Source: Ruminococcus sp. UBA1409 (GTDB lineage: Bacteria; Bacillota; Clostridia; Oscillospirales; Ruminococcaceae). Taken from it: a stretch of 64,000 nt of DNA. The notes under the pieces were generated by a model, which ran no database searches, was not told the origin of the DNA, and saw nothing but the letters and a program-made list of their open reading frames with translations. The position numbers and the translations under genes were made by a program. The stretch lies in assembly GCA_002305045.1 (NCBI GenBank), contig DBPX01000022.1:38307-102306 (forward strand), read 5' to 3'. Shown here piece by piece: positions 1-64,000 of this stretch. The first letter of the stretch is position 1, and the number at the start of each line of letters is the position of its first letter.

Positions 1-795
1 TTCGCCGTTTTTAAGAGCCTCCTTAGCAAGCTCCAATACATCCACCTCGTCCATGAACGGAAGCAGGCTCGAGATATCACCGTTGTTTTTTGACTCCTTC
101 CTCACGGTGTCCTTGACCATGTCGTCGCTGGCGAAGCGGGCATACCTGCCGAGTCTGATGCCACGCAAAACTCCCCCGACGCTCTTTAAAATCTTGTCCA
201 CCGACTTTGAGGTGGCGTATTGCAGAGTCTCCTCGAGTCCGGAAAGCCCAATGTCAATATCCTTGTCCTGGCCGCCGGATTTTTTACTGCGGGAGCCGTC
301 CTCACCGCCGGGGAGCTTATCCTCAGCCGGGGAGGACTCCTTTTTCTCATCCTCCGTCGGAGACTGCCCGCAGGAGGGCTTTTCCTCGGCGGCATTTTCG
401 GAGCTCTTTTCTGCGGATTTTTCCTCCTCCGCCTTTTTTATACAATCGTCGACAGCCTTGCTCATGGCGATATCCACCTGCTCCGGCTTCAAGACGACTG
501 CGGCACGGTTTAGCTCCTTAGGAGTTATCGTGTTTTCCTTGACATACTCCTCCAGCCTGCCCTCGGCTGCGCTGTTGACAAGCTCCGACCTCATGCCCAG
601 AATCTCGTCGATGCTGACTCCGAAGATATCAGCCAGCTCAGGGAGCTTGGAGATGTCCGGCATCGAATTTCCCCTCTCCCAGTTTGACACCGCCTGGAAG
701 CTCACTCCCATAAGGTCTGCCAGCTCAAGCTGGGTCATGTTTTTGCCCTTTCTAAGCTGTGCTATCTTCTTGCCGACTCTCTCCATTGAAAACAT
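1..795 (-). CDS. XRE-family helix-turn-helix regulator, 3' end cut off by window edge
   Basis: Open frame on the minus strand from ATG at 795 to the window edge, 265 codons with no stop. Residues about 5-65 form a canonical XRE/Cro HTH (MTQLELADLMGVSFQAVSNW, then ERGNSMPDISKLPELADIFG), so it should bind DNA. A charged low-complexity Glu/Ser/Lys/Pro linker follows at about residues 120-185, then a helical C-terminal region whose end is not visible. The start is chosen because AAGGAGG lies 8 nt upstream and the HTH begins at once, as is usual in this family. The same frame stays open to an ATG at 939 that overlaps the stop of the upstream small ORF (ATGA), so a 48-residue basic extension is an alternative start. 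The target is unknown. Confidence 0.85.
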   Translation of the reverse strand, partial: MFSMERVGKKIAQLRKGKNMTQLELADLMGVSFQAVSNWERGNSMPDISKLPELADIFGVSIDEILGMRSELVNSAAEGRLEEYVKENTITPKELNRAAVVLKPEQVDIAMSKAVDDCIKKAEEEKSAEKSSENAAEEKPSCGQSPTEDEKKESSPAEDKLPGGEDGSRSKKSGGQDKDIDIGLSGLEETLQYATSKSVDKILKSVGGVLRGIRLGRYARFASDDMVKDTVRKESKNNGDISSLLPFMDEVDVLELAKEALKNGE

Positions 796-935
796 ATCCT
801 CTTCCTCCTTGACATTAGACGCTACTATAACCTTTTTAATCCTTCTATTCTGAGCCTGCGCAGACCCTTTCCGGGACGGATTGCTGACAGCAGTATTCGC
901 CCATTTTCTCAAAGCCCTTCCTGTTATGACCTTAC

Positions 936-1100
936 TCATAGCACCGTGCCTCTTTTCCTCCAGTCGTAGGCGTCCGTCCCGAGCTTTTTTACCATGTCCT
1001 CCTCATAGCCTTTCAGCTGCTCCTCTACCGAGGCTCTTGAAAGCTCGTCCTCAAAGAGCCTGCCGGAGTCTGCCTTTTTATTGAATATGGATTTTTTCAT
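936..1100 (-). CDS. Small hypothetical protein, 54 aa
   Basis: A 54-codon ORF starting ATG at 1100 with GGGAGG about 9 nt upstream, ending TGA at 936. The product is charged and probably helical (starts MKKSIFNKK, ends DWRKRGTVL), with no signal peptide or membrane segment. Its stop overlaps an ATG in the frame of the downstream XRE gene (ATGA), the typical arrangement of translationally coupled genes, so it probably belongs to the same operon. I recognise no family. It could be a small partner or modulator of the regulator, but that is only inferred from position. Confidence 0.6.
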   Translation of the reverse strand: MKKSIFNKKADSGRLFEDELSRASVEEQLKGYEEDMVKKLGTDAYDWRKRGTVL

Positions 1101-1168
1101 CTTGCTTATCCTCCCGTCTGATACGGACGCCCCTAGGCTGTCCGTTTGCGCTTTTAGCTTACGGGCAA

Positions 1169-1197
1169 AGTATACTCCACGGGAGGGCTTGTTTGAA
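1169..1197 (-). promoter_or_regulatory. Possible sigma-A promoter for the 54-aa ORF/XRE operon
   Basis: Minus strand TTCAAA (1192-1197), 17-nt spacer, TATACT (1169-1174), about 70 nt upstream of the 54-aa ORF. The -10 is good and the -35 is 4/6. Confidence 0.45.
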
Positions 1198-1480
1198 GCA
1201 AGCGGCGGTTGAATTTATGGCTTTTTGACTCAAGCTGTGAATGAGTCCCGGCTGTTAAGGCAAGAAAGACTTAACTGCCTAAAAAATTACATATTCCCGC
1301 AGCCCCGCATGAATCCTTGCTTTTTTAGGACTCAAGCGGCGGTTGAGCGGGGATTTTTATAAGCTTCGCAGTCATACTCCGAGAAAATTATAGCACACCC
1401 CGAGCTCTCTTACAAGTCCGTTTAGGGAGGAGGCGGCTTGATTTATTCTAACATATAAAGTGATTATTTCTAAAATGCTA
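1198..1480. other. Non-coding stretch with repeats between divergent transcription units
   Basis: No convincing gene between the XRE operon and the fucosidase promoter. The 14-mer CAAGCGGCGGTTGA occurs twice (1199-1212 and 1333-1346). The second copy sits in the inverted repeat CTCAAGCGGCGGTTGAG (1331-1347), which looks like an operator. A separate hairpin with arms GTTAAG/CTTAAC lies at about 1249-1278. Confidence 0.4.
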
Positions 1481-1508
1481 TTGACATCACGGCACGGTTT
1501 GCTATGAT
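1481..1508 (+). promoter_or_regulatory. Sigma-A promoter of the GH29 gene
   Basis: TTGACA (1481-1486), 16-nt spacer, TATGAT (1503-1508), about 50 nt upstream of the fucosidase start. Confidence 0.7.
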
Positions 1509-1557
1509 AAAGCCATAGCTTACTGCTATGATTTTATACAGCAAGGGAGGAATCAAA

Positions 1558-2979
1558 ATGAAAAAATATGAAGCCAGCTTCGAGTCCCTTTACACCCACG
1601 AATACCCCGACTGGTTCCGTGACGCTAAGTTCGGAATCTGGAGCCACTGGGGACCGCAGTCTGTCCCGATGTGCGGCGACTGGTACGCAAGGAATATGTA
1701 CATCGAAAACTCCGAGCAGTACAGATACCACTGCCGCCACTACGGACATCCCTCGGTGTTCGGCTACAAGGACATCTGCAAGCTCTGGAAGGCGGAGAAA
1801 TTCGACCCTGACAGACTCATGGAGCTTTACTACTCAGCAGGTGCGAGATACTTTGTCGCCCAGGCGACTCACCACGACAACTTCTTCAACTACGACTCAA
1901 GGGTCAACCCGATGAACTCGGTCAATGTCGGACCGAAAAAGGACATCCTTGCCATGTGGAAGTCCGCCGCAGACAGGTTTAATATGCCGTTTGGCGTCAC
2001 CGAGCACCTGGGAGCGTCGTTTTGGTGGTGGAGCGTCAACAAGGGCTGCGACAGGGAGGGTCCCTACGCCGGCGTGCCCTACGACGGAAACGACCCAGAG
2101 TACAGAAGCTTCTATCACGACAACTACGAGCATCTAGGGGACACCACCTGGAAATGGCTCACAGAGAACGAGGGCTTCATGAAATACTGGTCAGACTCGA
2201 TGAACGAGCTTATAGACAGATTCCAGCCTGAGCTTTTATATTCTGACAGCGTGCTCCCCTTCAATTACGGTCACTACCAGCCCGGTCTTGAGGCTGTGGC
2301 AAGGCTTTACAACCGCTCAGCCGAGAAGCACGGCAGCAATCAGGCGGTATACACCCAGAAGGACAGAAATCCCGATATCTACAGGGTCGGAGTTTTGGAC
2401 ATCGAAAAGAGCCAGCTTCCCGGAATCATGGAGCACCCCTGGCAGACGGATACCTGCATAGGCAACTGGTTCTACGACGCCAAGCAGGACTACAAGAAGC
2501 CCGCCCACATCATCGAGATGCTTATAGACATCGTGTCCAAGAACGGCACAATGCTCCTAAATGTCCTTCAAAAGCCGGACGGCACCATAGACGAGTGGGA
2601 GGAGTACATCCTAAAGGAGCTGGGAGGCTGGTTTGAGGTCTGCCACGAGGGTATTTACGGCACCCGTCCCTTCAGGGTATTCAGCGAGGGCGACACCAGA
2701 GCCACAATAAACGGCTTCGAGGAGTCAAAGACAAGCTGGTCAAGCTCGGATTATCGCTTCACCACCAAAAACGGCTGTCTCTACGCCTTCATGATGTGCG
2801 CTCCAGAGTCGGGAGTCGCCGTCATAAAATCACTTAACGAAAGCGAGCGTGTAAAGGAGGTCTCCCTCCTTGGCTACGGCGGTCTTGAGTTCAATCAGAG
2901 CTTCGGCGTGCTGAGCGTAAGGCTCCCCGAGAGGCTCCCGACAAAATACACAAACTGCCTTAAAATCTCCTTTCATTAG
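1558..2979 (+). CDS. GH29 alpha-L-fucosidase-like glycoside hydrolase
   Basis: 473-residue protein of the GH29 fold, which hydrolyses terminal alpha-L-fucose from glycans by a retaining mechanism. Family signatures are the N-terminal WFRDAKFGIWSHWGPQSVP, the His pair in ATHHDNFF (residues 105-106), and LLYSDS with Asp about 230 at the place of the catalytic nucleophile. There is no signal peptide, so it is probably cytoplasmic and acts on imported fucosylated oligosaccharides. The start at 1558 is used instead of the upstream ATG at 1528 because GGGAGG lies 7 nt before it. It is a single-gene unit with its own promoter and terminator; no sugar transporter is adjacent. Substrate specificity cannot be read from sequence. 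Confidence 0.9.
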   Translation: MKKYEASFESLYTHEYPDWFRDAKFGIWSHWGPQSVPMCGDWYARNMYIENSEQYRYHCRHYGHPSVFGYKDICKLWKAEKFDPDRLMELYYSAGARYFVAQATHHDNFFNYDSRVNPMNSVNVGPKKDILAMWKSAADRFNMPFGVTEHLGASFWWWSVNKGCDREGPYAGVPYDGNDPEYRSFYHDNYEHLGDTTWKWLTENEGFMKYWSDSMNELIDRFQPELLYSDSVLPFNYGHYQPGLEAVARLYNRSAEKHGSNQAVYTQKDRNPDIYRVGVLDIEKSQLPGIMEHPWQTDTCIGNWFYDAKQDYKKPAHIIEMLIDIVSKNGTMLLNVLQKPDGTIDEWEEYILKELGGWFEVCHEGIYGTRPFRVFSEGDTRATINGFEESKTSWSSSDYRFTTKNGCLYAFMMCAPESGVAVIKSLNESERVKEVSLLGYGGLEFNQSFGVLSVRLPERLPTKYTNCLKISFH

Positions 2980-3008
2980 CTCTTAATATATTTTCACCGC
3001 TTAAAATA

Positions 3009-3063
3009 TCCGCCGCAGAGTCTGCCGGCTTCCCGGCTCCCACTGTCGGCGGAGCTTTTATTT
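3009..3063 (+). terminator. Rho-independent terminator after the GH29 gene
   Basis: Arms TCCGCCG (3009-3015) and CGGCGGA (3047-3053), with an inner GCCGG/CCGGC hairpin, followed by GCTTTTATTT. Confidence 0.65.
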
Positions 3064-3073
3064 CTGGAATTTT

Positions 3074-3829
3074 CTAATAGTACATCACTCTAAAGATTAT
3101 TGCTATTATCACAATATGCAAGGGGTAGAAGATGTAAAAGAACCACTTGCTGAAGGCTCCCCTTCCTCCCGGCTTGCCGTTGTAGAACACTCCTATAAGA
3201 ATAGGGACGGCAAATATCCCAAGCTGACAGAGCTGGCTCTGCCACGGCATACCGTAGGACATGGTATAGATTGTTATCAAAACGACCTCAGCCGCTCCGA
3301 CTATGCAAAACGCCGTCCACTTCTTGAAAGGACTCTCCCTGAAAATGTGAAAGACCAGGCACCAAAGGACTCCCGCAACCGGCCAGTCGCCCAAAAGCGA
3401 GATAACGCAGAGCGCTCCCACTCCCAGCACCCTCGTCAGGACTCCAAGGCTCTTTTCGTCCCAAAGCCTTATGGCAAGAAGCCCCAGAAGGAAGGTGAAG
3501 ATGACGCTCTGCTGCCATATGACGCTCACCCAGCCGTCCGAGAAGCTTATTATAAACTGCTGAAACTCATAGAAAACGAATGCCGGCCAGGATATCAGCG
3601 CAAACAGCCCCAGCCTGAGGGCGTATTTTTCAAAGCTCTTGGTGTAGTGATAGCCCTCTGCGATGAAAAATGCCATGGTAGGAGCCGTCAGCCTGCCGAC
3701 AAGGTGCAAAAGCTGCCCCTCGACGCTCATAAGCGGCACGAACATCCAAGCCACATGGTCGAGCACCATAGCTATTGCGACTATGTACTTTAGCTGTGCC
3801 CTGTTTAAAAATGCAATACCGTTTTTCAT
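3074..3829 (-). CDS. TraX family membrane protein
   Basis: 251-residue polytopic protein with about seven or eight hydrophobic segments. It matches the TraX family, named for the F-plasmid pilin acetylase and now known as common chromosomal integral-membrane acyltransferase-like proteins in Firmicutes. Diagnostic stretches are the N-terminal LNRAQLKYIVAIAMVLDHVA and RLTAPTMAFFIAEGYHYT. SD GGGGGAGA lies just before the ATG. The substrate is unknown; with no conjugation genes nearby, a role in conjugation is unlikely here. It stands alone between the GH29 terminator and the tRNA-Leu terminator. Confidence 0.85.
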   Translation of the reverse strand: MKNGIAFLNRAQLKYIVAIAMVLDHVAWMFVPLMSVEGQLLHLVGRLTAPTMAFFIAEGYHYTKSFEKYALRLGLFALISWPAFVFYEFQQFIISFSDGWVSVIWQQSVIFTFLLGLLAIRLWDEKSLGVLTRVLGVGALCVISLLGDWPVAGVLWCLVFHIFRESPFKKWTAFCIVGAAEVVLITIYTMSYGMPWQSQLCQLGIFAVPILIGVFYNGKPGGRGAFSKWFFYIFYPLHIVIIAIIFRVMYY

Positions 3830-3906
3830 ACTCTCCCCCTTTGACTCTTAACGACATTATGCGAATAAGCCGCCCTGTCATATTGCGGCGTACTAAAGCT
3901 TGGCTT

Positions 3907-3951
3907 ATAAAAAGACAAGGCGCCATCTGCCCAGCCTGGCAAATGGCGCTT
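3907..3951 (-). terminator. Terminator of tRNA-Leu
   Basis: Minus-strand hairpin with arms GCGCCATTTGCC and GGCAGATGGCGC and a 6-nt loop, then a T-rich tail (CTTGTCTTTTT). The plus-strand side of the stem is followed by TTTTT, so it may work in both directions. Confidence 0.85.
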
Positions 3952-3953
3952 TT

Positions 3954-4040
3954 TGGTGCCGGTGACCGGGGTCGAACCGGTACGGTATCACTACCACAGG
4001 ATTTTGAGTCCAGCACGTCTGCCAATTCCATCACACCGGC
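3954..4040 (-). tRNA. tRNA-Leu (CAA anticodon)
   Basis: 87-nt class II tRNA with a long variable arm. The 7-bp acceptor is GCCGGTG/CACCGGC with discriminator A and an encoded CCA. The T arm contains GGTTCGACCCC, and the D region carries TGGCAGACG as in bacterial tRNA-Leu. The anticodon loop CTCAAAA gives CAA, reading UUG. The second pair of the anticodon stem (CTGGA/TCCTG) is a U-U mismatch. A consensus promoter lies upstream and a terminator directly after the CCA, so it is a monocistronic tRNA gene. Confidence 0.95.
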
Positions 4041-4074
4041 AAGGATTTGCTCTGCGGACCAAACCGTCTCGGTA

Positions 4075-4103
4075 ATTATATCAGAAAATCAGCCGCTTGT
4101 CAA
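4075..4103 (-). promoter_or_regulatory. Consensus sigma-A promoter of tRNA-Leu
   Basis: TTGACA (4098-4103), 17-nt spacer, TATAAT (4075-4080) on the minus strand, 35 nt before the tRNA 5' end. Confidence 0.9.
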
Positions 4104-4131
4104 CACAAATGGGGCGGGAAAATGGCTTGGG

Positions 4132-4470
4132 TCAGAGAAAACGGTTTTTGAACACCGTCCCTATGAATACCGCAAGAAGCGACAAAAGCGCTATTATCGG
4201 AAGATATATCCACGCCGTCGGGTTGAAGAAGATATAGATGCAGGGAAGAAATACCAGCGAGGACTCTATCGCCATCAGCCAGTCGCCGCCGTGCCTTTTC
4301 CCGAAGAAAAAGCAGGCTCCCATCGAAAAGCAGATGTCAAGAGCTGGAAGCGCCTGATATATCCCTGCCGCAGACTCCCTTAGAGCCGCCACCAGAATAA
4401 TCGGGAGGGAATAGTACGCCACTATTATGAATATGAGGTAGGGCATCGTCCTTTCAAACCGTTCCTTCAT
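4132..4470 (-). CDS. Hypothetical small membrane protein, 112 aa
   Basis: 112 residues with four predicted transmembrane segments (about residues 9-28, 37-54, 66-82 and 87-106) and a short basic N-terminus MKERFERT. It starts 4 nt after the rqcH stop, so it is almost certainly cotranscribed and perhaps translationally coupled. I do not recognise the family. Its position behind rqcH is the only functional hint, and that may be incidental. Confidence 0.65.
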   Translation of the reverse strand: MKERFERTMPYLIFIIVAYYSLPIILVAALRESAAGIYQALPALDICFSMGACFFFGKRHGGDWLMAIESSLVFLPCIYIFFNPTAWIYLPIIALLSLLAVFIGTVFKNRFL

Positions 4471-4474
4471 GCCA

Positions 4475-6241
4475 TTAACTCCTTCCCGTCTGCCTCATAG
4501 ACGCCACCAGCTCCTCGTCTGGAGTGACATACAGCGTCTTGTTGTTTGTGAAGATAACCATCCCGGGCTTTGCTCCTCCCGGCTTCTTTACATATTTTAC
4601 TAGAGTATAGTCCACCGGGACTCCAGAGGAGCTTTTCGCCGAGGAGTTATATGCCGCTATCATCGCAGCGTCCTCGAGGGCTGACCTGCTGCACTCCTTG
4701 CCCATCGTCTCGATTATGACATGGGAGCCGGTCATATCCTTGACATGGAGCCAGACATCCCTGCCGTCGGCGGTTTTCAGGGTGAGCGTATCGTTTTGAC
4801 GGTTGTTCCTGCCGGCAAGAATCCTAAAGCCGTCCCTGGAGCGGTACTCGAGCGGAGGCAGGGGCCTGCTGTTCCTTTTGCTGTCCCTGCGGCTTCTTAT
4901 ATACCCTCCCTGAGCCAGCTCCTCCCTTATTTCAAGAAGCTCCGCCTCGCAGGACGCTCTTGAAAGCGAGTCGAACACCGAGTCGATGTAGCTAAGCTCC
5001 CTCTCGCCCTCCTCAATAAGCACCCTTAGCTTTTTTTCGGCGGTATCGAGCTTTTTATACTCACGATAGTATCTCTGGGCGTTCTGTGCGGGAGTCAGCC
5101 TAGGGTCAAGCTCTACTGCAATCACCCCTCCCTCGGGGTCGAGATAGTTTTCAAGCTCGGTCCTGCTCTCTCCCTTTTTGAGCCTGTAAAGGTTTGACAT
5201 TATAAGGTCTCCCTTTAGTCTAAGACTCTCACGGTCCCTGCTGCCTTCAAGCTCCAGCCTCTGGGAGGCGATTCTTCTTGATATCCTCTCGCTAAGAGCC
5301 ACAAGCAGCTTGAAGAGGTCCCCGGCACGCTGGCGGTTCTGAGCCATGACATCCCTGTCGTGATAGAAGCCGTCCAGAAGCTCGGAGGGGCTGTCAAACT
5401 CCCTTGTTATCATCATGCTGCCGTACTGATGTATCCGGCAGAAGCAAAAGTCCTTTAAAAGACCGCTTTTTTCCCTGACGGTGGTGAACCTGCTCTCGCC
5501 CCTTGAAACCTCTCCCGAGATGCGCTCAAGGAAGAAAATAAGCCTTGCAAGCTCGCCGTCCGCAAGCTCAGACGGAGGCTTCTCCCCGCCTCTTAGAGCA
5601 TAATAGACAGCCTCCCTTGCAAAAATCGGGGAGATTCCCTCTATCAGCCTGACAAGAGCCTTGGCGGTGTCCTTATCCTTGGAGGCTGAAAGACCGTCCG
5701 CAAGAGCCTTTTTGTCAAGCGAAAAAAGACTCAGCCTGTCCTCCCTCGGAGGGAGCGTATAGCCGATTCCGGGAAGCACCTGCCTGACGCTCGACATATC
5801 CTCCCCGACACGCTTTATAGAGTCTATCACCCTGCCGTCCTTTATCATTATAATATTAGACCTTTTTCCCATTATCTCGGCGGCAAGGGTCACTATCACC
5901 CTGTCGCCAAGCTCGTCTGTTGTCTCAAAATCAAAATGGAGTATCCTCTCGCAGCCGTCCTGCCGGATTTCTATAAGCCTTGCTGATGACAGGTGCTTTC
6001 TAAGAAGCATGCAGAACATCGGCGGAGTCTTGGGGTTTTCAAGCTCCCTTGCGCTAAGATGAACTCTTGCAGAGTCGCTCGAGGCGGAAATTAGCAGCCT
6101 TTTTGTGCCGCTTTGCTGTGTCCTGAGCGATATTATAAGGCTCTCCCTTGAGGGCTGATGGATTTTGTCAACCCTTGAGCCTATCAGCACCCCATCAAGC
6201 TCCCTCTTTATAAGACTAAGATAAACTCCGTCAAGTGCCAA
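4475..6241 (-). CDS. rqcH: RqcH, ribosome-associated quality-control NFACT protein
   Basis: 588 residues, the usual NFACT (Rqc2/FbpA-like) length. Order: NFACT-N (about 1-230), helical/coiled-coil middle (about 250-430), NFACT-R domain near the C-terminus (WLHVKDMTGSHVII, about 490-505). Family knowledge: RqcH binds obstructed 50S subunits carrying peptidyl-tRNA and recruits tRNA-Ala to add degron Ala tails. The DR tRNA-contact motif of the NFACT-N domain appears here as E98-R99 (GCERIL), a conservative change. The start is TTG at 6241 with GAGGGA upstream. A small membrane protein follows immediately. Confidence 0.93.
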   Translation of the reverse strand: MALDGVYLSLIKRELDGVLIGSRVDKIHQPSRESLIISLRTQQSGTKRLLISASSDSARVHLSARELENPKTPPMFCMLLRKHLSSARLIEIRQDGCERILHFDFETTDELGDRVIVTLAAEIMGKRSNIIMIKDGRVIDSIKRVGEDMSSVRQVLPGIGYTLPPREDRLSLFSLDKKALADGLSASKDKDTAKALVRLIEGISPIFAREAVYYALRGGEKPPSELADGELARLIFFLERISGEVSRGESRFTTVREKSGLLKDFCFCRIHQYGSMMITREFDSPSELLDGFYHDRDVMAQNRQRAGDLFKLLVALSERISRRIASQRLELEGSRDRESLRLKGDLIMSNLYRLKKGESRTELENYLDPEGGVIAVELDPRLTPAQNAQRYYREYKKLDTAEKKLRVLIEEGERELSYIDSVFDSLSRASCEAELLEIREELAQGGYIRSRRDSKRNSRPLPPLEYRSRDGFRILAGRNNRQNDTLTLKTADGRDVWLHVKDMTGSHVIIETMGKECSRSALEDAAMIAAYNSSAKSSSGVPVDYTLVKYVKKPGGAKPGMVIFTNNKTLYVTPDEELVASMRQTGRS

Positions 6242-6288
6242 GAGCTATCCCTCCCTTTGCAATAAGATAATATGCCCCCTCCCGCAGA

Positions 6289-7071
6289 CTAGCAGGACTC
6301 TGCCGGGAAGCGGGTTTTAGTCAGGATAAACTCGGTATCGGAAAAGCCCTCCAAGAGCCTGTCACGAAGCCAGGGCATAGCTATAGCCTCGCTCTCGTAG
6401 TGACCGATATCCACGGCGGTGATGCCGATATCCCTAGCCATGACAAGCTGGTGCTGCTTTATCTCGGAGGTTACAACGGCGTCAAGCCCATGCTCTAGGG
6501 CAAGCTCGACGCCCTCGCCGCCGGCTCCCGATAAAATCCCTACCCGGCTTATCCTTCTTTCTCCCCTTACAAACTTTATGCATACGCTGTTAAAGGACCT
6601 TTTGCATCGGTCTATAAGCTCCTCCGGGGTTATGCTTTGAGCCGCTCCTATCTCCCCGAAGCCGACGCTTCGTCCGCACGGATGGAGCTTTCCCGTAGGA
6701 ATCAAGACCTCACGGCAGGGCGAAAGACCAAGAGCCGAGCATATCATCGAGCTGATTCCATAGTCCGCACAGTCAAGATTCGTGTGCGCCGATATGCAGG
6801 CGATTCCCATCCTTAAAAGCATGCAGGCGGGATTGTCCTGCCTTAGGGCCTTGAGCGGAGTGAAAATCACCGGGTGATGGGTAATCACAAGCTCGCACCC
6901 AAGGCTTTTTGCCTCCTCTGCGGCTTCACGGCTTATGTCGAGGGTCAAAAGCGCCCTTTTGACCTCCTCGCCGCCGCCTCCGACTAAAATTCCTGAGTTG
7001 TCCCAGCTCTCCTGATAGCTAAAGGGCGCAAAGCTGTCTATATATTCGTAAATCTGCCTGACGGTAGCCAT
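6289..7071 (-). CDS. Nif3-like dinuclear metal-center protein
   Basis: 260-residue member of the NIF3/DUF34 family, which forms hexameric toroids with a two-metal site. Likely metal ligands include the HH of VITHHPVIF, the His/Asp of SAHTNLDCADYG, and C-terminal DIGHYESE. The start is ATG 7071, one base after the trmK stop, with GGGGAGG before it; the longer frame to 7098 would overlap trmK and has no good SD. The pairing with trmK is a widely conserved neighbourhood in Firmicutes. The biochemical role of the family is still unclear (GTP cyclohydrolase-like and tRNA-related roles have been proposed). Confidence 0.9.
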   Translation of the reverse strand: MATVRQIYEYIDSFAPFSYQESWDNSGILVGGGGEEVKRALLTLDISREAAEEAKSLGCELVITHHPVIFTPLKALRQDNPACMLLRMGIACISAHTNLDCADYGISSMICSALGLSPCREVLIPTGKLHPCGRSVGFGEIGAAQSITPEELIDRCKRSFNSVCIKFVRGERRISRVGILSGAGGEGVELALEHGLDAVVTSEIKQHQLVMARDIGITAVDIGHYESEAIAMPWLRDRLLEGFSDTEFILTKTRFPAESC

Positions 7072-7072
7072 G

Positions 7073-7753
7073 CTAATCCTCCCCGATAAACTGCTCAAGA
7101 ACGGTTACTGCTTTTATAATGTCCTTTACCTTCTGCCTGGATATTTGGTCCCTTGACCGGCTCATCCCCTTGGCGGCGCTGCGAAGCCTCTCTGCCTCCC
7201 GCTTTACATACTCACGGGCTGCGGGGTCTGTTTTTTCAAGCCCGCCTAAAATCGTCTCCTCAAGTGTGGGGGACCACATATTTCCGTCGTACTCCGCCCT
7301 TAATGCGGTGTAGTATATCCCGCCGTCCAGCACGGCGAGCTGTCTTACCACCCTGTAGCCTGACATGCAGAGCCAGCCGACCAGAAAGCCCGCCCGTGAA
7401 TTGGGCTGAAGGATAAGCCCGACCCCGTCCTTGAGCCATTCAGCCCGGTTTACTATCCCTGCAATCATCTCGCCGCCCATTCCGGCTATGACGACCTCCT
7501 TGACGCTTCCGGGAGGTATTTTGTCAAGACCATCCGAAAGAACGGGGATGACCCTATCCTCTACATTCTGCGCTAGGATATTTCTTTTTGCACAGGAAAG
7601 CGGGCCCTCGGCGATATCACAGGCGTAAGCCAGCGGAACCCTGCCCTCCTTTACAAGAAAAATCGGGAGCAGTCCGTGGTCGGTGCCGACATCGCATAAA
7701 GGACCTCCGCCCTCTATCAGCTCGCACAGGAGGGCAAGTCTTTTTTTAAGCAT
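7073..7753 (-). CDS. trmK: tRNA (adenine(22)-N1)-methyltransferase TrmK
   Basis: 226 residues, the usual TrmK length. Rossmann-fold SAM-binding N-terminal domain with LCDVGTDHGLLP (about 18-29), acidic CDIAEGPLSCAKRN after the second strand, and the characteristic AGMGGEMI and LQPNS motifs. A helical C-terminal coiled-coil-like tail follows (residues about 170-226). Methylates N1 of A22 in tRNA using SAM. The reading frame continues almost directly into nif3 downstream and begins just after the DUF1858 gene, giving a tight three-gene operon. Confidence 0.93.
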   Translation of the reverse strand: MLKKRLALLCELIEGGGPLCDVGTDHGLLPIFLVKEGRVPLAYACDIAEGPLSCAKRNILAQNVEDRVIPVLSDGLDKIPPGSVKEVVIAGMGGEMIAGIVNRAEWLKDGVGLILQPNSRAGFLVGWLCMSGYRVVRQLAVLDGGIYYTALRAEYDGNMWSPTLEETILGGLEKTDPAAREYVKREAERLRSAAKGMSRSRDQISRQKVKDIIKAVTVLEQFIGED

Positions 7754-7754
7754 A

Positions 7755-7970
7755 CTAATCCTGTGAGAAGAACGCTCTTAGCTTGGCGACAAGCCTGTCG
7801 GGGTCCTCACCGTGGACTGAGCACGCCTCCGCAATCGTCTCCCCTCTTGCAGAGGGACAGCCGAGGCAGTGCATACCCATCTCCAAGAATATGGGAGCGC
7901 AGCCGCCGTCCATATCCAAAACCTCGCCGATAATGCTGTCCTTTGTGATTTCAAGCCTTCTTTTCTCCAT
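7755..7970 (-). CDS. DUF1858 domain protein
   Basis: 71-residue protein matching the DUF1858 family (hybrid-cluster-protein-associated TIGR03980-like small proteins). It has the typical I(G)EVL...GCAPIFLEMGMHCLGC core, with Cys residues around 24, 35 and 38 that may bind metal or a cofactor. SD AAAAGGAG lies 7 nt before the ATG. First gene of the operon with trmK and nif3. Function unknown; the conserved CxGC pair suggests redox or metal chemistry. Confidence 0.85.
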   Translation of the reverse strand: MEKRRLEITKDSIIGEVLDMDGGCAPIFLEMGMHCLGCPSARGETIAEACSVHGEDPDRLVAKLRAFFSQD

Positions 7971-8043
7971 GATAATCTCCTTTTCCGGGCAGATATGCTT
8001 CTGCCTGCCAAAACGGTTATAAATTAGCTCCGTACCCTACAAA

Positions 8044-8071
8044 CAGAGCGGCAGGAGTTTTCCCGCCGCTC
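8044..8071 (-). terminator. Terminator after the zinc-ribbon gene
   Basis: Minus-strand hairpin with arms GAGCGGCGGGA and TCCTGCCGCTC (8061-8071/8046-8056) and loop AAAC, followed by a weak TGTTTGT tail. Confidence 0.55.
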
Positions 8072-8089
8072 ATGTTCATGCTAGGATAA

Positions 8090-8359
8090 TCAGCTGTCTT
8101 CCCTCTGCTTAGCGAAGCACTCGCTGCAGTATACCGGTCTGTCGTCGTGCGGCTTGAACGGTACTCTTGCTTCCTTGCCGCAGGCAGCGCATACCGCAGT
8201 ATAATACTGCCTTCCGGCCTCCTTCTTGCTTCTTCTGCAGTCCTTGCACATCTTCGGCTCGTTCTCGAAGCCCTTTTCAGCGTAGAACTCCTGCTCGCCG
8301 GCTGTGAAAACGAACTCATTTCCGCAATTACGGCATACTAATGTTTTGTCCTGAAACAT
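8090..8359 (-). CDS. Zinc-ribbon domain protein
   Basis: 89 residues with two CxxC pairs in each half: CRNCG at about 9-12 with CKDCRR at about 38-41, then CAACG at about 58-61 with CSECF at about 79-82. This is the small zinc-ribbon family common in Firmicutes, with no catalytic domain. GAGGG is present 6-8 nt upstream of the ATG. It is a single gene followed by a hairpin terminator. The role is unknown; such proteins often bind nucleic acid or act as small metal-binding adaptors. Confidence 0.82.
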   Translation of the reverse strand: MFQDKTLVCRNCGNEFVFTAGEQEFYAEKGFENEPKMCKDCRRSKKEAGRQYYTAVCAACGKEARVPFKPHDDRPVYCSECFAKQREDS

Positions 8360-8463
8360 ATTTTTCCCTCGCTTACTAGTTTTCGCCAGCGGGCTTACAT
8401 CCGCAACTTTGATTAAAATTTTCTAATAAACATCGTTCGACCCTAAGCTTGCTTGGCAATAAA

Positions 8464-8489
8464 ATATATAAAAACCCAAAAAAGGGCTT
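8464..8489 (-). terminator. Terminator of the sigma factor gene
   Basis: Minus-strand AAAGCCC-TTTTTT-GGGTTTTT hairpin directly at the stop codon, with the T-run merging into an A/T-rich stretch. Confidence 0.65.
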
Positions 8490-9044
8490 TTACCTGAGTT
8501 TAACACGGAGCTTTGTCCGCACCCTGGAGAGGGCGTTTCCCACAGCCTTCTCGGTTATTCCGAGACGGCAGGCAATCTCACGGTAGCTGCTGCCGGCAAG
8601 ATACTCCAAAAATACCGCTCTTTCCATATCGGTGAGGATTTTTCCCGCCAGGCTCATGACCTCGCCCAGCTCCTCCCTTATAAGAACTATCCCCTCGGGA
8701 GTCAAGGACGCCTCCAGTCCCAAATCGCCTATCTCCTGCTCACGGCTCTTTATCCTTTTGCTCCTTTTAAGAAGCAGAAGCATCCTGTTGCTGACGCAGG
8801 TGTAGACATAGGTCCCAAGGCTCGCTCCACGGGTGGAATCGTAGCTCTCTATCGCCTGTAAAAGAGCCAAAAGCCCCTCGGAGATAAGGTCGTCCCTTTC
8901 GGCGGCGCCGCCCTCAAGAGTCCTCGCCAGATGCAAAACCGTCCCCATATGGCGGTGAACAAGCTCGGAATATGCCAGACGGTCGGAAAAGACAAGCTTT
9001 AAAAGCTCGCCATCGCTCAGACCTGTGAAGCCACGGGACTGCAA
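8490..9044 (-). CDS. Sigma-70 family factor, sigma-H (Spo0H)-like
   Basis: 184 residues. Region 2 is seen as RDDLISEGLLALLQAIESYD then FxTYVYTCVSNRM-like sequence (SLGTYVYTCVSNRM), and region 4 as MERAVFLEYLAGSSYREIAC with the HTH ending KAVGNALSRVRTKL. The NALSRV(R/K) ending and the LTPEGIVL(I)REEL lead resemble sigma-H of Bacillus more than ECF sigmas. Family role: transition-state and early sporulation transcription. The start is taken as TTG at 9044, with GAGAGG 7 nt upstream; a TTG at 9059 has no SD. It lies just after ftsZ, where Clostridia often carry sigE/sigG, but its size does not fit those. Confidence 0.8.
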   Translation of the reverse strand: MQSRGFTGLSDGELLKLVFSDRLAYSELVHRHMGTVLHLARTLEGGAAERDDLISEGLLALLQAIESYDSTRGASLGTYVYTCVSNRMLLLLKRSKRIKSREQEIGDLGLEASLTPEGIVLIREELGEVMSLAGKILTDMERAVFLEYLAGSSYREIACRLGITEKAVGNALSRVRTKLRVKLR

Positions 9045-9186
9045 AAAACCACCTCTCAACGGTCATGGCAGACAACTTTGTAGAGAATCATATCATTTTT
9101 AGCCTTAAATGTCAAGAGTCTTGACCATTCTGAGCTATTTTATGGCAAAATGCACAATTTTATCATGAAATATCAGCCGATATAAC

Positions 9187-9220
9187 GAAAAAACAGCACA
9201 GTTTTTTAAATCCGTGCTGT
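9187..9220 (-). terminator. Terminator of ftsZ / dcw cluster
   Basis: Minus-strand arms ACAGCAC (9214-9220) and GTGCTGT (9193-9199), then TTTTTT. Confidence 0.8.
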
Positions 9221-9277
9221 ATTTTGCGTTTTAAGACCGCTGGATTGCACCCGTCGTGACAGTCTCTAGCCTCCCGG

Positions 9278-10336
9278 TCAGTTCTTAAACAGGTCCCAGA
9301 TTATGCTGTAGTCTCCTCCAGGCTTCCTGTCCTCACGGGGACCCTGCTCGGGTGCAGGTCCTGCGATATCGGAATAGCTGCCGCCGTCGGCAAAGTCGCT
9401 GGCGATTACTATGACATCAATAGTGTCAGACATATCGGTGCAGTACTTCTGACCGAAGATAAGCTCGACATCGGGGTCAGCCGCCTTTGCGATGGTATCG
9501 GTAAGCTCTGCGACATCGCCTGCTACTATATCGTCGGATATTGAGATGTTAAGAAGCAGTCTCTTAGCACCCCTGATGGAGGTCTCAAGCAGCGGGCTGG
9601 AGATGACCTGGTTTACAGCGTCCTGGACCTTGTCCTTGCCCTCTCCGTGACCTATAGCCATGTGGGCGTATCCTGCGTTTGACATTATAGACTTGACATC
9701 GGCGAAGTCTACATTGATGTCGCCCTCGCCCAAAATAAGCTCGGTAACGCTGGAAACCGCAGTCTTTAGTATATCGTCGGCAAGGGCAAACGCCTGACGC
9801 ATAGTGAGGTTTTCCTTGCCTGTAAGAAGCTTCTGGTTAGGTATTACAATCAGGGAGTCGACATTCTCAAGGAGGTTCTTAATGCCGTTCTCGGCACGCT
9901 TTTGCTTCATTGCACCCTCGAAGTCAAACGGCTTGGTGACGACGGCAACGGTTAAAATACCCATCTCCTTGGCAATCTGGGCTACCACGGGAGCGGCTCC
10001 AGTGCCTGTTCCTCCGCCCATTCCGGCGGTGATAAAGACCATATCCGCACCCTTTATGTTCTCGGTTATCTCGTCCTTAGACTCCTGAGCCGCACCCTCG
10101 CCCTTTTCGGGACGGCCGCCCGCACCCAGACCCCCGGTGAGCTTCTGCCCTATCTGAATCTTGGTGGTTGCCTTGGACTTTTTAAGAGCCTGAGCGTCTG
10201 TATTAACGGCTATGTAATCGACATCGGTTATCCCGGCGGCAACGATGCAGTTAAGAGCATTTCCTCCGCCTCCGCCGACTCCGACAACCTTTATTTTAGC
10301 CAAATCTATGCCATCGTTTTCCATAACAAAGCCCAT
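9278..10336 (-). CDS. ftsZ: Cell division GTPase FtsZ
   Basis: 352 residues. Tubulin-like GTPase that polymerises into the Z ring at mid-cell. Visible motifs: VVGVGGGGGNALN (nucleotide-binding loop), the tubulin signature AGMGGGTGTGAAPVVA, and the T7-loop region NVDFADVKSIM. The start at ATG 10336 follows GGAGGAAAAGGAAAG; the frame continues to 10381 but without an SD. The variable linker after about residue 312 is short, and the C-terminal peptide reads DYSIIWDLFKN, unlike the usual (D)IPxFLR type, so partner contacts (FtsA/SepF) may differ. No ftsA is adjacent. It has its own promoter upstream besides readthrough from the dcw operon. Confidence 0.97.
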   Translation of the reverse strand: MGFVMENDGIDLAKIKVVGVGGGGGNALNCIVAAGITDVDYIAVNTDAQALKKSKATTKIQIGQKLTGGLGAGGRPEKGEGAAQESKDEITENIKGADMVFITAGMGGGTGTGAAPVVAQIAKEMGILTVAVVTKPFDFEGAMKQKRAENGIKNLLENVDSLIVIPNQKLLTGKENLTMRQAFALADDILKTAVSSVTELILGEGDINVDFADVKSIMSNAGYAHMAIGHGEGKDKVQDAVNQVISSPLLETSIRGAKRLLLNISISDDIVAGDVAELTDTIAKAADPDVELIFGQKYCTDMSDTIDVIVIASDFADGGSYSDIAGPAPEQGPREDRKPGGDYSIIWDLFKN

Positions 10337-10396
10337 CTTTCCTTTTCCTCCAATATCTATTAATACAATGCTCAACGGCATCTGATATTCGATATT

Positions 10397-10425
10397 ATAA
10401 TATCACAAATTCTTTCTCTTGGCAA
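10397..10425 (-). promoter_or_regulatory. Sigma-A promoter directly upstream of ftsZ
   Basis: TTGCCA (10420-10425), 17-nt spacer, TATTAT (10397-10402) on the minus strand, about 60 nt before the chosen ftsZ start. Confidence 0.7.
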
Positions 10426-10505
10426 TAGCTTTTTGCAATTATTTTAAGAGAAATAATGCCATTTTAAGCCTGAAGCCTTCGATACTTCACCGGCTGAATA
10501 TACAA

Positions 10506-11384
10506 TCAGCCTTCCCCGTCCGAGGCTTCCTCCTCTGTCCTTGAGTTGGCAAGGCTCTGCTCCTGACGGCGCTTTAAATCCTCCTCCATCGCCTCGAGGT
10601 CCTCGTTTGTTATGAACGAAGCGCCGGCTGTTGCGCTGTGGTAAATTATCCTGCCAGAATCCTCCGGCGTGAGCTTGTCCTCGATTATCGCAGTGATATA
10701 TTCCAGCTTATACTCATAGTCCAGCGAGCTTCCGAACTCGATGTCTATCCTGCCGCCGTAGCCTATGAGGATGTCGGTACGGTCGGTAATGTCGATATAG
10801 GTTATCTTTCCGGGGCAGATTCTGTCTATGGCATCCAAAAGCTCGTAGAGTATCGAGAGCTTGTTGGGGTCGTGGCTCTCAAGAGTGTTTCCAAGTGCCG
10901 CCTCGACCGGCTCGATGCCGTATATCTGCATAAGCTCCCCACGGGGATTTGCCTGCTCTGTCTCAAGGAACCTTCCGCTCCGTGATATAACGGCGTAGCG
11001 GGAGCCTTCGTACTGACAGCAGGCAAACGGCTGCGCCTCGGTGACGGCTACCTCCAGCCTGTCGGGGAGCCTTCTTGTTATGCTTATGTCCTCAATGTAG
11101 ACAAGGGCGTCCTTAATCCTCTGCTCGGTCCTGTCTATGTTTATGCCGAACATATTTTTGCCCTCCTGAAGGTTTCCGGCGGCAAGTATCTGAGCCGCCG
11201 TATACCTTGAGTTCCCGGTCACCGAAAGCTCGCCGATTCTGAAAAGCACCGTCCTTGAGAGTATGAAAACCACGAAGAAGGCGGCAAGAAATATCAAAAG
11301 ATAGTAGAGCGAGCGGTTGCCCCTCCTTTTTCTTCTTCTGCCCGCCTGCTTCTTCTGCGGCTGGGATTTTACAACATCCTTCAT
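10506..11384 (-). CDS. ftsQ: Cell division protein FtsQ/DivIB
   Basis: 292 residues. Short cytoplasmic basic tail (RRRKRRG at about 17-23), one transmembrane helix (about 27-46), POTRA domain starting at about 50 (FRIGELSVTGNSRYTAAQIL), then a beta domain, and an acidic Glu-rich C-terminal tail typical of DivIB. It bridges FtsL/DivIC and the septal synthase outside the membrane. Sits between murA and ftsZ, its usual dcw position. ATG with AAAGGA upstream. Confidence 0.9.
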   Translation of the reverse strand: MKDVVKSQPQKKQAGRRRKRRGNRSLYYLLIFLAAFFVVFILSRTVLFRIGELSVTGNSRYTAAQILAAGNLQEGKNMFGINIDRTEQRIKDALVYIEDISITRRLPDRLEVAVTEAQPFACCQYEGSRYAVISRSGRFLETEQANPRGELMQIYGIEPVEAALGNTLESHDPNKLSILYELLDAIDRICPGKITYIDITDRTDILIGYGGRIDIEFGSSLDYEYKLEYITAIIEDKLTPEDSGRIIYHSATAGASFITNEDLEAMEEDLKRRQEQSLANSRTEEEASDGEG

Positions 11385-11434
11385 CTTATGTCCTTTCAGT
11401 CAAGCCGTCCGGGAGCCGCTGTGAGCCTCCCGGT

Positions 11435-12742
11435 CTATACTCTTTTTATGCTCGCTCCCACCGAGCTTAGCACAGTCTCTATGCTCTCGTAGCCTCTGTC
11501 TATAAAGTGAAGATTCGATACGACGCTGGTGCCCTGAGCGCCAAGAGCCGCAACCGTGAGAGCGGCGCCTGCCCTCAGGTCCTTAGCCCTGACCCTTGCT
11601 CCTAAAAGCTGTCTGACTCCCTCTATCACTGCGACTCTGCCCTCCAGCTTTATATCCGCTCCCATCTTTAAAAGCTCGGGAGCCGCCATAAACCTGTTTT
11701 CAAAGATATTCTCTACTATCATGCTTGTTCCCGACGCCCTGCACAGAACCGCCATGACGATAGGCTGACAGTCGGTGGGAAAGCCGGGATAGGGGGTGGT
11801 CCTTATCGTCCTGACGGAGCGAAGCGGCTTCTTTGCGCTTATGTAGAGCTTGTCAAGATACGGGTATACACCGCAGCCCATCTCCGAAAATACCGACATA
11901 CACGAATACATATCCTTAGAGGAGACTCCCGACAGCACAAGCTCCCCTCCAGTCGCCGCACAGGCTCCCATATAGGTTGCCGCCGCTATCCTGTCCGGCA
12001 TGACGCCGAAGCTGCAGCCGTGAAGGCTCTTGACGCCGTTTATTACTATTGTGGAGCTTGAATGTCCCCTTATGCACGCCCCGCAGCGGTTGAGATACTC
12101 CGCAAGGTCGGCTATTTCAGGCTCTCTTGCGGCGTTGTATATAACAGTCTCCCCCTCGCCCAGGGCGCAGTAAAGCATTATGTTTTCCGTCGCCCCTACC
12201 GAGGGCAGGGAGAGGGTTATGTCTATGTGAAAGGGTCTTTCCCCGGAGGTGCAGTCAAGGACTCCGTGGTCCTCGATAATCCTGACTCCCAGACGCCTAA
12301 GAGCGTCGAGATGGAGGTCTATCGGCCGTGGACCGAGCTCGCAGCCTCCCGGAAAGGAGAGCCTGCACCTGCCCGTCCTGCCCAGTATCGCCCCCAAAAA
12401 TACTATCGAGGAGCGCATCTTGCTCATAAGCGACTCGCTCACAGAGAATCCCTCGGTGCCGCCGGAGTCTACAATGACGGTGCTACCCTCTCTTTTGCAC
12501 CTACAGCCCAGCGAGCTGAGTATCCTGCAGGCGGCATAGCAGTCCGAAAGTGCAGGACAGTTATGTATCACGCTCTCGCCGCCGCACAGATACGCCGCCG
12601 CCAGCACCGGGAGCGAGCTGTTTTTAGCTCCCTGGACCTTTATCTCGCCCTCAAGCCTCCTGCCGCCCTCTATTACCAGCCCTCCGGCAAAGGAGCCGTC
12701 ACCCTCAGCCAGATTTACAGTCCTATCGCCAATTTTCATCAT
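11435..12742 (-). CDS. murA: UDP-N-acetylglucosamine 1-carboxyvinyltransferase MurA
   Basis: 435 residues. Transfers enolpyruvate from PEP to UDP-GlcNAc, the first committed step of peptidoglycan precursor synthesis. The reactive Cys is in PGGCELGPRPIDLH (Cys about 134), so fosfomycin sensitivity is expected on this point. N-terminal EGEIKVQGAKNSSLPVLAA is the substrate-binding loop. The start is ATG 12742 (a second ATG follows directly), with AAAGGGG 5 nt upstream; the longer frame to 12799 lacks an SD. Firmicutes often carry a second copy; only one is visible here. Confidence 0.95.
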   Translation of the reverse strand: MMKIGDRTVNLAEGDGSFAGGLVIEGGRRLEGEIKVQGAKNSSLPVLAAAYLCGGESVIHNCPALSDCYAACRILSSLGCRCKREGSTVIVDSGGTEGFSVSESLMSKMRSSIVFLGAILGRTGRCRLSFPGGCELGPRPIDLHLDALRRLGVRIIEDHGVLDCTSGERPFHIDITLSLPSVGATENIMLYCALGEGETVIYNAAREPEIADLAEYLNRCGACIRGHSSSTIVINGVKSLHGCSFGVMPDRIAAATYMGACAATGGELVLSGVSSKDMYSCMSVFSEMGCGVYPYLDKLYISAKKPLRSVRTIRTTPYPGFPTDCQPIVMAVLCRASGTSMIVENIFENRFMAAPELLKMGADIKLEGRVAVIEGVRQLLGARVRAKDLRAGAALTVAALGAQGTSVVSNLHFIDRGYESIETVLSSVGASIKRV

Positions 12743-12835
12743 GGATTCCCCTTTGCCTGTAAATTTGCAAAAAGCACTTTCCTGCAATCTACTAAGCATA
12801 ATATGAGAAATCCCGCCACGGTGCTACTTGCCGCT

Positions 12836-13972
12836 TCAGCCAAGCACCTCTTTTATGACTCCGAGTATTCTCTCGGGGGTGTCCTTTATGTACAGCCGGG
12901 AGGCGTTCTCTCCCAGCTCCCTAAGCCTTGCCGGGTCGTTTATCAGCTCGCTGACCGTATTGATAAGCAGCGAGGAGGTAAGCTCCTTTTGCTCTATAAG
13001 GATTGCGGCGCCGGCGTCAGAGAGCACCCTGCCGTTGTAATACTGGTGGTTTTCAGCCACTATCGGCGAGGGTATCAGCACCGAGCCGCAGCCGACAGCC
13101 TGTATCTCGGTCAGGGCTCCTGCGCCGCACCTGCTTATTATCAGGTCGGCAGCCTCCATGCAGGTCGGCATGTCGTCTATAAACTCCCTGACGATAAGCT
13201 CGGGATGGTCCTTTAGCTCGATCCCCTTTGCCTTCAGGGAGGCTACAAAGCTCCCCCTGCCGTTTTTGCCGTAGGAATGTATGTGGTTTACCTTAAGCCC
13301 GCTCTCCTTATACCATGCGATAAGGTCGGAGACGGTTTCGTTTATCCTGCCTGCGCCAAGAGTCCCGCCGGTGGAAAGAATACATATTTTCTCGCTAAGA
13401 CCCAGCCTTTTTCTAGCCTCCTCCTTTGTAAGGCGGTCCCTTACAAAGCCGGAGCGAACGGGCAGCCCGGTGATAACGCACCTCTGCCTGTCTCTAGGCC
13501 TAAACGCCGACGCCGCCTCCCCGACGGTAAGCATAATCCTGTCCGCCTTTTTTGAAAGGAGCTTTGTGGTGACTCCCGGAAAGGCATTTTGCTCGTGTAT
13601 AACGGTCCTTATGCCCATTGCCGCCGCCTTGTGGACTATCGGCTCGCTGACATACCCTCCCGTGCCGATTACAAGGTCGGGCTTAAAGGACTCTATTATT
13701 TCCTTGGCCCTCTTCCCGGAGTGGATAAGATAGTCAGCCGCAGTTATATTCCTTTTTATGTTTTTCAGGGTGAGCTTTCTTTGAAATCCCGCAACCCTTA
13801 TGTCCTCGTAGGCGATTTTAGCCTCGGCGGCGAGCCTTCTTTCGATGCCGTCAGGAGTGCCGACATATAAAAACTCAGTCCCGGGATACGCCTCCTTTAT
13901 TATCTCTCCTATGGCAAGCGCCGGGTTGACATGGCCGGCTGTTCCTCCGCCGGAAAGAATTACTCTTGGCAT
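12836..13972 (-). CDS. murG: UDP-GlcNAc:lipid I N-acetylglucosaminyltransferase MurG
   Basis: 378 residues, GT-B fold, peripheral on the inner membrane face. Converts lipid I to lipid II. N-terminal glycine-rich LSGGGTAGHVNPALAI, middle HEQNAFPGVTTKLL and C-terminal ISRCGAGALTEIQAVG are the MurG signatures. TAGGAGG precedes the ATG. Downstream of ftsW and upstream of murA in the dcw cluster, with short gaps, so presumably cotranscribed. Confidence 0.96.
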   Translation of the reverse strand: MPRVILSGGGTAGHVNPALAIGEIIKEAYPGTEFLYVGTPDGIERRLAAEAKIAYEDIRVAGFQRKLTLKNIKRNITAADYLIHSGKRAKEIIESFKPDLVIGTGGYVSEPIVHKAAAMGIRTVIHEQNAFPGVTTKLLSKKADRIMLTVGEAASAFRPRDRQRCVITGLPVRSGFVRDRLTKEEARKRLGLSEKICILSTGGTLGAGRINETVSDLIAWYKESGLKVNHIHSYGKNGRGSFVASLKAKGIELKDHPELIVREFIDDMPTCMEAADLIISRCGAGALTEIQAVGCGSVLIPSPIVAENHQYYNGRVLSDAGAAILIEQKELTSSLLINTVSELINDPARLRELGENASRLYIKDTPERILGVIKEVLG

Positions 13973-14016
13973 ATTATTTATCCTCCTAGATTCTAAGTAT
14001 TAGTCAAGCCGGATGC

Positions 14017-15243
14017 CTATATATCCGTACACTGCCGTGAGACGGACAGAACTACTCCCATCTCGGCAAGCTGTACTAAAAGCGCAGAGCCTCCGTAGCT
14101 GAAAAAGGGAAGCGAGACTCCCGTGTTCGGGAAAGCGTTGCAGGCGACTCCTATGTTTAAAATCGCCTGGAAGCCTATCTGAAAGACTATTCCCGTGACT
14201 ATAAGCGTGCCGAATTTGTCAGGAGCGGTCTTGGCTATCCTAAAGCCCCTTATCATGAACAAAACAAAGAGTATCACAACGGCTATTCCGCCGATGTAGC
14301 CAAGCTCCTCCACGATTATCGGGATGATAAAGTCGTTTTGAGCCTCGGGGAGCCAGAGGTATTTCTGCCTTGAGGCTCCAAGCCCGAGTCCGAACCAGCC
14401 CCCTGAGCCCATAGCTATGAGCGACTGCATTATCTGCCAGTTTTCGTCTGTAAGCTGACCGTCGTCTGTGCTGGACATGCTTGAGAGCCTTGTCAGTATG
14501 TAGGACAGTCCGTTCTCCCTGGTGAGAGAGAATACAAATATCATGACGATTGCGGCTAGACCCAGCACCAGCCCCATGGCGATGATATCCCTCCAGCTTA
14601 TCCCGCTCATTACGACTACGCAGGCGAATATCGCACACATTATTAAAAGCCCGGAGATATGCCTTTGGAATACCATGTTTACGCATATAGGCGCCATGGC
14701 TATCAGCATGGGAACTCCCTTTATGCTGAATCTGCCTATTTTGTACTCCCCGCCGCTCCTGACGGCAAGAAACGACAAAACTACTATAAGCACCGGCTTT
14801 GCAACCTCGGAGGGCTGGAAGTTGTAGCTTCCTATTCTAATCCAGCGAATCGCCTCCGCCTGACCGACTCCTCTTAGCGTGGTGTAGCTAAGAAGTACCA
14901 CTACGGCCAGGTATCCAAGAAGAACCACCTTTGAGTTTAGGAAGAGATGATAGTCTATCATGGATAGGAATATCATTATCACTCCGCCTATTGCGGCGGA
15001 GGTTGCCTGTACCCTCAGATACTTGTAGCCATCGTTGTCGTTCTCCAAAAGACCCTCCATATAGCTTGCGGAGAACATCATAAGTATTCCGAAGGCTAAA
15101 AGCACCGCTACTATAACCAAAAAGACATGGTCCATCCCCTGCGAGGGGATAATGAGCCTGGGCTCCCTTGACCTTCTTTTCTGCTTTCTTTTTCCGGCGT
15201 CGTCTGCGGGTTTAACCACCCGTATATTATTGGTGCCTGCCAC
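14017..15243 (-). CDS. ftsW: FtsW/SpoVE-type lipid II polymerase (SEDS family)
   Basis: 408 residues, ten predicted transmembrane helices after a basic cytoplasmic N-terminus (KRKQKRRSR at about 18-26). SEDS landmarks: FSASYMEGL near TM1, RWIRIGSYNFQPSEVAK, and the C-terminal FPNTGVSLPFFSYGGSALL. SEDS proteins polymerise lipid II together with a class B PBP; the partner is probably the SpoVD-like PBP upstream. GTG start with GGGAGGAG 4-5 nt before it. Whether it serves division (FtsW) or spore cortex (SpoVE) cannot be told from sequence alone; the dcw location favours division. Confidence 0.93.
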   Translation of the reverse strand: MAGTNNIRVVKPADDAGKRKQKRRSREPRLIIPSQGMDHVFLVIVAVLLAFGILMMFSASYMEGLLENDNDGYKYLRVQATSAAIGGVIMIFLSMIDYHLFLNSKVVLLGYLAVVVLLSYTTLRGVGQAEAIRWIRIGSYNFQPSEVAKPVLIVVLSFLAVRSGGEYKIGRFSIKGVPMLIAMAPICVNMVFQRHISGLLIMCAIFACVVVMSGISWRDIIAMGLVLGLAAIVMIFVFSLTRENGLSYILTRLSSMSSTDDGQLTDENWQIMQSLIAMGSGGWFGLGLGASRQKYLWLPEAQNDFIIPIIVEELGYIGGIAVVILFVLFMIRGFRIAKTAPDKFGTLIVTGIVFQIGFQAILNIGVACNAFPNTGVSLPFFSYGGSALLVQLAEMGVVLSVSRQCTDI

Positions 15244-15277
15244 TTGACTCCTCCCAATCAGTTAAACGCTCCGGGCG

Positions 15278-16282
15278 TCACGCCGCTTTAAGGGTTATAA
15301 GCACTCCTATAATCCCGGCGGCGAGGGTGACTCCGGAAAATACCCATAAAATCCTGTACTCCGACCATCCGCAAAGCTCGAAATGGTGATGAATCGGCGC
15401 CATCTTAAAGACCCTCTTTTTCCTCAGCTTAAAGCTGAGTATCTGGATGACATCGCTTAAAAGCTCTGCTATGTATATAATCCCGACCAGCGGCAGAAGC
15501 AGCTCCAGCCCGCTGGCTACTCCCATTGCGATGACTGCGCCTCCAAGGAACATCGAGCCGGTGTCTCCCATGAAGGTCTTTGCAGGGTGAAGATTCCAGA
15601 TAAGAAATCCTAAGCATCCTCCCGCTACGCTCATTGCGAACGCCGACATGTCCCACATATCCAAAATCACGAATATCATCGAGAATGCGGCTGAGTATAC
15701 AAGGGTGACAGAGCCTAAAAGACCGTCCACCCCGTCGGTGAAGTTGACTCCGTTTACAACTCCGTATATAGCTATTCCCATCAGAGGATAGTACAGCCAG
15801 CCAAGCTCTACATCCCCGATAAACGGGAAGGTTATCAGCGTGGTGTAGCCAAGAAGACGATGGGCCGCAAGGTACAAAACGATTATAGCCGCCTGCGCCG
15901 CCGTCTTTGCCATTATGCTAAGGCCCTTGTTCCTCTTTTTTATAACCTTGATGTAATCGTCCGCAAAGCCTATGAGCATGAACGCCATCGAGACTCCAAC
16001 AGCCAAAAGAAGCTTAAGCCCCGATTTGTCCTCAAGCGCCTCCTGGGGAGCCAAGGACTTTATTATAAGATGCGCCGCCCATACGGATATAGGCACAGAG
16101 GCTATGAACATAAAGCCTCCCATGAGGGGAGTGCCCTCCTTCGACTTGTGCCAGGACGGTCCAATGTCAAGAATATGCGAGCCTGCCTTGAGCTTTCTCA
16201 GATAGGGGACGAGTACCACCCCGAACAGTGCGGCTATCGCAAAGGAAAGAAGTCCCGCAATAAGATTAATCCAAAAGGGCAT
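15278..16282 (-). CDS. mraY: Phospho-N-acetylmuramoyl-pentapeptide transferase MraY
   Basis: 334 residues with about ten membrane helices. Attaches phospho-MurNAc-pentapeptide to undecaprenyl phosphate, forming lipid I. Key motifs: GFADDYIKVIKKRNKGL (catalytic DD), GVNFTDGVDGL and the cytoplasmic MAPIHHHFEL loop. The start at ATG 16282 fits the SD AAAGGA 8 nt upstream; the ATG three codons earlier overlaps that SD. murD, which usually follows, is missing here and ftsW comes next. Confidence 0.95.
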   Translation of the reverse strand: MPFWINLIAGLLSFAIAALFGVVLVPYLRKLKAGSHILDIGPSWHKSKEGTPLMGGFMFIASVPISVWAAHLIIKSLAPQEALEDKSGLKLLLAVGVSMAFMLIGFADDYIKVIKKRNKGLSIMAKTAAQAAIIVLYLAAHRLLGYTTLITFPFIGDVELGWLYYPLMGIAIYGVVNGVNFTDGVDGLLGSVTLVYSAAFSMIFVILDMWDMSAFAMSVAGGCLGFLIWNLHPAKTFMGDTGSMFLGGAVIAMGVASGLELLLPLVGIIYIAELLSDVIQILSFKLRKKRVFKMAPIHHHFELCGWSEYRILWVFSGVTLAAGIIGVLITLKAA

Positions 16283-16300
16283 TGATGTCATCCTTTCATT

Positions 16301-17746
16301 TTAAGCCTTTAGAGCTTCGTTTACTATTTCACGCTCGTCAAAGTGAACCTTTACCCCTCCCGGGAGTATCTGATAGTCCTCGTGACCCTTTCCGGCGAGC
16401 AGTATTATATCCTCACTTCTTGCGTTTGTCACCGCCCAGAATATAGCCTCCCGGCGGTCGTCTATCTCAACGAAGTCGACCTCGGTGTCCCTGAGTCCTT
16501 CAAGTATGTCGACTATTATCGAGTGCGGCTCCTCGTCCCTTGGATTGTCCGAGGTGATGACCAAAAGGTCCGCATATTTTGCCGCAGCCTTAGCCATAAG
16601 GGGACGCTTTTTGGCGTCACGGTTGCCTCCGCAGCCGAAAAGGCAGACTATTCTGCCCTTTGCAAGTTCCTTAAGGCAGGACAGGATGTTCTCAAGAGCG
16701 TCCGGCGTGTGGGCGTAGTCTATTATGACATGAAAGTCCCTGCCGGTGTCCACAGGCTCAAACCTTCCCCTGACGCCCTTTATCCCGGCGATGAGCCTTA
16801 CAGCCTCTCCCGGGTCACAGCCAAGCAGCTCGCAGGAGGCAAGAGCCGCCAGACAGTTTGAGATGTTATAGCTCCCGGGAAGCCCTATCCTTGTCTTAAA
16901 GGACTTCTTGGGCGAGGAATACCAAAATTCTGAGCCTCTTGCCGAAAGAGCGGCTCCGCTAGCAGAGTAATCCGCCGAGAAGTCCCGGCAGGAGTAGCTA
17001 AAAACGGGACAGGAAAGCTCCCCGGCAAGCCTTTTTCCGTAGCTGTCGTCTATATTAATGAGCGCCCTGCCGCAGCGTGAGAACAGAAGCTTTTTTGCCT
17101 GATAGTAGCTCTCCATGCTGCCGTGGACATCAAGATGGTCCTGAGTGAGATTGGTAAAGACCGCAAGCTCGAAAAAGGCGTCCGCCAGCCTGTACTGGCT
17201 GAGCCCCTGCGAGGACACCTCCATCACCACATCCGTGCAGCCTGATTTTCTCATCCTGTCGAGCATCGAAAAGAACTCCTTAGGCTCCGGCGTTGTCCTG
17301 TCGGAGGGGAAAAGCTCGTCTCCTATCTCACAGCCGCAGGTGCCTATAAGCCCGCAGCGCCGTCCCATAAGGGTAAGAAGCCCCTTTATAACGGTGACGG
17401 TGGTGGTCTTGCCGTTTGTGCCGGTGACTCCTATCAGCCTTAGCTCCCTCTCTGGATTATGATAGTAGTTTGCCCACAGCCTCGAGAGGGCAAGCCTTGA
17501 ATTTTCCACGATTATCTCGTTTTCAAGACCTAAGGACCTCTCCACTATGAACGCCCCGACTCCCTTTTTTGAAAGCTGGGGAACGGCGTCATGCCCGTCG
17601 AAGCGCTCCCCCTTTATTGCGACAAATACAGAGCCCTCGCCAAGCTCCTCCCTGCTGTCGGAGTGAATCCCGCTAACCGAAAAATCCCCGACGCCGTCAA
17701 GCTCACCGGGAGCGGCGATGCCGTCAAGCAGCTCATAAAGTCTCAT
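16301..17746 (-). CDS. murE: UDP-MurNAc-tripeptide synthetase MurE (meso-DAP type)
   Basis: 481 residues, Mur ligase family. Adds the third stem amino acid to UDP-MurNAc-L-Ala-D-Glu. ATP loop GVTGTNGKTTTVT (about 105-117), central YAHTPDAL and C-terminal TSDNPRDEEP; DNPR is the recognised marker for meso-diaminopimelate specificity. SD TTGGAGG before the ATG. Located between the PBP and mraY; the usual neighbour murF is absent from this window. Confidence 0.95.
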   Translation of the reverse strand: MRLYELLDGIAAPGELDGVGDFSVSGIHSDSREELGEGSVFVAIKGERFDGHDAVPQLSKKGVGAFIVERSLGLENEIIVENSRLALSRLWANYYHNPERELRLIGVTGTNGKTTTVTVIKGLLTLMGRRCGLIGTCGCEIGDELFPSDRTTPEPKEFFSMLDRMRKSGCTDVVMEVSSQGLSQYRLADAFFELAVFTNLTQDHLDVHGSMESYYQAKKLLFSRCGRALINIDDSYGKRLAGELSCPVFSYSCRDFSADYSASGAALSARGSEFWYSSPKKSFKTRIGLPGSYNISNCLAALASCELLGCDPGEAVRLIAGIKGVRGRFEPVDTGRDFHVIIDYAHTPDALENILSCLKELAKGRIVCLFGCGGNRDAKKRPLMAKAAAKYADLLVITSDNPRDEEPHSIIVDILEGLRDTEVDFVEIDDRREAIFWAVTNARSEDIILLAGKGHEDYQILPGGVKVHFDEREIVNEALKA

Positions 17747-17761
17747 AAAAAGCCTCCAATC

Positions 17762-20071
17762 TCATCCTGTCTCGTCATTTATAAGGAAGTACGCCTCGAT
17801 TATTGTTCCCTTCTGGACAGCCGAGCCGACCTCGTAGTTTGTCACGCCGGAGCATTCCGCTCCCGACTTGTGAGCCGCTCCGCCCAAGGGTCTTAGGTTG
17901 AGTCCGAGCGAGCTTAGCTTCTTGTTCGCTCTTTCAAGCGAGTAGCCGCTTATGTCGGGGACCTCCACCCACTGCTCCTCATAGTCCTCCTCGGTGTAAA
18001 GGATTACCGAGCAGCCTCTTGGCATCGAGTTCCCCCTTGACGGCACCTGCTGGACAACCGTGCTGCCCTCGCCTATTACCTCGTACTCCAAGGACAGGCT
18101 CTTAAGGGTTGCCCCCGCCGTTTCAAGCTCCGCTCCCTCGACATCTGGGACGGTAACCTCGAGGTTCTCAAGCTCCTCGTCGGTATACTCTGCGTAGTAG
18201 CCGAGGTAGGGAAGTATCTCGGTGAACACCTCCGCCACAACCGGGGCTGCCACCGCCGAGCCGTAGTAAAGCCCGTTCTGCGGCTCGTCTACCATTACGA
18301 GCATGATTATCTCGGGGTCCTCGGCTGGGTAGAAGGCGCAGTAGGAGGACACATAGGTGTTGCCCTCGGGGTTTTCGTCAAGCTTCTGGGAGGTTCCAGA
18401 TTTTCCTCCTATGTGATAGCCCTTGATGTAAACATTGCTTCCAGAGTTTACCGTGACGACGGTTTCAAGGGTCTGACGCATTATCTGCGAGGTCTCCTCT
18501 GAAATTACCTGCCGCTTTATCGTGGGGGTGAACTTCTTTATGACATTGCCGTCGCAGTCCACTATCCTGTCGACGATGTAGGGGGTCACAAGATTCCCTC
18601 CGTTTACCACGGCGGCGTATGCGCATATCATCTGGATGGGGGTTATCTTATTTGTCTGCCCGAAGGAGCTTGACGCCAGGGTAACAGGAGTCATCCTCTC
18701 ATACGGGGCGTAGATGCTGGTAGCCTCCGCCGGGAGGTCTATCCCTGTTTTCTGAGTGAGCCCGAAGGCGTCGAAATACTGGCTGAACAGCTTTGCTCCA
18801 AGCTGCTGGCCTATCTTTACAAAGGCGGGGTTGCAGGAGTTTGTCATCGCCTCGACGAAGTTCTGGGTGCCGTGACCCCCGTGGGTGGTCCAGCACCTAA
18901 AGGGTATCCCGTCGACGGTGGTTGCTCCGTTGCAGTAGAAGGTGTCGTTTAACGAGACGGCGTTTTCCTCTATCGCCGCCGAGCCGGTAATTACCTTGAA
19001 TACCGAGCCGGGGAAGTAAAGGCTTGATATAGCCTTGTTTGTCCACTGCTTGCCCCACGCCTCCTGCTTCCTGGCAAGATAATCCTCCTCGCTTAAAACA
19101 GGCTCAAGCCCGGAAAGAATCGCCGCCGTAGCCTCGTCGTAGATATCCGCCGGATAGTTGGGGTCATAGTCAGGCTCGGTCGCCATGGCGTATATTGCGC
19201 CGGTCTTTGCGTTCATGACAATGGCGCAGGACCTGTCCTTGGGATTGTTGGAGCGGTTAGCCGTCTCCAGCGCCTTCTCGACATAATACTGTATAGTGGT
19301 GTCGATGTTTGTGTAAAGGGAGGCGCCGTCCTCTGCGTCGTAGCTTAGCTTGCGGTCATACTGAATCTCTGCGCCGGTTGCGTCCCTGGCGGTGAGTATC
19401 CTGCCGTCGACGCCGGTGAGATAATCGTCGTAGTAAGCCTCAAGACCGTATATGCCGCCGTACTCGCCGTCGCTCCCGTAGCCCTGATGGCCTATCACAT
19501 TTGCCGCCAGGTCGTTTTGCGGATAGTATCTTTTGGCTGTCGGAGTTATTCCGACGCTGGAGATTCCCAGCTCAGACATCCAGTCGATTATCGAAAGGGC
19601 GGTCTCCTTCTCGACCTCCTTGGCGACCACCTGATAGGCGTTCGACTTGCCAAGAAGCTCTCTTATTTTCTCGGGAGCTATCGAAAGGCTCTCGCTTAAG
19701 GTTGTGACTATCTCATTCTCACGGTCGTACTCGGTCTCGACCTCGCTGCCGTCGGCAAGCTCGTGGGTGAGGGTGGTGGTTTCGCCCTGGTCACGCTCCC
19801 TGAAGGTTGTAGGGTCGACAAAAACCGTGTACACCGTAAAGCTCTGCGCCAGCACCTGACCGTTCTGGTCGTAAATGGCTCCACGGTTTGCAGTTATGGT
19901 TGTGGCTCTGAACTGCTGGCTGTAGGCAAGCGCCTGGTACTTCTCGCTCTCCCTTACCGAGACTACGAACATCTGATATGTCACATAGACTGCGGCAAGC
20001 AAAAGTGCGCCGAAGATAACGAAGTTGAGCCTGAATTTCATCCTGCTGGTTGTTTTGTCCGATATAGACAT
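17762..20071 (-). CDS. Class B penicillin-binding protein, SpoVD/FtsI-like, with two PASTA domains
   Basis: 769 residues. Short cytoplasmic tail, one membrane helix (about 16-37), PBP dimer/pedestal domain (about 55-240), transpeptidase domain with SxxK at S356-VFK359 (FPGSVFK), SxN at S412-CN (TNSCNPAF) and KSG at 557-559 (GGKSGTSQK). Two PASTA repeats (about 642-705 and 709-769) complete it. It crosslinks septal peptidoglycan together with a SEDS polymerase. PASTA tails occur on SpoVD and PBP2x-type proteins. Position just after ftsL is the usual ftsI site. AAAAGGAG is positioned before the ATG. Confidence 0.93.
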   Translation of the reverse strand: MSISDKTTSRMKFRLNFVIFGALLLAAVYVTYQMFVVSVRESEKYQALAYSQQFRATTITANRGAIYDQNGQVLAQSFTVYTVFVDPTTFRERDQGETTTLTHELADGSEVETEYDRENEIVTTLSESLSIAPEKIRELLGKSNAYQVVAKEVEKETALSIIDWMSELGISSVGITPTAKRYYPQNDLAANVIGHQGYGSDGEYGGIYGLEAYYDDYLTGVDGRILTARDATGAEIQYDRKLSYDAEDGASLYTNIDTTIQYYVEKALETANRSNNPKDRSCAIVMNAKTGAIYAMATEPDYDPNYPADIYDEATAAILSGLEPVLSEEDYLARKQEAWGKQWTNKAISSLYFPGSVFKVITGSAAIEENAVSLNDTFYCNGATTVDGIPFRCWTTHGGHGTQNFVEAMTNSCNPAFVKIGQQLGAKLFSQYFDAFGLTQKTGIDLPAEATSIYAPYERMTPVTLASSSFGQTNKITPIQMICAYAAVVNGGNLVTPYIVDRIVDCDGNVIKKFTPTIKRQVISEETSQIMRQTLETVVTVNSGSNVYIKGYHIGGKSGTSQKLDENPEGNTYVSSYCAFYPAEDPEIIMLVMVDEPQNGLYYGSAVAAPVVAEVFTEILPYLGYYAEYTDEELENLEVTVPDVEGAELETAGATLKSLSLEYEVIGEGSTVVQQVPSRGNSMPRGCSVILYTEEDYEEQWVEVPDISGYSLERANKKLSSLGLNLRPLGGAAHKSGAECSGVTNYEVGSAVQKGTIIEAYFLINDETG

Positions 20072-20207
20072 ATGCTCTCCTTTTCACAAAAACCATCTGC
20101 AAATTCACCGAAATACCACCACAGGGTGCCTTTTATGAGGGCTTTTACAGCACTTTTATCGGTAATTAGGAATTATACTGCCGGAATCCGCCGCACTCCG
20201 TTTAAAT

Positions 20208-20252
20208 AGACAAGAAAGCTAAGCCCGCCCCCTTTATGCAAGGCGGAGCTTA
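20208..20252 (-). terminator. Hairpin between ftsL and the PBP gene (partial terminator?)
   Basis: Minus-strand arms TAAGCTCCGCC (20242-20252) and GGCGGGCTTA (20220-20229), followed by GCTTTCTTGTC. It lies in a 229-nt gap in an otherwise tight operon, so it may lower expression of the distal genes; I see no clear second promoter. Confidence 0.45.
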
Positions 20253-20300
20253 ACTTCCACTTATGCGACCCGTATTCTTTGTGTATGTTTATATATTATT

Positions 20301-20801
20301 TTACTCTGCGCCAAGATATTCACCAACGCTGGACAGCCAGTTTCTCAGGCGGACGAAAATGTTTTCGTCAGCCGAATCGACAGAGCTAATCACGCCGTCC
20401 GTCTCGAACTCGACATACTCGATCTGCGACTTTTCCAGCTTTGTCAGCCCGAGGGTATTTTTTGCGTACTCCTCGACATTCTTGAGCGAGGCTATAGAGT
20501 CGTACTCAGCCGCAAGCGCAGCATTGTCCGCCTGGAGCGTCCTTATCTCGGACTCGAGCTGAGATATCTCCCCGAAGAGCCTGTTCTGCTCGACCTGCCC
20601 GCAGAGCATGAAAAGCCCGAGAATCAGGGCTGCGGCTCCCAGTGCAAGAAGCCCCCTTGCCTTTAGGACCCTTGACGCCTGACCCTTTTTGACCTGAATC
20701 CTACTTTGCTGCTCGGTCTTAGGCTCCGTCCTTTTGGGCTTTGGCTCGTATACGGATATGTCGTAGGCGAGATTTGAATTGTCTAGTCTTGTGTCTGGCA
20801 T
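20301..20801 (-). CDS. ftsL: FtsL-like septum protein
   Basis: 166 residues, bitopic. Cytoplasmic N-terminus rich in Lys/Pro/Glu (about 1-46), one transmembrane helix (about 50-67), then a leucine-zipper-like coiled coil (about 70-105) ending in the AKNTLGLTKLEKSQIEYVE region typical of FtsL/DivIC. Builds the FtsQ-FtsL-DivIC subcomplex that activates septal synthesis. Sequence similarity in this family is low; the call rests on topology and on its place between rsmH and the PBP gene. Confidence 0.85.
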   Translation of the reverse strand: MPDTRLDNSNLAYDISVYEPKPKRTEPKTEQQSRIQVKKGQASRVLKARGLLALGAAALILGLFMLCGQVEQNRLFGEISQLESEIRTLQADNAALAAEYDSIASLKNVEEYAKNTLGLTKLEKSQIEYVEFETDGVISSVDSADENIFVRLRNWLSSVGEYLGAE

Positions 20802-20806
20802 TTTTC

Positions 20807-21742
20807 TCAGTCCTTTATCTTCTCAATAATCCTTAGCTTTGCCGAATGACTGCGGTTATTTGCCTCAAGCTCCGAACAGGACGGCTCCACCGGCTTTTTC
20901 CCTACCAGCCTGCCCCTAGGAGTCCTTCCGCATATGCAGACCGGGAACTCCGGCGGACAGATACAGCCCCTTGAAAAGTCGGCAAAGCGCTGCTTGACCA
21001 GCCTGTCCTCGAGCGAGTGAAAGGTTATAACGGCGAGCCTTCCTCCGATTCTAAGGGAGTCAAAGGCGTCGCCAAGAGCCATAGAAAGCTCCCCGAGCTC
21101 GTTGTTTACCTCTATTCTTATCGCCTGAAAGCTCTTTTTGCAGGGATTTTTATCCCTTTTGAACCTCTGCGGAATCGAAGCCTTGATTATCTCGGCGAGC
21201 TGTGCCGTTGTGCTTATCTCGCAGGAGGCCCTTTTTTTGACTATATTCGACGCTATCTGGGAGGAAAACCTCTCCTCGCCGTACTCATAGAGTATCCGGC
21301 GAAGCTCCTCATAGCTGTAGGTGTTAACTACATCCCTTGCGCTAAGACCCTCCTTGCTCATTCTCATGTCAAGCTCGGCGTCGTGACGGTAGGAAAAGCC
21401 TCTTTCCGGGCTGTCAAGCTGATAGGAGGACACCCCGAGGTCTAAAAGCATACCGTCAAGCCGGTCCCTGCCAAGCCCGCTCAGTATACTCTTTATATTT
21501 GAAAACCTGTCGTGAACTACAACGGCGTTATAGCCGGAAAGCCTCTTTTGTGCGACTCTAACGGCGTCGGGGTCACGGTCTATTGCAATGAGCAGTCCCT
21601 TAGCTCCCAGCCTTTTTGCTATCTCGACGGAGTGCCCGGCTCCACCTGCGGTGCCGTCTGCATACACGCCGTCCGGCTTTATATCAAGCCCGGCTATGCA
21701 TTCCTCGAGAAGGACGGGTCTGTGTACAAACTCCCCCTCCAT
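20807..21742 (-). CDS. rsmH: 16S rRNA (cytosine(1402)-N4)-methyltransferase RsmH (MraW)
   Basis: 311 residues. Methylates N4 of C1402 in the decoding centre of 16S rRNA using SAM. Begins EFVHRPVLLEECIAGL, followed by the SAM loop DGTAGGAGHS, then LLDLGVSSYQLD and the C-terminal FHSLEDRLVKQRF. The ATG overlaps the mraZ stop (TGATG), so translation is coupled. Second gene of the dcw operon. Confidence 0.96.
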   Translation of the reverse strand: MEGEFVHRPVLLEECIAGLDIKPDGVYADGTAGGAGHSVEIAKRLGAKGLLIAIDRDPDAVRVAQKRLSGYNAVVVHDRFSNIKSILSGLGRDRLDGMLLDLGVSSYQLDSPERGFSYRHDAELDMRMSKEGLSARDVVNTYSYEELRRILYEYGEERFSSQIASNIVKKRASCEISTTAQLAEIIKASIPQRFKRDKNPCKKSFQAIRIEVNNELGELSMALGDAFDSLRIGGRLAVITFHSLEDRLVKQRFADFSRGCICPPEFPVCICGRTPRGRLVGKKPVEPSCSELEANNRSHSAKLRIIEKIKD

Positions 21743-22185
21743 CAGCCAAGAAGGGACATGGCGGCGTAAAGCTCGCTCGGGTCAATCGCCTGGGTGAAGG
21801 ACTCGTAGGTCGCCTTGTCCCATATCTCGGCGACATCTATGGCTCCCACGACATATACATCCTTTATAAGCCCGGCGTACTCCCTTAAGGCCTGCGGGAC
21901 GAGTATTCTTCCCAGCTTGTCCGCTTCCACGGGTATTGCACCCTTGACATATATCTGGGTTAGTATCTCCCTTTCCCTGCCGGGGTGCATTAGGGATATC
22001 TTGCCGACAAGCTCCTGCCACCTTTTGACCGGGTATGCGACAAGGCGGCGGTCGGCTCCCCTGGTTAGGATAAAGCGCTCGCCGATAATCTCCCTGAAGC
22101 GTGCGGGGAAGGACATCCTGCCCTTGGTGTCTATGGTATACGGCATCTCGCCAGTCATGCCAAGAAGCTCTTTTTCGGCGTCCAC
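21742..22185 (-). CDS. mraZ: Transcriptional regulator MraZ
   Basis: 147 residues with two SpoVT-AbrB-like halves: YTIDTKGRMSFPARFRE (about 16-32) and AIPVEADKLGRILVPQALRE (about 88-107). MraZ forms ring oligomers that bind repeated boxes at its own promoter and control the dcw operon. GTG at 22185 is taken as the start because GGAGGTGA lies 5-6 nt upstream and it gives the normal family length; the frame runs open to 22245 but without support, and an ATG nine codons further in lacks a good SD. First gene of the operon; binding boxes lie just upstream. Confidence 0.92.
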   Translation of the reverse strand: MDAEKELLGMTGEMPYTIDTKGRMSFPARFREIIGERFILTRGADRRLVAYPVKRWQELVGKISLMHPGREREILTQIYVKGAIPVEADKLGRILVPQALREYAGLIKDVYVVGAIDVAEIWDKATYESFTQAIDPSELYAAMSLLG

Positions 22186-22209
22186 CCTGCTCACCTCCGA
22201 AATGAAATA

Positions 22210-22236
22210 CCACCGTTTTGCACTAAAATCCACTTT
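22210..22236 (-). promoter_or_regulatory. MraZ box: three AAAGTGG-like repeats with 10-nt period
   Basis: On the minus strand AAAGTGG (22230-22236), TTAGTGC (22220-22226) and ACGGTGG (22210-22216) repeat exactly every 10 nt, between the -10 and the mraZ start. This matches the known form of MraZ operators (GTG-core repeats with one-turn spacing) and supports autoregulation. Confidence 0.8.
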
Positions 22237-22244
22237 GTACAACA

Positions 22245-22273
22245 ATTATACCATCGACATCCTAAAAAAGCAA
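22245..22273 (-). promoter_or_regulatory. Sigma-A promoter of the dcw operon
   Basis: TTGCTT (22268-22273), 17-nt spacer, TATAAT (22245-22250) on the minus strand; the MraZ box starts about 9 nt after the -10. Confidence 0.85.
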
Positions 22274-22372
22274 TACCGATTCTTCAACCGGGTGTTAAAG
22301 CTTCGTAGAAAAAACGCCAAAAAAACTGTGAAAATTGAACAAACAACGCCCTCCCCAGCCGTTATTCTGATG

Positions 22373-22405
22373 AAAAATAAGGGGACGCCCGAAACGGGCA
22401 TCCCC
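22373..22405 (-). terminator. Terminator after the decarboxylase gene
   Basis: Minus-strand arms GGGGATGCCCG and CGGGCGTCCCC with loop TTT, then TTATTTTTC. Confidence 0.9.
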
Positions 22406-22422
22406 TCTAGCCTGCTATATAT

Positions 22423-23757
22423 TTACACATCCACTACATCGCAGTGCGTCACTCCGTAATACTCAAGGAGCCTTGCCGCACCCAGGGTGATTCTCTCCCC
22501 GCAGATAACCGGAGGGATAGCCGGAGGGCAGGAGGTCTCTATCCCTGCGAAAACCTCCCCGACGGCGCAGGAAATAGGCACTCTTTTTCTCGCCAGAAGC
22601 ATAGCCTCGAGGCAGGACAGCACCCTCTCTCCCGGAGCCGCCTTGGGAGGCTGGCTTAGTATCGGCTGCCTTCTTTCGACCAGCAGTATCTGATTTACAG
22701 CTCTTTCCATCTCGTTGGGGCTTGTCATGCCCGAGGGCATAAGCGTCAGATAATCCGGGTCTGAGAACTCGCAGTATATCCCCTTTTTTGCAAGAAGCAT
22801 AGACATATCATCGCCGGTGTAGCCGTAGCTCTTTGGCATGAGGCAGAGCTTCATAGGCTCGTCTGAGCAGACGGCTATGCCATGGTCTGAAAGCCTTTTT
22901 TTAGCCTCCCCCACGAGCCGGCAGACCTTTTGTATCCTTTCGGGGAGACCGCCGTCAAGAAGCCGGTTAGCCATATCAAGCGACTGTAGTATCAGATAGG
23001 ACGGGCTTGTCGAGGCGAAAACAGCCATCGCCTCCTCAGCCCTCTCCAAAACCGACCCCGGCGAGGAGCCGGAAATGTGAAGATACCCTCCCCCGGTGAG
23101 CACCGGCAGGGTCTTGTGCGCAGAGTCGCAGACGAGGTCGGCTCCTAGGTCCAGTGGGTGGAGGCTTTTTTCAAGGAACCTAAGATACCCTCCGTGGGCG
23201 TTGTCCACCAGCAAAAGCGCTCCGTGAGCCTTGCAAAGCCGTGACGCCTCGGCTATGTCCGCCATCCCGCCGATATAGTCCGGGCTTGTAAGATAGACGG
23301 CGTCCGGCTTAAGCTCCTTTAGAGCCTTTTTTAGACTACTGGCGGAAATCTTCGAGCCGTGAAGCCCTCCCGATTCCGGGTAGAGCCAAAAGGCCTCTAT
23401 TCCGAGCAGCATACAGCCGGTTAAAAAGCTTCTGTGGGCGTTTCTTGCCGCAAGGATTACAGGAGCCCTTCCCTTTCCTGCGCACTCCGCCCTCACAAGC
23501 CAGAGCATCGCCCTTATCGAGAGGGTGGAGCCTTCGGTGGAATAAAGCGTCATGGCGGAGCCAAACAGCCGTGAGGCGTTTTCCTCGCTTCTTTTTATTA
23601 TCCCCTTTGCGCTGTAGAGTATGTCCGCTCCGGGAAGCTCGGTGATGTCAAGCTCCTCGGGACCCAGCAACGGGCTTCCCTTGTGTCCCGGCATATGGAG
23701 CCTTACCGCCCCGCTTTTTGCATACTCCCTGACAAAATCGACTATCGGAGTGTCCAT
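22423..23757 (-). CDS. Orn/Lys/Arg decarboxylase family PLP enzyme
   Basis: 444 residues, fold type I PLP enzyme of the short Firmicute Orn/Lys/Arg decarboxylase group. RLHMPGHKGSP near residue 19 is the family hallmark; PLP is expected on K215 in DSAHKTLP, with D185 (LLVDNAHGG) contacting the pyridine N. The C-terminal domain contains CAVGEVFAGIETSCPPAIPP. The true substrate is uncertain (arginine, lysine or ornithine). Its ATG overlaps the stop of the SCIFF maturase gene (TGATG), so it is translated in the same operon; whether this is functional or incidental is unknown. Confidence 0.87.
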   Translation of the reverse strand: MDTPIVDFVREYAKSGAVRLHMPGHKGSPLLGPEELDITELPGADILYSAKGIIKRSEENASRLFGSAMTLYSTEGSTLSIRAMLWLVRAECAGKGRAPVILAARNAHRSFLTGCMLLGIEAFWLYPESGGLHGSKISASSLKKALKELKPDAVYLTSPDYIGGMADIAEASRLCKAHGALLLVDNAHGGYLRFLEKSLHPLDLGADLVCDSAHKTLPVLTGGGYLHISGSSPGSVLERAEEAMAVFASTSPSYLILQSLDMANRLLDGGLPERIQKVCRLVGEAKKRLSDHGIAVCSDEPMKLCLMPKSYGYTGDDMSMLLAKKGIYCEFSDPDYLTLMPSGMTSPNEMERAVNQILLVERRQPILSQPPKAAPGERVLSCLEAMLLARKRVPISCAVGEVFAGIETSCPPAIPPVICGERITLGAARLLEYYGVTHCDVVDV

Positions 23758-25142
23758 CAGCCCTCAATGCTCCTCAGCGCCTCCAGATAGATGGCGCACT
23801 CTATCCTCTTTTTAAAGAGGGTGCAGCCGCTTTCGTATATCCCCCGTATGCTGCCGGTGGCGTGGTAGGCGTTGGCAGAGCAGCCTCCCGAGCAGTAAAG
23901 CCTCGCCCAGCAGTCGCAGCACTCCTTTCTGGAGTATACATTGCAGCTCTTAAACTCCCCCTGAAGCTCGGTGTTGGTGACTCCCCGCCAGATATCTCCC
24001 AGACGGAAGCGCTCCTCCCCGACAAACTGGTGGCAGGGGTACAAATCCCCCCAGGGAGTTACGGCTAGGTACTCAGTCCCCGAGCCGCAGCCAGAAATCC
24101 TCTTGTAGATGCACGGACCGTCCTCAAGGTCGAGCATGTAGTGATAGAAGGTAAAGGGCTTATTCTCCCTTCTTCTTTGGAGCATAAGCTGTGCAAGCTC
24201 CTCGTACTGAGCGCAGACAAGCGCGATGTCCTTTTCGTCAAGAGCGGACGGGTCGTCCTTAGAGCAGACCACCGGCTCCATGCTCAGCTCGTCAAACCCA
24301 AGCTCCAGCATGACTTTTATATCCTCGACAAAGTCTGGGTTGGCGTGGGTGAAGGTCCCCCTCATGTAATAATTCCTGCCGCCCCTCGCCTTGACAAGCC
24401 TTTGAAACTTGGGGACTATCACATCCCAGCTTCCCTTTCCCTGATAGTCCACCCTGTACCTGTCGTGGACCTCCCGGCGGCCGTCGAGACTCAGCACAAC
24501 ATTCGACATCTCACGGTTGGCAAAGTCTATAACATCGTCGTCTATCAGCATTCCGTTGGTTGTCAGGGTGAAGCGAAAATTCTTCCCGGCGTCAGCCTCC
24601 AGCGAGCGGGCGTACTCTACTATCCCCTTTACGACATCAAGGTTCATAAGCGGCTCTCCGCCGAAGAAATCGACCTCGAGATTCCTGCGGCCTTCGGAGC
24701 TTGCTATAAGAAAGTCTATGGCACGCTTGCCGGTCTCAAGGCTCATGACCGCCCTCCTGCCGTGGTATTTTCCCTGGGAGGCAAAGCAGTAGGAGCAGTT
24801 TAGATTGCAGGTGTGGGCGACATGCAGGCAGAGCGCCTTGACTACGCCGGAGGTTTTTTCCTTGAGCTGTCCTGCAAGCTCCTTAAAATCGTCGTTTGAG
24901 AAGAGTGAGCCGTCCTTTTTAAGCTCCTCTATCTGGTCAAGGCACTCATTTATTTCCTCTGCCGACTCGTTTTCCCTCCCCGGGAGCGACAGGACCTCCT
25001 TGATAATCCCCTCCCTGCTAAGCTCGGGGCTTTTGTCGCAGACTCCGATTATGTCGTAGGTCAGCCCGTCCACCAGATGGACGGCTCCCGAGCATACATC
25101 AAGGACGATATTAAGCCCGCCCTGCTTGTAGCTATGTATCAT
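23757..25142 (-). CDS. scfB: SCIFF peptide radical SAM maturase
   Basis: 461 residues. N-terminal RiPP-recognition-like region (about 1-95), radical SAM core with C112-x3-C116-x2-C119 (CNLNCSYC), and a C-terminal SPASM/twitch domain with Cys-rich CGSGTEYLAVTPWGDLYPCH and CCDCWARLYCSGGCSAN binding auxiliary 4Fe-4S clusters. Family knowledge: it forms Cys-to-Thr alpha-thioether bonds in the adjacent SCIFF peptide. The gene starts about 100 nt after scfA, separated by a terminator hairpin, the usual arrangement that keeps the peptide in excess. SD AAAGGA upstream of the ATG. Confidence 0.95.
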   Translation of the reverse strand: MIHSYKQGGLNIVLDVCSGAVHLVDGLTYDIIGVCDKSPELSREGIIKEVLSLPGRENESAEEINECLDQIEELKKDGSLFSNDDFKELAGQLKEKTSGVVKALCLHVAHTCNLNCSYCFASQGKYHGRRAVMSLETGKRAIDFLIASSEGRRNLEVDFFGGEPLMNLDVVKGIVEYARSLEADAGKNFRFTLTTNGMLIDDDVIDFANREMSNVVLSLDGRREVHDRYRVDYQGKGSWDVIVPKFQRLVKARGGRNYYMRGTFTHANPDFVEDIKVMLELGFDELSMEPVVCSKDDPSALDEKDIALVCAQYEELAQLMLQRRRENKPFTFYHYMLDLEDGPCIYKRISGCGSGTEYLAVTPWGDLYPCHQFVGEERFRLGDIWRGVTNTELQGEFKSCNVYSRKECCDCWARLYCSGGCSANAYHATGSIRGIYESGCTLFKKRIECAIYLEALRSIEG

Positions 25143-25182
25143 CTTATTACTTCCTTTCCGGCAGACCCGCCGCCTTTATACG

Positions 25183-25232
25183 AAAAATGCCGCCAATACC
25201 GTTGAGACCATGCGACAACAGTATCGGCGGCA
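25183..25232 (-). terminator. Terminator/processing hairpin between scfA and scfB
   Basis: Long stem, minus-strand arms starting TGCCGCCGATAC and ending GTATTGGCGGCA (25216-25232/25188-25204), then TTTTTC. Partial readthrough would yield much more scfA than scfB mRNA. Confidence 0.85.
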
Positions 25233-25246
25233 AATAAAGCTCCGAC

Positions 25247-25396
25247 TTACTTCTTCTGGGACTTCTCGCACTTCTGGTTGGCGATTCCGCAGCTGGTCTT
25301 GCAGGCGGACTGGCAGGAAGTCTGACACTCGCCGCAGCCACCGTTTCTTGCGCTTTTGCAAAGATTGCGAGTCTTGATGGTGACAATATGCTTCAT
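25247..25396 (-). CDS. scfA: SCIFF ranthipeptide precursor (six-cysteines-in-forty-five)
   Basis: 49-residue peptide, beginning MKHIVTIKTRNLCKS and carrying the nearly invariant core CGECQTSCQSACKTSC followed by GIANQKC. It is a ribosomally made peptide to be crosslinked by the radical SAM enzyme next door. The core has the canonical six Cys (21, 24, 28, 32, 36, 43); a seventh, Cys13, lies in the leader part. AGGAGG is placed 9 nt before the ATG, and the promoter is fully consensus, suggesting high expression. SCIFF is almost universal in Clostridia; its role is still undefined (quorum-like or housekeeping signalling has been suggested). Confidence 0.97.
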   Translation of the reverse strand: MKHIVTIKTRNLCKSARNGGCGECQTSCQSACKTSCGIANQKCEKSQKK

Positions 25397-25451
25397 TATT
25401 TCAACCTCCTAATTGCTGAGCATGATGTTTCCATGCCTATTACTGGGGACA

Positions 25452-25480
25452 ATTATAGCACACAGGCTTTCTCTTGTCAA
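25452..25480 (-). promoter_or_regulatory. Consensus sigma-A promoter of scfA
   Basis: TTGACA (25475-25480), 17-nt spacer, TATAAT (25452-25457) on the minus strand, about 55 nt upstream of the scfA start. Confidence 0.92.
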
Positions 25481-25506
25481 TCCCCATAAGCCACGCCAGG
25501 CGTCAG

Positions 25507-25755
25507 TCAAAGCGCTCCCAGCCCCGGCAGCGAGGACTGACCCTCCCCCGCAAAAAGCCCTCCCGGAGCTATAGCCGCAGTCATGCGAGACTCCGCCTCC
25601 GGCTTTTTTTCGCACTCCCTGCAGCAGCTCTCACATCCGTACTCCCGTCTGAAAAGGCACTCTCCCACGCCCTTGGAGCCGTAGTGCTTTTCAAAAATAA
25701 CATTTCTTCCCACCGTCCAGCAGTACCTTATGCTGGCATAGCTGTACTCTCCCAC
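25507..25755 (-). CDS. Small Cys-containing hypothetical protein, 82 aa
   Basis: Open frame with GTG at 25755 and AAGAGG 8 nt upstream. The product has a Cys cluster at about residues 44-52 (GCESCCRECEKK) and a Gly/Leu-rich C-terminus; the earlier part (WTVGRNVIFEKHYGSKGVGE) looks like real protein. The next GTG upstream in the frame (25764) overlaps the SD. No family recognised. It precedes the scfA promoter on the same strand but has about 27 nt and a strong promoter between, so linkage to SCIFF is not implied. Could be a spurious ORF. Confidence 0.45.
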   Translation of the reverse strand: MGEYSYASIRYCWTVGRNVIFEKHYGSKGVGECLFRREYGCESCCRECEKKPEAESRMTAAIAPGGLFAGEGQSSLPGLGAL

Positions 25756-25866
25756 CGAAACCACCTCTTGATAAATATTAGCTCTCCGCCGAGTCCCTAA
25801 TATTATATTCCGATATGTAATTTTTAAGCATGACCGACCATATTTTATTAAAAAGGAGGTCTTAAT

Positions 25867-26106
25867 ATGCTAAAGCTAACCCCCTGCATACCGTGGCGGA
25901 AATCCTTGGAGGACCGTGAAAAAAGCCTCAGGCGCCGGCTCATACGCCTAGAGCTTGACGAGCTGTCTATAAGGCTGTCGGAGGCGGAGTCCGCCTTCAA
26001 CGAGGCTACAGACCCGCTTCTTGTCGAGGCTGCGATACTAGGTCTTGCCTCGCTGAGGGCAAGGCAGAGCTATCTTTTAAAAAAGGCAAGGCTTGAGGAC
26101 AGATAA
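25867..26106 (+). CDS. Small helical protein, DUF2508-like
   Basis: 79 residues, with AAAAAGGAGG 7 nt before the ATG. Mostly charged helix; the pattern FNEATDPLLVEAAILGLASL followed by RARQSYLLKKAR resembles the DUF2508 (YaaL-like) family, in which a tandem helix ends with an RY..LL..AK-type motif. Function of that family is unknown. It is followed by a terminator and then the arg operon promoter. The family call is from memory of the pattern and is moderate. Confidence 0.65.
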   Translation: MLKLTPCIPWRKSLEDREKSLRRRLIRLELDELSIRLSEAESAFNEATDPLLVEAAILGLASLRARQSYLLKKARLEDR

Positions 26107-26222
26107 GGCCTTCCCTCCCAAGGACGGGTTTATGCAGGATATATTCACATCCTGCGAATATTCTGCATGATTATACATATCCGACTCTCCCGCCCTCCCC
26201 GACGGCTGCCGCACCGACCCGT

Positions 26223-26271
26223 CCCGACCGTCAAAACCTCTAATAAAGCGGACGGTCAGGGACTCTTTTTG
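26223..26271 (+). terminator. Terminator upstream of the arg operon
   Basis: Arms GACCGTC (26226-26232) and GACGGTC (26251-26257), extended by CCC/GGG with a bulge, then GACTCTTTTTG. Another hairpin (ATGCAG...CTGCAT, about 26131-26168) lies before it without a T-run. Confidence 0.6.
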
Positions 26272-26309
26272 TTCAGACCTACGAAAAAGAGGAAAAATCC
26301 CCAAACTGC

Positions 26310-26338
26310 TTGCATATTTATTCATTATGTGCTATAGT
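26310..26338 (+). promoter_or_regulatory. arg operon promoter with overlapping ARG-box-like operator
   Basis: TTGCAT (26310-26315), 17-nt spacer, TATAGT (26333-26338). The word TGCATATTTATTCA (26311-26324) differs by one base from the ArgR/AhrC half-palindrome TGAAT-W4-ATTCA and covers the -35 and spacer, so arginine-dependent repression is a reasonable inference. No argR gene is in the window. Confidence 0.7.
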
Positions 26339-26386
26339 AAGGGTTAATTCCTATACCCAAACGCTAAAGAAAGGCATGGTGTCATA

Positions 26387-27616
26387 ATGAACAAGGATAA
26401 TATAAAAAAGGTAGTTTTGGCATACTCAGGAGGACTTGATACCTCAATCATCATCCCCTGGCTCAAGGAAAACTACAACAACCCCGAGATTATCGCCGTC
26501 TCCGGCAATGTGGGACAGGCAGGCGAGCTTGACGGCCTTGAGGAGAAGGCTCTTAAAACCGGCGCATCAAAGCTCTATGTCGAGGACCTGACCGAGGAGT
26601 TCCTGACAGACTATGTATTCCCCTGTATGCAGGCGGGAGCTAAGTACGAGGAGTATCTTTTAGGAACCGCCTTTGCCCGTCCCCCGATAGCAAAGAGAAT
26701 TGCCGAGATAGCTATAAAGGAGGGCGCAGACGCTATCTGCCACGGCTGTACCGGCAAGGGCAACGACCAGGTCAGATTCGAGCTTGCAATCAAGGCCTTC
26801 GCCCCCGATATGCCGATAATCGCCCCCTGGAGGGAGTGGTCGATAAAGTCCAGGGAGGAGGAAATCGACTACGCCGAGGCTCACAATGTCCCCCTGAAGA
26901 TAAGCAGGGAGACTAACTACTCCAAGGATAAGAACATCTGGCACCTCTCTCACGAGGGTCTCGACCTCGAGGACCCCGCAAACGAGCCTATGTACAAAAA
27001 GCCCGGCTTTTTGGAGATGGGCGTCTGCCCCGAGCTCGCCCCCGACAAGCCTACATATGTAAAGATTCACTTTGAAAAGGGCGTCCCCACCGCCGTCGAC
27101 GGCAGGGATATGGGCGCCGTGGAGCTGGTCGAGACTCTAAACAGGCTCGGCGGCGAGAACGGCATCGGGCTTTTGGACATCGTGGAAAACCGCCTTGTCG
27201 GAATGAAGTGCAGAGGCGTATACGAGACTCCCGGCGGAGCTATAATCTACAAGGCTCACGAGGTTTTGGAGTCCATCTGCCTTGACAAGGAGACCGCTCA
27301 CTTCAAGGCTCATGTCGCTCAGAAGCTGGCAGAGCTTGTATACAACGCCCAGTGGTTCACCCCTCTTACCGAGGCTATTCTCAGCTTCGTAAAGACGACC
27401 CAGAGGTATGTCACCGGGGATGTCACCCTCAAGCTGTACAAGGGCAATCTTATAAACGCAGGAGTCACCTCTCCCTATTCACTTTACGACCCGGAGATTG
27501 CAACCTTCGACGAGGACGAGGTCTACAATCAGGCTGACTCCGCCGGCTTCATAAACCTTTACGGGCTTCCGACCAAGGTTTATGCCAAGATGAAGAGAAA
27601 AAACGGCGAGAAATAG
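26387..27616 (+). CDS. argG: Argininosuccinate synthase
   Basis: 409 residues. Joins citrulline and aspartate with ATP to argininosuccinate (penultimate step of arginine synthesis). ATP pyrophosphatase motif [15 protein letters not shown] near the N-terminus (about 12-26), [14 protein letters not shown] (about 118-131) and the typical Firmicute length. First gene of argG-argH-argF, behind the ARG-box promoter. Cytoplasmic. Confidence 0.97.
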
Positions 27617-27642
27617 GCTTTTAAGGCGGGAATTTTAGCGAT

Positions 27643-29022
27643 ATGGAAAAGATGTGGGCCGGCAGGACAGCCGGAATTACAGACAGTGCGGCGGATGATT
27701 TCAACTCCTCGATACGCTTCGACTCGAGAATGTACCGTCAGGATATCACGGGGAGCATCGCCCACGCCAGGATGCTTGGAAGCTGCGGGATAATCTCCCG
27801 GGAGGACTCCTGCGGGATTATAATAGGGCTTGAAAAAATCCTTGACGACCTCGACTCCGGGAGAGTCGCAATTGACCCCTCCTGCGAGGATATACATATG
27901 TTTGTCGAGCAGCTTCTCACCGAGCGGCTCGGGGACCTGGGAAAAAAGCTCCACACAGCAAGGAGCAGAAACGACCAGGTTGCCCTCGACACAAGGCTGT
28001 ATTTCCGTGAGGAGGCTGACGGCGTAGTAGCCATGCTAAAGGAGCTTGCCCTTAGCCTCACCGAAAGGGCGGAGGAGCAAAAGACCTCCGTAATGCCGGG
28101 CTACACCCACCTCCAGAGGGCACAGCCGATCACCATGGGTCATCATCTTATGGCGTATGTCATGATGCTGCTAAGGGATATCGACCGCATCAGGGACGCC
28201 AGAAAAAGGCTTAATCAGAGCCCTATAGGCTGCTGCGCCCTAGCAGGCACTACCTATCCCACCGACAGGCGGCTTGAAGCCGAGCTTCTTGGGTTTGACG
28301 GAGTAATCCAAAACAGCATGGACGGCGTATCCGACAGGGATTTTCTTGTCGAGCTTCTTTCAGCCTTCTCGATTCTCATGATGCACCTTTCCCGCCTCGC
28401 CGAGGAGCTTATACTCTGGTCGAGCTGGGAGTTTAAGTTTATCGAGCTGTCAGACGCATATACCACAGGCTCCTCTATCATGCCGCAGAAGAAAAATCCC
28501 GACATGGCTGAGCTTGTAAGAGGAAAGACCGGCAGGGTCTACGGCGACCTTATGGCTCTTCTGACCGTCCTCAAGGGACTGCCTCTTGCCTACAACAAGG
28601 ATATGCAGGAGGACAAGGAGAGCGCCTTTGACGCTCTTGACACCGTAAAAAGCTGCCTGACAGTGTTTACAGGGATGATTAAAACTCTTTCCTTCAATAC
28701 CGGCAATATGCTGGCAGCGGCAAAGAAGGGCTTTATAAACGCAACCGACCTTGCAGACTACCTTGTCAAAAAGGGTATGCCGTTCAGGACAGCCTATAAG
28801 CTCTGCGGTCAGCTTGTATCCAGCTGCATAGAGACCGGCAGGGTGCTGGAGGAGGTCACGCTGGAGGAATACAGAAGCCTCAGCCCCTTATTTGACAGTG
28901 ACCTCTACGAGGCGATAGACCTGGGCGTCTGCGTCGGAAAGAGAATCAGCGAGGGCGGAACATCCTTTGAATCGGTCGGCGCTCAGATTGAGCTTGCAAG
29001 GGATGCTCTTTCAATGATATAG
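27643..29022 (+). CDS. argH: Argininosuccinate lyase
   Basis: 459 residues, fumarase/aspartase superfamily. Cleaves argininosuccinate to arginine and fumarate. The mobile catalytic loop GSSIMPQKKNPD (about 283-294) is exact; HTARSRNDQVALD and GYTHLQRAQPI are the other two conserved regions. It starts 26 nt after argG with a modest SD (GGCGGGA). The order argG-argH is usual. Confidence 0.97.
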   Translation: MEKMWAGRTAGITDSAADDFNSSIRFDSRMYRQDITGSIAHARMLGSCGIISREDSCGIIIGLEKILDDLDSGRVAIDPSCEDIHMFVEQLLTERLGDLGKKLHTARSRNDQVALDTRLYFREEADGVVAMLKELALSLTERAEEQKTSVMPGYTHLQRAQPITMGHHLMAYVMMLLRDIDRIRDARKRLNQSPIGCCALAGTTYPTDRRLEAELLGFDGVIQNSMDGVSDRDFLVELLSAFSILMMHLSRLAEELILWSSWEFKFIELSDAYTTGSSIMPQKKNPDMAELVRGKTGRVYGDLMALLTVLKGLPLAYNKDMQEDKESAFDALDTVKSCLTVFTGMIKTLSFNTGNMLAAAKKGFINATDLADYLVKKGMPFRTAYKLCGQLVSSCIETGRVLEEVTLEEYRSLSPLFDSDLYEAIDLGVCVGKRISEGGTSFESVGAQIELARDALSMI

Positions 29023-29041
29023 CCAAGAGCTTGATATATCA

Positions 29042-29050
29042 TGATATAAT
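29042..29050 (+). promoter_or_regulatory. Possible extended -10 promoter for argF
   Basis: TGATATAAT (TGnTATAAT) 25 nt before the argF start, just after the argH stop, without a recognisable -35. It would let argF be expressed separately. Confidence 0.45.
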
Positions 29051-29074
29051 ACATCCAACATTAAGGAGTATACT

Positions 29075-30061
29075 ATGATTAATTTAAAGGGCAGGGATTT
29101 TTTGAAGCTGGCGGATTTTACCCCCGAGGAGCTATTATACCTTCTCGACCTCGCCGCCGAGCTTAAAAGGAAGAAGCGTGAGGGAATCCCCCACCGCCTC
29201 TGCGAGGGCAAGAACATCGCCCTGATATTCGAAAAGACCTCCACGAGGACCCGCTGCTCCTTCGAGGTTGCCGCAAGGGACCTGGGAGCTTTCACAACAT
29301 ATCTTGACCCATCAGGCTCCCAGATAGGGAAAAAGGAGTCTATAAAGGATACTGCACGGGTGCTCTCAAGGCTTTATGACGGAATTGAATACCGTGGCTT
29401 CGGTCAGGAGATAGTCGAGACTCTCGCTAAGTATTCTCAGGCGCCGGTCTGGAACGGTCTTACAAACGAATTCCATCCCACCCAGATTCTCGCCGATTTT
29501 CTCACCATCAGGGAGCATTTCGGCAGGCTGAAGGGGATAAAGCTGTGCTACATGGGCGACGCCAGGTATAACATGGGCAACTCGCTGATGGTCGGCTGTG
29601 CAAAGCTGGGTCTTGACTTTGTGGCGTGTGCGCCGGAAAAATATTTCCCCAGCAGCTCCCTTGCCGACTACTGCCGCCGTCTCTGCGAGGAATCGGGAGG
29701 CTCGGTCAGCTTCGTAAGCGACCCTCTTTTGGGTCCTGCCGGCGCAGATGTAATCTACACCGACATCTGGGTCTCAATGGGAGAGCCTGACGAGGTCTGG
29801 TCGGAAAGAATCGACGAGCTGTCGCCCTATCAGGTAAACAGCCGTGTGATGGACCTAGCGTCCCCTGACGCCGTGTTCATGCACTGCCTCCCCTCCTTCC
29901 ACGACCTTGGCACCTCTATCGGCAGGGAGATTAAGCAAAAGTTCGGTCTTGACTGCATGGAGGTAACAGACGAGGTCTTTGAGAGCAGCCGCTCCATCGT
30001 CTTTGACGAGGCGGAAAACCGTATGCACACCATCAAGGCGGTCATCGCCGCAACGCTCTAG
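29075..30061 (+). CDS. argF: Ornithine carbamoyltransferase
   Basis: 328 residues. Makes citrulline from ornithine and carbamoyl phosphate. Carbamoyl-phosphate site STRTR ([13 protein letters not shown], about 53-65) and ornithine-side MHCLPSFHD (about 273-281) are both present. Third gene of the arg operon, AAGGAG 9 nt before the ATG. Being next to argG/argH suggests a biosynthetic role, although a catabolic type cannot be fully excluded. Confidence 0.95.
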
Positions 30062-30088
30062 CCTCTAATCCAAAAGTAACATAAAGCT

Positions 30089-30122
30089 ATCGCCGTCCAC
30101 CCAGGGCGGCGATTCTCTTTTT
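30089..30122 (+). terminator. Terminator of the arg operon
   Basis: Arms ATCGCCG and CGGCGAT around CCACCCAGG, then TCTCTTTTT. Confidence 0.85.
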
Positions 30123-30171
30123 CATCCTAGTACAGCGTTCAGCCTGCCAGGAGCCGCTTCTTAGGAAGCGG

Positions 30172-30327
30172 TGCAAAGGCAGCCGCCACGGCTTTCGCCG
30201 TGGCTTATGGATTGCCTGCCCGCTATAAAAAAGCCTCCCGAGGCTTCCCGGGAGGCGCATAATTGCAGGCTCTTAAGAAATTCTAAGGGCAATCCATCGG
30301 TCAGCGTCGCTGACAGCTGCCTTTGCA
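30172..30327 (+). repeat. Structured repeat, copy A (156 nt, four-way-junction shape)
   Basis: Closing stem P1 TGCAAAGGCAGC (30172-30183) / GCTGCCTTTGCA (30316-30327). Inside: P2 GCCACGGC-TTTC-GCCGTGGC (30185-30204); P3 ATGGATTGCC (30207-30216) / GGCAATCCAT (30288-30297), enclosing a GCCTCCCG/CGGGAGGC hairpin; P4 GTCAGC-GTC-GCTGAC (30300-30314). A second copy with compensatory changes lies at 60905-61062. Located between two convergent operons, outside their terminators. Another hairpin, CCGCTTC-TTAG-GAAGCGG (30154-30171), abuts it. Could be a REP/BOX-like mobile palindrome or a small RNA gene. Confidence 0.8.
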
Positions 30328-30385
30328 TGAGCGGGATTCCCCATCAAGCTTCGAATAAGCTATCACCGCCGTCAGGCGGGCTTAT

Positions 30386-30417
30386 CTGCGAAGCAGCCTA
30401 GCTTGCCGTCAGGCGAA
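30386..30417 (+). repeat. Short hairpin module repeated at 60773-60804
   Basis: Begins CTGCGAAGCAGC and ends GTCAGGCGAA; 28 of 32 bases match the module at 60773-60804. It contains a CTGC-GAA-GCAG hairpin and a second hairpin with loop GTCA; another GTCA-loop hairpin (CCGCC-GTCA-GGCGG) lies at about 30366-30378. Confidence 0.7.
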
Positions 30418-30450
30418 AAACCAGCCGAGCGCCTATTAGAGCACTCGGCT
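30414..30450 (-). terminator. Terminator of the purine operon (after purL)
   Basis: Minus-strand arms AGCCGAGTGC (30441-30450) and GCGCTCGGCT (30423-30432), then GGTTTTT. Confidence 0.85.
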
Positions 30451-30457
30451 GTCTGCT

Positions 30458-33400
30458 TTACTTAAAGTAGCTCACTGCCGCCTCGAACATCCTAAGGTCG
30501 TAGTTGCCGGGGACATTCCTGTACAGCCCGGAGCCTATTCTTTCGGAGTGACCCATCTTGCCGAACACCCTGCCGTCGGGGGAGGTTATGCCCTCGATGG
30601 CGTAGGCGGAATCGTTGGGGTTGAAGCGGATGTCGCCTGTGGCGTTGCCGTCGAGGTCGACATACTGCGTGGCTATCTGGCCGTTTTTGGCAAGCTCCCT
30701 AATCTGCTCCTCACTGGCAAGGAATCTTCCCTCGCCGTGGGATATCGGGACGCTGATAATGTCTCCGACATTTACAAGGCTCAGCCAGGGCGACTTGTTG
30801 GAGGCTACCCTTGTCCTTACTATTCTCGACTGGTGGCGGCTTATTGTGTTGAAGGTGAGCGTCGGGCAGTCCTTATCGGTGTCGATTATCCTGCCGTAGG
30901 GCACTAGTCCCAGCTTTATTAGAGCCTGGAAGCCGTTGCATATTCCGCAGATTAGACCGTCCCTCTTTTCAAGGAGTGCCGTCACGCCCTCCTTAATCTC
31001 GGCGTTTCTGAAGAAGGCGGTTATAAACTTTCCGCTTCCGTCAGGCTCGTCTCCGCCGGAGAAGCCTCCGGGGATGAATATCATCTGTGCGGTCTCAAGG
31101 CTCCTTGCGAAGCCTTCGACGCTTCTTTGTATGCCCTCAGCCGAGAGGTTGTTTATGACCAGTATCTTAGGCTCTGCGCCGGCGTCTAGGACAGCTTTTG
31201 CGCTGTCATACTCGCAGTTTGTGCCGGGGAAGGCGGGAATCAGCACGGTAGGCCTTGCAGTCCTTACAGCCGGAGCCCTGCGCTCTGAGGCGGTGTAGCT
31301 GAAGTTCTCGAAGCTGGTGCCGCTGTTCTTGATGTTGCAGCTGTAGACACTCTCGAGCTTGTCCTCGTAGACCTTTAGAAGCTCGTCAAGAGCTACCGAC
31401 TCCTCTGCAAGGGAGATTCTGCCGTCGTCCGTGGTGAAGCCAAGAAGCTCGCCCTCGGTAGCGTCGACAGTCTCTAGGATAAACGAGCCGTAGCTGTAGC
31501 CAAAGATATCCTCGGCGCTGACGCCCTTGCTGTAGCTGAAGCCGACAGAGTTTCCGAAGCACATCTTCATGACCGCCTCGGCGATGCCTCCCATTCCGGG
31601 AGTGTAGCAGGCTACCGCCTTTTTGGAGCGAAGAAGCCCTGTCACGGTGTCAAACAGCTTTAAAAGGGAGGCTGTCGTCGGCAGACCGTTCCTATCAAGC
31701 TCGGGACGAAGAATTACGACCCTGTGACCCTTGTCCTTAAACTCGGGAGATACTATGCTGGAGGCCTTCTCGGTGGTCACCGCAAAGGATACGAGCGTGG
31801 ACGGGACATCCAGCTTCTCGAAGCTTCCGCTCATCGAGTCCTTTCCGCCTATTGCGCCTATTTTCAGCTCAAGCTGAGCCTTGAAGGCTCCTAAAAGCGC
31901 CGCAAGAGGCTTACCCCAGCGCTTGGGGTCCCTGCCGGGATGCAGGAAATACTCCTGGAAGGTAAGATAAACATCCTTAAACTCAGCGCCTGTTGCTATG
32001 AGCTTGCATACCGACTCTACTACAGCCAGATATGCTCCGTGATAGGGGCTTTGGTCGGTTATGAACGGGTTGTAGCCAAAGGACATCAGCGAGCAGTCGT
32101 CGGTGTGCTTTTTCTCCACCGATATCTTCTGTACCATCGCCTGTATCGGGGTGAGCTGGTTTTTGCCTCCGAACGGCATAAGCACCGTTCCTGCGCCTAT
32201 CGTGGAGTCAAACCTCTCGGAAAGTCCCCTCTTTGAGCAGATGTTTAGGTCTCCCGCAAGCTCCAAATAGCCCTCCCTGAAGGAGCCGCAGACCTTCTTT
32301 TTGACCTCCGACGCCGCCTCGCAAGACGCCGTTATGTGCTTGGGAGCGCCGTTTGAGTTTAGAAAGTCACGGCTGATGTCCACAATCCTTCTGCCGTTCC
32401 AGTTCATGACAAGCCGCTTTTCCTCCTTGACGACTGCGACCTGGCACGCCTGGAGGTTTTCGCTCGCAGCAAGCTCCAAAAATCTGGGAAGGCTTTCCTT
32501 TTCGATGACCACCGCCATGCGCTCCTGGGACTCGCTTATTGCAAGCTCTGTGCCGTCAAGGCCCTCGTACTTCTTGGGGACGGCGTTAAGGTCTATTTCA
32601 AGACCGTCTGCAAGCTCTCCTATAGCCACCGAGACTCCGCCCGCTCCGAAGTCGTTGCACCTTTTTATCATCAGGCAGGCTTCCTCGTTTCTAAACAGCC
32701 TCTGGAGCTTTCTCTCCTCCGGGGCGTTGCCCTTTTGGACCTCGGCTCCGCAGCTTTCCAGTGACTTCTCGGTGTGGGACTTAGAGGAGCCGGTTGCGCC
32801 TCCGCAGCCGTCACGCCCGGTGCTTCCGCCGAGCAGCACCACGATGTCCCCGGGGGCGGGAACCTCTCTTCTTACATTCTTAGCGGGAGTAGCGGCAATT
32901 ACCGCACCTATTTCCATCCTCTTGGCGGCGTAGCCGGGATGGTATATCTCGTCGACTATTCCTGTAGCAAGACCTATCTGGTTGCCGTAGGAGGAATAGC
33001 CTGCGGCGGCTGTGGTGACAATCTTTCTCTGCGGGAGCTTGCCCTTTATAGTCTCGCTTATCGGCTTGAGAGGGTCGGCAGCTCCAGTGACCCTCATGGC
33101 TCCGTAGACATAGGACCTGCCTGAGAGCGGGTCTCTTATAGCTCCGCCTATGCAGGTTGCCGCTCCTCCGAACGGCTCTATCTCGGTGGGATGGTTGTGG
33201 GTCTCGTTTTTAAAGAGCAGCAGCCACGGCTCGCTCACGCCGTCCACCTCGACATTTATCTTGACCGTGCAGGCGTTTATCTCCTCCGACTCGTCAAGCT
33301 TGTCCAAAAGACCGTCTGCTCTTAGCTTCTTTACGGCTATGGTGGCAATATCCATGAGGCAGATGGGCTTATTCCTGCCAAGACTCCTTCTTACCTCCAG

Positions 33401-34144
33401 ATACTCCTCGTAGGCGCTCTGCAAAAGCTCATCCTCGAAGCTCACCCCGTCTATCTCGGTGAGGAAGGTGGTGTGGCGGCAGTGGTCGGACCAGTAGGTG
33501 TCTATCATCCTGATTTCGGTTATGGTGGGGTCACGCTTTTCAGACCTGAAATACTCCTGACAGAAGGCGATATCGTCTAGGTCCATGGCAAGAGCATATT
33601 CCGAGACAAAGTCCTCAAGCCCCTTTCTGTCAAGCTCTATGAAGCCCTCAAGAGTTCTGACGGCGGTGGGAATGTCATAGCTCACGGCGAGGGTCGCCGG
33701 CTTTTCAAGGGACGCCTCCCTTGCCTCAACCGGGTTAATGACATACTTTTTAATCTGGGCAAGCTCCTCGTCGGACAGCTCGCCGTAAAGGGCATACAGC
33801 TTTGCGGTGCGGATAAGAGGCCTTTCGCCCTGAGAGATTATCTGTATGCACTGGGCGGCAGAGTCCGCCCTCTGGTCAAACTGACCGGGCAGGTACTCGA
33901 CCGCAAACACTCTTGCGCCGTCTAGCTCGACCTCGTCCGAGGCGATATCTAGCTGAGGCTCCGAGAAAACCGTTTTTATTGCGTAGTCAAAAAGCTCCGG
34001 CGAGATGTTTTCAGCGTCGTAGCGGTTGATTATCCTGACATCCCTTAAAGCTTCGATTCCCAAAAAGGCTCTGGCATCCGAAAGGAGCGCCTTTGCCTCA
34101 TGGGAAAGCTCCTTCCTTTTTTCTACATAAACTCTGTAAACCAT
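30458..34144 (-). CDS. purL: Phosphoribosylformylglycinamidine synthase, single-chain
   Basis: 1228 residues, the large-type FGAR amidotransferase that needs no separate PurQ/PurS. N-terminal PurS-like part, linker with TYWSDHCRHTTF (about 222-233), two ATP/AIR-synthase-like halves (GGAATCIGGAIRDPLSG around 325-341) and a C-terminal class I glutaminase with PGTNCEYD (about 970), nucleophile Cys in ICGICNGFQAL, and ISHGEGRF. Converts FGAR to FGAM with ATP and glutamine. Last gene of the purE-F-M-N-O-H'-D-L operon. Confidence 0.96.
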   Translation of the reverse strand: MVYRVYVEKRKELSHEAKALLSDARAFLGIEALRDVRIINRYDAENISPELFDYAIKTVFSEPQLDIASDEVELDGARVFAVEYLPGQFDQRADSAAQCIQIISQGERPLIRTAKLYALYGELSDEELAQIKKYVINPVEAREASLEKPATLAVSYDIPTAVRTLEGFIELDRKGLEDFVSEYALAMDLDDIAFCQEYFRSEKRDPTITEIRMIDTYWSDHCRHTTFLTEIDGVSFEDELLQSAYEEYLEVRRSLGRNKPICLMDIATIAVKKLRADGLLDKLDESEEINACTVKINVEVDGVSEPWLLLFKNETHNHPTEIEPFGGAATCIGGAIRDPLSGRSYVYGAMRVTGAADPLKPISETIKGKLPQRKIVTTAAAGYSSYGNQIGLATGIVDEIYHPGYAAKRMEIGAVIAATPAKNVRREVPAPGDIVVLLGGSTGRDGCGGATGSSKSHTEKSLESCGAEVQKGNAPEERKLQRLFRNEEACLMIKRCNDFGAGGVSVAIGELADGLEIDLNAVPKKYEGLDGTELAISESQERMAVVIEKESLPRFLELAASENLQACQVAVVKEEKRLVMNWNGRRIVDISRDFLNSNGAPKHITASCEAASEVKKKVCGSFREGYLELAGDLNICSKRGLSERFDSTIGAGTVLMPFGGKNQLTPIQAMVQKISVEKKHTDDCSLMSFGYNPFITDQSPYHGAYLAVVESVCKLIATGAEFKDVYLTFQEYFLHPGRDPKRWGKPLAALLGAFKAQLELKIGAIGGKDSMSGSFEKLDVPSTLVSFAVTTEKASSIVSPEFKDKGHRVVILRPELDRNGLPTTASLLKLFDTVTGLLRSKKAVACYTPGMGGIAEAVMKMCFGNSVGFSYSKGVSAEDIFGYSYGSFILETVDATEGELLGFTTDDGRISLAEESVALDELLKVYEDKLESVYSCNIKNSGTSFENFSYTASERRAPAVRTARPTVLIPAFPGTNCEYDSAKAVLDAGAEPKILVINNLSAEGIQRSVEGFARSLETAQMIFIPGGFSGGDEPDGSGKFITAFFRNAEIKEGVTALLEKRDGLICGICNGFQALIKLGLVPYGRIIDTDKDCPTLTFNTISRHQSRIVRTRVASNKSPWLSLVNVGDIISVPISHGEGRFLASEEQIRELAKNGQIATQYVDLDGNATGDIRFNPNDSAYAIEGITSPDGRVFGKMGHSERIGSGLYRNVPGNYDLRMFEAAVSYFK

Positions 34145-34185
34145 CTTTTATCCATACCTCTCCGTGCGGCGCAGTCGCCGCATTA

Positions 34186-35454
34186 CTAGTCTTTTAAGGC
34201 TTCAAGCGCCCTCTTTCCTATGTCATGGCGGTAATAAGCATTCTCAAAGCTGATTTTCCCTGCCATATTGTAGGCGGCGTCAACAGCCTCGCTCAGGCTC
34301 TTTTTTACTGCGGTGACGCCAAGCACCCGTCCCCCACTGGTGACAAGCCTGCCGTCTTTTAGCTCTGCTCCTGCGATGTACACGCTGTCAGAAAGCTCCT
34401 GCGGGATAAAAATCTCACAGCCCTTTTCATATGCGCCGGGATATCCCCTCGACGCCATGACCACACAGCAGGCTGAGCCTGACCTGAAGCGGACCTCGAG
34501 GTCGCCGAGCCTTTCCTCGGTCACCGCCTGCATGATGGTAAGAAGGTCGGTCTCGAGCATAGGAAGCACCACCTGAGTTTCGGGGTCGCCGAAGCGGCAG
34601 TTATACTCGATTACCTTAGGGCCGTCCTTTGTGAGCATCAGCCCGAAGTAAAGGCAGCCCTTAAAGCTCCTGCCCTCCTGATTCATGGCGTTTACGGTGG
34701 GGAGGAATATCTCGCTCATGCACCTTTTGGCTATTTCGTCTGTATAGTAGGGATTGGGAGCTATAGTCCCCATTCCGCCGGTGTTGAGTCCCTTATCGCC
34801 GTCAAGAGCACGCTTATGGTCCATAGAGGAGAGCATTGGGACTATCGCTTTGCCGTCGGTAAAGGAAAGCACCGAGACCTCGGGTCCCTCCAAATACTCC
34901 TCTATTACGATCCTCTCGCCGCTTGCGCCGAACTTTCTGTCCTCCATTATCTCCCTGACGGCGTCCTTTGCCTCCTCGAGGCTAAAAGCGATTATCACTC
35001 CCTTGCCAAGAGCAAGACCGTCCGCCTTGATGACCGTGGGGATAGGGGCGCTGTCAAGGTACTCAAGAGCCGCCTGCGGACTATCAAACACCTCGTATTT
35101 TGCCGTTGGGATGCCGTACTTTTTCATGAGGTTCTTTGAAAAGACCTTGCTTCCCTCTATAATGGCGGCTTTTTTGTTAGGACCGAAGCAGGGTATCCCC
35201 TTTTGCTCAAGAGCGTCCACACAGCCGAGCACCAAGGGGTCGTCCGGCGCAACCACGGCGTAGTCGACGCTTTTTTTCACGGCGAAGTCGACTATCCCGG
35301 GGATGTCCTTAGCCCCTATTGCTACGCACTCGGCGTCCGCCGAGATTCCGCCGTTTCCCGGCAGTGCGTAGATTTTTTCAACGCTTTTGTTCTCTTTTAG
35401 CTTTTTTATTATGGCGTGCTCCCGTCCCCCGGAGCCTACTACTAATATCTTCAT
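34186..35454 (-). CDS. purD: Phosphoribosylamine-glycine ligase
   Basis: 422 residues, ATP-grasp enzyme that forms GAR from phosphoribosylamine and glycine. Begins MKILVVGSGGREHAI; ATP-grasp core KADGLALGKGVIIA (about 143-156); GGMGTIAPNPYYT and EYNCRFGDPETQ are the family signatures. Placed between purH' and purL, with short gaps. Confidence 0.97.
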   Translation of the reverse strand: MKILVVGSGGREHAIIKKLKENKSVEKIYALPGNGGISADAECVAIGAKDIPGIVDFAVKKSVDYAVVAPDDPLVLGCVDALEQKGIPCFGPNKKAAIIEGSKVFSKNLMKKYGIPTAKYEVFDSPQAALEYLDSAPIPTVIKADGLALGKGVIIAFSLEEAKDAVREIMEDRKFGASGERIVIEEYLEGPEVSVLSFTDGKAIVPMLSSMDHKRALDGDKGLNTGGMGTIAPNPYYTDEIAKRCMSEIFLPTVNAMNQEGRSFKGCLYFGLMLTKDGPKVIEYNCRFGDPETQVVLPMLETDLLTIMQAVTEERLGDLEVRFRSGSACCVVMASRGYPGAYEKGCEIFIPQELSDSVYIAGAELKDGRLVTSGGRVLGVTAVKKSLSEAVDAAYNMAGKISFENAYYRHDIGKRALEALKD

Positions 35455-35473
35455 ACCCGCTCACCGCTTTCTA

Positions 35474-36658
35474 TCAGTGATGGAACAGCCTCATGCCGGT
35501 GAACGCCATAACCATGTTATAGCGGTTGCAGCGCTCTATGCAGACATCGTCCCTTATCGAGCCGCCGGGCTGTGCTACATACAAGACTCCGCTGCGGTGC
35601 GCCCTCTCGATGTTGTCGTCGAAGGGGAAGAAGGCGTCCGAGCCGATGGAGACTCCCTTTATCGAGTCGAGATACTCCCTTGCCTCGCTGTCAGTAAGAG
35701 GCTCGGGACGGACGGTAAAGTATTTCTGCCATACTCCGTCCGCACAGACATCCTCCTCGTTTTTGTTAATATAGCCGTCTATTACATTGTCCCTGTCCGG
35801 CCTTTTTACGCTGTCCTTAAAGGGAAGCCCCAGCACCTTGTCGTGCTGACGCAGGAACCAGGTGTCCGCCTTTGTTCCGGCAAGACGGGTGCAGTGGATT
35901 CTCGACTGCTGACCCGCTCCGACGCCTATCGCCTGTCCGTCGTAGGCGTAGCAGACCGAGTTGGACTGGGTGTATTTTAGGGTTATCAGGGAGATGATAA
36001 GGTCCCTCACTGCGGACTCGGGCAGCTCCTTGTTGTCTGTTACTATGTTGTTAAGAAGCTCCCTGCCGATTTTAAAGCTGTTTCTTCCCTGCTCGAAGGT
36101 TATGCCGTAGACATGCTTTCTCTCGATAGGCTCAGGGCGGTAATCAGGGTCGATTTTAACGATGTTGTAGGCTCCGTTCTTCTTTGACTTGAGGATGGAT
36201 AAAGCCTCCTCCTCGTAGCCGGGAGCGATTACGCCGTCAGATACCTCCCTTTTAATGAGCTTTGCGGTTGTCACATCGCAGACATCCGAAAGAGCTACCC
36301 AGTCGCCGAAGGAGCACATTCTGTCCGTTCCTCTTGCCCTTGCGTAGGCGCAGGCCAGAGGCGAGGAGTCAAGCTCCTCGATGTCGTCGACGAAGCAGGC
36401 TTTTTTTAGCTTGTCTGAGAGCGGGATGCCGACCGCCGCAGAGGTCGGGCTGACATGCTTGAAGGAGGTCGCTGCGGGAAGCCCCAGAGCCTCCTTCAGC
36501 TCCTTGACGAGCTGCCAGGAGTTAAAGGCGTCCAAAAAGTTGATATATCCCGGTCTGCCGTTGAGAATCTCTATAGGCAGGTCCTCGCCTGAGTCCATAA
36601 ATATCCTAGAGGGCTTCTGATTGGGGTTGCAGCCGTACTTGAGTTCAAATTCCTTCAT
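35474..36658 (-). CDS. purH: AICAR transformylase (stand-alone, no IMP cyclohydrolase domain)
   Basis: 394 residues covering only the AICAR formyltransferase half of PurH. Motifs: LKYGCNPNQKPSRI at the start, ATSFKHVSPTSAAVG (Lys-His pair at about 67-68), and GAGQQSRIHCTRLAG near residue 255. Transfers formyl from 10-formyl-THF to AICAR giving FAICAR. The N-terminal cyclohydrolase domain of ordinary PurH is absent; the ring closure is covered by the separate enzyme encoded immediately upstream (36660-37385). AAGGAGG before the ATG. Confidence 0.93.
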   Translation of the reverse strand: MKEFELKYGCNPNQKPSRIFMDSGEDLPIEILNGRPGYINFLDAFNSWQLVKELKEALGLPAATSFKHVSPTSAAVGIPLSDKLKKACFVDDIEELDSSPLACAYARARGTDRMCSFGDWVALSDVCDVTTAKLIKREVSDGVIAPGYEEEALSILKSKKNGAYNIVKIDPDYRPEPIERKHVYGITFEQGRNSFKIGRELLNNIVTDNKELPESAVRDLIISLITLKYTQSNSVCYAYDGQAIGVGAGQQSRIHCTRLAGTKADTWFLRQHDKVLGLPFKDSVKRPDRDNVIDGYINKNEEDVCADGVWQKYFTVRPEPLTDSEAREYLDSIKGVSIGSDAFFPFDDNIERAHRSGVLYVAQPGGSIRDDVCIERCNRYNMVMAFTGMRLFHH

Positions 36659-36659
36659 T

Positions 36660-37385
36660 TTAATCCTCCTTGGTGTATTTGTTTATAAGCCTTGTTTCCT
36701 CCCTGCCGGTTTTCAGGTCGGTGTATACTACATAAAGGGAAATCTTGTTGCTCTCGTCGAGATTATCCCACAGCTCGGCTGTAAGCTCGTCTATATCGTT
36801 GGGTATTGCAACCCTTTCCGGCTCGCCCTGGAAGGTGGGGATCGGGCTGCCGTCGCAGACATAGGTGTGGATAAAGTGCCCCACTCCCTTTACAGGACTG
36901 TAGGAGAAGGTGTAGCGGTTGCAGCCGGAGCCGGACTCGTCCGCACTTTTTAGTATGCTCATCTGGTAGCTGTAGCCGCCGTCGAAGCTGAGCATTGCGC
37001 TTATCCTGGGGGTGAGATTGGGAGCGTCAGGCTCGAACTGCCTTGCAGCAAGCGACTCGCTGAAGCTCTTTCCCGCCTTAACGCCGTCGTAGACGGTGTC
37101 GGTCTGGTCGCCGTTGGTGACGATAAGACTGCCCTGAAGCCTTCTTACCGCAGCGTAGATTATCAGGCTGGGGTCCTCAACCTTAGAGGGGTCAAACGGC
37201 TCGGTGAAGAGCGCTCCGTCACGCTCGGTGAATACTCTGTTTCTGCTGTTTTCGCTCCTGCCCATTATGAAATAGGCGGCGACTGCACTGCTGCCGTCCT
37301 CGCTAAGACCCGCAACGATTCCTCTTCCGGGGTAGCTGTTGCCTCTGAGCCTATCCCCGATTCTTTCTAGGGCGTAAACATTCAT
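36660..37385 (-). CDS. purO: IMP cyclohydrolase, archaeal PurO-like
   Basis: 241 residues resembling the PurO family (archaeal-type IMP cyclohydrolase, NTN-hydrolase fold). Conserved-looking pieces are SYPGRGIVAGL near the N-terminus, MGRSENSRNR and VTNGDQTDTVYDG. It would close FAICAR to IMP. It lies between purN and the stand-alone AICAR transformylase and ends 2 nt before the latter's start, consistent with a split replacement of bifunctional PurH. Residues proven catalytic in the archaeal enzyme cannot be assigned by eye. Confidence 0.88.
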   Translation of the reverse strand: MNVYALERIGDRLRGNSYPGRGIVAGLSEDGSSAVAAYFIMGRSENSRNRVFTERDGALFTEPFDPSKVEDPSLIIYAAVRRLQGSLIVTNGDQTDTVYDGVKAGKSFSESLAARQFEPDAPNLTPRISAMLSFDGGYSYQMSILKSADESGSGCNRYTFSYSPVKGVGHFIHTYVCDGSPIPTFQGEPERVAIPNDIDELTAELWDNLDESNKISLYVVYTDLKTGREETRLINKYTKED

Positions 37386-37402
37386 CTAAATGACCTCCAA
37401 AC

Positions 37403-38014
37403 TTATTTCCTGCTTATAATCTCAGCCGAGACCTTCTCCACCGCCGCCGGGAGTATCCTCCACTCAGCCAGCCTCATGACCCTTTTTTGAAGGGTGGCAG
37501 GAGTATCGTCCTCCCTGACCGAGACAGCCTTTTGCATGATTATCTCTCCGCCGTCGGGAATCTCGTTTACGAAGTGGACTGTAGCTCCCGTGACCTTTAC
37601 TCCCTTGGCAAGGGCTGCCTCGTGAACCCTCAGCCCGTAAAAGCCCTGACCGCAGAAGGACGGTATCAGCGAGGGGTGAACATTGATTATCCTCCTGGGG
37701 AAGCTTGCGGTGAAGCTCTTGGAGAGTATGCTCATAAAGCCCGCAAGCACTATAAGCTCGATATCGTACTCCTTAAGCAGTCTCATTATTTCAGCCTCGA
37801 ACGCCTCCTGCGAGCCAAGCTCCTTCTTTGAGACCGCATAGCCGGGTATCCCAGCCTTTTTTGCCCTCTCGAGGGCGTAGGCTCCCGGGTTGCTGGATAT
37901 CACCAGCTCGATTCTTCCGCTTGACAGCAGATTTTTCCTCTGCGCCCCGATAAGCGCCTGGAGGTTTGTCCCTCCTCCCGATACCAGGACGGCTATTCTA
38001 GCCAGATTCGCCAC
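37403..38014 (-). CDS. purN: Phosphoribosylglycinamide formyltransferase (GART)
   Basis: 203 residues. Formylates GAR with 10-formyl-THF. N-terminal VLVSGGGTNLQAL, catalytic Asn/His region HPSLIPSFCGQGFYG (usual HPSLLPxFxG), and later TGATVHFVNEIPDGGEII, where Asp completes the triad. GTG start with GGAGG 7 nt before. Follows purM closely. Confidence 0.96.
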   Translation of the reverse strand: MANLARIAVLVSGGGTNLQALIGAQRKNLLSSGRIELVISSNPGAYALERAKKAGIPGYAVSKKELGSQEAFEAEIMRLLKEYDIELIVLAGFMSILSKSFTASFPRRIINVHPSLIPSFCGQGFYGLRVHEAALAKGVKVTGATVHFVNEIPDGGEIIMQKAVSVREDDTPATLQKRVMRLAEWRILPAAVEKVSAEIISRK

Positions 38015-38031
38015 CTCAAGACCTCCAAAAG

Positions 38032-39075
38032 CTAAACTATTTCTATCTTGATGGGGGATTTTTCAATCCTGCCGATTACATAAGCGTCCTCGCCGCAGTC
38101 TCTTAGAAGCTCAAGCGCCCTGTCGGCGTCCTCCTTTGAGACCACTATGCTCATCCCGACGCCCATGTTGAAGGTGTTGAACATATCCCTTTCAGAGATG
38201 CCGCCTGTTTTCATGATAAGCTCGAATATCGGCAGCACCCTGACGCTGGAGCGGTCTATTATCGCTCCTAAGCCGTCTGGAATGCTCCTTGGGATGTTTT
38301 CATAGAAGCCGCCGCCGGTGATATGGCTTATTCCCTTGACCGATACGCTCTTTAACAGCTCGGTGACCGGCTTTACATATATTTTTGTGGGAGTCAAAAG
38401 CGTGTCCCCGACGGAGGCTCCGCTTAGCTCCTCGCAGGGAAGCGTAATGTCCCTATTTTCGACATCGAACACCTTTCTTACCAGCGAGAAGCCGTTTGAA
38501 TGTACTCCGCTGGAGGGAAGTGCGATTATAACATCACCTGGAGCCATCCTCCTGTTGTCTATTATGCTGTCCTTATCGACTATTCCGACGCAGAAGCCGG
38601 CGAGGTCGTACTCCTCGGGCGGGTAGAAGCCGGGCATCTCGGCGGTCTCCCCTCCGATAAGAGCGGCTCCCGACTGACAGCAGCCCTCGCATACTCCCTT
38701 TACGATGTCGGCTATCCTCTCGGGATAGTTTTTGCCGCAGGCGATATAGTCAAGGAAGAAAAGCGGCTTTGCCCCGCAGCAGATTACATCGTTTACGCAC
38801 ATCGCAACGCAGTCGATTCCGACGGTGTCGTGCTTATCAAGAATAAACGCCAGCTTGAGCTTTGTGCCCACGCCGTCCGTACCGCTGACCAGCACCGGGT
38901 TCTTAATCCCCTCAAGGTCAAGCTTAAAAAGCCCTCCGAAGCCGCCGACATCGGAATATACGCCCTTTGTCATTGTCCTTGCGATATGCTGCTTCATAAG
39001 CTCTACAGCCTTATAGCCCGCAGTTATGTCAACTCCAGCAGCAGCATAGCTGTCCGATTTTGAGATTTCGTTCAT
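38032..39075 (-). CDS. purM: Phosphoribosylformylglycinamidine cyclo-ligase
   Basis: 347 residues; closes FGAM to AIR using ATP. Signatures: [20 protein letters not shown] at the start, [16 protein letters not shown] (about 60-75), [21 protein letters not shown] and [21 protein letters not shown] before the ATG. Normal length and position between purF and purN. Confidence 0.97.
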
Positions 39076-39154
39076 AATCTAGCCCTACCTCCTACTAAAA
39101 TATAATGTCAGGTCCCTAAGCCAAGCCCTATGTACTTAATAAGCCCCAGAGGGA

Positions 39155-40576
39155 CTACTCCCTGCCGTCCCAGCAGTAGGTGCAAAGGCAGTCCTTATCT
39201 ATCCCTATTGCACGGCAGAGGCCCTCAAGCGTCTGAAACTCCAGCGAGTCAAAGCAGAGCTTTCTGCATATCTCGCTTCGCATCCTTTTTCCTCTCTCGG
39301 TGGAGGGGTCGCTGTACTCCTCGAGATGGTTTGCACCCTCCTCGCCCTCAAGCTCCATTATGGTGGAGCGGGTTATAAGCTCAAGCTCGCTGGTGGAGCG
39401 GGAGAAGGCAAGGTACTTACAGCCGTACATTATCGGCGGGCAGGCGGAGCGCATATGAACGCTTTTTGCGCCGTGTGCGCTCAGAAACTCCACCGTCTCC
39501 CTGAGCTGGGTGCCTCTTACTATCGAATCGTCCACAAAGAGCAGGCTTTTATCCCTTATAAGCTCGTGGACGGGTATCTGCTTCATCTTTGCGACCCTGT
39601 TGCGGTCCTTCTGATTCTCCGGCATGAAGCTCCGTGGCCATGTCGGGGTGTACTTTATAAACGGTCTTGCAAACGGGACTCCGCTGGTAAGCGAGTATCC
39701 TATTGCGTGCGGGGTGCCGGAATCGGGTACTCCGCAGACATAGTCTATGTCCGGCAGGGAGCCGTCCTTAATGTCGTTTAGAGCCATTATGCTGCCGTTT
39801 CTGTAGCGCATGGTCTCCACCGTGACGCCCTCGTACTCCGAGGTGGGGTAGCCGTAATACGACCACAGGAAGGCGCATATCCTCTTTTTTGCCCTCGGAG
39901 GCTGCAAAACCGTCTCCCCGTCGCTGTGAAGCTCGACTATCTCGCCAGGACCAAGCTCCCTGACAGTCTCGTAGCCCAGCTTGGCGTAGGCAAAGCCCTC
40001 AAGGGAGACGCACATGCCATCCTCCTTCCTGCCAACCGACACAGGAAGCCTGCCCCAGAGGTCCCTTGCGGCGATGATGCTGCCATCGTCTCTGAGAATA
40101 AGTATATTGGCAGTGCCCTCGATGACGCTCTGGGCGAAGATAATGCCCTCCGTAAAGCTCTTTTTCTGGTTTATGAGCGCAGCTATAAGCTCGGTGGAGT
40201 TTAGCTTGCCGCCTGTCATGGCGTTGAAGTGAACGGAGTTTGAGAGCTGCTCGCTAAGAAGCCTCTCCGAGTTGTTGACCACTCCGACTATGCATATAGC
40301 ATATGTTCCCAGGTGGGAGCGGATAAGAAGCGGCTGAGGGTCGGTATCGTTTATACAGCCTACCGCCGACGTCCCCCTCATCTGCTCAAAGATATGCTCG
40401 AACTTCGTCCTAAACGGTGACGCCGTGATGTTGTGGATATTCCTCTGAAGTCCTATTTCAGGGTCGTAGGCGGCTATACCGCCGCTCTTTGTCCCCAGAT
40501 GCGAATGGTAATCTGTGCCGAAAAACACATCGGAGATGACATCCTGCTTTCCGACTACGCCTATGAACCCGCCCAT
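39155..40576 (-). CDS. purF: PurF-like amidophosphoribosyltransferase lacking the N-terminal Cys
   Basis: 473 residues, class II glutamine amidotransferase-like N-domain plus type I phosphoribosyltransferase domain. The PRPP loop LLFVDDSIVRGTQ (about 350-362) is intact. The N-terminus reads MGGFIGVVG; ordinary PurF has the catalytic Cys directly after Met (MCGIxG), and here it is Gly. Glutamine hydrolysis at the usual site is therefore not expected. I recall a Cys-less PurF-like family in Bacteroidetes and Clostridia with the same start, so this is probably a family trait, using ammonia or a different partner. AAGGAG 7 nt before the ATG, no alternative start. Confidence 0.88.
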   Translation of the reverse strand: MGGFIGVVGKQDVISDVFFGTDYHSHLGTKSGGIAAYDPEIGLQRNIHNITASPFRTKFEHIFEQMRGTSAVGCINDTDPQPLLIRSHLGTYAICIVGVVNNSERLLSEQLSNSVHFNAMTGGKLNSTELIAALINQKKSFTEGIIFAQSVIEGTANILILRDDGSIIAARDLWGRLPVSVGRKEDGMCVSLEGFAYAKLGYETVRELGPGEIVELHSDGETVLQPPRAKKRICAFLWSYYGYPTSEYEGVTVETMRYRNGSIMALNDIKDGSLPDIDYVCGVPDSGTPHAIGYSLTSGVPFARPFIKYTPTWPRSFMPENQKDRNRVAKMKQIPVHELIRDKSLLFVDDSIVRGTQLRETVEFLSAHGAKSVHMRSACPPIMYGCKYLAFSRSTSELELITRSTIMELEGEEGANHLEEYSDPSTERGKRMRSEICRKLCFDSLEFQTLEGLCRAIGIDKDCLCTYCWDGRE

Positions 40577-40635
40577 ACACTACTCCTTAAGCCTTGATAT
40601 TGTCCCTGCGCTAAAGCACTTCCTCCGCCCCGGAG

Positions 40636-41154
40636 GGCGACCGCCACGGGGCTTTGCCCCTTTTGCCGCAGAAAAGCCGGCGGCTCCCCGAGGGGGTATC
40701 ACTCCCTCCGGGAGGGGCCTGCTCCCGCCGGGCGGCTCCAAAGCCCCGCACAAAGCCTTCCGCCCGGGCTCACCGCCCCGGAAACGCCCGTCCCGCCCCG
40801 AGCCGCCCGGCGGCGAAGCAGGCAGGCGTCAAAGGCTCTTTACACCTGGCGGCGCTCCCGCTCGGGACGCCCTGGCTCTTTTTCCCCGCTCCCTCACAGG
40901 GGAGCAGGGCAGTCGAGATGATGTCGCCGACCTCCCATCCGCCTCCACCCCACATCACAGGGGAGCGGGTCCCTCGGGAGAGATAAACGCCGTCACATTG
41001 CAGCTCCACCCCACATCACAGGGGAGCGGGGCTTGGCGGCATGAGCCTTTGACGCCGATACCCCCCCCCGTATTTTTCGGGGAGCCGCACGAGCCGGCTT
41101 TTCTGCGGCATACCCCCAGCCTCCCCGGAGGGGAGGCTGGGGACGGCGGTCGCC
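40636..41154. mobile_element. GC-rich 519-bp element with long imperfect terminal inverted repeats
   Basis: Outer ends GGCGACCGCC (40636-40645) and GGCGGTCGCC (41145-41154) are exact inverted copies. Inward the similarity continues over about 65-95 bp through TGCCGCAGAAAAGCCGG and CGGCTCCCCG to GGGGTATC (to 40700 on the left; from 41057 on the right). Between the two blocks each end holds a different hairpin (GGGGC-TTT-GCCCC left; CCAGCCTCCCC/GGGGAGGCTGG right). No transposase or credible ORF lies inside. It separates purE from purF inside one operon. No target duplication is obvious. MITE-like or palindromic repeat is the best description. Confidence 0.6.
40943..41030. repeat. Two identical 27-bp direct repeats (61-bp period) inside the GC-rich element
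   Basis: Copies at 40943-40969 and 41004-41030 start CTCCACCCCACATCACAG and end GGGAGCGGG. A degenerate third copy (CTCCCTCACAGGGGAGCAGG) is at 40889-40908. Confidence 0.8.
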
Positions 41155-41198
41155 GGTGCCAAGAGCCGCCTCGGTCCTTTACAGCCTGATTTTGCGGC

Positions 41199-41696
41199 TT
41201 ATTGACTGGAAAATCTTTTTTCTATGTCCTCATTCTTTTTTAGGACCTTATAAGAGTCCTCCGAACGCTTTTTTGCCAGCCTGTCGCTAAGCTCGCCGTC
41301 CTCAAGAGCCAGAATCTGCGCCGAAAGCAGAGCGGCGTTGACGCCGGCATTTATCCCGACCGTAGCCACCGGCATTCCGGGAGGCATCATAACGGTGGAT
41401 AAAAGAGCGTCCACGCCGTCGAGCACAGAGGATTTGCAGGGTATGCCGATAACCGGCAGCACCGTGTTGGCGGCGATAGCTCCGGCAAGATGCGCTGCCA
41501 TTCCCGCCGCCGCAATTATGACTCCGAAGCCGTTTTCCTTGGCTGAGCGTGCAAAATCCCTCGCCTGGTCCGGGGTCCTGTGTGCAGAGTATACATGAAC
41601 CTCATACGGAACCTTAAGCGAGGCAAGGGTATCAATAGCCTTCTCAACGATTGGAAGGTCACTGTCGCTTCCCATAACTATGCCGACCTTTTTCAT
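41199..41696 (-). CDS. purE: N5-carboxyaminoimidazole ribonucleotide mutase PurE
   Basis: 165 residues, class I PurE. Signatures GIVMGSDSDLPIVEKA at the N-terminus, SAHRTPDQ (about 39-46) and AAAGMAAHLAGAIAA (about 63-77). Converts N5-CAIR to CAIR, requiring PurK, or acts directly with CO2 in some Clostridia; no purK is seen here. First gene of the purine operon, about 35 nt after the leader terminator. Confidence 0.96.
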   Translation of the reverse strand: MKKVGIVMGSDSDLPIVEKAIDTLASLKVPYEVHVYSAHRTPDQARDFARSAKENGFGVIIAAAGMAAHLAGAIAANTVLPVIGIPCKSSVLDGVDALLSTVMMPPGMPVATVGINAGVNAALLSAQILALEDGELSDRLAKKRSEDSYKVLKKNEDIEKRFSSQ

Positions 41697-41723
41697 CCCT
41701 TCGCCATCCTTTCAAAATCCGGG

Positions 41724-41790
41724 TAAATAAAAAAGACTGTCGAAGCCTCCCGAAACAGGACGCTCCGATATTAAAATGTCCTCCTGACAG
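41724..41790 (-). promoter_or_regulatory. Leader terminator/attenuator upstream of purE
   Basis: Minus-strand stem CTGTC (41786-41790) / GACAG (41737-41741) enclosing an AGGAC/GTCCT hairpin, then TCTTTTTTATTT, ending about 30 nt before purE. With the promoter at 41897-41925, this leaves a roughly 170-nt G/C-rich structured leader. Contains CGGGGAGC and CCTGGGC in the order seen in ZTP (pfl) riboswitches, but their 5' CTGGCG element is not visible. Confidence 0.6.
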
Positions 41791-41896
41791 ACGGGAGCAA
41801 GAGCCCAGGGGTGCCGCAGACGCCGGGCTAAGCGCCCTCCCGCAGCTCCCCGCACAGCCCGCAAAGCCGCTTGACAGGTCGTTTTTTCCTACTTAG

Positions 41897-41925
41897 AGTA
41901 TAACAAATATTTAATCTACCGTCAA
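41897..41925 (-). promoter_or_regulatory. Sigma-A promoter of the purine operon
   Basis: TTGACG (41920-41925), 17-nt spacer, TATACT (41897-41902) on the minus strand, 19 nt after the pyrB stop. I see no terminator between pyrB and this promoter. Confidence 0.85.
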
Positions 41926-41944
41926 GCAGATAGCCCTAAAATCG

Positions 41945-43036
41945 CTAATTTTGTCGAGTCTCACAATAGACGCAGCGGTAAATCCCGTTTTCTTTATCAG
42001 TAAGCTTAAACGCCTGCACAAGCTCCTGCTCCACCGAGGTTATGCACCTTGTGTTCCTGCACCTGAAGCGGTTGTAGACTATCTCCTCCTCGCTTTCACG
42101 GGGAGCCGGTGCGGCGTCGTCCTTGATAAGCCCTAAGAGCTTCATGATAAGAGCCATCCTGATGTACCTGCCGTACTTTGCCTGCTTGAAGTAGCACGCC
42201 CTGCTGTCGCTGTCGACGGCGACGGATATCTCGTTGACCCTGGGAAGCGGATGCATTACTATCATGTCACTGCCTGCGAGCCTCATCTTGTCCTCGGTGA
42301 GGATGTAGGTATCCTTGAGCCTTAGGTACTCGTCGTCGCTTACAAACCTCTCCCTTTGTATCCTTGTCATGTAAAGGACATCAAGGCTGGGTATCGCCTC
42401 CTCCAGGGACTGGCACTGAACAAACTCTATCCCCTTTTTCTCGATGTACTCGTACTTGACAAAGCCGGGAAGCCTTAGCTCCTCCGGGGAGATAAGCACG
42501 AATTTCACGCCGCTGTACCTCGACATTGCGCTTATGAGGGAGTGTACCGTCCTGCCGAACTTGAGGTCCCCGCAGAGTCCGATAGTGAGATTGTCAAGCC
42601 TGCCCTTTTCATGCCTTATGGTCATAAGGTCGGTCAGGGTCTGGGTGGGATGGTAATGCCCGCCGTCCCCGGCGTTTATAACCGGGACGCTTGAATGCTG
42701 TGCGGCGACTATCGGGGCGCCCTCCTTGGGATGCCTCATCACCACTATGTCGGAATAGGCTGAGACCATGGTTGCGGTGTCGGCGACGCTTTCGCCCTTT
42801 GAGGCGGAGCTTGAGCCTGCCTCCGAGAAGCCAAGAACGCTTCCTCCCAGAGACAGCATGGCTGACTCAAAGCTCAGCCTTGTTCTGGTGGACGGCTCGT
42901 AGAACAGGGTCGCAAGGATTTTATGCCGGCAGACCTCGCTGTAGCTCTCGGGATTTTTAATTATATCGTCCGCCACATCTATCAGCCTGTCTATTTCCTC
43001 CACCGAAAAATCGAGTATGTTTATAAGATTTCTCAT
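41945..43036 (-). CDS. pyrB: Aspartate carbamoyltransferase with C-terminal PyrI-type zinc domain
   Basis: 363 residues. Catalytic ATCase part about 1-305 with carbamoyl-phosphate site [13 protein letters not shown] and [10 protein letters not shown]. An added tail contains four Cys: C326-x4-C331-x23-C355-x2-C358, the same spacing as the zinc domain of the regulatory chain PyrI (CxNxxC...CxYC). The allosteric nucleotide-binding half of PyrI is missing. Catalyses the first pyrimidine-specific step. Its ATG overlaps the pyrE stop by 4 bp. Last gene of the operon. Confidence 0.93.
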
Positions 43037-43689
43037 TCTGCCGCTCCGTAAACCGAAAGATAGTCCCTAATCCTGTTTATGTCCTCGCCCATGCCGCCCT
43101 TTGCCTCTAGATACTCGATTATGTCAAAAACATCGACTATAGAGTAGACCGGGAAGCCGAACTCCTCCTCTATTTCCTGCATGGCGCCCTTTTGGGTCCT
43201 TCCTCTTTCCTTCCTGTCGACCATTATAAGGGTGGCGGCAACCTTAACCCCCTCAAGACGGGACAGAATCTCCATGCTCTCTCTTATGGCTGTGCCTGCG
43301 GTAATTACATCCTCGGTAATTACTACCTCCTCGCCCGGCTTAGGGACATACCCGACGAAGATTCCGCCCTCGCCGTGGTCCTTTGCCTCCTTGCGGTTGA
43401 AGAAGAAGGGAAGGTCAAGCCCCTTTTCTGAGAGCGCCTGAGCCGCACTCACCGCTATTGAGATTCCCTTGTAGGCAGGACCGTACAGCACCGTCCTTTT
43501 ATCTCCCAGACCCTCGGTGTATGCTTTTGCGTAGAAGCCGCCCAGCCTTCTAATCTGTGCGCCGGTCTTTATCTCGCCGGCGTTTATGAAATAGGGTATC
43601 CTTCTGCCGCTCTTTGCTATGAAGTCTCCGAACTTTAAAACATTCGCCTCAACCAAAAAATCAATAAATTCCTTCTTGTAATCCTTCAT
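43033..43689 (-). CDS. pyrE: Orotate phosphoribosyltransferase
   Basis: 218 residues, type I PRTase making OMP from orotate and PRPP. PRPP loop [17 protein letters not shown] (about 119-135) is clear, with the N-terminal [17 protein letters not shown] substrate region. GAGGGAGG precedes the ATG. The stop overlaps pyrB. Confidence 0.96.
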
Positions 43690-43702
43690 CCTAATTCCTC
43701 CC

Positions 43703-44401
43703 TCAGTCTACAAACCCCCTTATGCACCGCTCGTATGCCTCCACAGGGTCAGAGGCTGCGGTTATGGGCCGTCCTACCACTATATAGTCAGAGCCGGCGA
43801 GCTTTGCCTGAGCCGGGGTCATCACCCTTTTCTGGTCGCCTATGTCGCCGTCTGCGAATCTGACTCCCGGAGTAACCGTTAAAAAGCTGTCAGAGCATAC
43901 TGAGTGTACCTTGCCGGACTCCAGCGGAGAGCACACAACGCCGTCAAGCCCGCAGTCCGCCGCAGTTTTTGCGTAGTGCATGACAACCTGGTCGATAGGC
44001 TCCTTTATGAGAATGTCCCTTTCCATCGACTCCTGGTCGGTGGAGGTGAGCTGAGTCACCGCAATAAGAAGCGGTCTTGTGCCGTCGGGACGGGTAAGCC
44101 CCTCCAAAGCCGCCCTCATCATCTCCTGAGTCCCGGCTGCGTGGAGGTTTGTCATGTCGACCTCCAGCCCGCTTAAAACGCTCATCGCCTTTTTAACGGT
44201 GTTCGGGATGTCGTGGAGCTTTAGATCCAGAAATATCTTATGACCTCTTTTTTTAATCTCCCTGACGATATCAGGTCCCTCGGCGTAAAAAAGCTCCATC
44301 CCGATTTTGACAAACGGCTTTCTCCCCTTGAAAAGCTCCAAAAAGGACATCACCCTTTCCCTAGACGGAAAATCGCACGCAACTATTACATCCTTACCCA
44401 T
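43703..44401 (-). CDS. pyrF: Orotidine 5'-phosphate decarboxylase
   Basis: 232 residues of the TIM-barrel OMPDC family. Active site [16 protein letters not shown] (Asp-x-Lys-x-x-Asp) is intact; C-terminal TPGVRF and VGRPITAA form the phosphate site. Converts OMP to UMP. The start is ATG 44401 because AGGAGG lies 8 nt upstream; GTG at 44410 is inside that SD. The start overlaps the pyrD stop by 8 bp. Confidence 0.95.
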
Positions 44402-45314
44402 TGTGAGCACCTCCTATAATATCCTCAAGCCTTGAAATGCCAAGGCTGTCCATCACCGAGGGAAGCTCCTCGATTATCCTTTTTGCACAGCAAGGCTCGA
44501 CAAGGTTCTGAGTCCCTATCTCGACCGCCGTGGCTCCTGCCAGCATCATCTCTATTACATCCCTGGCCGAGGACACTCCGCCCATTCCGACCACCGGGAT
44601 TTTAACCGCCTCGTATACCTGATAGACCATCCTAAGCGCCACCGGGAATATCGCCGGGCCGGAGAAGCCGCCCATTTTGTTTGCTATGACAGGCCTTTTG
44701 GTCCTTAAATCTATCCTCATGCCAAGAAGGGTGTTTATAAGGCTAAGTCCGTCTGCTCCGGCGTCCTCGCACGCCCTTGCAATTGGCACTATGTCCGTAA
44801 CATTAGGTGAGAGCTTTACTATGACCGGCTTTTTTGTCACCGCCCTTACCGCCCTCGTGACGCTTGCGGCAGCCTCAGGGCTGACCCCGAAGCTCATCCC
44901 TCCGCCGTGTACATTGGGACAGCTTATGTTGACCTCCAGCCAGCCCACCTCCGGGCAGCCGTCCAGCCTTTGGCAGGTGTAGGCATAGTCCTCTAAAGAA
45001 AAGCCGCTGACATTCGCCATCACCTTTTTTGAAAATACCTCCCTGAGCCGTGGCATCTCCTCGGATATAACCCTTTCCACTCCGGGATTCTGAAGCCCGA
45101 CCGAGTTTATCATCCCCATGCTGCACTCGGCGATTCTCGGGGTGGGGTTTCCGAATCTTGGGTCCTTAGTCGTCCCCTTAAACGAGAAGCTCCCTAGGAT
45201 ATTGATATCGTAAAGCTCGGCAAACTCGTAGCCGTAGCCAAAGGTCCCGCTTGCGGGTATCACGGGATTGTCAAGCTCTATCCCGCAAAGAGTGGTTTTA
45301 AGCCTGTTTTCCAT
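44394..45314 (-). CDS. pyrD: Dihydroorotate dehydrogenase, catalytic subunit (class 1B)
   Basis: 306 residues; FMN TIM barrel. [12 protein letters not shown] near residue 20, [15 protein letters not shown] (Cys catalytic base typical of class 1), [10 protein letters not shown] and [11 protein letters not shown] are visible. Class 1B because its PyrK partner (electron-transfer subunit) is encoded directly upstream; the complex passes electrons to NAD+. Cytoplasmic. Confidence 0.96.
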
Positions 45315-45318
45315 TCCC

Positions 45319-46059
45319 TTACCCCCTGTCCCAGATTATATCGGAGGAGTCCATGACGGGACCCTCCCGGCAGATTCTCTTAAAGCCTGTAACGGTTTTG
45401 CAGGAGCAGCCCATGCACGCCCCGAAGCCGCAGCCCATTCTCTCCTCGAAGCTGTACTGACCCGAAGTCCTCATGACGCCGTGCATGGCTCTAAACATAG
45501 CCTCCGGCCCGCAGCTGTAAAAGAAGCTGTAGGATAGGCCGGGTATAGCGTCGGTGACAAAGCCGTGACCGCCGTAGCTGCCGTCCGCCGTCATGACGGT
45601 TACGCCAGCTCCCAGACGGCTAAATTCCTCCTCGTAAAAGACATCCTCAGCCGAGTTAAAGCCAAGCACGCAGCTGACCCGGCAGCCCTTTTCTATAAGC
45701 CTTTTTGCAAGGAGGTACAAGGGCGGCACTCCGACTCCCCCTCCGACAAGAAGCGGGCTCTCCCCGCTTTTTTCAAGGCTGTAGCCGTTTCCTAGGCCGC
45801 TGAGGGTATCTACAGCCGTCCCCGGGGCAATAAGGCTAAGGCTTTTTGTACCCTGCCCGACCACCTTGTAGATTATGGTGAGCCTTCCGTCCTCGCAGTC
45901 GCAGACGGATATGGGCCTTCTGAGATAGAAGCCGTCCAGCCTTAGGTTTACAAACTGCCCGGGACGGGTTATCGGCGAGGTGTCGCCAAGAAGGGTCATT
46001 TTGTAGACCTCACGGGCTATCGGGATATTTTCCTCCACCGTGTAAATAAGCTGCTTCAT
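45319..46059 (-). CDS. pyrK: Dihydroorotate dehydrogenase, electron-transfer subunit
   Basis: 246 residues, ferredoxin-reductase-like with FAD domain (RRPISVCD, about 48-55), NAD domain (LLVGGGVGVPPLYLLAK) and C-terminal 2Fe-2S site in ERMGCGFGACMGCSCK plus a later Cys (about C230). Accepts electrons from PyrD and reduces NAD+. Adjacent to pyrD, gap 4 nt. Confidence 0.95.
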   Translation of the reverse strand: MKQLIYTVEENIPIAREVYKMTLLGDTSPITRPGQFVNLRLDGFYLRRPISVCDCEDGRLTIIYKVVGQGTKSLSLIAPGTAVDTLSGLGNGYSLEKSGESPLLVGGGVGVPPLYLLAKRLIEKGCRVSCVLGFNSAEDVFYEEEFSRLGAGVTVMTADGSYGGHGFVTDAIPGLSYSFFYSCGPEAMFRAMHGVMRTSGQYSFEERMGCGFGACMGCSCKTVTGFKRICREGPVMDSSDIIWDRG

Positions 46060-46068
46060 AAAGCCCTC

Positions 46069-49000
46069 CTATTTTGAGTCTATAGTCGAGACGGTTATAG
46101 TGGTCTCCTCAAGGACATCAAGGAGCACCCTGACGGTGTCAAGAGCGGTAAATACAGTGATGTTGTTCTCGGTGCAAAGAGTCCTTATCCTGTAGCCGTC
46201 GCTTGCCTGACCCTCTGAGCCGATGTCCGCCGTGTTTATGACATAGGCTATATGTCCCTGCCTGAGAAGCTCCGCAAGCTCGTCGCTTCCGTCCGAAAAC
46301 TTGGCGATCACCCTTGTCCTGATACCGTTTTTCTTGAGGAAGGCAGCCGTGCCGCTTGTCGCCTCGATGTTAAAGCCGAGGTTGTAAAATCTTCTTATCA
46401 GCGGCAGAGCCTCCTCCTTGTCCTTGTCGGCTATCGTGGCAAAAACAGTTCCGTAGTTTGTAAGCCTCATGCCCGACGCCTGAAGCGCCTTGTAAAGAGC
46501 ACGGTTTAGCTTGTCGTCATAGCCTATAGCCTCGCCGGTGGACTTCATCTCGGGGGAAAGATAGGCGTCAAGCCCTCTTATCTTGGAGAAGGAGAATACC
46601 GGCACCTTGACAAACCAGCGCTTTTTCTCCTCGGGGTATATACCGAATATCCCCTGCTCCTTTAAGGACCTGCCGAGTATCACCTCGGTGGCGATGTCCG
46701 CAAGGCTGTAGCCGGTCGCCTTTGAGAGGAACGGAACCGTCCTTGAGGACCTGGGGTTGACCTCGATTATAAATACATTGTCGTCCTTGTCGACTATAAA
46801 CTGGATATTGTAAAGACCTATTATCCCGATTCCTATTCCAAGCCTCTTTGCGTACTGGAGGATTATGCCCTTTACCCTGTCCGAGATGCTGAAGGCGGGA
46901 TAAACGCTTATGGAGTCGCCGGAGTGGATTCCGGTGCGCTCTACAAGCTCCATTATTCCGGGGACAAAGACATCCCTGCCGTCGCATATGGCGTCGACCT
47001 CGACCTCCTTGCCGATTATATACTTGTCAACAAGCACCGGCTTGTCCTTGTCTATCTCGACTGCGCTCTTTAGGTATCTTCTTAGCTGCTCCTCGTTGGC
47101 GACTATCTGCATTGCCCGTCCGCCTAAGACAAAGGAGGGTCTTACAAGCACCGGGTAGCCTATCTCAGACGCTGCTCTGACTCCCTCCTCGACGCTTGTC
47201 ACCGCCTTGCCCTTAGGCTGCGGGATTCCAAGCTCCAAAAGCAGCTTTTCAAAGCTGTCCCTGTTTTCAGCACGGTCTATGGCGTCGCAGTCCGTGCCTA
47301 TTATCTTAACTCCCCTGTCGTGAAGCGGCTGGGCGAGGTTAATTGCGGTCTGCCCGCCTAAAGAGGCTATAACTCCCTGCGGCTTTTCAAACTCGATGAT
47401 ATTCATGACATCCTCGGTTGTGAGCGGCTCGAAGTAGAGCTTGTCCGAGGTGGTGTAGTCTGTCGAGACGGTCTCGGGGTTGTTGTTTATTATAATCGCC
47501 TCGTAGCCCGAGCGTCTAATCGTAGTGACGGCGTGGACGGTGGAGTAGTCAAACTCGACTCCCTGTCCGATTCTTATCGGTCCCGCTCCCAGGACGACTA
47601 TCTTCTTCCTGTCTGAGAGCCTGGAGCGGTTTTCTCCCTGGTAGGAGGAGTAAAAGTAGGGGATGTAGGCGTCGGTATGGAAGGTGTCCGCCATGCGGTA
47701 TATCGGCATTATGCCGTTATCCCTTCTTAGCTCAAAGACCTCTTTTTCCTTGATTTGCCAAAGCTCGGCTATATACCTGTCCCCAAAGCCAAGAGCCTTA
47801 GCCTGTCTTAATACCTCGACGCTCCCCTTGGCTTCCTTTATGGTCTTCTCGAAGTTGACTATTCTTTTTATCGCCTCCAGGAAGTAAGGGGTTATCATGG
47901 TGAGCCTGTAAAGCTCGTCTATCCCTGCTCCCAGCCTTAGAAGCTGAGCTACTGCGAAGATTCCGTCGTCCCTGAAATCCGAGAGGTAGTCAAAAAGCTC
48001 CTCCTTAGACATACCGTCAAACTTTGGAATGTGGAAGTGGCAGCAGCCCGTCTCGAGGCATCTTACAGACTTAAGAAGGCACTCCTCCAGCGTCGAGCCT
48101 ATGCCCATTACCTCTCCCGTAGCCTTCATCTGGGTGCCCAGCTTGTTTGAAGCCGAGGCAAACTTGTCAAACGGGAATCTTGGGAGCTTTGCAACCACAT
48201 AGTCAAGATACGGCTCCCTTGCCGCAGTGGTGTTAGCCAGCTTTATCTCGTCGAGGGTCATGCCGACGGCAATCTTAGCCGTCACCCTTGCGATAGGATA
48301 GCCGCTCGCCTTTGAGGCAAGCGCCGAGGAGCGGGACACCCTGGGGTTGACCTCAATTAGATAGTATTCGCTGGAATTAGGCGAGAGTGCGAACTGAACA
48401 TTGCAGCCGCCCTCGATTTTAAGCGCTCTTATTAGCTTGACGGCGGAGTCGTTCAGCATTTTAAGGTCGGCGTCGTTGAGGGTCATTATCGGGGCTACTA
48501 CTATCGAGTCGCCGGTGTGGACTCCGACCGGGTCTACATTCTCCATTCCGCAGATGGTGATGACATTGTCCTCGCCGTCACGCATCATCTCGAACTCTAT
48601 CTCCTTGTAGCCCTTGACGCTCTTTTCTATCAGCACCTGATGCACGGGTGAGAGCTTAAAGGCGTTCTGAGCTATCTCTATTAGCTCCTCCTCGCTGTTT
48701 GCAAAGCCTCCGCCGGTACCTCCAAGGGTAAAAGCGGGTCTTAAAACCACTGGATAGCCTATATCGTCAGCCGCTTTTTTAGCCTCGTCTATGCTGTAGG
48801 ATATCTCGGAGGGAATCGTCGGCTCGCCTATCGAGCGGCAAAGCTCCTTAAACTGCTCCCTGTCCTCAGCCTGCTCTATCGAGGAACTTCTTGTTCCCAA
48901 AAGCTCGACCTGGCACTCCTTGAGGACTCCCTTTTTCTCGAGCTGTATGGCCATGTTAAGACCTGTCTGCCCGCCTATTCCGGGGATGATGGCGTTAGGT

Positions 49001-49245
49001 CTCTCGTAGCGGAGTATCTTTGCGATGTATTCAAGGGTGAGCGGCTCCATGTAGACCTTGTCGGCTATCGAGGTGTCGGTCATGATTGTAGCAGGGTTGG
49101 AGTTGCACAAAACCACCTCGTAGCCCTCCTCCTTGAGGGCAAGACACGCCTGCGTTCCGGCATAGTCAAACTCCGCCGCCTGACCTATAACTATCGGTCC
49201 AGAGCCGATTATCATTATCTTCTTTAAGTCGGTTCTTTTTGCCAT
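46069..49245 (-). CDS. carB: Carbamoyl phosphate synthase, large subunit
   Basis: 1058 residues. Two ATP-grasp halves, each preceded by the biotin-carboxylase-like motif (IIGSGPIVIGQAAEFDYAG at about 10-28; VLGAGPIRIGQGVEFDYS at about 550), and an MGS-like allosteric domain at the C-terminus (about 930-1058). Makes carbamoyl phosphate for pyrimidines and arginine. The start ATG 49245 has GGAGG 8 nt before it; the first in-frame ATG (49251) overlaps the pyrC stop and is too close to that SD. carA is not in this operon. Confidence 0.95.
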   Translation of the reverse strand: MAKRTDLKKIMIIGSGPIVIGQAAEFDYAGTQACLALKEEGYEVVLCNSNPATIMTDTSIADKVYMEPLTLEYIAKILRYERPNAIIPGIGGQTGLNMAIQLEKKGVLKECQVELLGTRSSSIEQAEDREQFKELCRSIGEPTIPSEISYSIDEAKKAADDIGYPVVLRPAFTLGGTGGGFANSEEELIEIAQNAFKLSPVHQVLIEKSVKGYKEIEFEMMRDGEDNVITICGMENVDPVGVHTGDSIVVAPIMTLNDADLKMLNDSAVKLIRALKIEGGCNVQFALSPNSSEYYLIEVNPRVSRSSALASKASGYPIARVTAKIAVGMTLDEIKLANTTAAREPYLDYVVAKLPRFPFDKFASASNKLGTQMKATGEVMGIGSTLEECLLKSVRCLETGCCHFHIPKFDGMSKEELFDYLSDFRDDGIFAVAQLLRLGAGIDELYRLTMITPYFLEAIKRIVNFEKTIKEAKGSVEVLRQAKALGFGDRYIAELWQIKEKEVFELRRDNGIMPIYRMADTFHTDAYIPYFYSSYQGENRSRLSDRKKIVVLGAGPIRIGQGVEFDYSTVHAVTTIRRSGYEAIIINNNPETVSTDYTTSDKLYFEPLTTEDVMNIIEFEKPQGVIASLGGQTAINLAQPLHDRGVKIIGTDCDAIDRAENRDSFEKLLLELGIPQPKGKAVTSVEEGVRAASEIGYPVLVRPSFVLGGRAMQIVANEEQLRRYLKSAVEIDKDKPVLVDKYIIGKEVEVDAICDGRDVFVPGIMELVERTGIHSGDSISVYPAFSISDRVKGIILQYAKRLGIGIGIIGLYNIQFIVDKDDNVFIIEVNPRSSRTVPFLSKATGYSLADIATEVILGRSLKEQGIFGIYPEEKKRWFVKVPVFSFSKIRGLDAYLSPEMKSTGEAIGYDDKLNRALYKALQASGMRLTNYGTVFATIADKDKEEALPLIRRFYNLGFNIEATSGTAAFLKKNGIRTRVIAKFSDGSDELAELLRQGHIAYVINTADIGSEGQASDGYRIRTLCTENNITVFTALDTVRVLLDVLEETTITVSTIDSK

Positions 49246-49247
49246 TT

Positions 49248-50501
49248 TCATATCCTCCAGAAATCGTTATTGTCCTCACACCCCGAGAGTCCGGGGGCTT
49301 TATACACCGCTTTATCATCTATCACGGTCATTATACAGCGTGCTCCCAGCGTGGCTCCGTCAAAGGGAGTAGCCCTCCCCTTTGTGACAAACCTCTCCGG
49401 GATGACGGTATAGGGGACCCCCAGCTCGAACACAGCGGCGCCGCACGGCTCTATCCCGAAGCGCTCCCTTGGGTTTTTGCAAAGAAGCTCGTAAAGCCTC
49501 TCAAGGCTTACAATGCCGTTTTCCACCAGCATGGAGTAGGAGGCTGCAAAGGCTGTCTCAAGCCCGACCACCCCCATAAGGCTGTCCCTAAGGCCTCTTG
49601 ACTTCTCCTCGCTGCTGTGGGGAGCATGGTCGGTCGCTATCATGTCGATAGTGCCGTCTGCCGCCCCCTCCAGAAGAGCCTCTCTGTCAGAGGCTGAGCG
49701 AAGCGGAGGATTCATCTTGAAGCTGCCGTCCTCCCGAAGCTCGTCCTCGCAGAAGAACAGATAGTGCGGAGCGGTCTCGCAGCTTACATCCACCCCGGAG
49801 CGCTTCGCCTGCCTTATCAGCTCGACGCTTTTAGCCGCAGATATATGGCAGACATGGTACTTTACCCCGGTCTTTGCGGCAAGCTCTAAATCCCTTGCTA
49901 TCTGGGCGTACTCGCTCTCCGAGGATATCCCTAGGTGCGAATGTCTTTTCGCATACTCGCCGTCATGGATGTAGCCGCCGCAAAGAAGGCTTAACTGCTC
50001 GCAGTGAGCCGCCAGCACCCTGTCAAGCTCCTTGACCCTTTTCATGGCCTCTAGCATAAGCTCGCCGTCCTGAACGCCCCTGCCGTCGTCGGAAAACGCC
50101 CTCACATAGGGGGACAGCTCCTCCATCCTAGAAAGCCTTGCGCCCCTTTCGCCCTCGGTTATGGAGGCGTAGGGATGGACTCCTATCACAGCGTCCCTCT
50201 TTATAAGCTCAAGCTGAATGTCAAGATTTTCCTTGCAGTCCGGCACGGGGTTAAGATTCGGCATGGTCATGACATCGGTGAAGCCTCCCGCAGCGGCAGA
50301 CCTCGAGCCGGTGGCTATTGTCTCCTTATAAGAAAAGCCCGGCTCTCTGAAATGAACATGGACATCGCAAAGACCGGGTAAAATAAGATATTTTTTAGAA
50401 TTGGAAGCAGTAATCAAGCCCTCTGCCGACATAAGCTCAAGCGCCGTCCTCAGGGAGCTGTCCTTAGGATTGGAAAAGCCGATTATAACAGGCTGGTTCA
50501 T
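49248..50501 (-). CDS. pyrC: Dihydroorotase
   Basis: 417 residues, class I dihydroorotase of the amidohydrolase family. Zinc ligands in DVHVHFREPG (about 47-56), later AAHCEQ and CHISAAKS (His), and catalytic Asp in MIATDHAPHS. Cyclises carbamoyl aspartate. First gene of the pyr operon, AAAAGGAGG 5-6 nt before the ATG and just after the leader terminator. Confidence 0.96.
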   Translation of the reverse strand: MNQPVIIGFSNPKDSSLRTALELMSAEGLITASNSKKYLILPGLCDVHVHFREPGFSYKETIATGSRSAAAGGFTDVMTMPNLNPVPDCKENLDIQLELIKRDAVIGVHPYASITEGERGARLSRMEELSPYVRAFSDDGRGVQDGELMLEAMKRVKELDRVLAAHCEQLSLLCGGYIHDGEYAKRHSHLGISSESEYAQIARDLELAAKTGVKYHVCHISAAKSVELIRQAKRSGVDVSCETAPHYLFFCEDELREDGSFKMNPPLRSASDREALLEGAADGTIDMIATDHAPHSSEEKSRGLRDSLMGVVGLETAFAASYSMLVENGIVSLERLYELLCKNPRERFGIEPCGAAVFELGVPYTVIPERFVTKGRATPFDGATLGARCIMTVIDDKAVYKAPGLSGCEDNNDFWRI

Positions 50502-50523
50502 GCTTACCTCCTTTTTATACTCA

Positions 50524-50549
50524 CAAAAAAATCCTGCCGCACGGCAAGA
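50524..50549 (-). promoter_or_regulatory. Attenuator terminator in the pyr leader
   Basis: Minus-strand TCTTGCCG-TGC-GGCAGGA then TTTTTTT, ending 22 nt before pyrC. Upstream CTGCCGC (50581-50587) is complementary to the 3' arm GCGGCAG, giving a possible antiterminator. A second G/C hairpin with GATTTTT lies earlier in the leader at about 50598-50622. Confidence 0.7.
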
Positions 50550-50663
50550 CCCTAAAGATAAGCAGCCAAGCGCCCACAGGGCGGCAGACTGCGGAAAAAT
50601 CCCGGCGGCGTCACCGTACCGGCAAAATCCGAGACCCTCCTAGAATCGGAAGCCGTTTTGATT

Positions 50664-50692
50664 AGTATATCAGATTTCCCGCCGGTTGTCAA
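50664..50692 (-). promoter_or_regulatory. Sigma-A promoter of the pyr operon
   Basis: TTGACA (50687-50692), 17-nt spacer, TATACT (50664-50669) on the minus strand; leader of about 155 nt. Confidence 0.9.
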
Positions 50693-50731
50693 TACTCAAA
50701 GACAGCGAATGGCTCCCCTGCTTGTCTGTCG

Positions 50732-50888
50732 ATAAACCCCACGCACCGCAAAAATTCGGGTTTATTATTGCGTGGGTTGAAACACGGTGTGTTTCTGCCC
50801 ACTCACCGCAAAAATGTGGATTTATTAGTTTTTATTAAATCGACAAAACGATTGTGTTATTCACAGAGCCGAAAAACGGCCCTGTGAA
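50732..50888. other. Non-coding block with pseudoknot-capable sequence, 24-bp imperfect repeat and hairpin
   Basis: ATAAACCC (50732-50739) pairs with GGGTTTAT (50758-50765), while CACGCA (50740-50745) pairs with TGCGTG (50769-50774), an H-type pseudoknot order. A 24-nt segment starting CACCGCAAAAAT recurs at 50744-50767 and 50804-50827. A stem TTCACAG-A-GCCG/CGGC-C-CTGTGAA follows at 50860-50888. No gene seen from 50693 to 50996. Confidence 0.5.
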
Positions 50889-50996
50889 TGCATTTTTGCC
50901 TATTGCGTCAGAAGCCTCTCGTGGTACGCCGGTACAGCTATCGGGGCTTTCCTTATCTGCGTGCGCTTCTTGACAGCCGCAGCTTATCTCTCGCCG

Positions 50997-51449
50997 TCAA
51001 TCCTTTATCTCAAATTCGCAGGCATAGTGCTCGTTCGAATCTCCTATGGCTACGCTTTTTACGAATCTGTACCTGCCCTCGGGAAGCTCGCCGTACATAT
51101 TATCCCAGCTGACCACCTGCGACGCCTCGCCGCCGGGGGTAATAAACATCTGCTCAAGCGTCCAGTCGACGGCATTTCCCTCGATGTCGCACCAGTCTCC
51201 GCCGTCATAAATCTGAAGGAAAAACTCAACGCCCAGGTATATATCCTCCTCGCCGCTGTTAAAAACTATGAACTCCGCCCCGGTTTTGGTGAGGCTTCCC
51301 TCCTGCATTTTAACGCCTACCTCCTGCCCGGCTGCAACGGCGATGTCGCTTTTATGTACGCCCCAGGGATAGTCCTCCTTTGCGCCGCACCCGGATGAAA
51401 ATACCGTCAGGACAGCCAGAGCCGTCAGAATTAAGAGCCTATGTAACAA
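50997..51449 (-). CDS. Lipoprotein with bacterial Ig-like domain
   Basis: 150 residues. Signal peptide with lipobox ending at Cys21 (FSSGC), then a single beta-rich domain (about 35-145) resembling the immunoglobulin-like domain family found on small Firmicute lipoproteins; the strands GVHKSDIAV, AEFIVFNSGEEDIYLG, WDNMYGELPEGRYRFVKSV follow that pattern. Presumably anchored on the outer face of the membrane. TTG at 51449 is the chosen start, 9 nt after AGGAGG; the earlier TTG at 51458 touches the SD. Only 23 nt after the protease gene, so likely cotranscribed. Ligand unknown. Confidence 0.8.
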   Translation of the reverse strand: MLHRLLILTALAVLTVFSSGCGAKEDYPWGVHKSDIAVAAGQEVGVKMQEGSLTKTGAEFIVFNSGEEDIYLGVEFFLQIYDGGDWCDIEGNAVDWTLEQMFITPGGEASQVVSWDNMYGELPEGRYRFVKSVAIGDSNEHYACEFEIKD

Positions 51450-51472
51450 GTTAATCAACCTCCTATATAAAA

Positions 51473-52657
51473 TCAGTAAACTGTAATACCAAGGGTGGAT
51501 ATGATATTAGCCGCCTTTACATAAATGATATAATTTGTGCCTCCTTGTTTGCCGGTCATTATTCCTGCAACACGCCGGCTTGAAGATGAGCCTCCTCCTG
51601 CAACGATGCCACCACTATCGCCTGAATCACAAGTTGCGCTAGTGACAACACAATCACTAATATTATACGATGTGGTGTAATTAGTATCGACTATAACTCC
51701 GCTCTTGCACCCCGTTGCTTTTCCTTTAGAATAAGTGGTTGAGCCTACTGCAAGAGTTGTATAGGTGCCTGATATTAAATTAAAATTCCATCCAGAAATA
51801 TACCTTGTAGCAGAAAAATTAGCATTAGTCCTCTCAACAAACACCGCATCAACGCTCCCAGAGAAATAGGGTGTTGAGGCAGTTCCAAAAACTGTTGTGC
51901 CTACCCATATGGTGTCTCCTTGAGAAATTGAAGAATGAGGAGCGGTGATAATTCCAAGATCCCCATTTGCATTTCTTGCCCAAAATCCTGCGCTTCTGGT
52001 ATATCCTGAATCTGTAATTTCAGCCCCTGGTTCCAAATCAGCAACAGTAGCATCCTTCCCAGGTGTTGAAATTATTTTAATATTCTCAAAATCTGATATG
52101 TTATCCCTAACTTGATTATTAAAAGCGCTAGTTTTTGCAACTGCATCTGAGGTGACAACATATAAACTAACTGAATTGTCAGGGAAGGAAATCCCAACAC
52201 CTGCAATGCTTGATATAAGCAAATCTGAAGAATTTGGGTTCATTTTTTCTACTATTTCACCATGTGCCTGCTTAAGCTCGTTAAAAGAGTAGCTTACCTC
52301 CTCAAACACCACATTTGTGAGGTTGATGATGCTTCCAAAATATTCTTCAATGCTGTCATCAAGATAGGTTACCTGAATTACTAGCTCCTTTTCATTATTA
52401 ATGTAGGCTCCTCCATAAAAATCAGGATAATTAACATTTGATTCAGTAACAAACTGGGAGTTTTCCGACCATTCATTCAGTAATTCGTTGTATTTCTCAT
52501 TCGCTTCGTTTTCTAGCTCCTGCAGTTCATCAGATAAAACAGCTAGATTTACATTTGTGTCGGTAGCTTCTTCAAAAGCGACCATATTTGAACTTGGTAT
52601 AAGCCAGACCGACATTAAAAGAGTAAAGGTCAAAATTACAGTTATTATTCTATTCAT
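51473..52657 (-). CDS. Secreted chymotrypsin-like (S1) serine protease with pro-region
   Basis: 394 residues. Signal peptide (about 1-28), long acidic pro-region (about 30-205), then an S1 domain of the streptogrisin/alpha-lytic type: His241 in ITAPHSS, Asp270 in GSVDAVF, Ser348 in CDSGDSGG. The full triad is present, so it should be active after processing. Cys317, Cys336 and Cys343 may form a disulfide. SD AAAGGAGA before ATG 52657. Base composition is visibly A/T-rich with different codon use from its neighbours, suggesting acquisition by transfer. Cotranscribed lipoprotein follows. Alternative: surface-exposed self-processing protein of unknown target. Confidence 0.88.
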   Translation of the reverse strand: MNRIITVILTFTLLMSVWLIPSSNMVAFEEATDTNVNLAVLSDELQELENEANEKYNELLNEWSENSQFVTESNVNYPDFYGGAYINNEKELVIQVTYLDDSIEEYFGSIINLTNVVFEEVSYSFNELKQAHGEIVEKMNPNSSDLLISSIAGVGISFPDNSVSLYVVTSDAVAKTSAFNNQVRDNISDFENIKIISTPGKDATVADLEPGAEITDSGYTRSAGFWARNANGDLGIITAPHSSISQGDTIWVGTTVFGTASTPYFSGSVDAVFVERTNANFSATRYISGWNFNLISGTYTTLAVGSTTYSKGKATGCKSGVIVDTNYTTSYNISDCVVTSATCDSGDSGGIVAGGGSSSSRRVAGIMTGKQGGTNYIIYVKAANIISTLGITVY

Positions 52658-52739
52658 ATATATATCTCCTTTACAATACATTAAATAACTATGCTATTGT
52701 TTTCAGGAAGCGCACAAATTGACAATCATTTTTCCCAAT

Positions 52740-52835
52740 CTATGCGCATAAATAAACTGTCTTTATTCTACCCCTCCAAATCTGTGTAACTTTCTGCAAC
52801 CATTTTATAATAAGTCCATTAAAACAATCATACAT
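52740..52835 (-). CDS. Candidate 31-aa leader peptide upstream of the protease
   Basis: ATG 52835 preceded by GGAG 9 nt upstream; 32 codons to TAG at 52740. The product (starts MYDCFNGLIIKWLQ, ends KTVYLCA) is amphipathic, Trp- and Lys-rich, with Cys near both ends. It lies within the roughly 225-nt leader of the protease mRNA. It may be a leader peptide, a signalling peptide or a chance ORF; I cannot assign it to a family. Confidence 0.3.
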   Translation of the reverse strand: MYDCFNGLIIKWLQKVTQIWRGRIKTVYLCA

Positions 52836-52889
52836 TATTTTGTCTCCGATCATAATTGTTACTACAAGCTCTACACCTGTTACAACATA

Positions 52890-52918
52890 AGTATATCACG
52901 TCTTAAGTGATAATGCAA
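52890..52918 (-). promoter_or_regulatory. Protease promoter with inverted-repeat operator
   Basis: TTGCAT (52913-52918), 17-nt spacer, TATACT (52890-52895) on the minus strand. The spacer and -10 form the inverted repeat TATCAC-TTAAGAC-GTGATA, a likely repressor site. Confidence 0.7.
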
Positions 52919-52982
52919 GGATATTTGTATAGGAATTTGTAAATTTATTATGAACAAATAATAGTTTTCTGAATAATCCATG

Positions 52983-53015
52983 TAAAATAAAGGGAGTAAG
53001 TAAGCTTACTCCCTT
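52983..53015 (-). terminator. Hairpin terminator downstream of spo0A
   Basis: Arms AAGGGAGTAAG (52990-53000) and CTTACTCCCTT (53005-53015), 4-nt loop; minus strand continues TATTTTAC. It is the first strong terminator after spo0A. Confidence 0.7.
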
Positions 53016-53280
53016 CAAAAGGACTAATATGTAATCTGCTTTATGCGGCGCATTAGCCGCATTGGGGACCCCCGGCGAGGGCTCCGCTCCTGCGCTATCC
53101 TTTGGCTAAGGCTTCGTCCTCTGCGAAGGACACAAGGAGCGCCGCCCTAATGACGGCGTCTTTTTGGACCCACCGCCGCCTTTTGAAAAGGGCGGCCTAA
53201 AGCCTTTGTATTTTATTCTTTCCTTACAAACGGATTTTTTAAGGAAGCGAGAGCGCAGGCTGGGCTCGCTTATTTCCCTG
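53016..53280. other. Non-coding, palindrome-rich stretch after spo0A
   Basis: Holds several hairpins: ATGCGGC/GCCGCAT (about 53042-53061), an uneven stem around TCCTCTGCGAAGGA (about 53112-53125), and GCCGCC/GGCGGC around TTTTGAAAAG (about 53167-53188). No gene with an SD is seen. Looks like 3' UTR or repeat debris. Confidence 0.4.
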
Positions 53281-54111
53281 CTATACGCCCTTCCCCGCCG
53301 ACGGCACGGCAAGCTCTTCGTGGGAAGAAAAGCCTCTTCCTAGGCTGTATTTGAGCCGTATCCTGTCGACTATCAGGGCGATAAACTCGCTGTTTGTCGG
53401 CTTGCCCTTGCCGGTGTTGACGGTATAGCCGAAGAAGGAGTTTAGCGTCTCGACATCTCCACGGTCCCAGGCTATCTCGATTGCGTGGCGTATCGCCCTT
53501 TCCACCCTTGAGGGCGTGGTGGAGAACTCCTTGGCGACCGTGGGATACATCAGCTTTGTCACCCTCTCCAGCATATCCGGGTCCGAAACCGAGTGGATTA
53601 TCGCCCTCCTGAGATAGTGATACCCCTTTATATGCGCCGGGACGCCCAGCCTGTGTATCATCTCGGTGACGACAAGCTCGATATCCGGGACCTCTCCCGT
53701 GACCGAGGTCCCCCTCGAGCCGGAGCCTATGTCAAAGCCTAAAAGCTGGCTTATCCTCTCCTTTAACAGCCTCGGCTCAAACGGCCTCACAAGGTAGTAG
53801 GCGGCTCCCTCCTGCATAACCTGCCTGAGGGCAAACTCGTTCTCGCAGGGGGCGGTTATTATGAACACCGGGCGTCTTGACTGGGACTTTGAGAGCCTTC
53901 TCATAAGCTCTATTGCGTCCATGCCGGGCATCCACAGCTCGGCGACCACTACATCCGGGGACTCCTGCATACAGCCCTCGTAGACGGCGGGACCCTCCTT
54001 CGGCCTCACCAGGCAGAAAAATCCCGCAGCCCTCAGCTCGGCGGCGCATCTCAGACCGAACTCCTTTGTGTTGTCACCGATAAGCACCTTCAGCTTTTTT
54101 GACATTTTCAT
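53281..54111 (-). CDS. spo0A: Sporulation master regulator Spo0A with altered receiver site
   Basis: 276 residues. C-terminal Spo0A effector domain (about 150-265) is strongly conserved: LGVPAHIKGYHYLRRAI, TTPSRVERAIRHAIEIAWDR and GKPTNSEFIALIVD. The N-terminal receiver domain departs from the active consensus: phosphoacceptor position is Glu58 (VVAELWMP where Spo0A has DxxMP), the acidic pair is D13-N14, and the conserved Lys is Arg109 (YLVRPFEP); Thr86 remains. Glu could mimic phospho-Asp or make the protein insensitive to phosphorelay. ATG 54111 with AAAGGA upstream; an ATG two codons later is possible. Confidence 0.96.
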   Translation of the reverse strand: MKMSKKLKVLIGDNTKEFGLRCAAELRAAGFFCLVRPKEGPAVYEGCMQESPDVVVAELWMPGMDAIELMRRLSKSQSRRPVFIITAPCENEFALRQVMQEGAAYYLVRPFEPRLLKERISQLLGFDIGSGSRGTSVTGEVPDIELVVTEMIHRLGVPAHIKGYHYLRRAIIHSVSDPDMLERVTKLMYPTVAKEFSTTPSRVERAIRHAIEIAWDRGDVETLNSFFGYTVNTGKGKPTNSEFIALIVDRIRLKYSLGRGFSSHEELAVPSAGKGV

Positions 54112-54188
54112 CTATCCTTTCCTGTAGCTTTATTTTTGGCTTTCAGATTAAACGAGGCGTTATCCGCTCTTTTATCTGTCTTTTCCAT

Positions 54189-54217
54189 ATTTTAACATAC
54201 ACGCCGAAATTAATCAA
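54189..54217 (-). promoter_or_regulatory. Probable sigma-A promoter of spo0A
   Basis: TTGATT (54212-54217), 17-nt spacer, TAAAAT (54189-54194) on the minus strand. A TGTCGAA 0A-box-like word (54287-54293, plus-strand sense) lies about 70 nt upstream of the -35. Confidence 0.65.
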
Positions 54218-54396
54218 GGCATTTCATCAATTTTTCCAATCTTTGGATAGATGAACAAAAACTCTGAAAAATATTTTTAAGCCGCCTGTCGAAGGCTGTA
54301 AAATAAGCGGGACTTTTCGTCTGTAGACACTAAATATAGTGTTTTACCCGGATTTAAACCGATATATGGGACTCTCGCCGCCCATTTCGTCGGGGA

Positions 54397-54431
54397 GAAA
54401 AAACAGCGTCCCCCTAAGCTAGGGACGCTGT
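54397..54431 (-). terminator. Terminator after the GNAT gene
   Basis: Minus-strand arms ACAGCGTCCC and GGGACGCTGT (54422-54431/54403-54412), then TTTTTT. Confidence 0.88.
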
Positions 54432-54439
54432 ATTATCTC

Positions 54440-55009
54440 TTATTTCCACGGAAGCTCCCTCTTATACGGCATGACGGGCGGCTGGTCCTCCCTCCTAGGA
54501 GCTATCCTTTTTTCCATCCAGACCATATCGTACCATCTTCCGAACTTCCTGCCGCAGGCCTTAAACTCCCCCACGGCGGCAAAGCCCATATGCCTATGAA
54601 AGCTCAGGCTGTTGTCGGTTAAATACTCGTCCGCAGGGCTTGGGACTCCGACGCAGGCAAACAGGCTCACAATCCCCATTTTCAAAAGAGCCGCCTCCAT
54701 CACCCCGTACAGAAGTCTGCCGATGCCGAGACCGACAGCCTCCCTGTCAAGATATATGCTAAGCTCACAGCACCAGTCGTAGGCCGCCCTGCCGACAAAT
54801 GCTCCGGCGTAGCAGTATCCCTCCACCCTGCCGTCCCTCACGGCGACAAAATAGGGGTATTTCTTCACCGTTTTTTCCATCCTTGAAAGAATCTCCTCCG
54901 GGGTCGGCGAGAGGTATTCAAAGGAGACTGCGGTGTGCTTTACATAGTAGTCGTATATCTCTGATATCCTGACGGCGTCCTTTGGCAGAGCCTCTCTTAC
55001 CGTAATGAT
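54440..55009 (-). CDS. GNAT N-acetyltransferase with non-standard start codon
   Basis: About 188 residues, GNAT fold of the phosphinothricin/MnaT-like (YncA) group. Motif A VGLGIGRLLYGVM (acetyl-CoA loop GxGxG-like) and the late FHRHMGFAAVGEF are clear. The expected N-terminus (TVREALPKDAVRISEIYDYY then VKHTAVSFEY) is coded in frame upstream of the first Met at 54880, but no ATG, GTG or TTG stands at its head. AAAGGGAG lies 9 nt before ATC (55009-55007) and 12 nt before ATT (55006-55004); AUU or AUC is the likely start. Alternatives are a sequence error or an N-terminally truncated product from 54880. Follows the UPF0210 gene by 17 nt. Confidence 0.78.
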   Translation of the reverse strand: MITVREALPKDAVRISEIYDYYVKHTAVSFEYLSPTPEEILSRMEKTVKKYPYFVAVRDGRVEGYCYAGAFVGRAAYDWCCELSIYLDREAVGLGIGRLLYGVMEAALLKMGIVSLFACVGVPSPADEYLTDNSLSFHRHMGFAAVGEFKACGRKFGRWYDMVWMEKRIAPRREDQPPVMPYKRELPWK

Positions 55010-55026
55010 AAAAACCAGCTCCCTTT

Positions 55027-56382
55027 TTAGTTCTTGAGGCTGTGAAGCGGAGCGGGAATCTGACCGCCACGGCTTATAAACTTGGAGGGGGACATTTTAT
55101 TCACCCTCATGACGGGTCCGCAGCCAAACAGACCGCCCCAGTCAAGCTCCTCGCCGACATCCCTTCCTATAGCGGGAATAACCCTTACTGCGGTGGTCTT
55201 TGAGTTCACCATGCCTATTGCCGCCTCGTCTGCTATTATTGCGGCGATGGTGTCAGCCGAGGTATCGCCGGGGAGGACTATCATATCAAGTCCCACCGAG
55301 CATACAGCCGTCATCGCCTCGAGCTTTTCTATGCACAGCGCTCCGCTCTTTGCGGCGGCTATCATCCCTGAATCCTCCGAGACGGGTATGAAGGCTCCCG
55401 AAAGCCCTCCTACCGAGGAGCACGCCATGACTCCGCCCTTTTTGACGGCGTCGTTCAGAAGAGCCAGAGCCGCAGTCGTGCCGGGCGCTCCGCACTGCTC
55501 AAGACCTATCTCCTCGAGAATATGAGCCACGCTGTCTCCGACCTGCGGAGTGGGAGCGAGCGAGAGGTCGACTATCCCGAACGGGACTCCCAGCCTCTGG
55601 GAGGCGGTCACTCCGACAAGCTGACCCACCCTTGTTATCTTGTAGGCGGTGGTCTTTATTATGTTTGATATCTCGTTGATGTCCGCCCCGGGATTTTTAG
55701 CAAGTGCGGCTCTTACCACTCCCGGACCCGAGACTCCGACATTTATAATGCAGTCAGGCTCGCCGACTCCGTGATAGGCTCCCGCCATGAAGGGGTTATC
55801 GTCCACCGAGTTGCAGAAAACAACAAGCTTTGCCGCACCGAAGCAGCTTGAATCAACGGTCGCCTCGGCGGTCTGCCTGATTATCCTGCCCATGATACGG
55901 CAGGCGTCCAGGTTTATTCCTGCCTTTGTTGAGCCGATGTTTACCGAGGAGCACACCCGTGAGGTCTCGCTGAGTGCCTGCGGGATAGACTCTATCAGCC
56001 TCATGTCCCCGGCGGAGAAGCCCTTTTGGACCAGCGCCGAGTAGCCGCCGATTAGATTTACTCCGACTGCGCTTGCCGCCTCGTCCATAGCCCTTGCCAG
56101 CATGACAGGGCTGCCCTCGCACGCCGCTGACACCATGGCGATAGGCGTCACCGATATCCTCTTGTTGATTATCGGTATGCCGTACTCCTTTTCTATCTCC
56201 TCGCCCACCCTTACAAGGTCCTTTGCCCTTTGGGTTATCTTGTCATATACCTTAGAGCAGGCACGGCTGATGTCGGTATCTATGCAGTCAAGCAGGGAAA
56301 TACCCATGGTTATCGTCCTGATGTCAAGACATTCGTCCTGAATCATTCTGATGGTTTCAAGTATATCGCTTAAATTAATCAT
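55027..56382 (-). CDS. UPF0210/DUF711 family protein
   Basis: 451 residues of the DUF711 (PFL-family/UPF0210) type, recognisable from [15 protein letters not shown] near the start, [19 protein letters not shown], and [16 protein letters not shown]. The fold is related to pyruvate-formate-lyase-like barrels, but without known activity. The gene normally sits next to the ACT-domain UPF0237 gene, as here (175 nt upstream). AAGGGA before the ATG. Confidence 0.9.
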
Positions 56383-56556
56383 CCTTAATCCCTTCCCGGC
56401 AGGAGGAGTAGGACAGCCAAATTGACCTGAAAATTCCCCTGGCTGTCACCAAAATGTCACCACGGTGCTTTATAGTGCCGTATGTAAGCATTGCAGCGCC
56501 GCTCCTGCGCTTTATAATTTAGCCTCTTCGCTTTAAAGCCTAACCGGCGCCGTCGG

Positions 56557-56826
56557 CTAGATGTGGTGCATGGTGTTGAAGATATCCTCATGCATGACAT
56601 AGATTGACAGTCCCATGCTCTTCCCAAGCTCGCTCATCCTGTCGGACAGCTCAGCCAAGGGTATCGAGAGTGCGGAGATGTCAACCAGCATTACCATAGC
56701 AAAGACATCCTGCAAAACCGACTGAGTGACCTCGGTGACATTGGCGTTGTGCTCTGCACAGACCGCAGAAACCCTGGCGAGGATTCCGACGGCGTCCTTT
56801 CCGATAACCGATATTACAGCCTTCAT
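56557..56826 (-). CDS. ACT domain protein, UPF0237
   Basis: 89 residues forming one ACT domain (KAVISVIGKDAVGILARVSA, then HNANVTEVTQSVL). Small stand-alone ACT proteins of this family accompany UPF0210 and are thought to sense an amino acid-like ligand. GAAAGGA is about 10 nt before the ATG. The pair suggests a ligand sensor and its partner, but no ligand is known. Confidence 0.9.
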   Translation of the reverse strand: MKAVISVIGKDAVGILARVSAVCAEHNANVTEVTQSVLQDVFAMVMLVDISALSIPLAELSDRMSELGKSMGLSIYVMHEDIFNTMHHI

Positions 56827-56972
56827 AAACTCTTACCTGTCCTTTCGCTCAGTTAATGGCTTCTAAGCCCTGAAATTCGACCTTGATTATAGCATATTTT
56901 TTCTTTGTGTACAAGTACCCTGTAATAATTTGTGCGCCGTGCAAGGAGGTCCTAAGATAAGCCGCCTTTTTG

Positions 56973-58133
56973 TCAGGAGTATTCGCTAAGAAGCTCTCCA
57001 AGGCTCATTCCTACAAGCCTGCCGGCGTATAAAGCCTCGTCTAGGGAGTTGGCGCTTGAGCCGACCTCAATTAAGAGAGAGCCTTTTGTAAGCTCCTGAT
57101 TGTAGTTTCTGTCGGCTACAAGAATCGGCCTTGTCAGTCCGGGATAGTCCTTTTCAAGCTTGGACTGTATCTTAGACGCAAGCCTGAGATTGTAGCGGTA
57201 TCTCGGGACATTTGTACAGCCGCAGACTATCATGACCTGTGCGGCGGAGCGTCCGTCGACCTCGCAGACGGGAGCGTATCTCACCCCGGAGTCCTCCATG
57301 GCGTCCCTGTGTATGTCAAGGACTATTTTCACGGTGGGGTACTCCTCAAGAAGGCTTATGACCCGCTCCGAGCTTCTGTCATAGGCTCCAGAGTACCTTG
57401 GATAGTCGTGAACGGCGGTGTCGTGTATAACTCCGATTCCTGCCGCCTCCAGAGCGTCGGCTATCTCCCTGCCGACGGCGACGACGCTCTTGTCAAGCTC
57501 GGTGGTGCGTGAGGAGAACTCGCTGTCGTAGCTCTCCCTTTGGTACGGCTCGTAGCATTCTGTCGTGTGAGTATGCATAATTATAACCTGCGGCGAGCCG
57601 TCAAGGGATATTTCAAGCTCAGGCTCCCTTTCTAACTGCTCCTTTATGTACTCCATGTCGCTCGAGGAGCTGTTTCTCAGCATCCCGCCGCCGGGAAGCT
57701 CTATACAGCTCGAGGAGGGAGTGTAGCTATAGGTCCGCCTGATTATCCTGCCGCCGTCGGAGTTAAGGGCGTCAGGATAGGGAAGCGGCTCTTTCGGCTC
57801 CTCGTTTGGGTCCTCGGGGTCCTCAGCCTCGGCAGGCGAATCTCCTAGACTCTGATAAGGGCGATATCCTCCGCCGCCTTCCATGAGCTCAAAAAGCCGG
57901 CTGTAATCCGGGTATCCGCCGTCTGCGGAGTCCGCCGTGTCTGTCTGCGAGGACTCCGTAAGCTGTGGGAAGGACAGCGCCATCGAGCCTCCCGACGCCT
58001 CGCTCACAAGCCTGAAAAGACCTCCCGTACCCTTTAAAAAGAGGGTCAGCCCCACGCCGTACAGCACCGCAAAGGCGAAAAGCCCTCCTGCCGCAAACTC
58101 CGTAATGCTCTTTTTGAAACCCGGTCTTTGCAT
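56973..58133 (-). CDS. spoIIP: Stage II sporulation protein P (SpoIIP) peptidoglycan hydrolase
   Basis: 386 residues. One N-terminal membrane anchor (about 14-36), a Ser/Glu/Pro-rich linker (to about 160), and the SpoIIP hydrolase domain: IMHTHTTECYEPY (about 186-198), LDIHRDAM (about 268-275) and EVGSSANSLDEALYAG near the end, matching the amidase/endopeptidase metal site. Drives septal thinning and engulfment with SpoIID and SpoIIM. The start is ATG 58133 with AAAGGTGG 5 nt upstream; the GTG three codons earlier lies in the SD. Confirms the organism's sporulation lineage. Confidence 0.93.
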   Translation of the reverse strand: MQRPGFKKSITEFAAGGLFAFAVLYGVGLTLFLKGTGGLFRLVSEASGGSMALSFPQLTESSQTDTADSADGGYPDYSRLFELMEGGGGYRPYQSLGDSPAEAEDPEDPNEEPKEPLPYPDALNSDGGRIIRRTYSYTPSSSCIELPGGGMLRNSSSSDMEYIKEQLEREPELEISLDGSPQVIIMHTHTTECYEPYQRESYDSEFSSRTTELDKSVVAVGREIADALEAAGIGVIHDTAVHDYPRYSGAYDRSSERVISLLEEYPTVKIVLDIHRDAMEDSGVRYAPVCEVDGRSAAQVMIVCGCTNVPRYRYNLRLASKIQSKLEKDYPGLTRPILVADRNYNQELTKGSLLIEVGSSANSLDEALYAGRLVGMSLGELLSEYS

Positions 58134-58183
58134 ATAAGCCACCTTTCTTATGCTTTATTAACTAAAAACTTTTAAAAATTGTC

Positions 58184-58212
58184 TGGACAACTTAGCAAAT
58201 ATGTGCTAAAAT
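58184..58212 (+). promoter_or_regulatory. Promoter of the VanY-like lipoprotein gene
   Basis: TGGACA (58184-58189), 17-nt spacer, TAAAAT (58207-58212), about 40 nt before the chosen start. Confidence 0.6.
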
Positions 58213-58250
58213 GTGATTGGCGAAAATATACTCTAAAGGATTTGATTAAA

Positions 58251-59288
58251 ATGAAGAATATAAACCCCAGGGCTTCAGCCCTTATCCTAGCGGCGGCGAT
58301 GCTTCTATCCGGCTGCAGGTCGGCAGTGCATCCTTCGCCGGGAAGCGGCAATTCCCTAGCATCGGGCGAGGCTCTTATCACCGCTGAGCCGGACCAAGGC
58401 GCCGAGAGCGGGTCTGGCGATGCCTTTTCGCCTGCTTCAAGCGAGGAAACGGCACCCTCGGAAAGCGAGTCCCTGGAGCCTGATGTCACCCTCCCCGAGT
58501 CCGAGTCTGAATCCGAGTCGGAGTCGGAATCTGAATCCGAGCCGGAATCTGAGCCGGAGTCTGAGCCGGAGCCGTCCTTGGAGGAGGAAGAGCCGTCCTA
58601 CGAATCAGTCGGCGGGGAGTCCGGGGATGCTAAGGAGGATATTGACATAGACGCATCGGACAACGGCTACATCTTCAGCGAGGAGGACGACTTTTTCTTC
58701 CTTGTCAACAAGCAGTATCTTCTGCCGGAGGACTACGAAATCGAGACCGAGACGGTGCAGGGCAGCTACGAGATGGAAAAAACCGCCGCCAAGTACATGA
58801 GGCAGATGATAGAGGCAGCCGCCCAGGACGGCATCGAGCTTAAGGTGATGTCCGCATACAGGACGGTGAGCTATCAAAAGAGGCTTTTCGAGCGGAATGT
58901 AAGCTCCCGGATGGAGAGCGGCATGAGCTACGACGAGGCCTACTACGACACCTCTATCAACATAGCTCCTCCCGGCGGGAGCGAGCACAACGCAGGTCTT
59001 GCAGCTGACATCATTGACACCGACCACTGGGACACCTACACCGCCTTCGAGGACACAAAGGAGTTTGCCTGGCTCCAGGAGCACGCCTGGGAGTACGGCT
59101 ACATTCTAAGATATCTAAAGGGAAAGGAGGAGATAACCGGCTATATCTACGAGCCGTGGCACTACAGGTATGTCGGCGTGAAATACGCCAAGGCTGTGAG
59201 GGACAGCGGACTCTGCCTCGAGGAATACTTTGAGGAGTATGTCCTAAGCGAGGGGGAGGAGCCTAGCTTCCCGTGGCAAAAGCCCTGA
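58251..59288 (+). CDS. VanY-type D,D-carboxypeptidase lipoprotein (M15B)
   Basis: 345 residues. Signal peptide with lipobox at Cys22 (LLSGC), then a low-complexity Ser/Glu/Pro region (about 60-125, many Glu-Ser dipeptides), and an M15B peptidase domain (about 170-340). Metal ligands are expected in GGSEHNAGLAADIID (SxHxxGxAxD) and YEPWHYRYVG. Removes terminal D-Ala from peptidoglycan pentapeptides; the linker probably spans the wall. ATG 58251 (AAAGGA upstream) is preferred to the ATG at 58179 because it places the signal peptide at the N-terminus. Divergent from spoIIP. Confidence 0.88.
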   Translation: MKNINPRASALILAAAMLLSGCRSAVHPSPGSGNSLASGEALITAEPDQGAESGSGDAFSPASSEETAPSESESLEPDVTLPESESESESESESESEPESEPESEPEPSLEEEEPSYESVGGESGDAKEDIDIDASDNGYIFSEEDDFFFLVNKQYLLPEDYEIETETVQGSYEMEKTAAKYMRQMIEAAAQDGIELKVMSAYRTVSYQKRLFERNVSSRMESGMSYDEAYYDTSINIAPPGGSEHNAGLAADIIDTDHWDTYTAFEDTKEFAWLQEHAWEYGYILRYLKGKEEITGYIYEPWHYRYVGVKYAKAVRDSGLCLEEYFEEYVLSEGEEPSFPWQKP

Positions 59289-59360
59289 GGGAGTCCCTAC
59301 AAAGGGAGGTCCTAAAAGGGTAAGCAGAACCTTTTTAACGATTAATCAAAGGAGCAAATC

Positions 59361-59810
59361 ATGAATATAGCATTTTTCCTGACAATCAAACAGGATGTCG
59401 CCTATGTGTATGAGGACAGCTCTATCCGTCAGGCGCTCGAAAAGATGAGGCACCACGGATATACGGCTATCCCTGTTATATCAAGGAACGGAAGGTATGT
59501 CTCGATGGTGACGGAGGGAGATTTTCTTTGGTTCATGCTCGACAGAAGCACAGAGGACATCAACGGAGTCTCCATCTATGACGCCGAGGAGCTGTCCCTG
59601 AAAAGCATACTCAGGGAGAACTCGGCAAGGGCCGTTAGGATAACCGCCTCGATGGAGGAGCTTTTGGAGCTTGCCATGAATCAGAACTTCGTCCCGGTGA
59701 CCGACGACGACGGAGTATTCATCGGGATTATCACCCGAAAGAACATCATGAGGCAGTTTATCAAGAGCACCGTCATGTCCTCCTCGGCGGTGGGTCAGGG
59801 AAAAGAATAG
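59361..59810 (+). CDS. CBS-pair domain protein
   Basis: 149 residues made almost only of two CBS motifs: ALEKMRHHGYTAIPVISRNG and MEELLELAMNQNFVPVTDDD followed by GIITRKNIMRQFI. CBS pairs bind adenosine ligands such as AMP, ATP or c-di-AMP. The stand-alone form suggests a small cytoplasmic sensor that modulates an unknown partner. AAAGGAG 6 nt before the ATG. Possibly cotranscribed with the preceding peptidase gene. Confidence 0.85.
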   Translation: MNIAFFLTIKQDVAYVYEDSSIRQALEKMRHHGYTAIPVISRNGRYVSMVTEGDFLWFMLDRSTEDINGVSIYDAEELSLKSILRENSARAVRITASMEELLELAMNQNFVPVTDDDGVFIGIITRKNIMRQFIKSTVMSSSAVGQGKE

Positions 59811-59998
59811 CCCAAGCCGGGAAAAATATCTGTCGAAACGGCGGCGCTTAGAGTCCTGCGGTGAAATTTGATTCCGAATACGGCACTCTGCACTTTGACT
59901 GCGGCTCTTTAACGCCTCTTTACATGGAAATTTCACCAAATTTAAAAAATAAAACTGTACATTTATTACAATGTTATATAAAACAGCACAATAATTTA

Positions 59999-60027
59999 TT
60001 GACAACTGCCGCTTTTCGGATTATAAT
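59999..60027 (+). promoter_or_regulatory. Consensus sigma-A promoter of the small lipoprotein gene
   Basis: TTGACA (59999-60004), 17-nt spacer, TATAAT (60022-60027), 55 nt before the ATG. Confidence 0.92.
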
Positions 60028-60081
60028 TATCTTGCGATTATTCCAATCGACAAAACAAAATATATCGGGGGATTAATTCAA

Positions 60082-60462
60082 ATGAAAAAATTAATTTCTG
60101 TAGCGCTCGCCTTCGTAATGGTTATGTGTCTGTTTACCGCCTGCGGAGCGGCTGTTCAGCCTGCCGGCACCTACGCCGACCAGTACGGTACCTCTATCGT
60201 TGAGATTGGGGCTTACGACGCTAAGGAGGAAACCGGCAGCTTTAAGATGACCAACACCCTTAACGAGGACATTCTCCTTGAGGGAAGCTACACTCTTGAG
60301 GTCTGCGAGTCTGACATCTCCAGCTGGGTCGATGTCACCCTTACCGACGGAACTACCATGACCTTCCTTTACGATGTCACCATGGATGTTCTTCAGGACC
60401 AGAACTCTCTTATCAACTACTTCGGTCCTAACGCATCCCAGGAGGAGGCTCCCGCAGCCTAA
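60082..60462 (+). CDS. Small secreted lipoprotein, 126 aa
   Basis: Signal peptide with lipobox at Cys21 (LFTACG), followed by a beta-rich domain of about 95 residues (IVEIGAYDAKEETGSFKM, then ILLEGSYTLEVCES) and an acidic Pro/Ala-rich C-terminus. Strong promoter and GGGGGA 8-10 nt before the ATG suggest good expression. Membrane-anchored on the outside. I recognise no family; the gene stands alone with two terminators after it. Confidence 0.8.
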   Translation: MKKLISVALAFVMVMCLFTACGAAVQPAGTYADQYGTSIVEIGAYDAKEETGSFKMTNTLNEDILLEGSYTLEVCESDISSWVDVTLTDGTTMTFLYDVTMDVLQDQNSLINYFGPNASQEEAPAA

Positions 60463-60605
60463 GACGAAGTCTTGTCTTATTAGACGAGGTACTGCAGGAC
60501 CTTGTCCTTAGTGCAGGGTCTTAGCTGACGCCGTCTTAGCCGCTCTTGGCAGATACCGCCCTTGTGGCGTCAGCCGCCAAAGCCGGCAGGAGTTAAAGAT
60601 GCACT

Positions 60606-60656
60606 ACAGCCCGAACGCTCAGGCTTTGCCCAGCAGTGTCGGGCTGTTCGTCTTTT
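60606..60656 (+). terminator. First terminator after the small lipoprotein
   Basis: Arms ACAGCCCGA (60606-60614) and TCGGGCTGT (60639-60647), then TCGTCTTTTT. Confidence 0.85.
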
Positions 60657-60689
60657 TGGCTCTCTGCGGGATTCAACCGTCAAACATTA

Positions 60690-60724
60690 AAGCACCGCCA
60701 AATTACTGACGGTGCTTTTCTTTT
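60690..60724 (+). terminator. Second terminator
   Basis: Arms AAGCACCG (60690-60697) and CGGTGCTT (60710-60717), then TTCTTTT. Confidence 0.8.
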
Positions 60725-60772
60725 GGCTGTACTTCCTGCAGGCTAAAGGACCGACCTTGCCTCCCCGCCAGG

Positions 60773-60804
60773 CTGCGAAGCAGCTTAACTCGCTGTCAGG
60801 CGAA
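60773..60804 (+). repeat. Short hairpin module, second copy of 30386-30417
   Basis: 28 of 32 bases equal to the module at 30386-30417, with a CTGC-GAA-GCAG hairpin and a GTCA-loop hairpin. Confidence 0.7.
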
Positions 60805-60904
60805 TTTCACTGCAAAGCAATGCCACTCGGCGTCAGCCGAAATACCGCTGCGAAGCAAAGCCCTCCCAACCGCTCCATCCCACAGAGCAAAGCCGCCCCG
60901 GATA

Positions 60905-61062
60905 TGCAAAGTGAGCCGCCCCGGCTTCAGCCGGGGCGGAATGATTGCCGGTTAGCGGGGAGGACAGCCTCCTGCCGTATCTTAGGGGGTGCGTGGGTGT
61001 CAGGCTTTAATAAGACCTGCCCGGCAATCAATCGGTCAGCTAAGCTGACAGCTCACTTTGCA
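60905..61062 (+). repeat. Structured repeat, copy B (158 nt)
   Basis: P1 TGCAAAGTGAGC (60905-60916) / GCTCACTTTGCA (61051-61062); P2 GCCCCGGC-TTCA-GCCGGGGC (60918-60937); P3 GATTGCCGG (60943-60951) / CCGGCAATC (61021-61029); P4 GTCAGC-TAA-GCTGAC (61035-61049). Same layout as copy A at 30172-30327, with compensatory changes in P1 (two pairs) and P2 (one pair). It sits between the lipoprotein terminators and the end of typA. No gene is seen from 60725 to 61130. Confidence 0.8.
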
Positions 61063-61130
61063 TGAGTTTGCCTCTTTATCAAACTGTGGCAGAGATACCG
61101 CTGCCGTCAGGCAATCGCTGCCAGGCAGGC

Positions 61131-62963
61131 TCAAAGCTTTGCCCTTTCCTTGGCACGCTGGACATTTGAAAGAGTCCTCTTTCTTAGCCTGATGCTCTTG
61201 GGGGTGACCTCTACAAGCTCGTCGTCGGAGATGAACTCAAGGCTGTCCTCAAGGCTCATGACCTTGGGCGGGATTAGCCTTAGAGCGTCGTCCGAGCCGC
61301 TTGCACGGGTATTTGTGAGGTGCTTTTTCTTACAGACATTTACAACAAGGTCGTCCGGCTTGGGGGAGACTCCCACTATCATGCCCTCGTAGACCTGCAC
61401 GCCGGCGCCTATGAACAGGGCTCCCCTCTCCTGAGCGTTATAAAGCCCGTAGGTTACCGCCTCGCCCGACTCAAACGCCACGAGCGAGCCGGTGAGCCTT
61501 CTCGGGATGTCTCCCTTGTAGGGCTGGTACTCATGGAATACTGAGCTCATGATTCCCTCTCCCTTGGTGTCGGTTAGGAACTCGTTGCGATAGCCGAAAA
61601 GCCCTCTGGAGGGGACATGGAAAACAACCCTCATTCTTGGGTTTGCAGAGCCCTGTCCCATCGGATTCATCGAGACCATCTCAGCCTTTCTTGCGCCCAT
61701 CTTCTCCATAACAGCTCCTACCGAGCTTTCGGGGACATCCACCACCAGCTCCTCTATCGGCTCGCAGAGCCTGCCGTCTATCTCCTTGTAGAGGACTCTT
61801 GGTGTGCTGACCGCCAGCTCGTAGCCCTCTCTGCGCATGTTCTCTATGAGAATGGACAGATGCATCTCTCCCCTGCCGGCGACCTTGAAGGAGTCGGTAA
61901 GCTCGGTCTCGCTGACCCTTAGGGATACATCCTTTAAAAGCTCCTTGAAAAGCCTCTCCCTAAGGTGCCTGGAGGTGACATACTTGCCCTCCCTGCCGGC
62001 AAAGGGGGAGTCGTTTACCGAGAAGGTCATCTCAACGGTAGGCTCGCTGATTTTTACAAAGGGGAGCGGCTCGTAGCAGCCGGAGTCGCAGATGGTGTCG
62101 CCTATTGTGATGCTCTCGATTCCGCTTATGCAGACGATGTCGCCGACCTTAGCCGTCTGGACGGGGGTGCGCTCAAGACCCGTTATCTGGTAGAGGGTGA
62201 CTATTCTGCCCCTGTACTCCTTCTTAGTGTTGTGATAGTCGCCTATCATGACCTCCTGGTTGACGCTTATGCTTCCCCTTTCTATCCTTCCTATTGCAAT
62301 TCTTCCGACATACTCGTTGTAGTCTATCGAGGAGACAAGAAGCTGAAGCGGCTCGTCAGGCTCTCCCTCGGGGGCGGGTATGTACTCTAGTATCTTGTCA
62401 AAAAGTGGAGTGAGGTCCTCGCCGGGGACGCTCTGGTCGGCTGAGGCGGTGCCGTCTCTTCCAGAGCAGAAAAGAATCGGTGACTCAAGCTGCTCGTCAC
62501 TGGCGTCGAGGTCGAACAAAAGCTCGTAGCACTCGTCTATAACCTCGTCTATCCTGGCGTCGGGACGGTCGATTTTGTTTATGACTATAATAATACGGTG
62601 CCCCAGCTCCAGAGCGTGCTGGAGGACGAATCTCGTCTGCGGCATGGGACCCTCGGCGGCGTCGACAAGAAGAATTACTCCGTCGACCATCTTCAAGATT
62701 CTCTCGACCTCTCCGCCGAAGTCGGCGTGGCCGGGAGTGTCCACTATGTTAATCTTAACACCGTTATACATCACCGAGGTGTTCTTTGCGAGAATGGTTA
62801 TTCCCCTTTCCCTCTCTATGTCGTTAGAGTCCATAACGCGCTCGTTGACCGTCTGATTAGTTCTGAAGGTGCCGCTCTGCCTGAGCATACCGTCCACAAG
62901 GGTGGTCTTTCCGTGGTCGACATGGGCGATTATAGCGACATTTCTAAGCTCGGTTCTTTTCAA
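61131..62963 (-). CDS. typA: GTPase TypA/BipA
   Basis: 610 residues, translational GTPase close to EF-G. GTPase domain with AHVDHGKTTLV (P-loop, about 14-24), RGITI switch I, DTPGHADFGGEV switch II and NKIDRPDA (NKxD); then domains II, III, V and the BipA-specific C-terminal domain. Binds ribosomes and is needed for assembly or stress adaptation in many bacteria. TTG start with AGGAG 5 nt before it. Own promoter upstream. Confidence 0.96.
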   Translation of the reverse strand: MKRTELRNVAIIAHVDHGKTTLVDGMLRQSGTFRTNQTVNERVMDSNDIERERGITILAKNTSVMYNGVKINIVDTPGHADFGGEVERILKMVDGVILLVDAAEGPMPQTRFVLQHALELGHRIIIVINKIDRPDARIDEVIDECYELLFDLDASDEQLESPILFCSGRDGTASADQSVPGEDLTPLFDKILEYIPAPEGEPDEPLQLLVSSIDYNEYVGRIAIGRIERGSISVNQEVMIGDYHNTKKEYRGRIVTLYQITGLERTPVQTAKVGDIVCISGIESITIGDTICDSGCYEPLPFVKISEPTVEMTFSVNDSPFAGREGKYVTSRHLRERLFKELLKDVSLRVSETELTDSFKVAGRGEMHLSILIENMRREGYELAVSTPRVLYKEIDGRLCEPIEELVVDVPESSVGAVMEKMGARKAEMVSMNPMGQGSANPRMRVVFHVPSRGLFGYRNEFLTDTKGEGIMSSVFHEYQPYKGDIPRRLTGSLVAFESGEAVTYGLYNAQERGALFIGAGVQVYEGMIVGVSPKPDDLVVNVCKKKHLTNTRASGSDDALRLIPPKVMSLEDSLEFISDDELVEVTPKSIRLRKRTLSNVQRAKERAKL

Positions 62964-63021
62964 ATTAACTCCTCATTTCCTTGCAATAAGCTTTTATCCC
63001 TTTTTATCTAACACGGAATAT

Positions 63022-63050
63022 ATTATAGGACTTTTCCTCCCTTAAATCAA
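63022..63050 (-). promoter_or_regulatory. Promoter of typA
   Basis: TTGATT (63045-63050), 17-nt spacer, TATAAT (63022-63027) on the minus strand. Confidence 0.75.
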
Positions 63051-63070
63051 TAGCAAAAAGTAACAATACT

Positions 63071-63129
63071 AAAAAGCAGCCCCGCCGTCCCGGTGGTGTA
63101 GTTTGACTACCCATCCCCAGCGGCAGGGC
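63071..63129 (-). terminator. Terminator after the CE15 gene
   Basis: Minus-strand arms GCCCTGCCG (63121-63129) and CGGCGGGGC (63079-63087, one G-U pair), with an inner GTAG/CTAC hairpin, then TGCTTTTT. Confidence 0.7.
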
Positions 63130-63180
63130 CGCTTATTATCCCGCTTTATTTAGTCCCGCTGACCAGCTGGCCAGCCTTGG

Positions 63181-64000
63181 CTAGTCCAAAAGAAGCTCCC
63201 TTGACGAAAGGCCCATTATCATGCTCTTTATCAGCTCGTTGTTCTTTCCGCCGGAGAACGGTGAGGACAGCATTTTACCCTCCAGTCTGCCGCCGTCCTG
63301 GATAGTTCTTAGAAGCTCAGACAGCCTCACGGCGTCCTCAGGTATGAGGGCGTGTCCTGCCGTGTGGAAGCTGCAGGCTATGCTGTTTTCAAAGCCCAGC
63401 CTATTAAAAATCCTTGCCGTAAGCTCGAAGCAGCACCACATAGAGGGAGCGTTCACCCAATCCTCCCCGGTGCAGGCGGCGACCATGTAAAGGCATCTTC
63501 CGTTTCCTCCCGTCAGGGAGCACAAAAGCTGCTGGTCAAAGGGGAAATCGTCCTCCCTGAGACTCAAAAATTCGTCGTTGAACCAGCCCCTCTCGCCGTC
63601 AGACTGCAAGCAGCTAAGAGGCTCGTTCTCGCCGTAGACATACGGGGAGTCTATCCCAAGCTCGGAAAAGTCAAAGCCTATGCCGGTGGACCTTGCCCCG
63701 AACAAGGCCGTTCCTCCCGCTCCCGAGCATACAGGAGCGGTCACAAAAAACCTCTTATCAAACGCCCCGCAGACAAGCGCCGCCTTCCCCCATCGGGAGA
63801 CCCCGGTGACTACAGCTTTTTTTGCCGACGCTCCAAGCTCGCCGTCAAGACCGCAAAAAAGTGCGTCAAGGAGCTTAGAGCAGCCCCACGCCCAAGCCAT
63901 CAAAACGCCGGTGGCCTCACGGTGACTGCTTCCGTAGGGGTAAAGCTCATAGAAGGCTCCCTGCCTTGAAAAGTCGTCTTTTGCGATGTCAAGGCTGAAA
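63181..64000 (-). CDS. CE15 glucuronoyl esterase-like protein, 5' end outside the window
   Basis: About 272 C-terminal residues visible; the frame stays open to the window edge, so the N-terminus is missing. The alpha/beta-hydrolase nucleophile motif GVSRWGKAALV (GxSRxGK) and the preceding GAFYELYPYG and ATGVLMAWAWG match CE15 enzymes, which cleave esters between glucuronoxylan and lignin; HTAGHALIPED near the end supplies the likely His. Residues TGEDWVNAPSMW lie in between. Secretion cannot be judged. Suggests use of plant-fibre glycans. Confidence 0.85.
   Translation of the reverse strand, partial: FSLDIAKDDFSRQGAFYELYPYGSSHREATGVLMAWAWGCSKLLDALFCGLDGELGASAKKAVVTGVSRWGKAALVCGAFDKRFFVTAPVCSGAGGTALFGARSTGIGFDFSELGIDSPYVYGENEPLSCLQSDGERGWFNDEFLSLREDDFPFDQQLLCSLTGGNGRCLYMVAACTGEDWVNAPSMWCCFELTARIFNRLGFENSIACSFHTAGHALIPEDAVRLSELLRTIQDGGRLEGKMLSSPFSGGKNNELIKSMIMGLSSRELLLD

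Follow-up and report, generated by a model that had tools for sequence, protein, structure and literature searches.

In endospore-forming bacteria, Spo0A, the master response regulator of sporulation, is described as being activated when a conserved Asp is phosphorylated (PMC11210211). According to the same review, in many Clostridia orphan histidine kinases phosphorylate Spo0A directly, and the phosphorelay is absent from several families, including the Ruminococcaceae. Receivers that have dispensed with this residue are also known. In a survey of Aspartate-less receivers (ALRs), Glu is the commonest replacement (26%), ChxR being an example with Glu at the site (PMC4395418). The survey points out that an Asp-to-Glu change often does not suffice by itself and lists Spo0A with the proteins that need other changes too, so phosphate mimicry cannot be assumed from a Glu at this position alone. 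A natural Asp-less Spo0A is not described in the available parts of that survey, and a literature search covering titles and abstract openings, with most subscription journals outside its coverage, returned no description of one. In a large study, two criteria, the presence of spo0A and a 66-gene score, were combined to class gut Firmicutes as spore-forming (PMC8340488). If there are Spo0A proteins, recurring as a group, that cannot take the canonical phosphate, either sporulation can be started without phosphate or predictions from gene presence overcount spore-formers.

The protein considered here is encoded in a 64,000-nucleotide stretch of DNA (hereafter the window) from Ruminococcus sp. 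UBA1409. Its frame runs on the minus strand from 54111 down to 53281, while the plus strand is interrupted by stops, and it contains the following features:

53281..54111, minus strand: spo0A coding sequence, 276 aa (translation; TIGR02875)
53740..54096, minus strand: receiver domain, residues 6-124 (Response_reg; AlphaFold2 pLDDT mostly above 90)
53359..53670, minus strand: Spo0A_C DNA-binding domain, residues 148-251 (whole profile matched; Spo0A effector-domain structures are the best matches)
54070..54072, minus strand: codon AAC of Asn14; Asp in 29 of 29 congeners (sequence, alignment)
53938..53940, minus strand: codon GAG of Glu58, phospho-acceptor position; Asp in 29 of 29 congeners (sequence, alignment)
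53854..53856, minus strand: codon of Thr86, the receiver switch Thr/Ser position, retained (alignment)
53785..53787, minus strand: codon of Arg109, where receivers have Lys; 15 of 29 congeners likewise have Arg (alignment)

The window protein passes the curated Spo0A equivalog model TIGR02875 with 231.9 bits against a cut-off of 200. Its receiver matches Response_reg of Pfam (48.8 bits, cut-off 30.2), and its DNA-binding half, as the original prediction had stated, is conserved, covering positions 1-104 of the 104 of the Spo0A_C profile with 147.3 bits (cut-off 25). The solved Spo0A-DNA complex 1lq1 is matched in both sequence and fold. In the AlphaFold2 model the receiver and the DNA-binding domain are intact and are joined by a low-confidence linker. 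When this model was used as a Foldseek query, Spo0A effector domains took the top seven places. Below them came receivers and full-length regulators, a mix of beryllofluoride-activated and non-activated forms, and therefore the model is silent on the activity state.

The protein is thus like Spo0A in domain order, equivalog score, DNA-binding domain and predicted upstream 0A-box cores (see below), but unlike the canonical regulator it lacks both the phospho-acceptor Asp and the second residue of the metal-ion-binding acidic pair, of which only D13 is kept. Both replacements had been called from the translation, and they stand when the codons are read directly: position 58 is Glu and the pair reads D13-N14, with neither Glu58 nor Asn14 occurring in any of 29 congeners. 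The original prediction also counted Arg109 as part of the anomaly, but Arg at this position is ordinary, being present in 15 of the 29 congeners and in 61 of 120 homologue clusters. The protein retains a receiver fold, according to both the Pfam match and the model, and has its phospho-Asp replaced by Glu58. It is therefore to be filed as an Asp-less variant, a non-canonical Spo0A: Spo0A by equivalog score and ALR by definition. It differs from ALRs such as ChxR (PMC4395418) in that its DNA-binding half is of the Spo0A_C type.

Upstream of the gene stands a putative target of Spo0A itself, with the core of the 0A box presumed to be TTCGACA:

54287..54293, minus strand: perfect 0A-box core TTCGACA in gene direction, 182 bases before the spo0A start (sequence)

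Of 30 genomes, 10 have perfect cores in the 400 bases upstream of spo0A, 11 in total and all oriented the same way, against 1.5 expected from base-composition shuffles, and a one-mismatch core lies at a similar place in several other genomes. Putative sites are likewise predicted at other sporulation genes of the window's genome. The spoIIE-like gene has a perfect core about 85 bases before its start, the only one in a 7-kb stretch, and spoIIGA has a core with one mismatch (TTTGACA) about 50 bases before its start; no perfect core occurs in the 6.5 kb surrounding spoIIA. Among the 29 readable spoIIGA loci (one further locus was unreadable), 12 carry the perfect core, 10 a core with one mismatch, 2 a one-mismatch core elsewhere and 5 none, the one-mismatch counts having no shuffle control.

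Two rival explanations have to be considered here. One is a sequencing or assembly error at codons 14 and 58, since a single base separates each of them from Asp (GAC or GAT to GAG; GAC to AAC). The window protein has a homologue cluster, P0002, which is the cluster of its own species, is 99% identical to it and comprises 26 member sequences from 45 contigs. Its representative, the one sequence of the 26 that was read, carries E58, N14 and R109, while residues 41 and 261 set it apart from the window protein. The replacements are thus present in independent assemblies; a read error, which had been named as a possible refutation, is therefore unlikely, and we regard it as hardly credible at both codons. 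The other explanation is that an intact Spo0A resides in the missing part of the genome, with the window copy being secondary. The source genome (22 contigs, 1.74 Mb) is estimated to be only 88.5% complete, and some relatives do carry two copies, for instance at two loci each in G031 and G038. Nevertheless, both the identities and the tree make the window copy the ortholog-like counterpart and best match of the congeners' single main copy, and it shares the 0A box present at those main copies. A profile search of the 88.5%-complete assembly retrieved no second full-length Spo0A, so this further refutation was not borne out either; the sole other Spo0A_C match is a 147-aa protein with no receiver match. 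A hidden intact copy thus appears very unlikely.

The genus commonly has small Spo0A_C proteins that are too short to include a receiver (e.g., L002:1396-1839). In G016, three matches of identical score and length are spread over different contigs, hinting at a mobile or repeated element. Pairs of full-length Spo0A-like genes were seen at L051/L052 (G031), L058/L059 (G038) and L118/L119 (one named MAG).

How widespread is the replacement? Full-length Spo0A was obtained from 29 of 30 congeners, G020 (76% complete) giving none, and all 29 display the DD pair together with Asp at the phospho-acceptor site. Judging from these alignments, Glu58 and Asn14 are a trait of the window species as sampled, and Arg109 is background. 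The idea that the three residues might be fixed in a clade does not hold, as every congener keeps the Asp and Glu recurs in more distant company. Among the 120 homologue clusters, Glu58 is found in 11, P0002 included, and Asn14 in P0002 only. The remaining Glu-bearing clusters (P0044; P0058, P0061, P0084; P0062, P0067, P0069, P0074, P0075, P0102) resemble the window protein in having Glu at the acceptor site, Thr86 and Lys or Arg at 109, but all ten differ from it in keeping DD. P0074 is recorded as Ruminococcus sp. Marseille-P6503, a numbered strain name, and the question may therefore be testable in culture.

From named genome records, 80 loci were fetched, of which 78 were readable and 2 had no receiver letters; the readable loci include 64 with Asp, 8 with Glu, 3 with Asn and one each with Ser, Gly and Pro. 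After removal of 36 near-duplicates from 263 rows, the pooled alignment held 227 rows, two members of the order being left out (G039, no match; G045, gene cut by a contig end). Asp occupies the acceptor site in 190 of these rows and Glu in 20, shares that do not equal natural frequencies because similarity to the window protein decided which rows were included. The tree was built from 222 rows with column 58 excluded, the five removed being second or poor copies (L061, L062, L063) or rows without receiver letters (L116, L160). On this tree, Glu versus not-Glu (20 of 222 rows) requires 15 changes, a rough count because several other branches adjoining Glu rows are weak, and Asp versus not-Asp requires 25. 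The window protein is nested among Asp-bearing sequences, and the six branches leading to it have SH-aLRT values of 78-88. The DN pair is unique to it among the 20 Glu rows, the others having DD, ED, EE, DA, ND or KN. In the close set, Thr86 accompanies Glu in 11 of 11 rows and DD in 10 of 11, and 88 of 101 Asp rows have Thr or Ser at 86; in the wider order, just 13 of the 20 Glu rows have Thr or Ser there. Residues other than Asp and Glu occupy the site in 14 of the 222 order rows; loci with Asn, Ser, Ala, Gly or Pro include L004, L003, L010, L012, L051, L058, L124, L152, L158, L167, L171 and L184.

Since residue 58 is Glu, phosphorylation at the canonical Asp cannot take place in the window protein, and control without it is, as far as sequence comparison goes, the most economical reading. 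We favor, with a probability of roughly one half, a working Spo0A that is used without canonical Asp phosphorylation, in which Glu probably mimics the phosphate and whose output would be set by its own expression. Arguing for it are the recurrence of Glu in relatives, the Thr86 of all 11 close Glu rows, a receiver rate that is not raised, the retained spore genes, the 0A-box cores and the failure to find an orphan kinase with a His; arguing against it are the caution of the survey, the changes at conserved receiver sites, the similar kinase picture of Asp-bearing sisters, the missing perfect core around spoIIA and the Thr or Ser at 86 in just 13 of the 20 Glu rows. Glu as a phosphate mimic is plausible, being the commonest replacement in the ALR survey (26%; PMC4395418) and 20 of the 34 replacements here. 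In the proposed mechanism, Glu58 together with Thr86 and Arg109 would keep the receiver partly active without any need for phosphorylation; Asn14, a possible second change beside Glu58 that may play a helping role, would weaken the metal site of the receiver pocket; and the decision to sporulate would depend not on a kinase but on the amount of Spo0A, to which autoregulation via the 0A box would contribute. As the same Glu change recurs in relatives, some of them may also start sporulation without phosphate. A broader proposal, which we advance tentatively and with the odds somewhat against it, is that gut Oscillospiraceae have repeatedly uncoupled the initiation of sporulation from Asp phosphorylation: their Glu-bearing Spo0A would be competent without phosphate, and the decision would be taken via spo0A expression and autoregulation, no dedicated orphan sporulation kinase having been found in the genus.

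With regard to kinases, all 15 HATPase_c matches of the source genome were read. A recognisable His marks eight of them as kinases, each of which has a response regulator next to it. By eye, the rest were assigned to gyrB, mutL, htpG, two ATPases from a single gene cluster, SpoIIAB (an identity confirmed by profile score) and one orphan ATPase devoid of His. An orphan kinase with a His, whose presence the original prediction had suggested looking for, is not among these 15 matches. A regulator beside a kinase does not prove that the kinase ignores Spo0A. In two sisters that bear the Asp, a regulator accompanies 5 of 7 comparable kinases (G011) and 4 of 6 (G023). The unpaired ones, L265 and L283 in one case and L262 and L284 in the other, have no regulator within the sequence stretch examined, and the related kinases of the window's genome do have a regulator beside them. 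The possibility that an orphan sporulation kinase was lost together with the Asp finds no support, as the Asp-bearing G011 and G023 are, within the stretches examined, equally without a clear orphan kinase. Because these sisters look alike in this respect, kinase loss cannot explain the Glu in this congener alone, and it constitutes at most a permissive background. G011 and G023 also share a small kinase that the window's genome lacks, but it was discarded as a genus-wide Spo0A kinase: matches of at least 46% identity exist in only 15 of 31 genomes, and it lies within a cluster that carries its own regulator.

The remaining candidate is the orphan ATPase:

G000:C12:7770-8459 (L325; L290:3196-3981), window's genome: His-less orphan ATPase; across the genus, L309-L335

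Of the 31 genomes from the genus, 27 encode this soluble, histidine-kinase-like protein, which has the ATP-binding motifs. The window copy contains no His whatsoever, and the 27 aligned genomes, the window's included, share no His column, which removes it as a co-lost kinase; for the same reason, its missing His is not tied to Glu58. It is a possible regulator that acts by means other than phosphotransfer. Such a protein would suit a receiver rewired to another input. The new signal might come from a small molecule, from a partner protein or from the modification of some other residue, and Glu58 would hold the old site fixed. Non-phosphorylated inputs to ALRs are discussed in PMC4395418, and three receiver changes of the window protein (D14N, A46G and G117K) each occur in none of 109 Asp-bearing clusters. 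However, no partner or ligand was identified in the present analysis, and rewiring is considered rather unlikely.

The preferred reading, a Spo0A that works without the canonical phosphate, also has to be confronted with receiver decay. With branch lengths re-fitted on the fixed tree, the ratio of receiver to DNA-binding rates is 2.74 on the window terminal branch, against 2.59 for the 188 Asp rows, 2.82 for the 20 Glu rows and 1.99 for the 14 other rows; receiver-specific acceleration on the window branch relative to the Asp rows is thus not detected. On the other hand, of the sites that do not vary among the 15 nearest Asp-bearing clusters, those changed in the window protein number 8 of 49 in the receiver, Glu58 being one of the eight, versus 1 of 87 in the DNA-binding domain, in a comparison set that excludes Glu58 by construction. 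Each of the 15 sisters, left out in turn, shows changes at 0-5 receiver and 0-3 DNA-binding sites. The counts would also fit a loosened constraint, which speaks against the preferred reading, and, because the window branch is longer than those of its sisters, they cannot separate loosened from reshaped constraint. Overall, the rates give no sign of decay and the conserved-site counts may be taken as a hint of it.

The extent of the sporulation gene set bears on the same issue. Two of its candidate members lie in the window:

56973..58142, minus strand: spoIIP (SpoIIP 205.4 bits; TIGR02867 166.1, cut-off 123.15)
8490-9059, minus strand: sigma-70 family factor, neighbour of ftsZ (among its best named matches are several SigH models, far under their cut-offs)

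The original prediction held that the lineage keeps spoIIP and a sigma-H-like gene. The former is confirmed, in the same neighbourhood as spo0A, but the latter, with a SigH score of just 70.7 bits, stays far below the cut-off of 294.8. Elsewhere in the source genome, SpoIVA and SpoIVB were found, SpoIIAB is over its cut-off, SigE and SigG are each over one of two equivalog cut-offs, and SpoIIGA is over the Pfam and under the NCBIfam cut-off. SigF-like and SpoIIAA-like proteins are present with scores below cut-off, as is a SpoIIE-like protein, whose score is likewise below in all 29 genomes with a match (of 30). SASP is present, as in 26 of the 31 genomes. By its content, this gene set fits a spore-former. 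A former spore-former with a relic Spo0A accordingly finds no support: within the part of the signature set that was searched, SpoIIP, SpoIVA, SpoIVB, SpoIIGA, SpoIIAB, SigE, SigG and SASP are kept. A separate short second SpoIVB (Peptidase_S55) fragment lies at G000:C7:95020-95127, near the full-length gene.

A milder form of decay would be that phosphorylation control is fading, here and repeatedly in relatives, leaving a receiver that is weakly active or little used and sporulation that is rare or disappearing. The concentration of conserved-site changes in the receiver and the Asn, Ser, Ala, Gly or Pro found at the site in 14 order rows point in this direction. Against it stand the receiver/DNA-binding ratio, which is not raised, the intact receiver fold in the AlphaFold2 model, the broad set of spore genes retained, SASP among them, and the fact that Glu makes up 20 of the 34 Asp replacements (rows that are not independent), compared with 26% in the ALR survey (PMC4395418). 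Relaxed constraint is thus unlikely, although it is to be taken seriously beside a Spo0A competent without phosphate.

Two further observations concern the surroundings of spo0A and its occurrence in sequence records. The frame adjoining it in the window (51473-52681, minus strand) encodes a 402-aa protein that matches nothing in Pfam or NCBIfam. Visual inspection points to a signal-like start and to a GDSGG motif resembling that of trypsin-type proteases. Spo0A-like matches also appear in 17 'phage' records (MT835715.1, MT835504.1 and others; H1-H8), 10 of which cover most of the query; 15 of the 17 are unannotated faecal 'Bacteriophage sp.' entries and perhaps represent host DNA.
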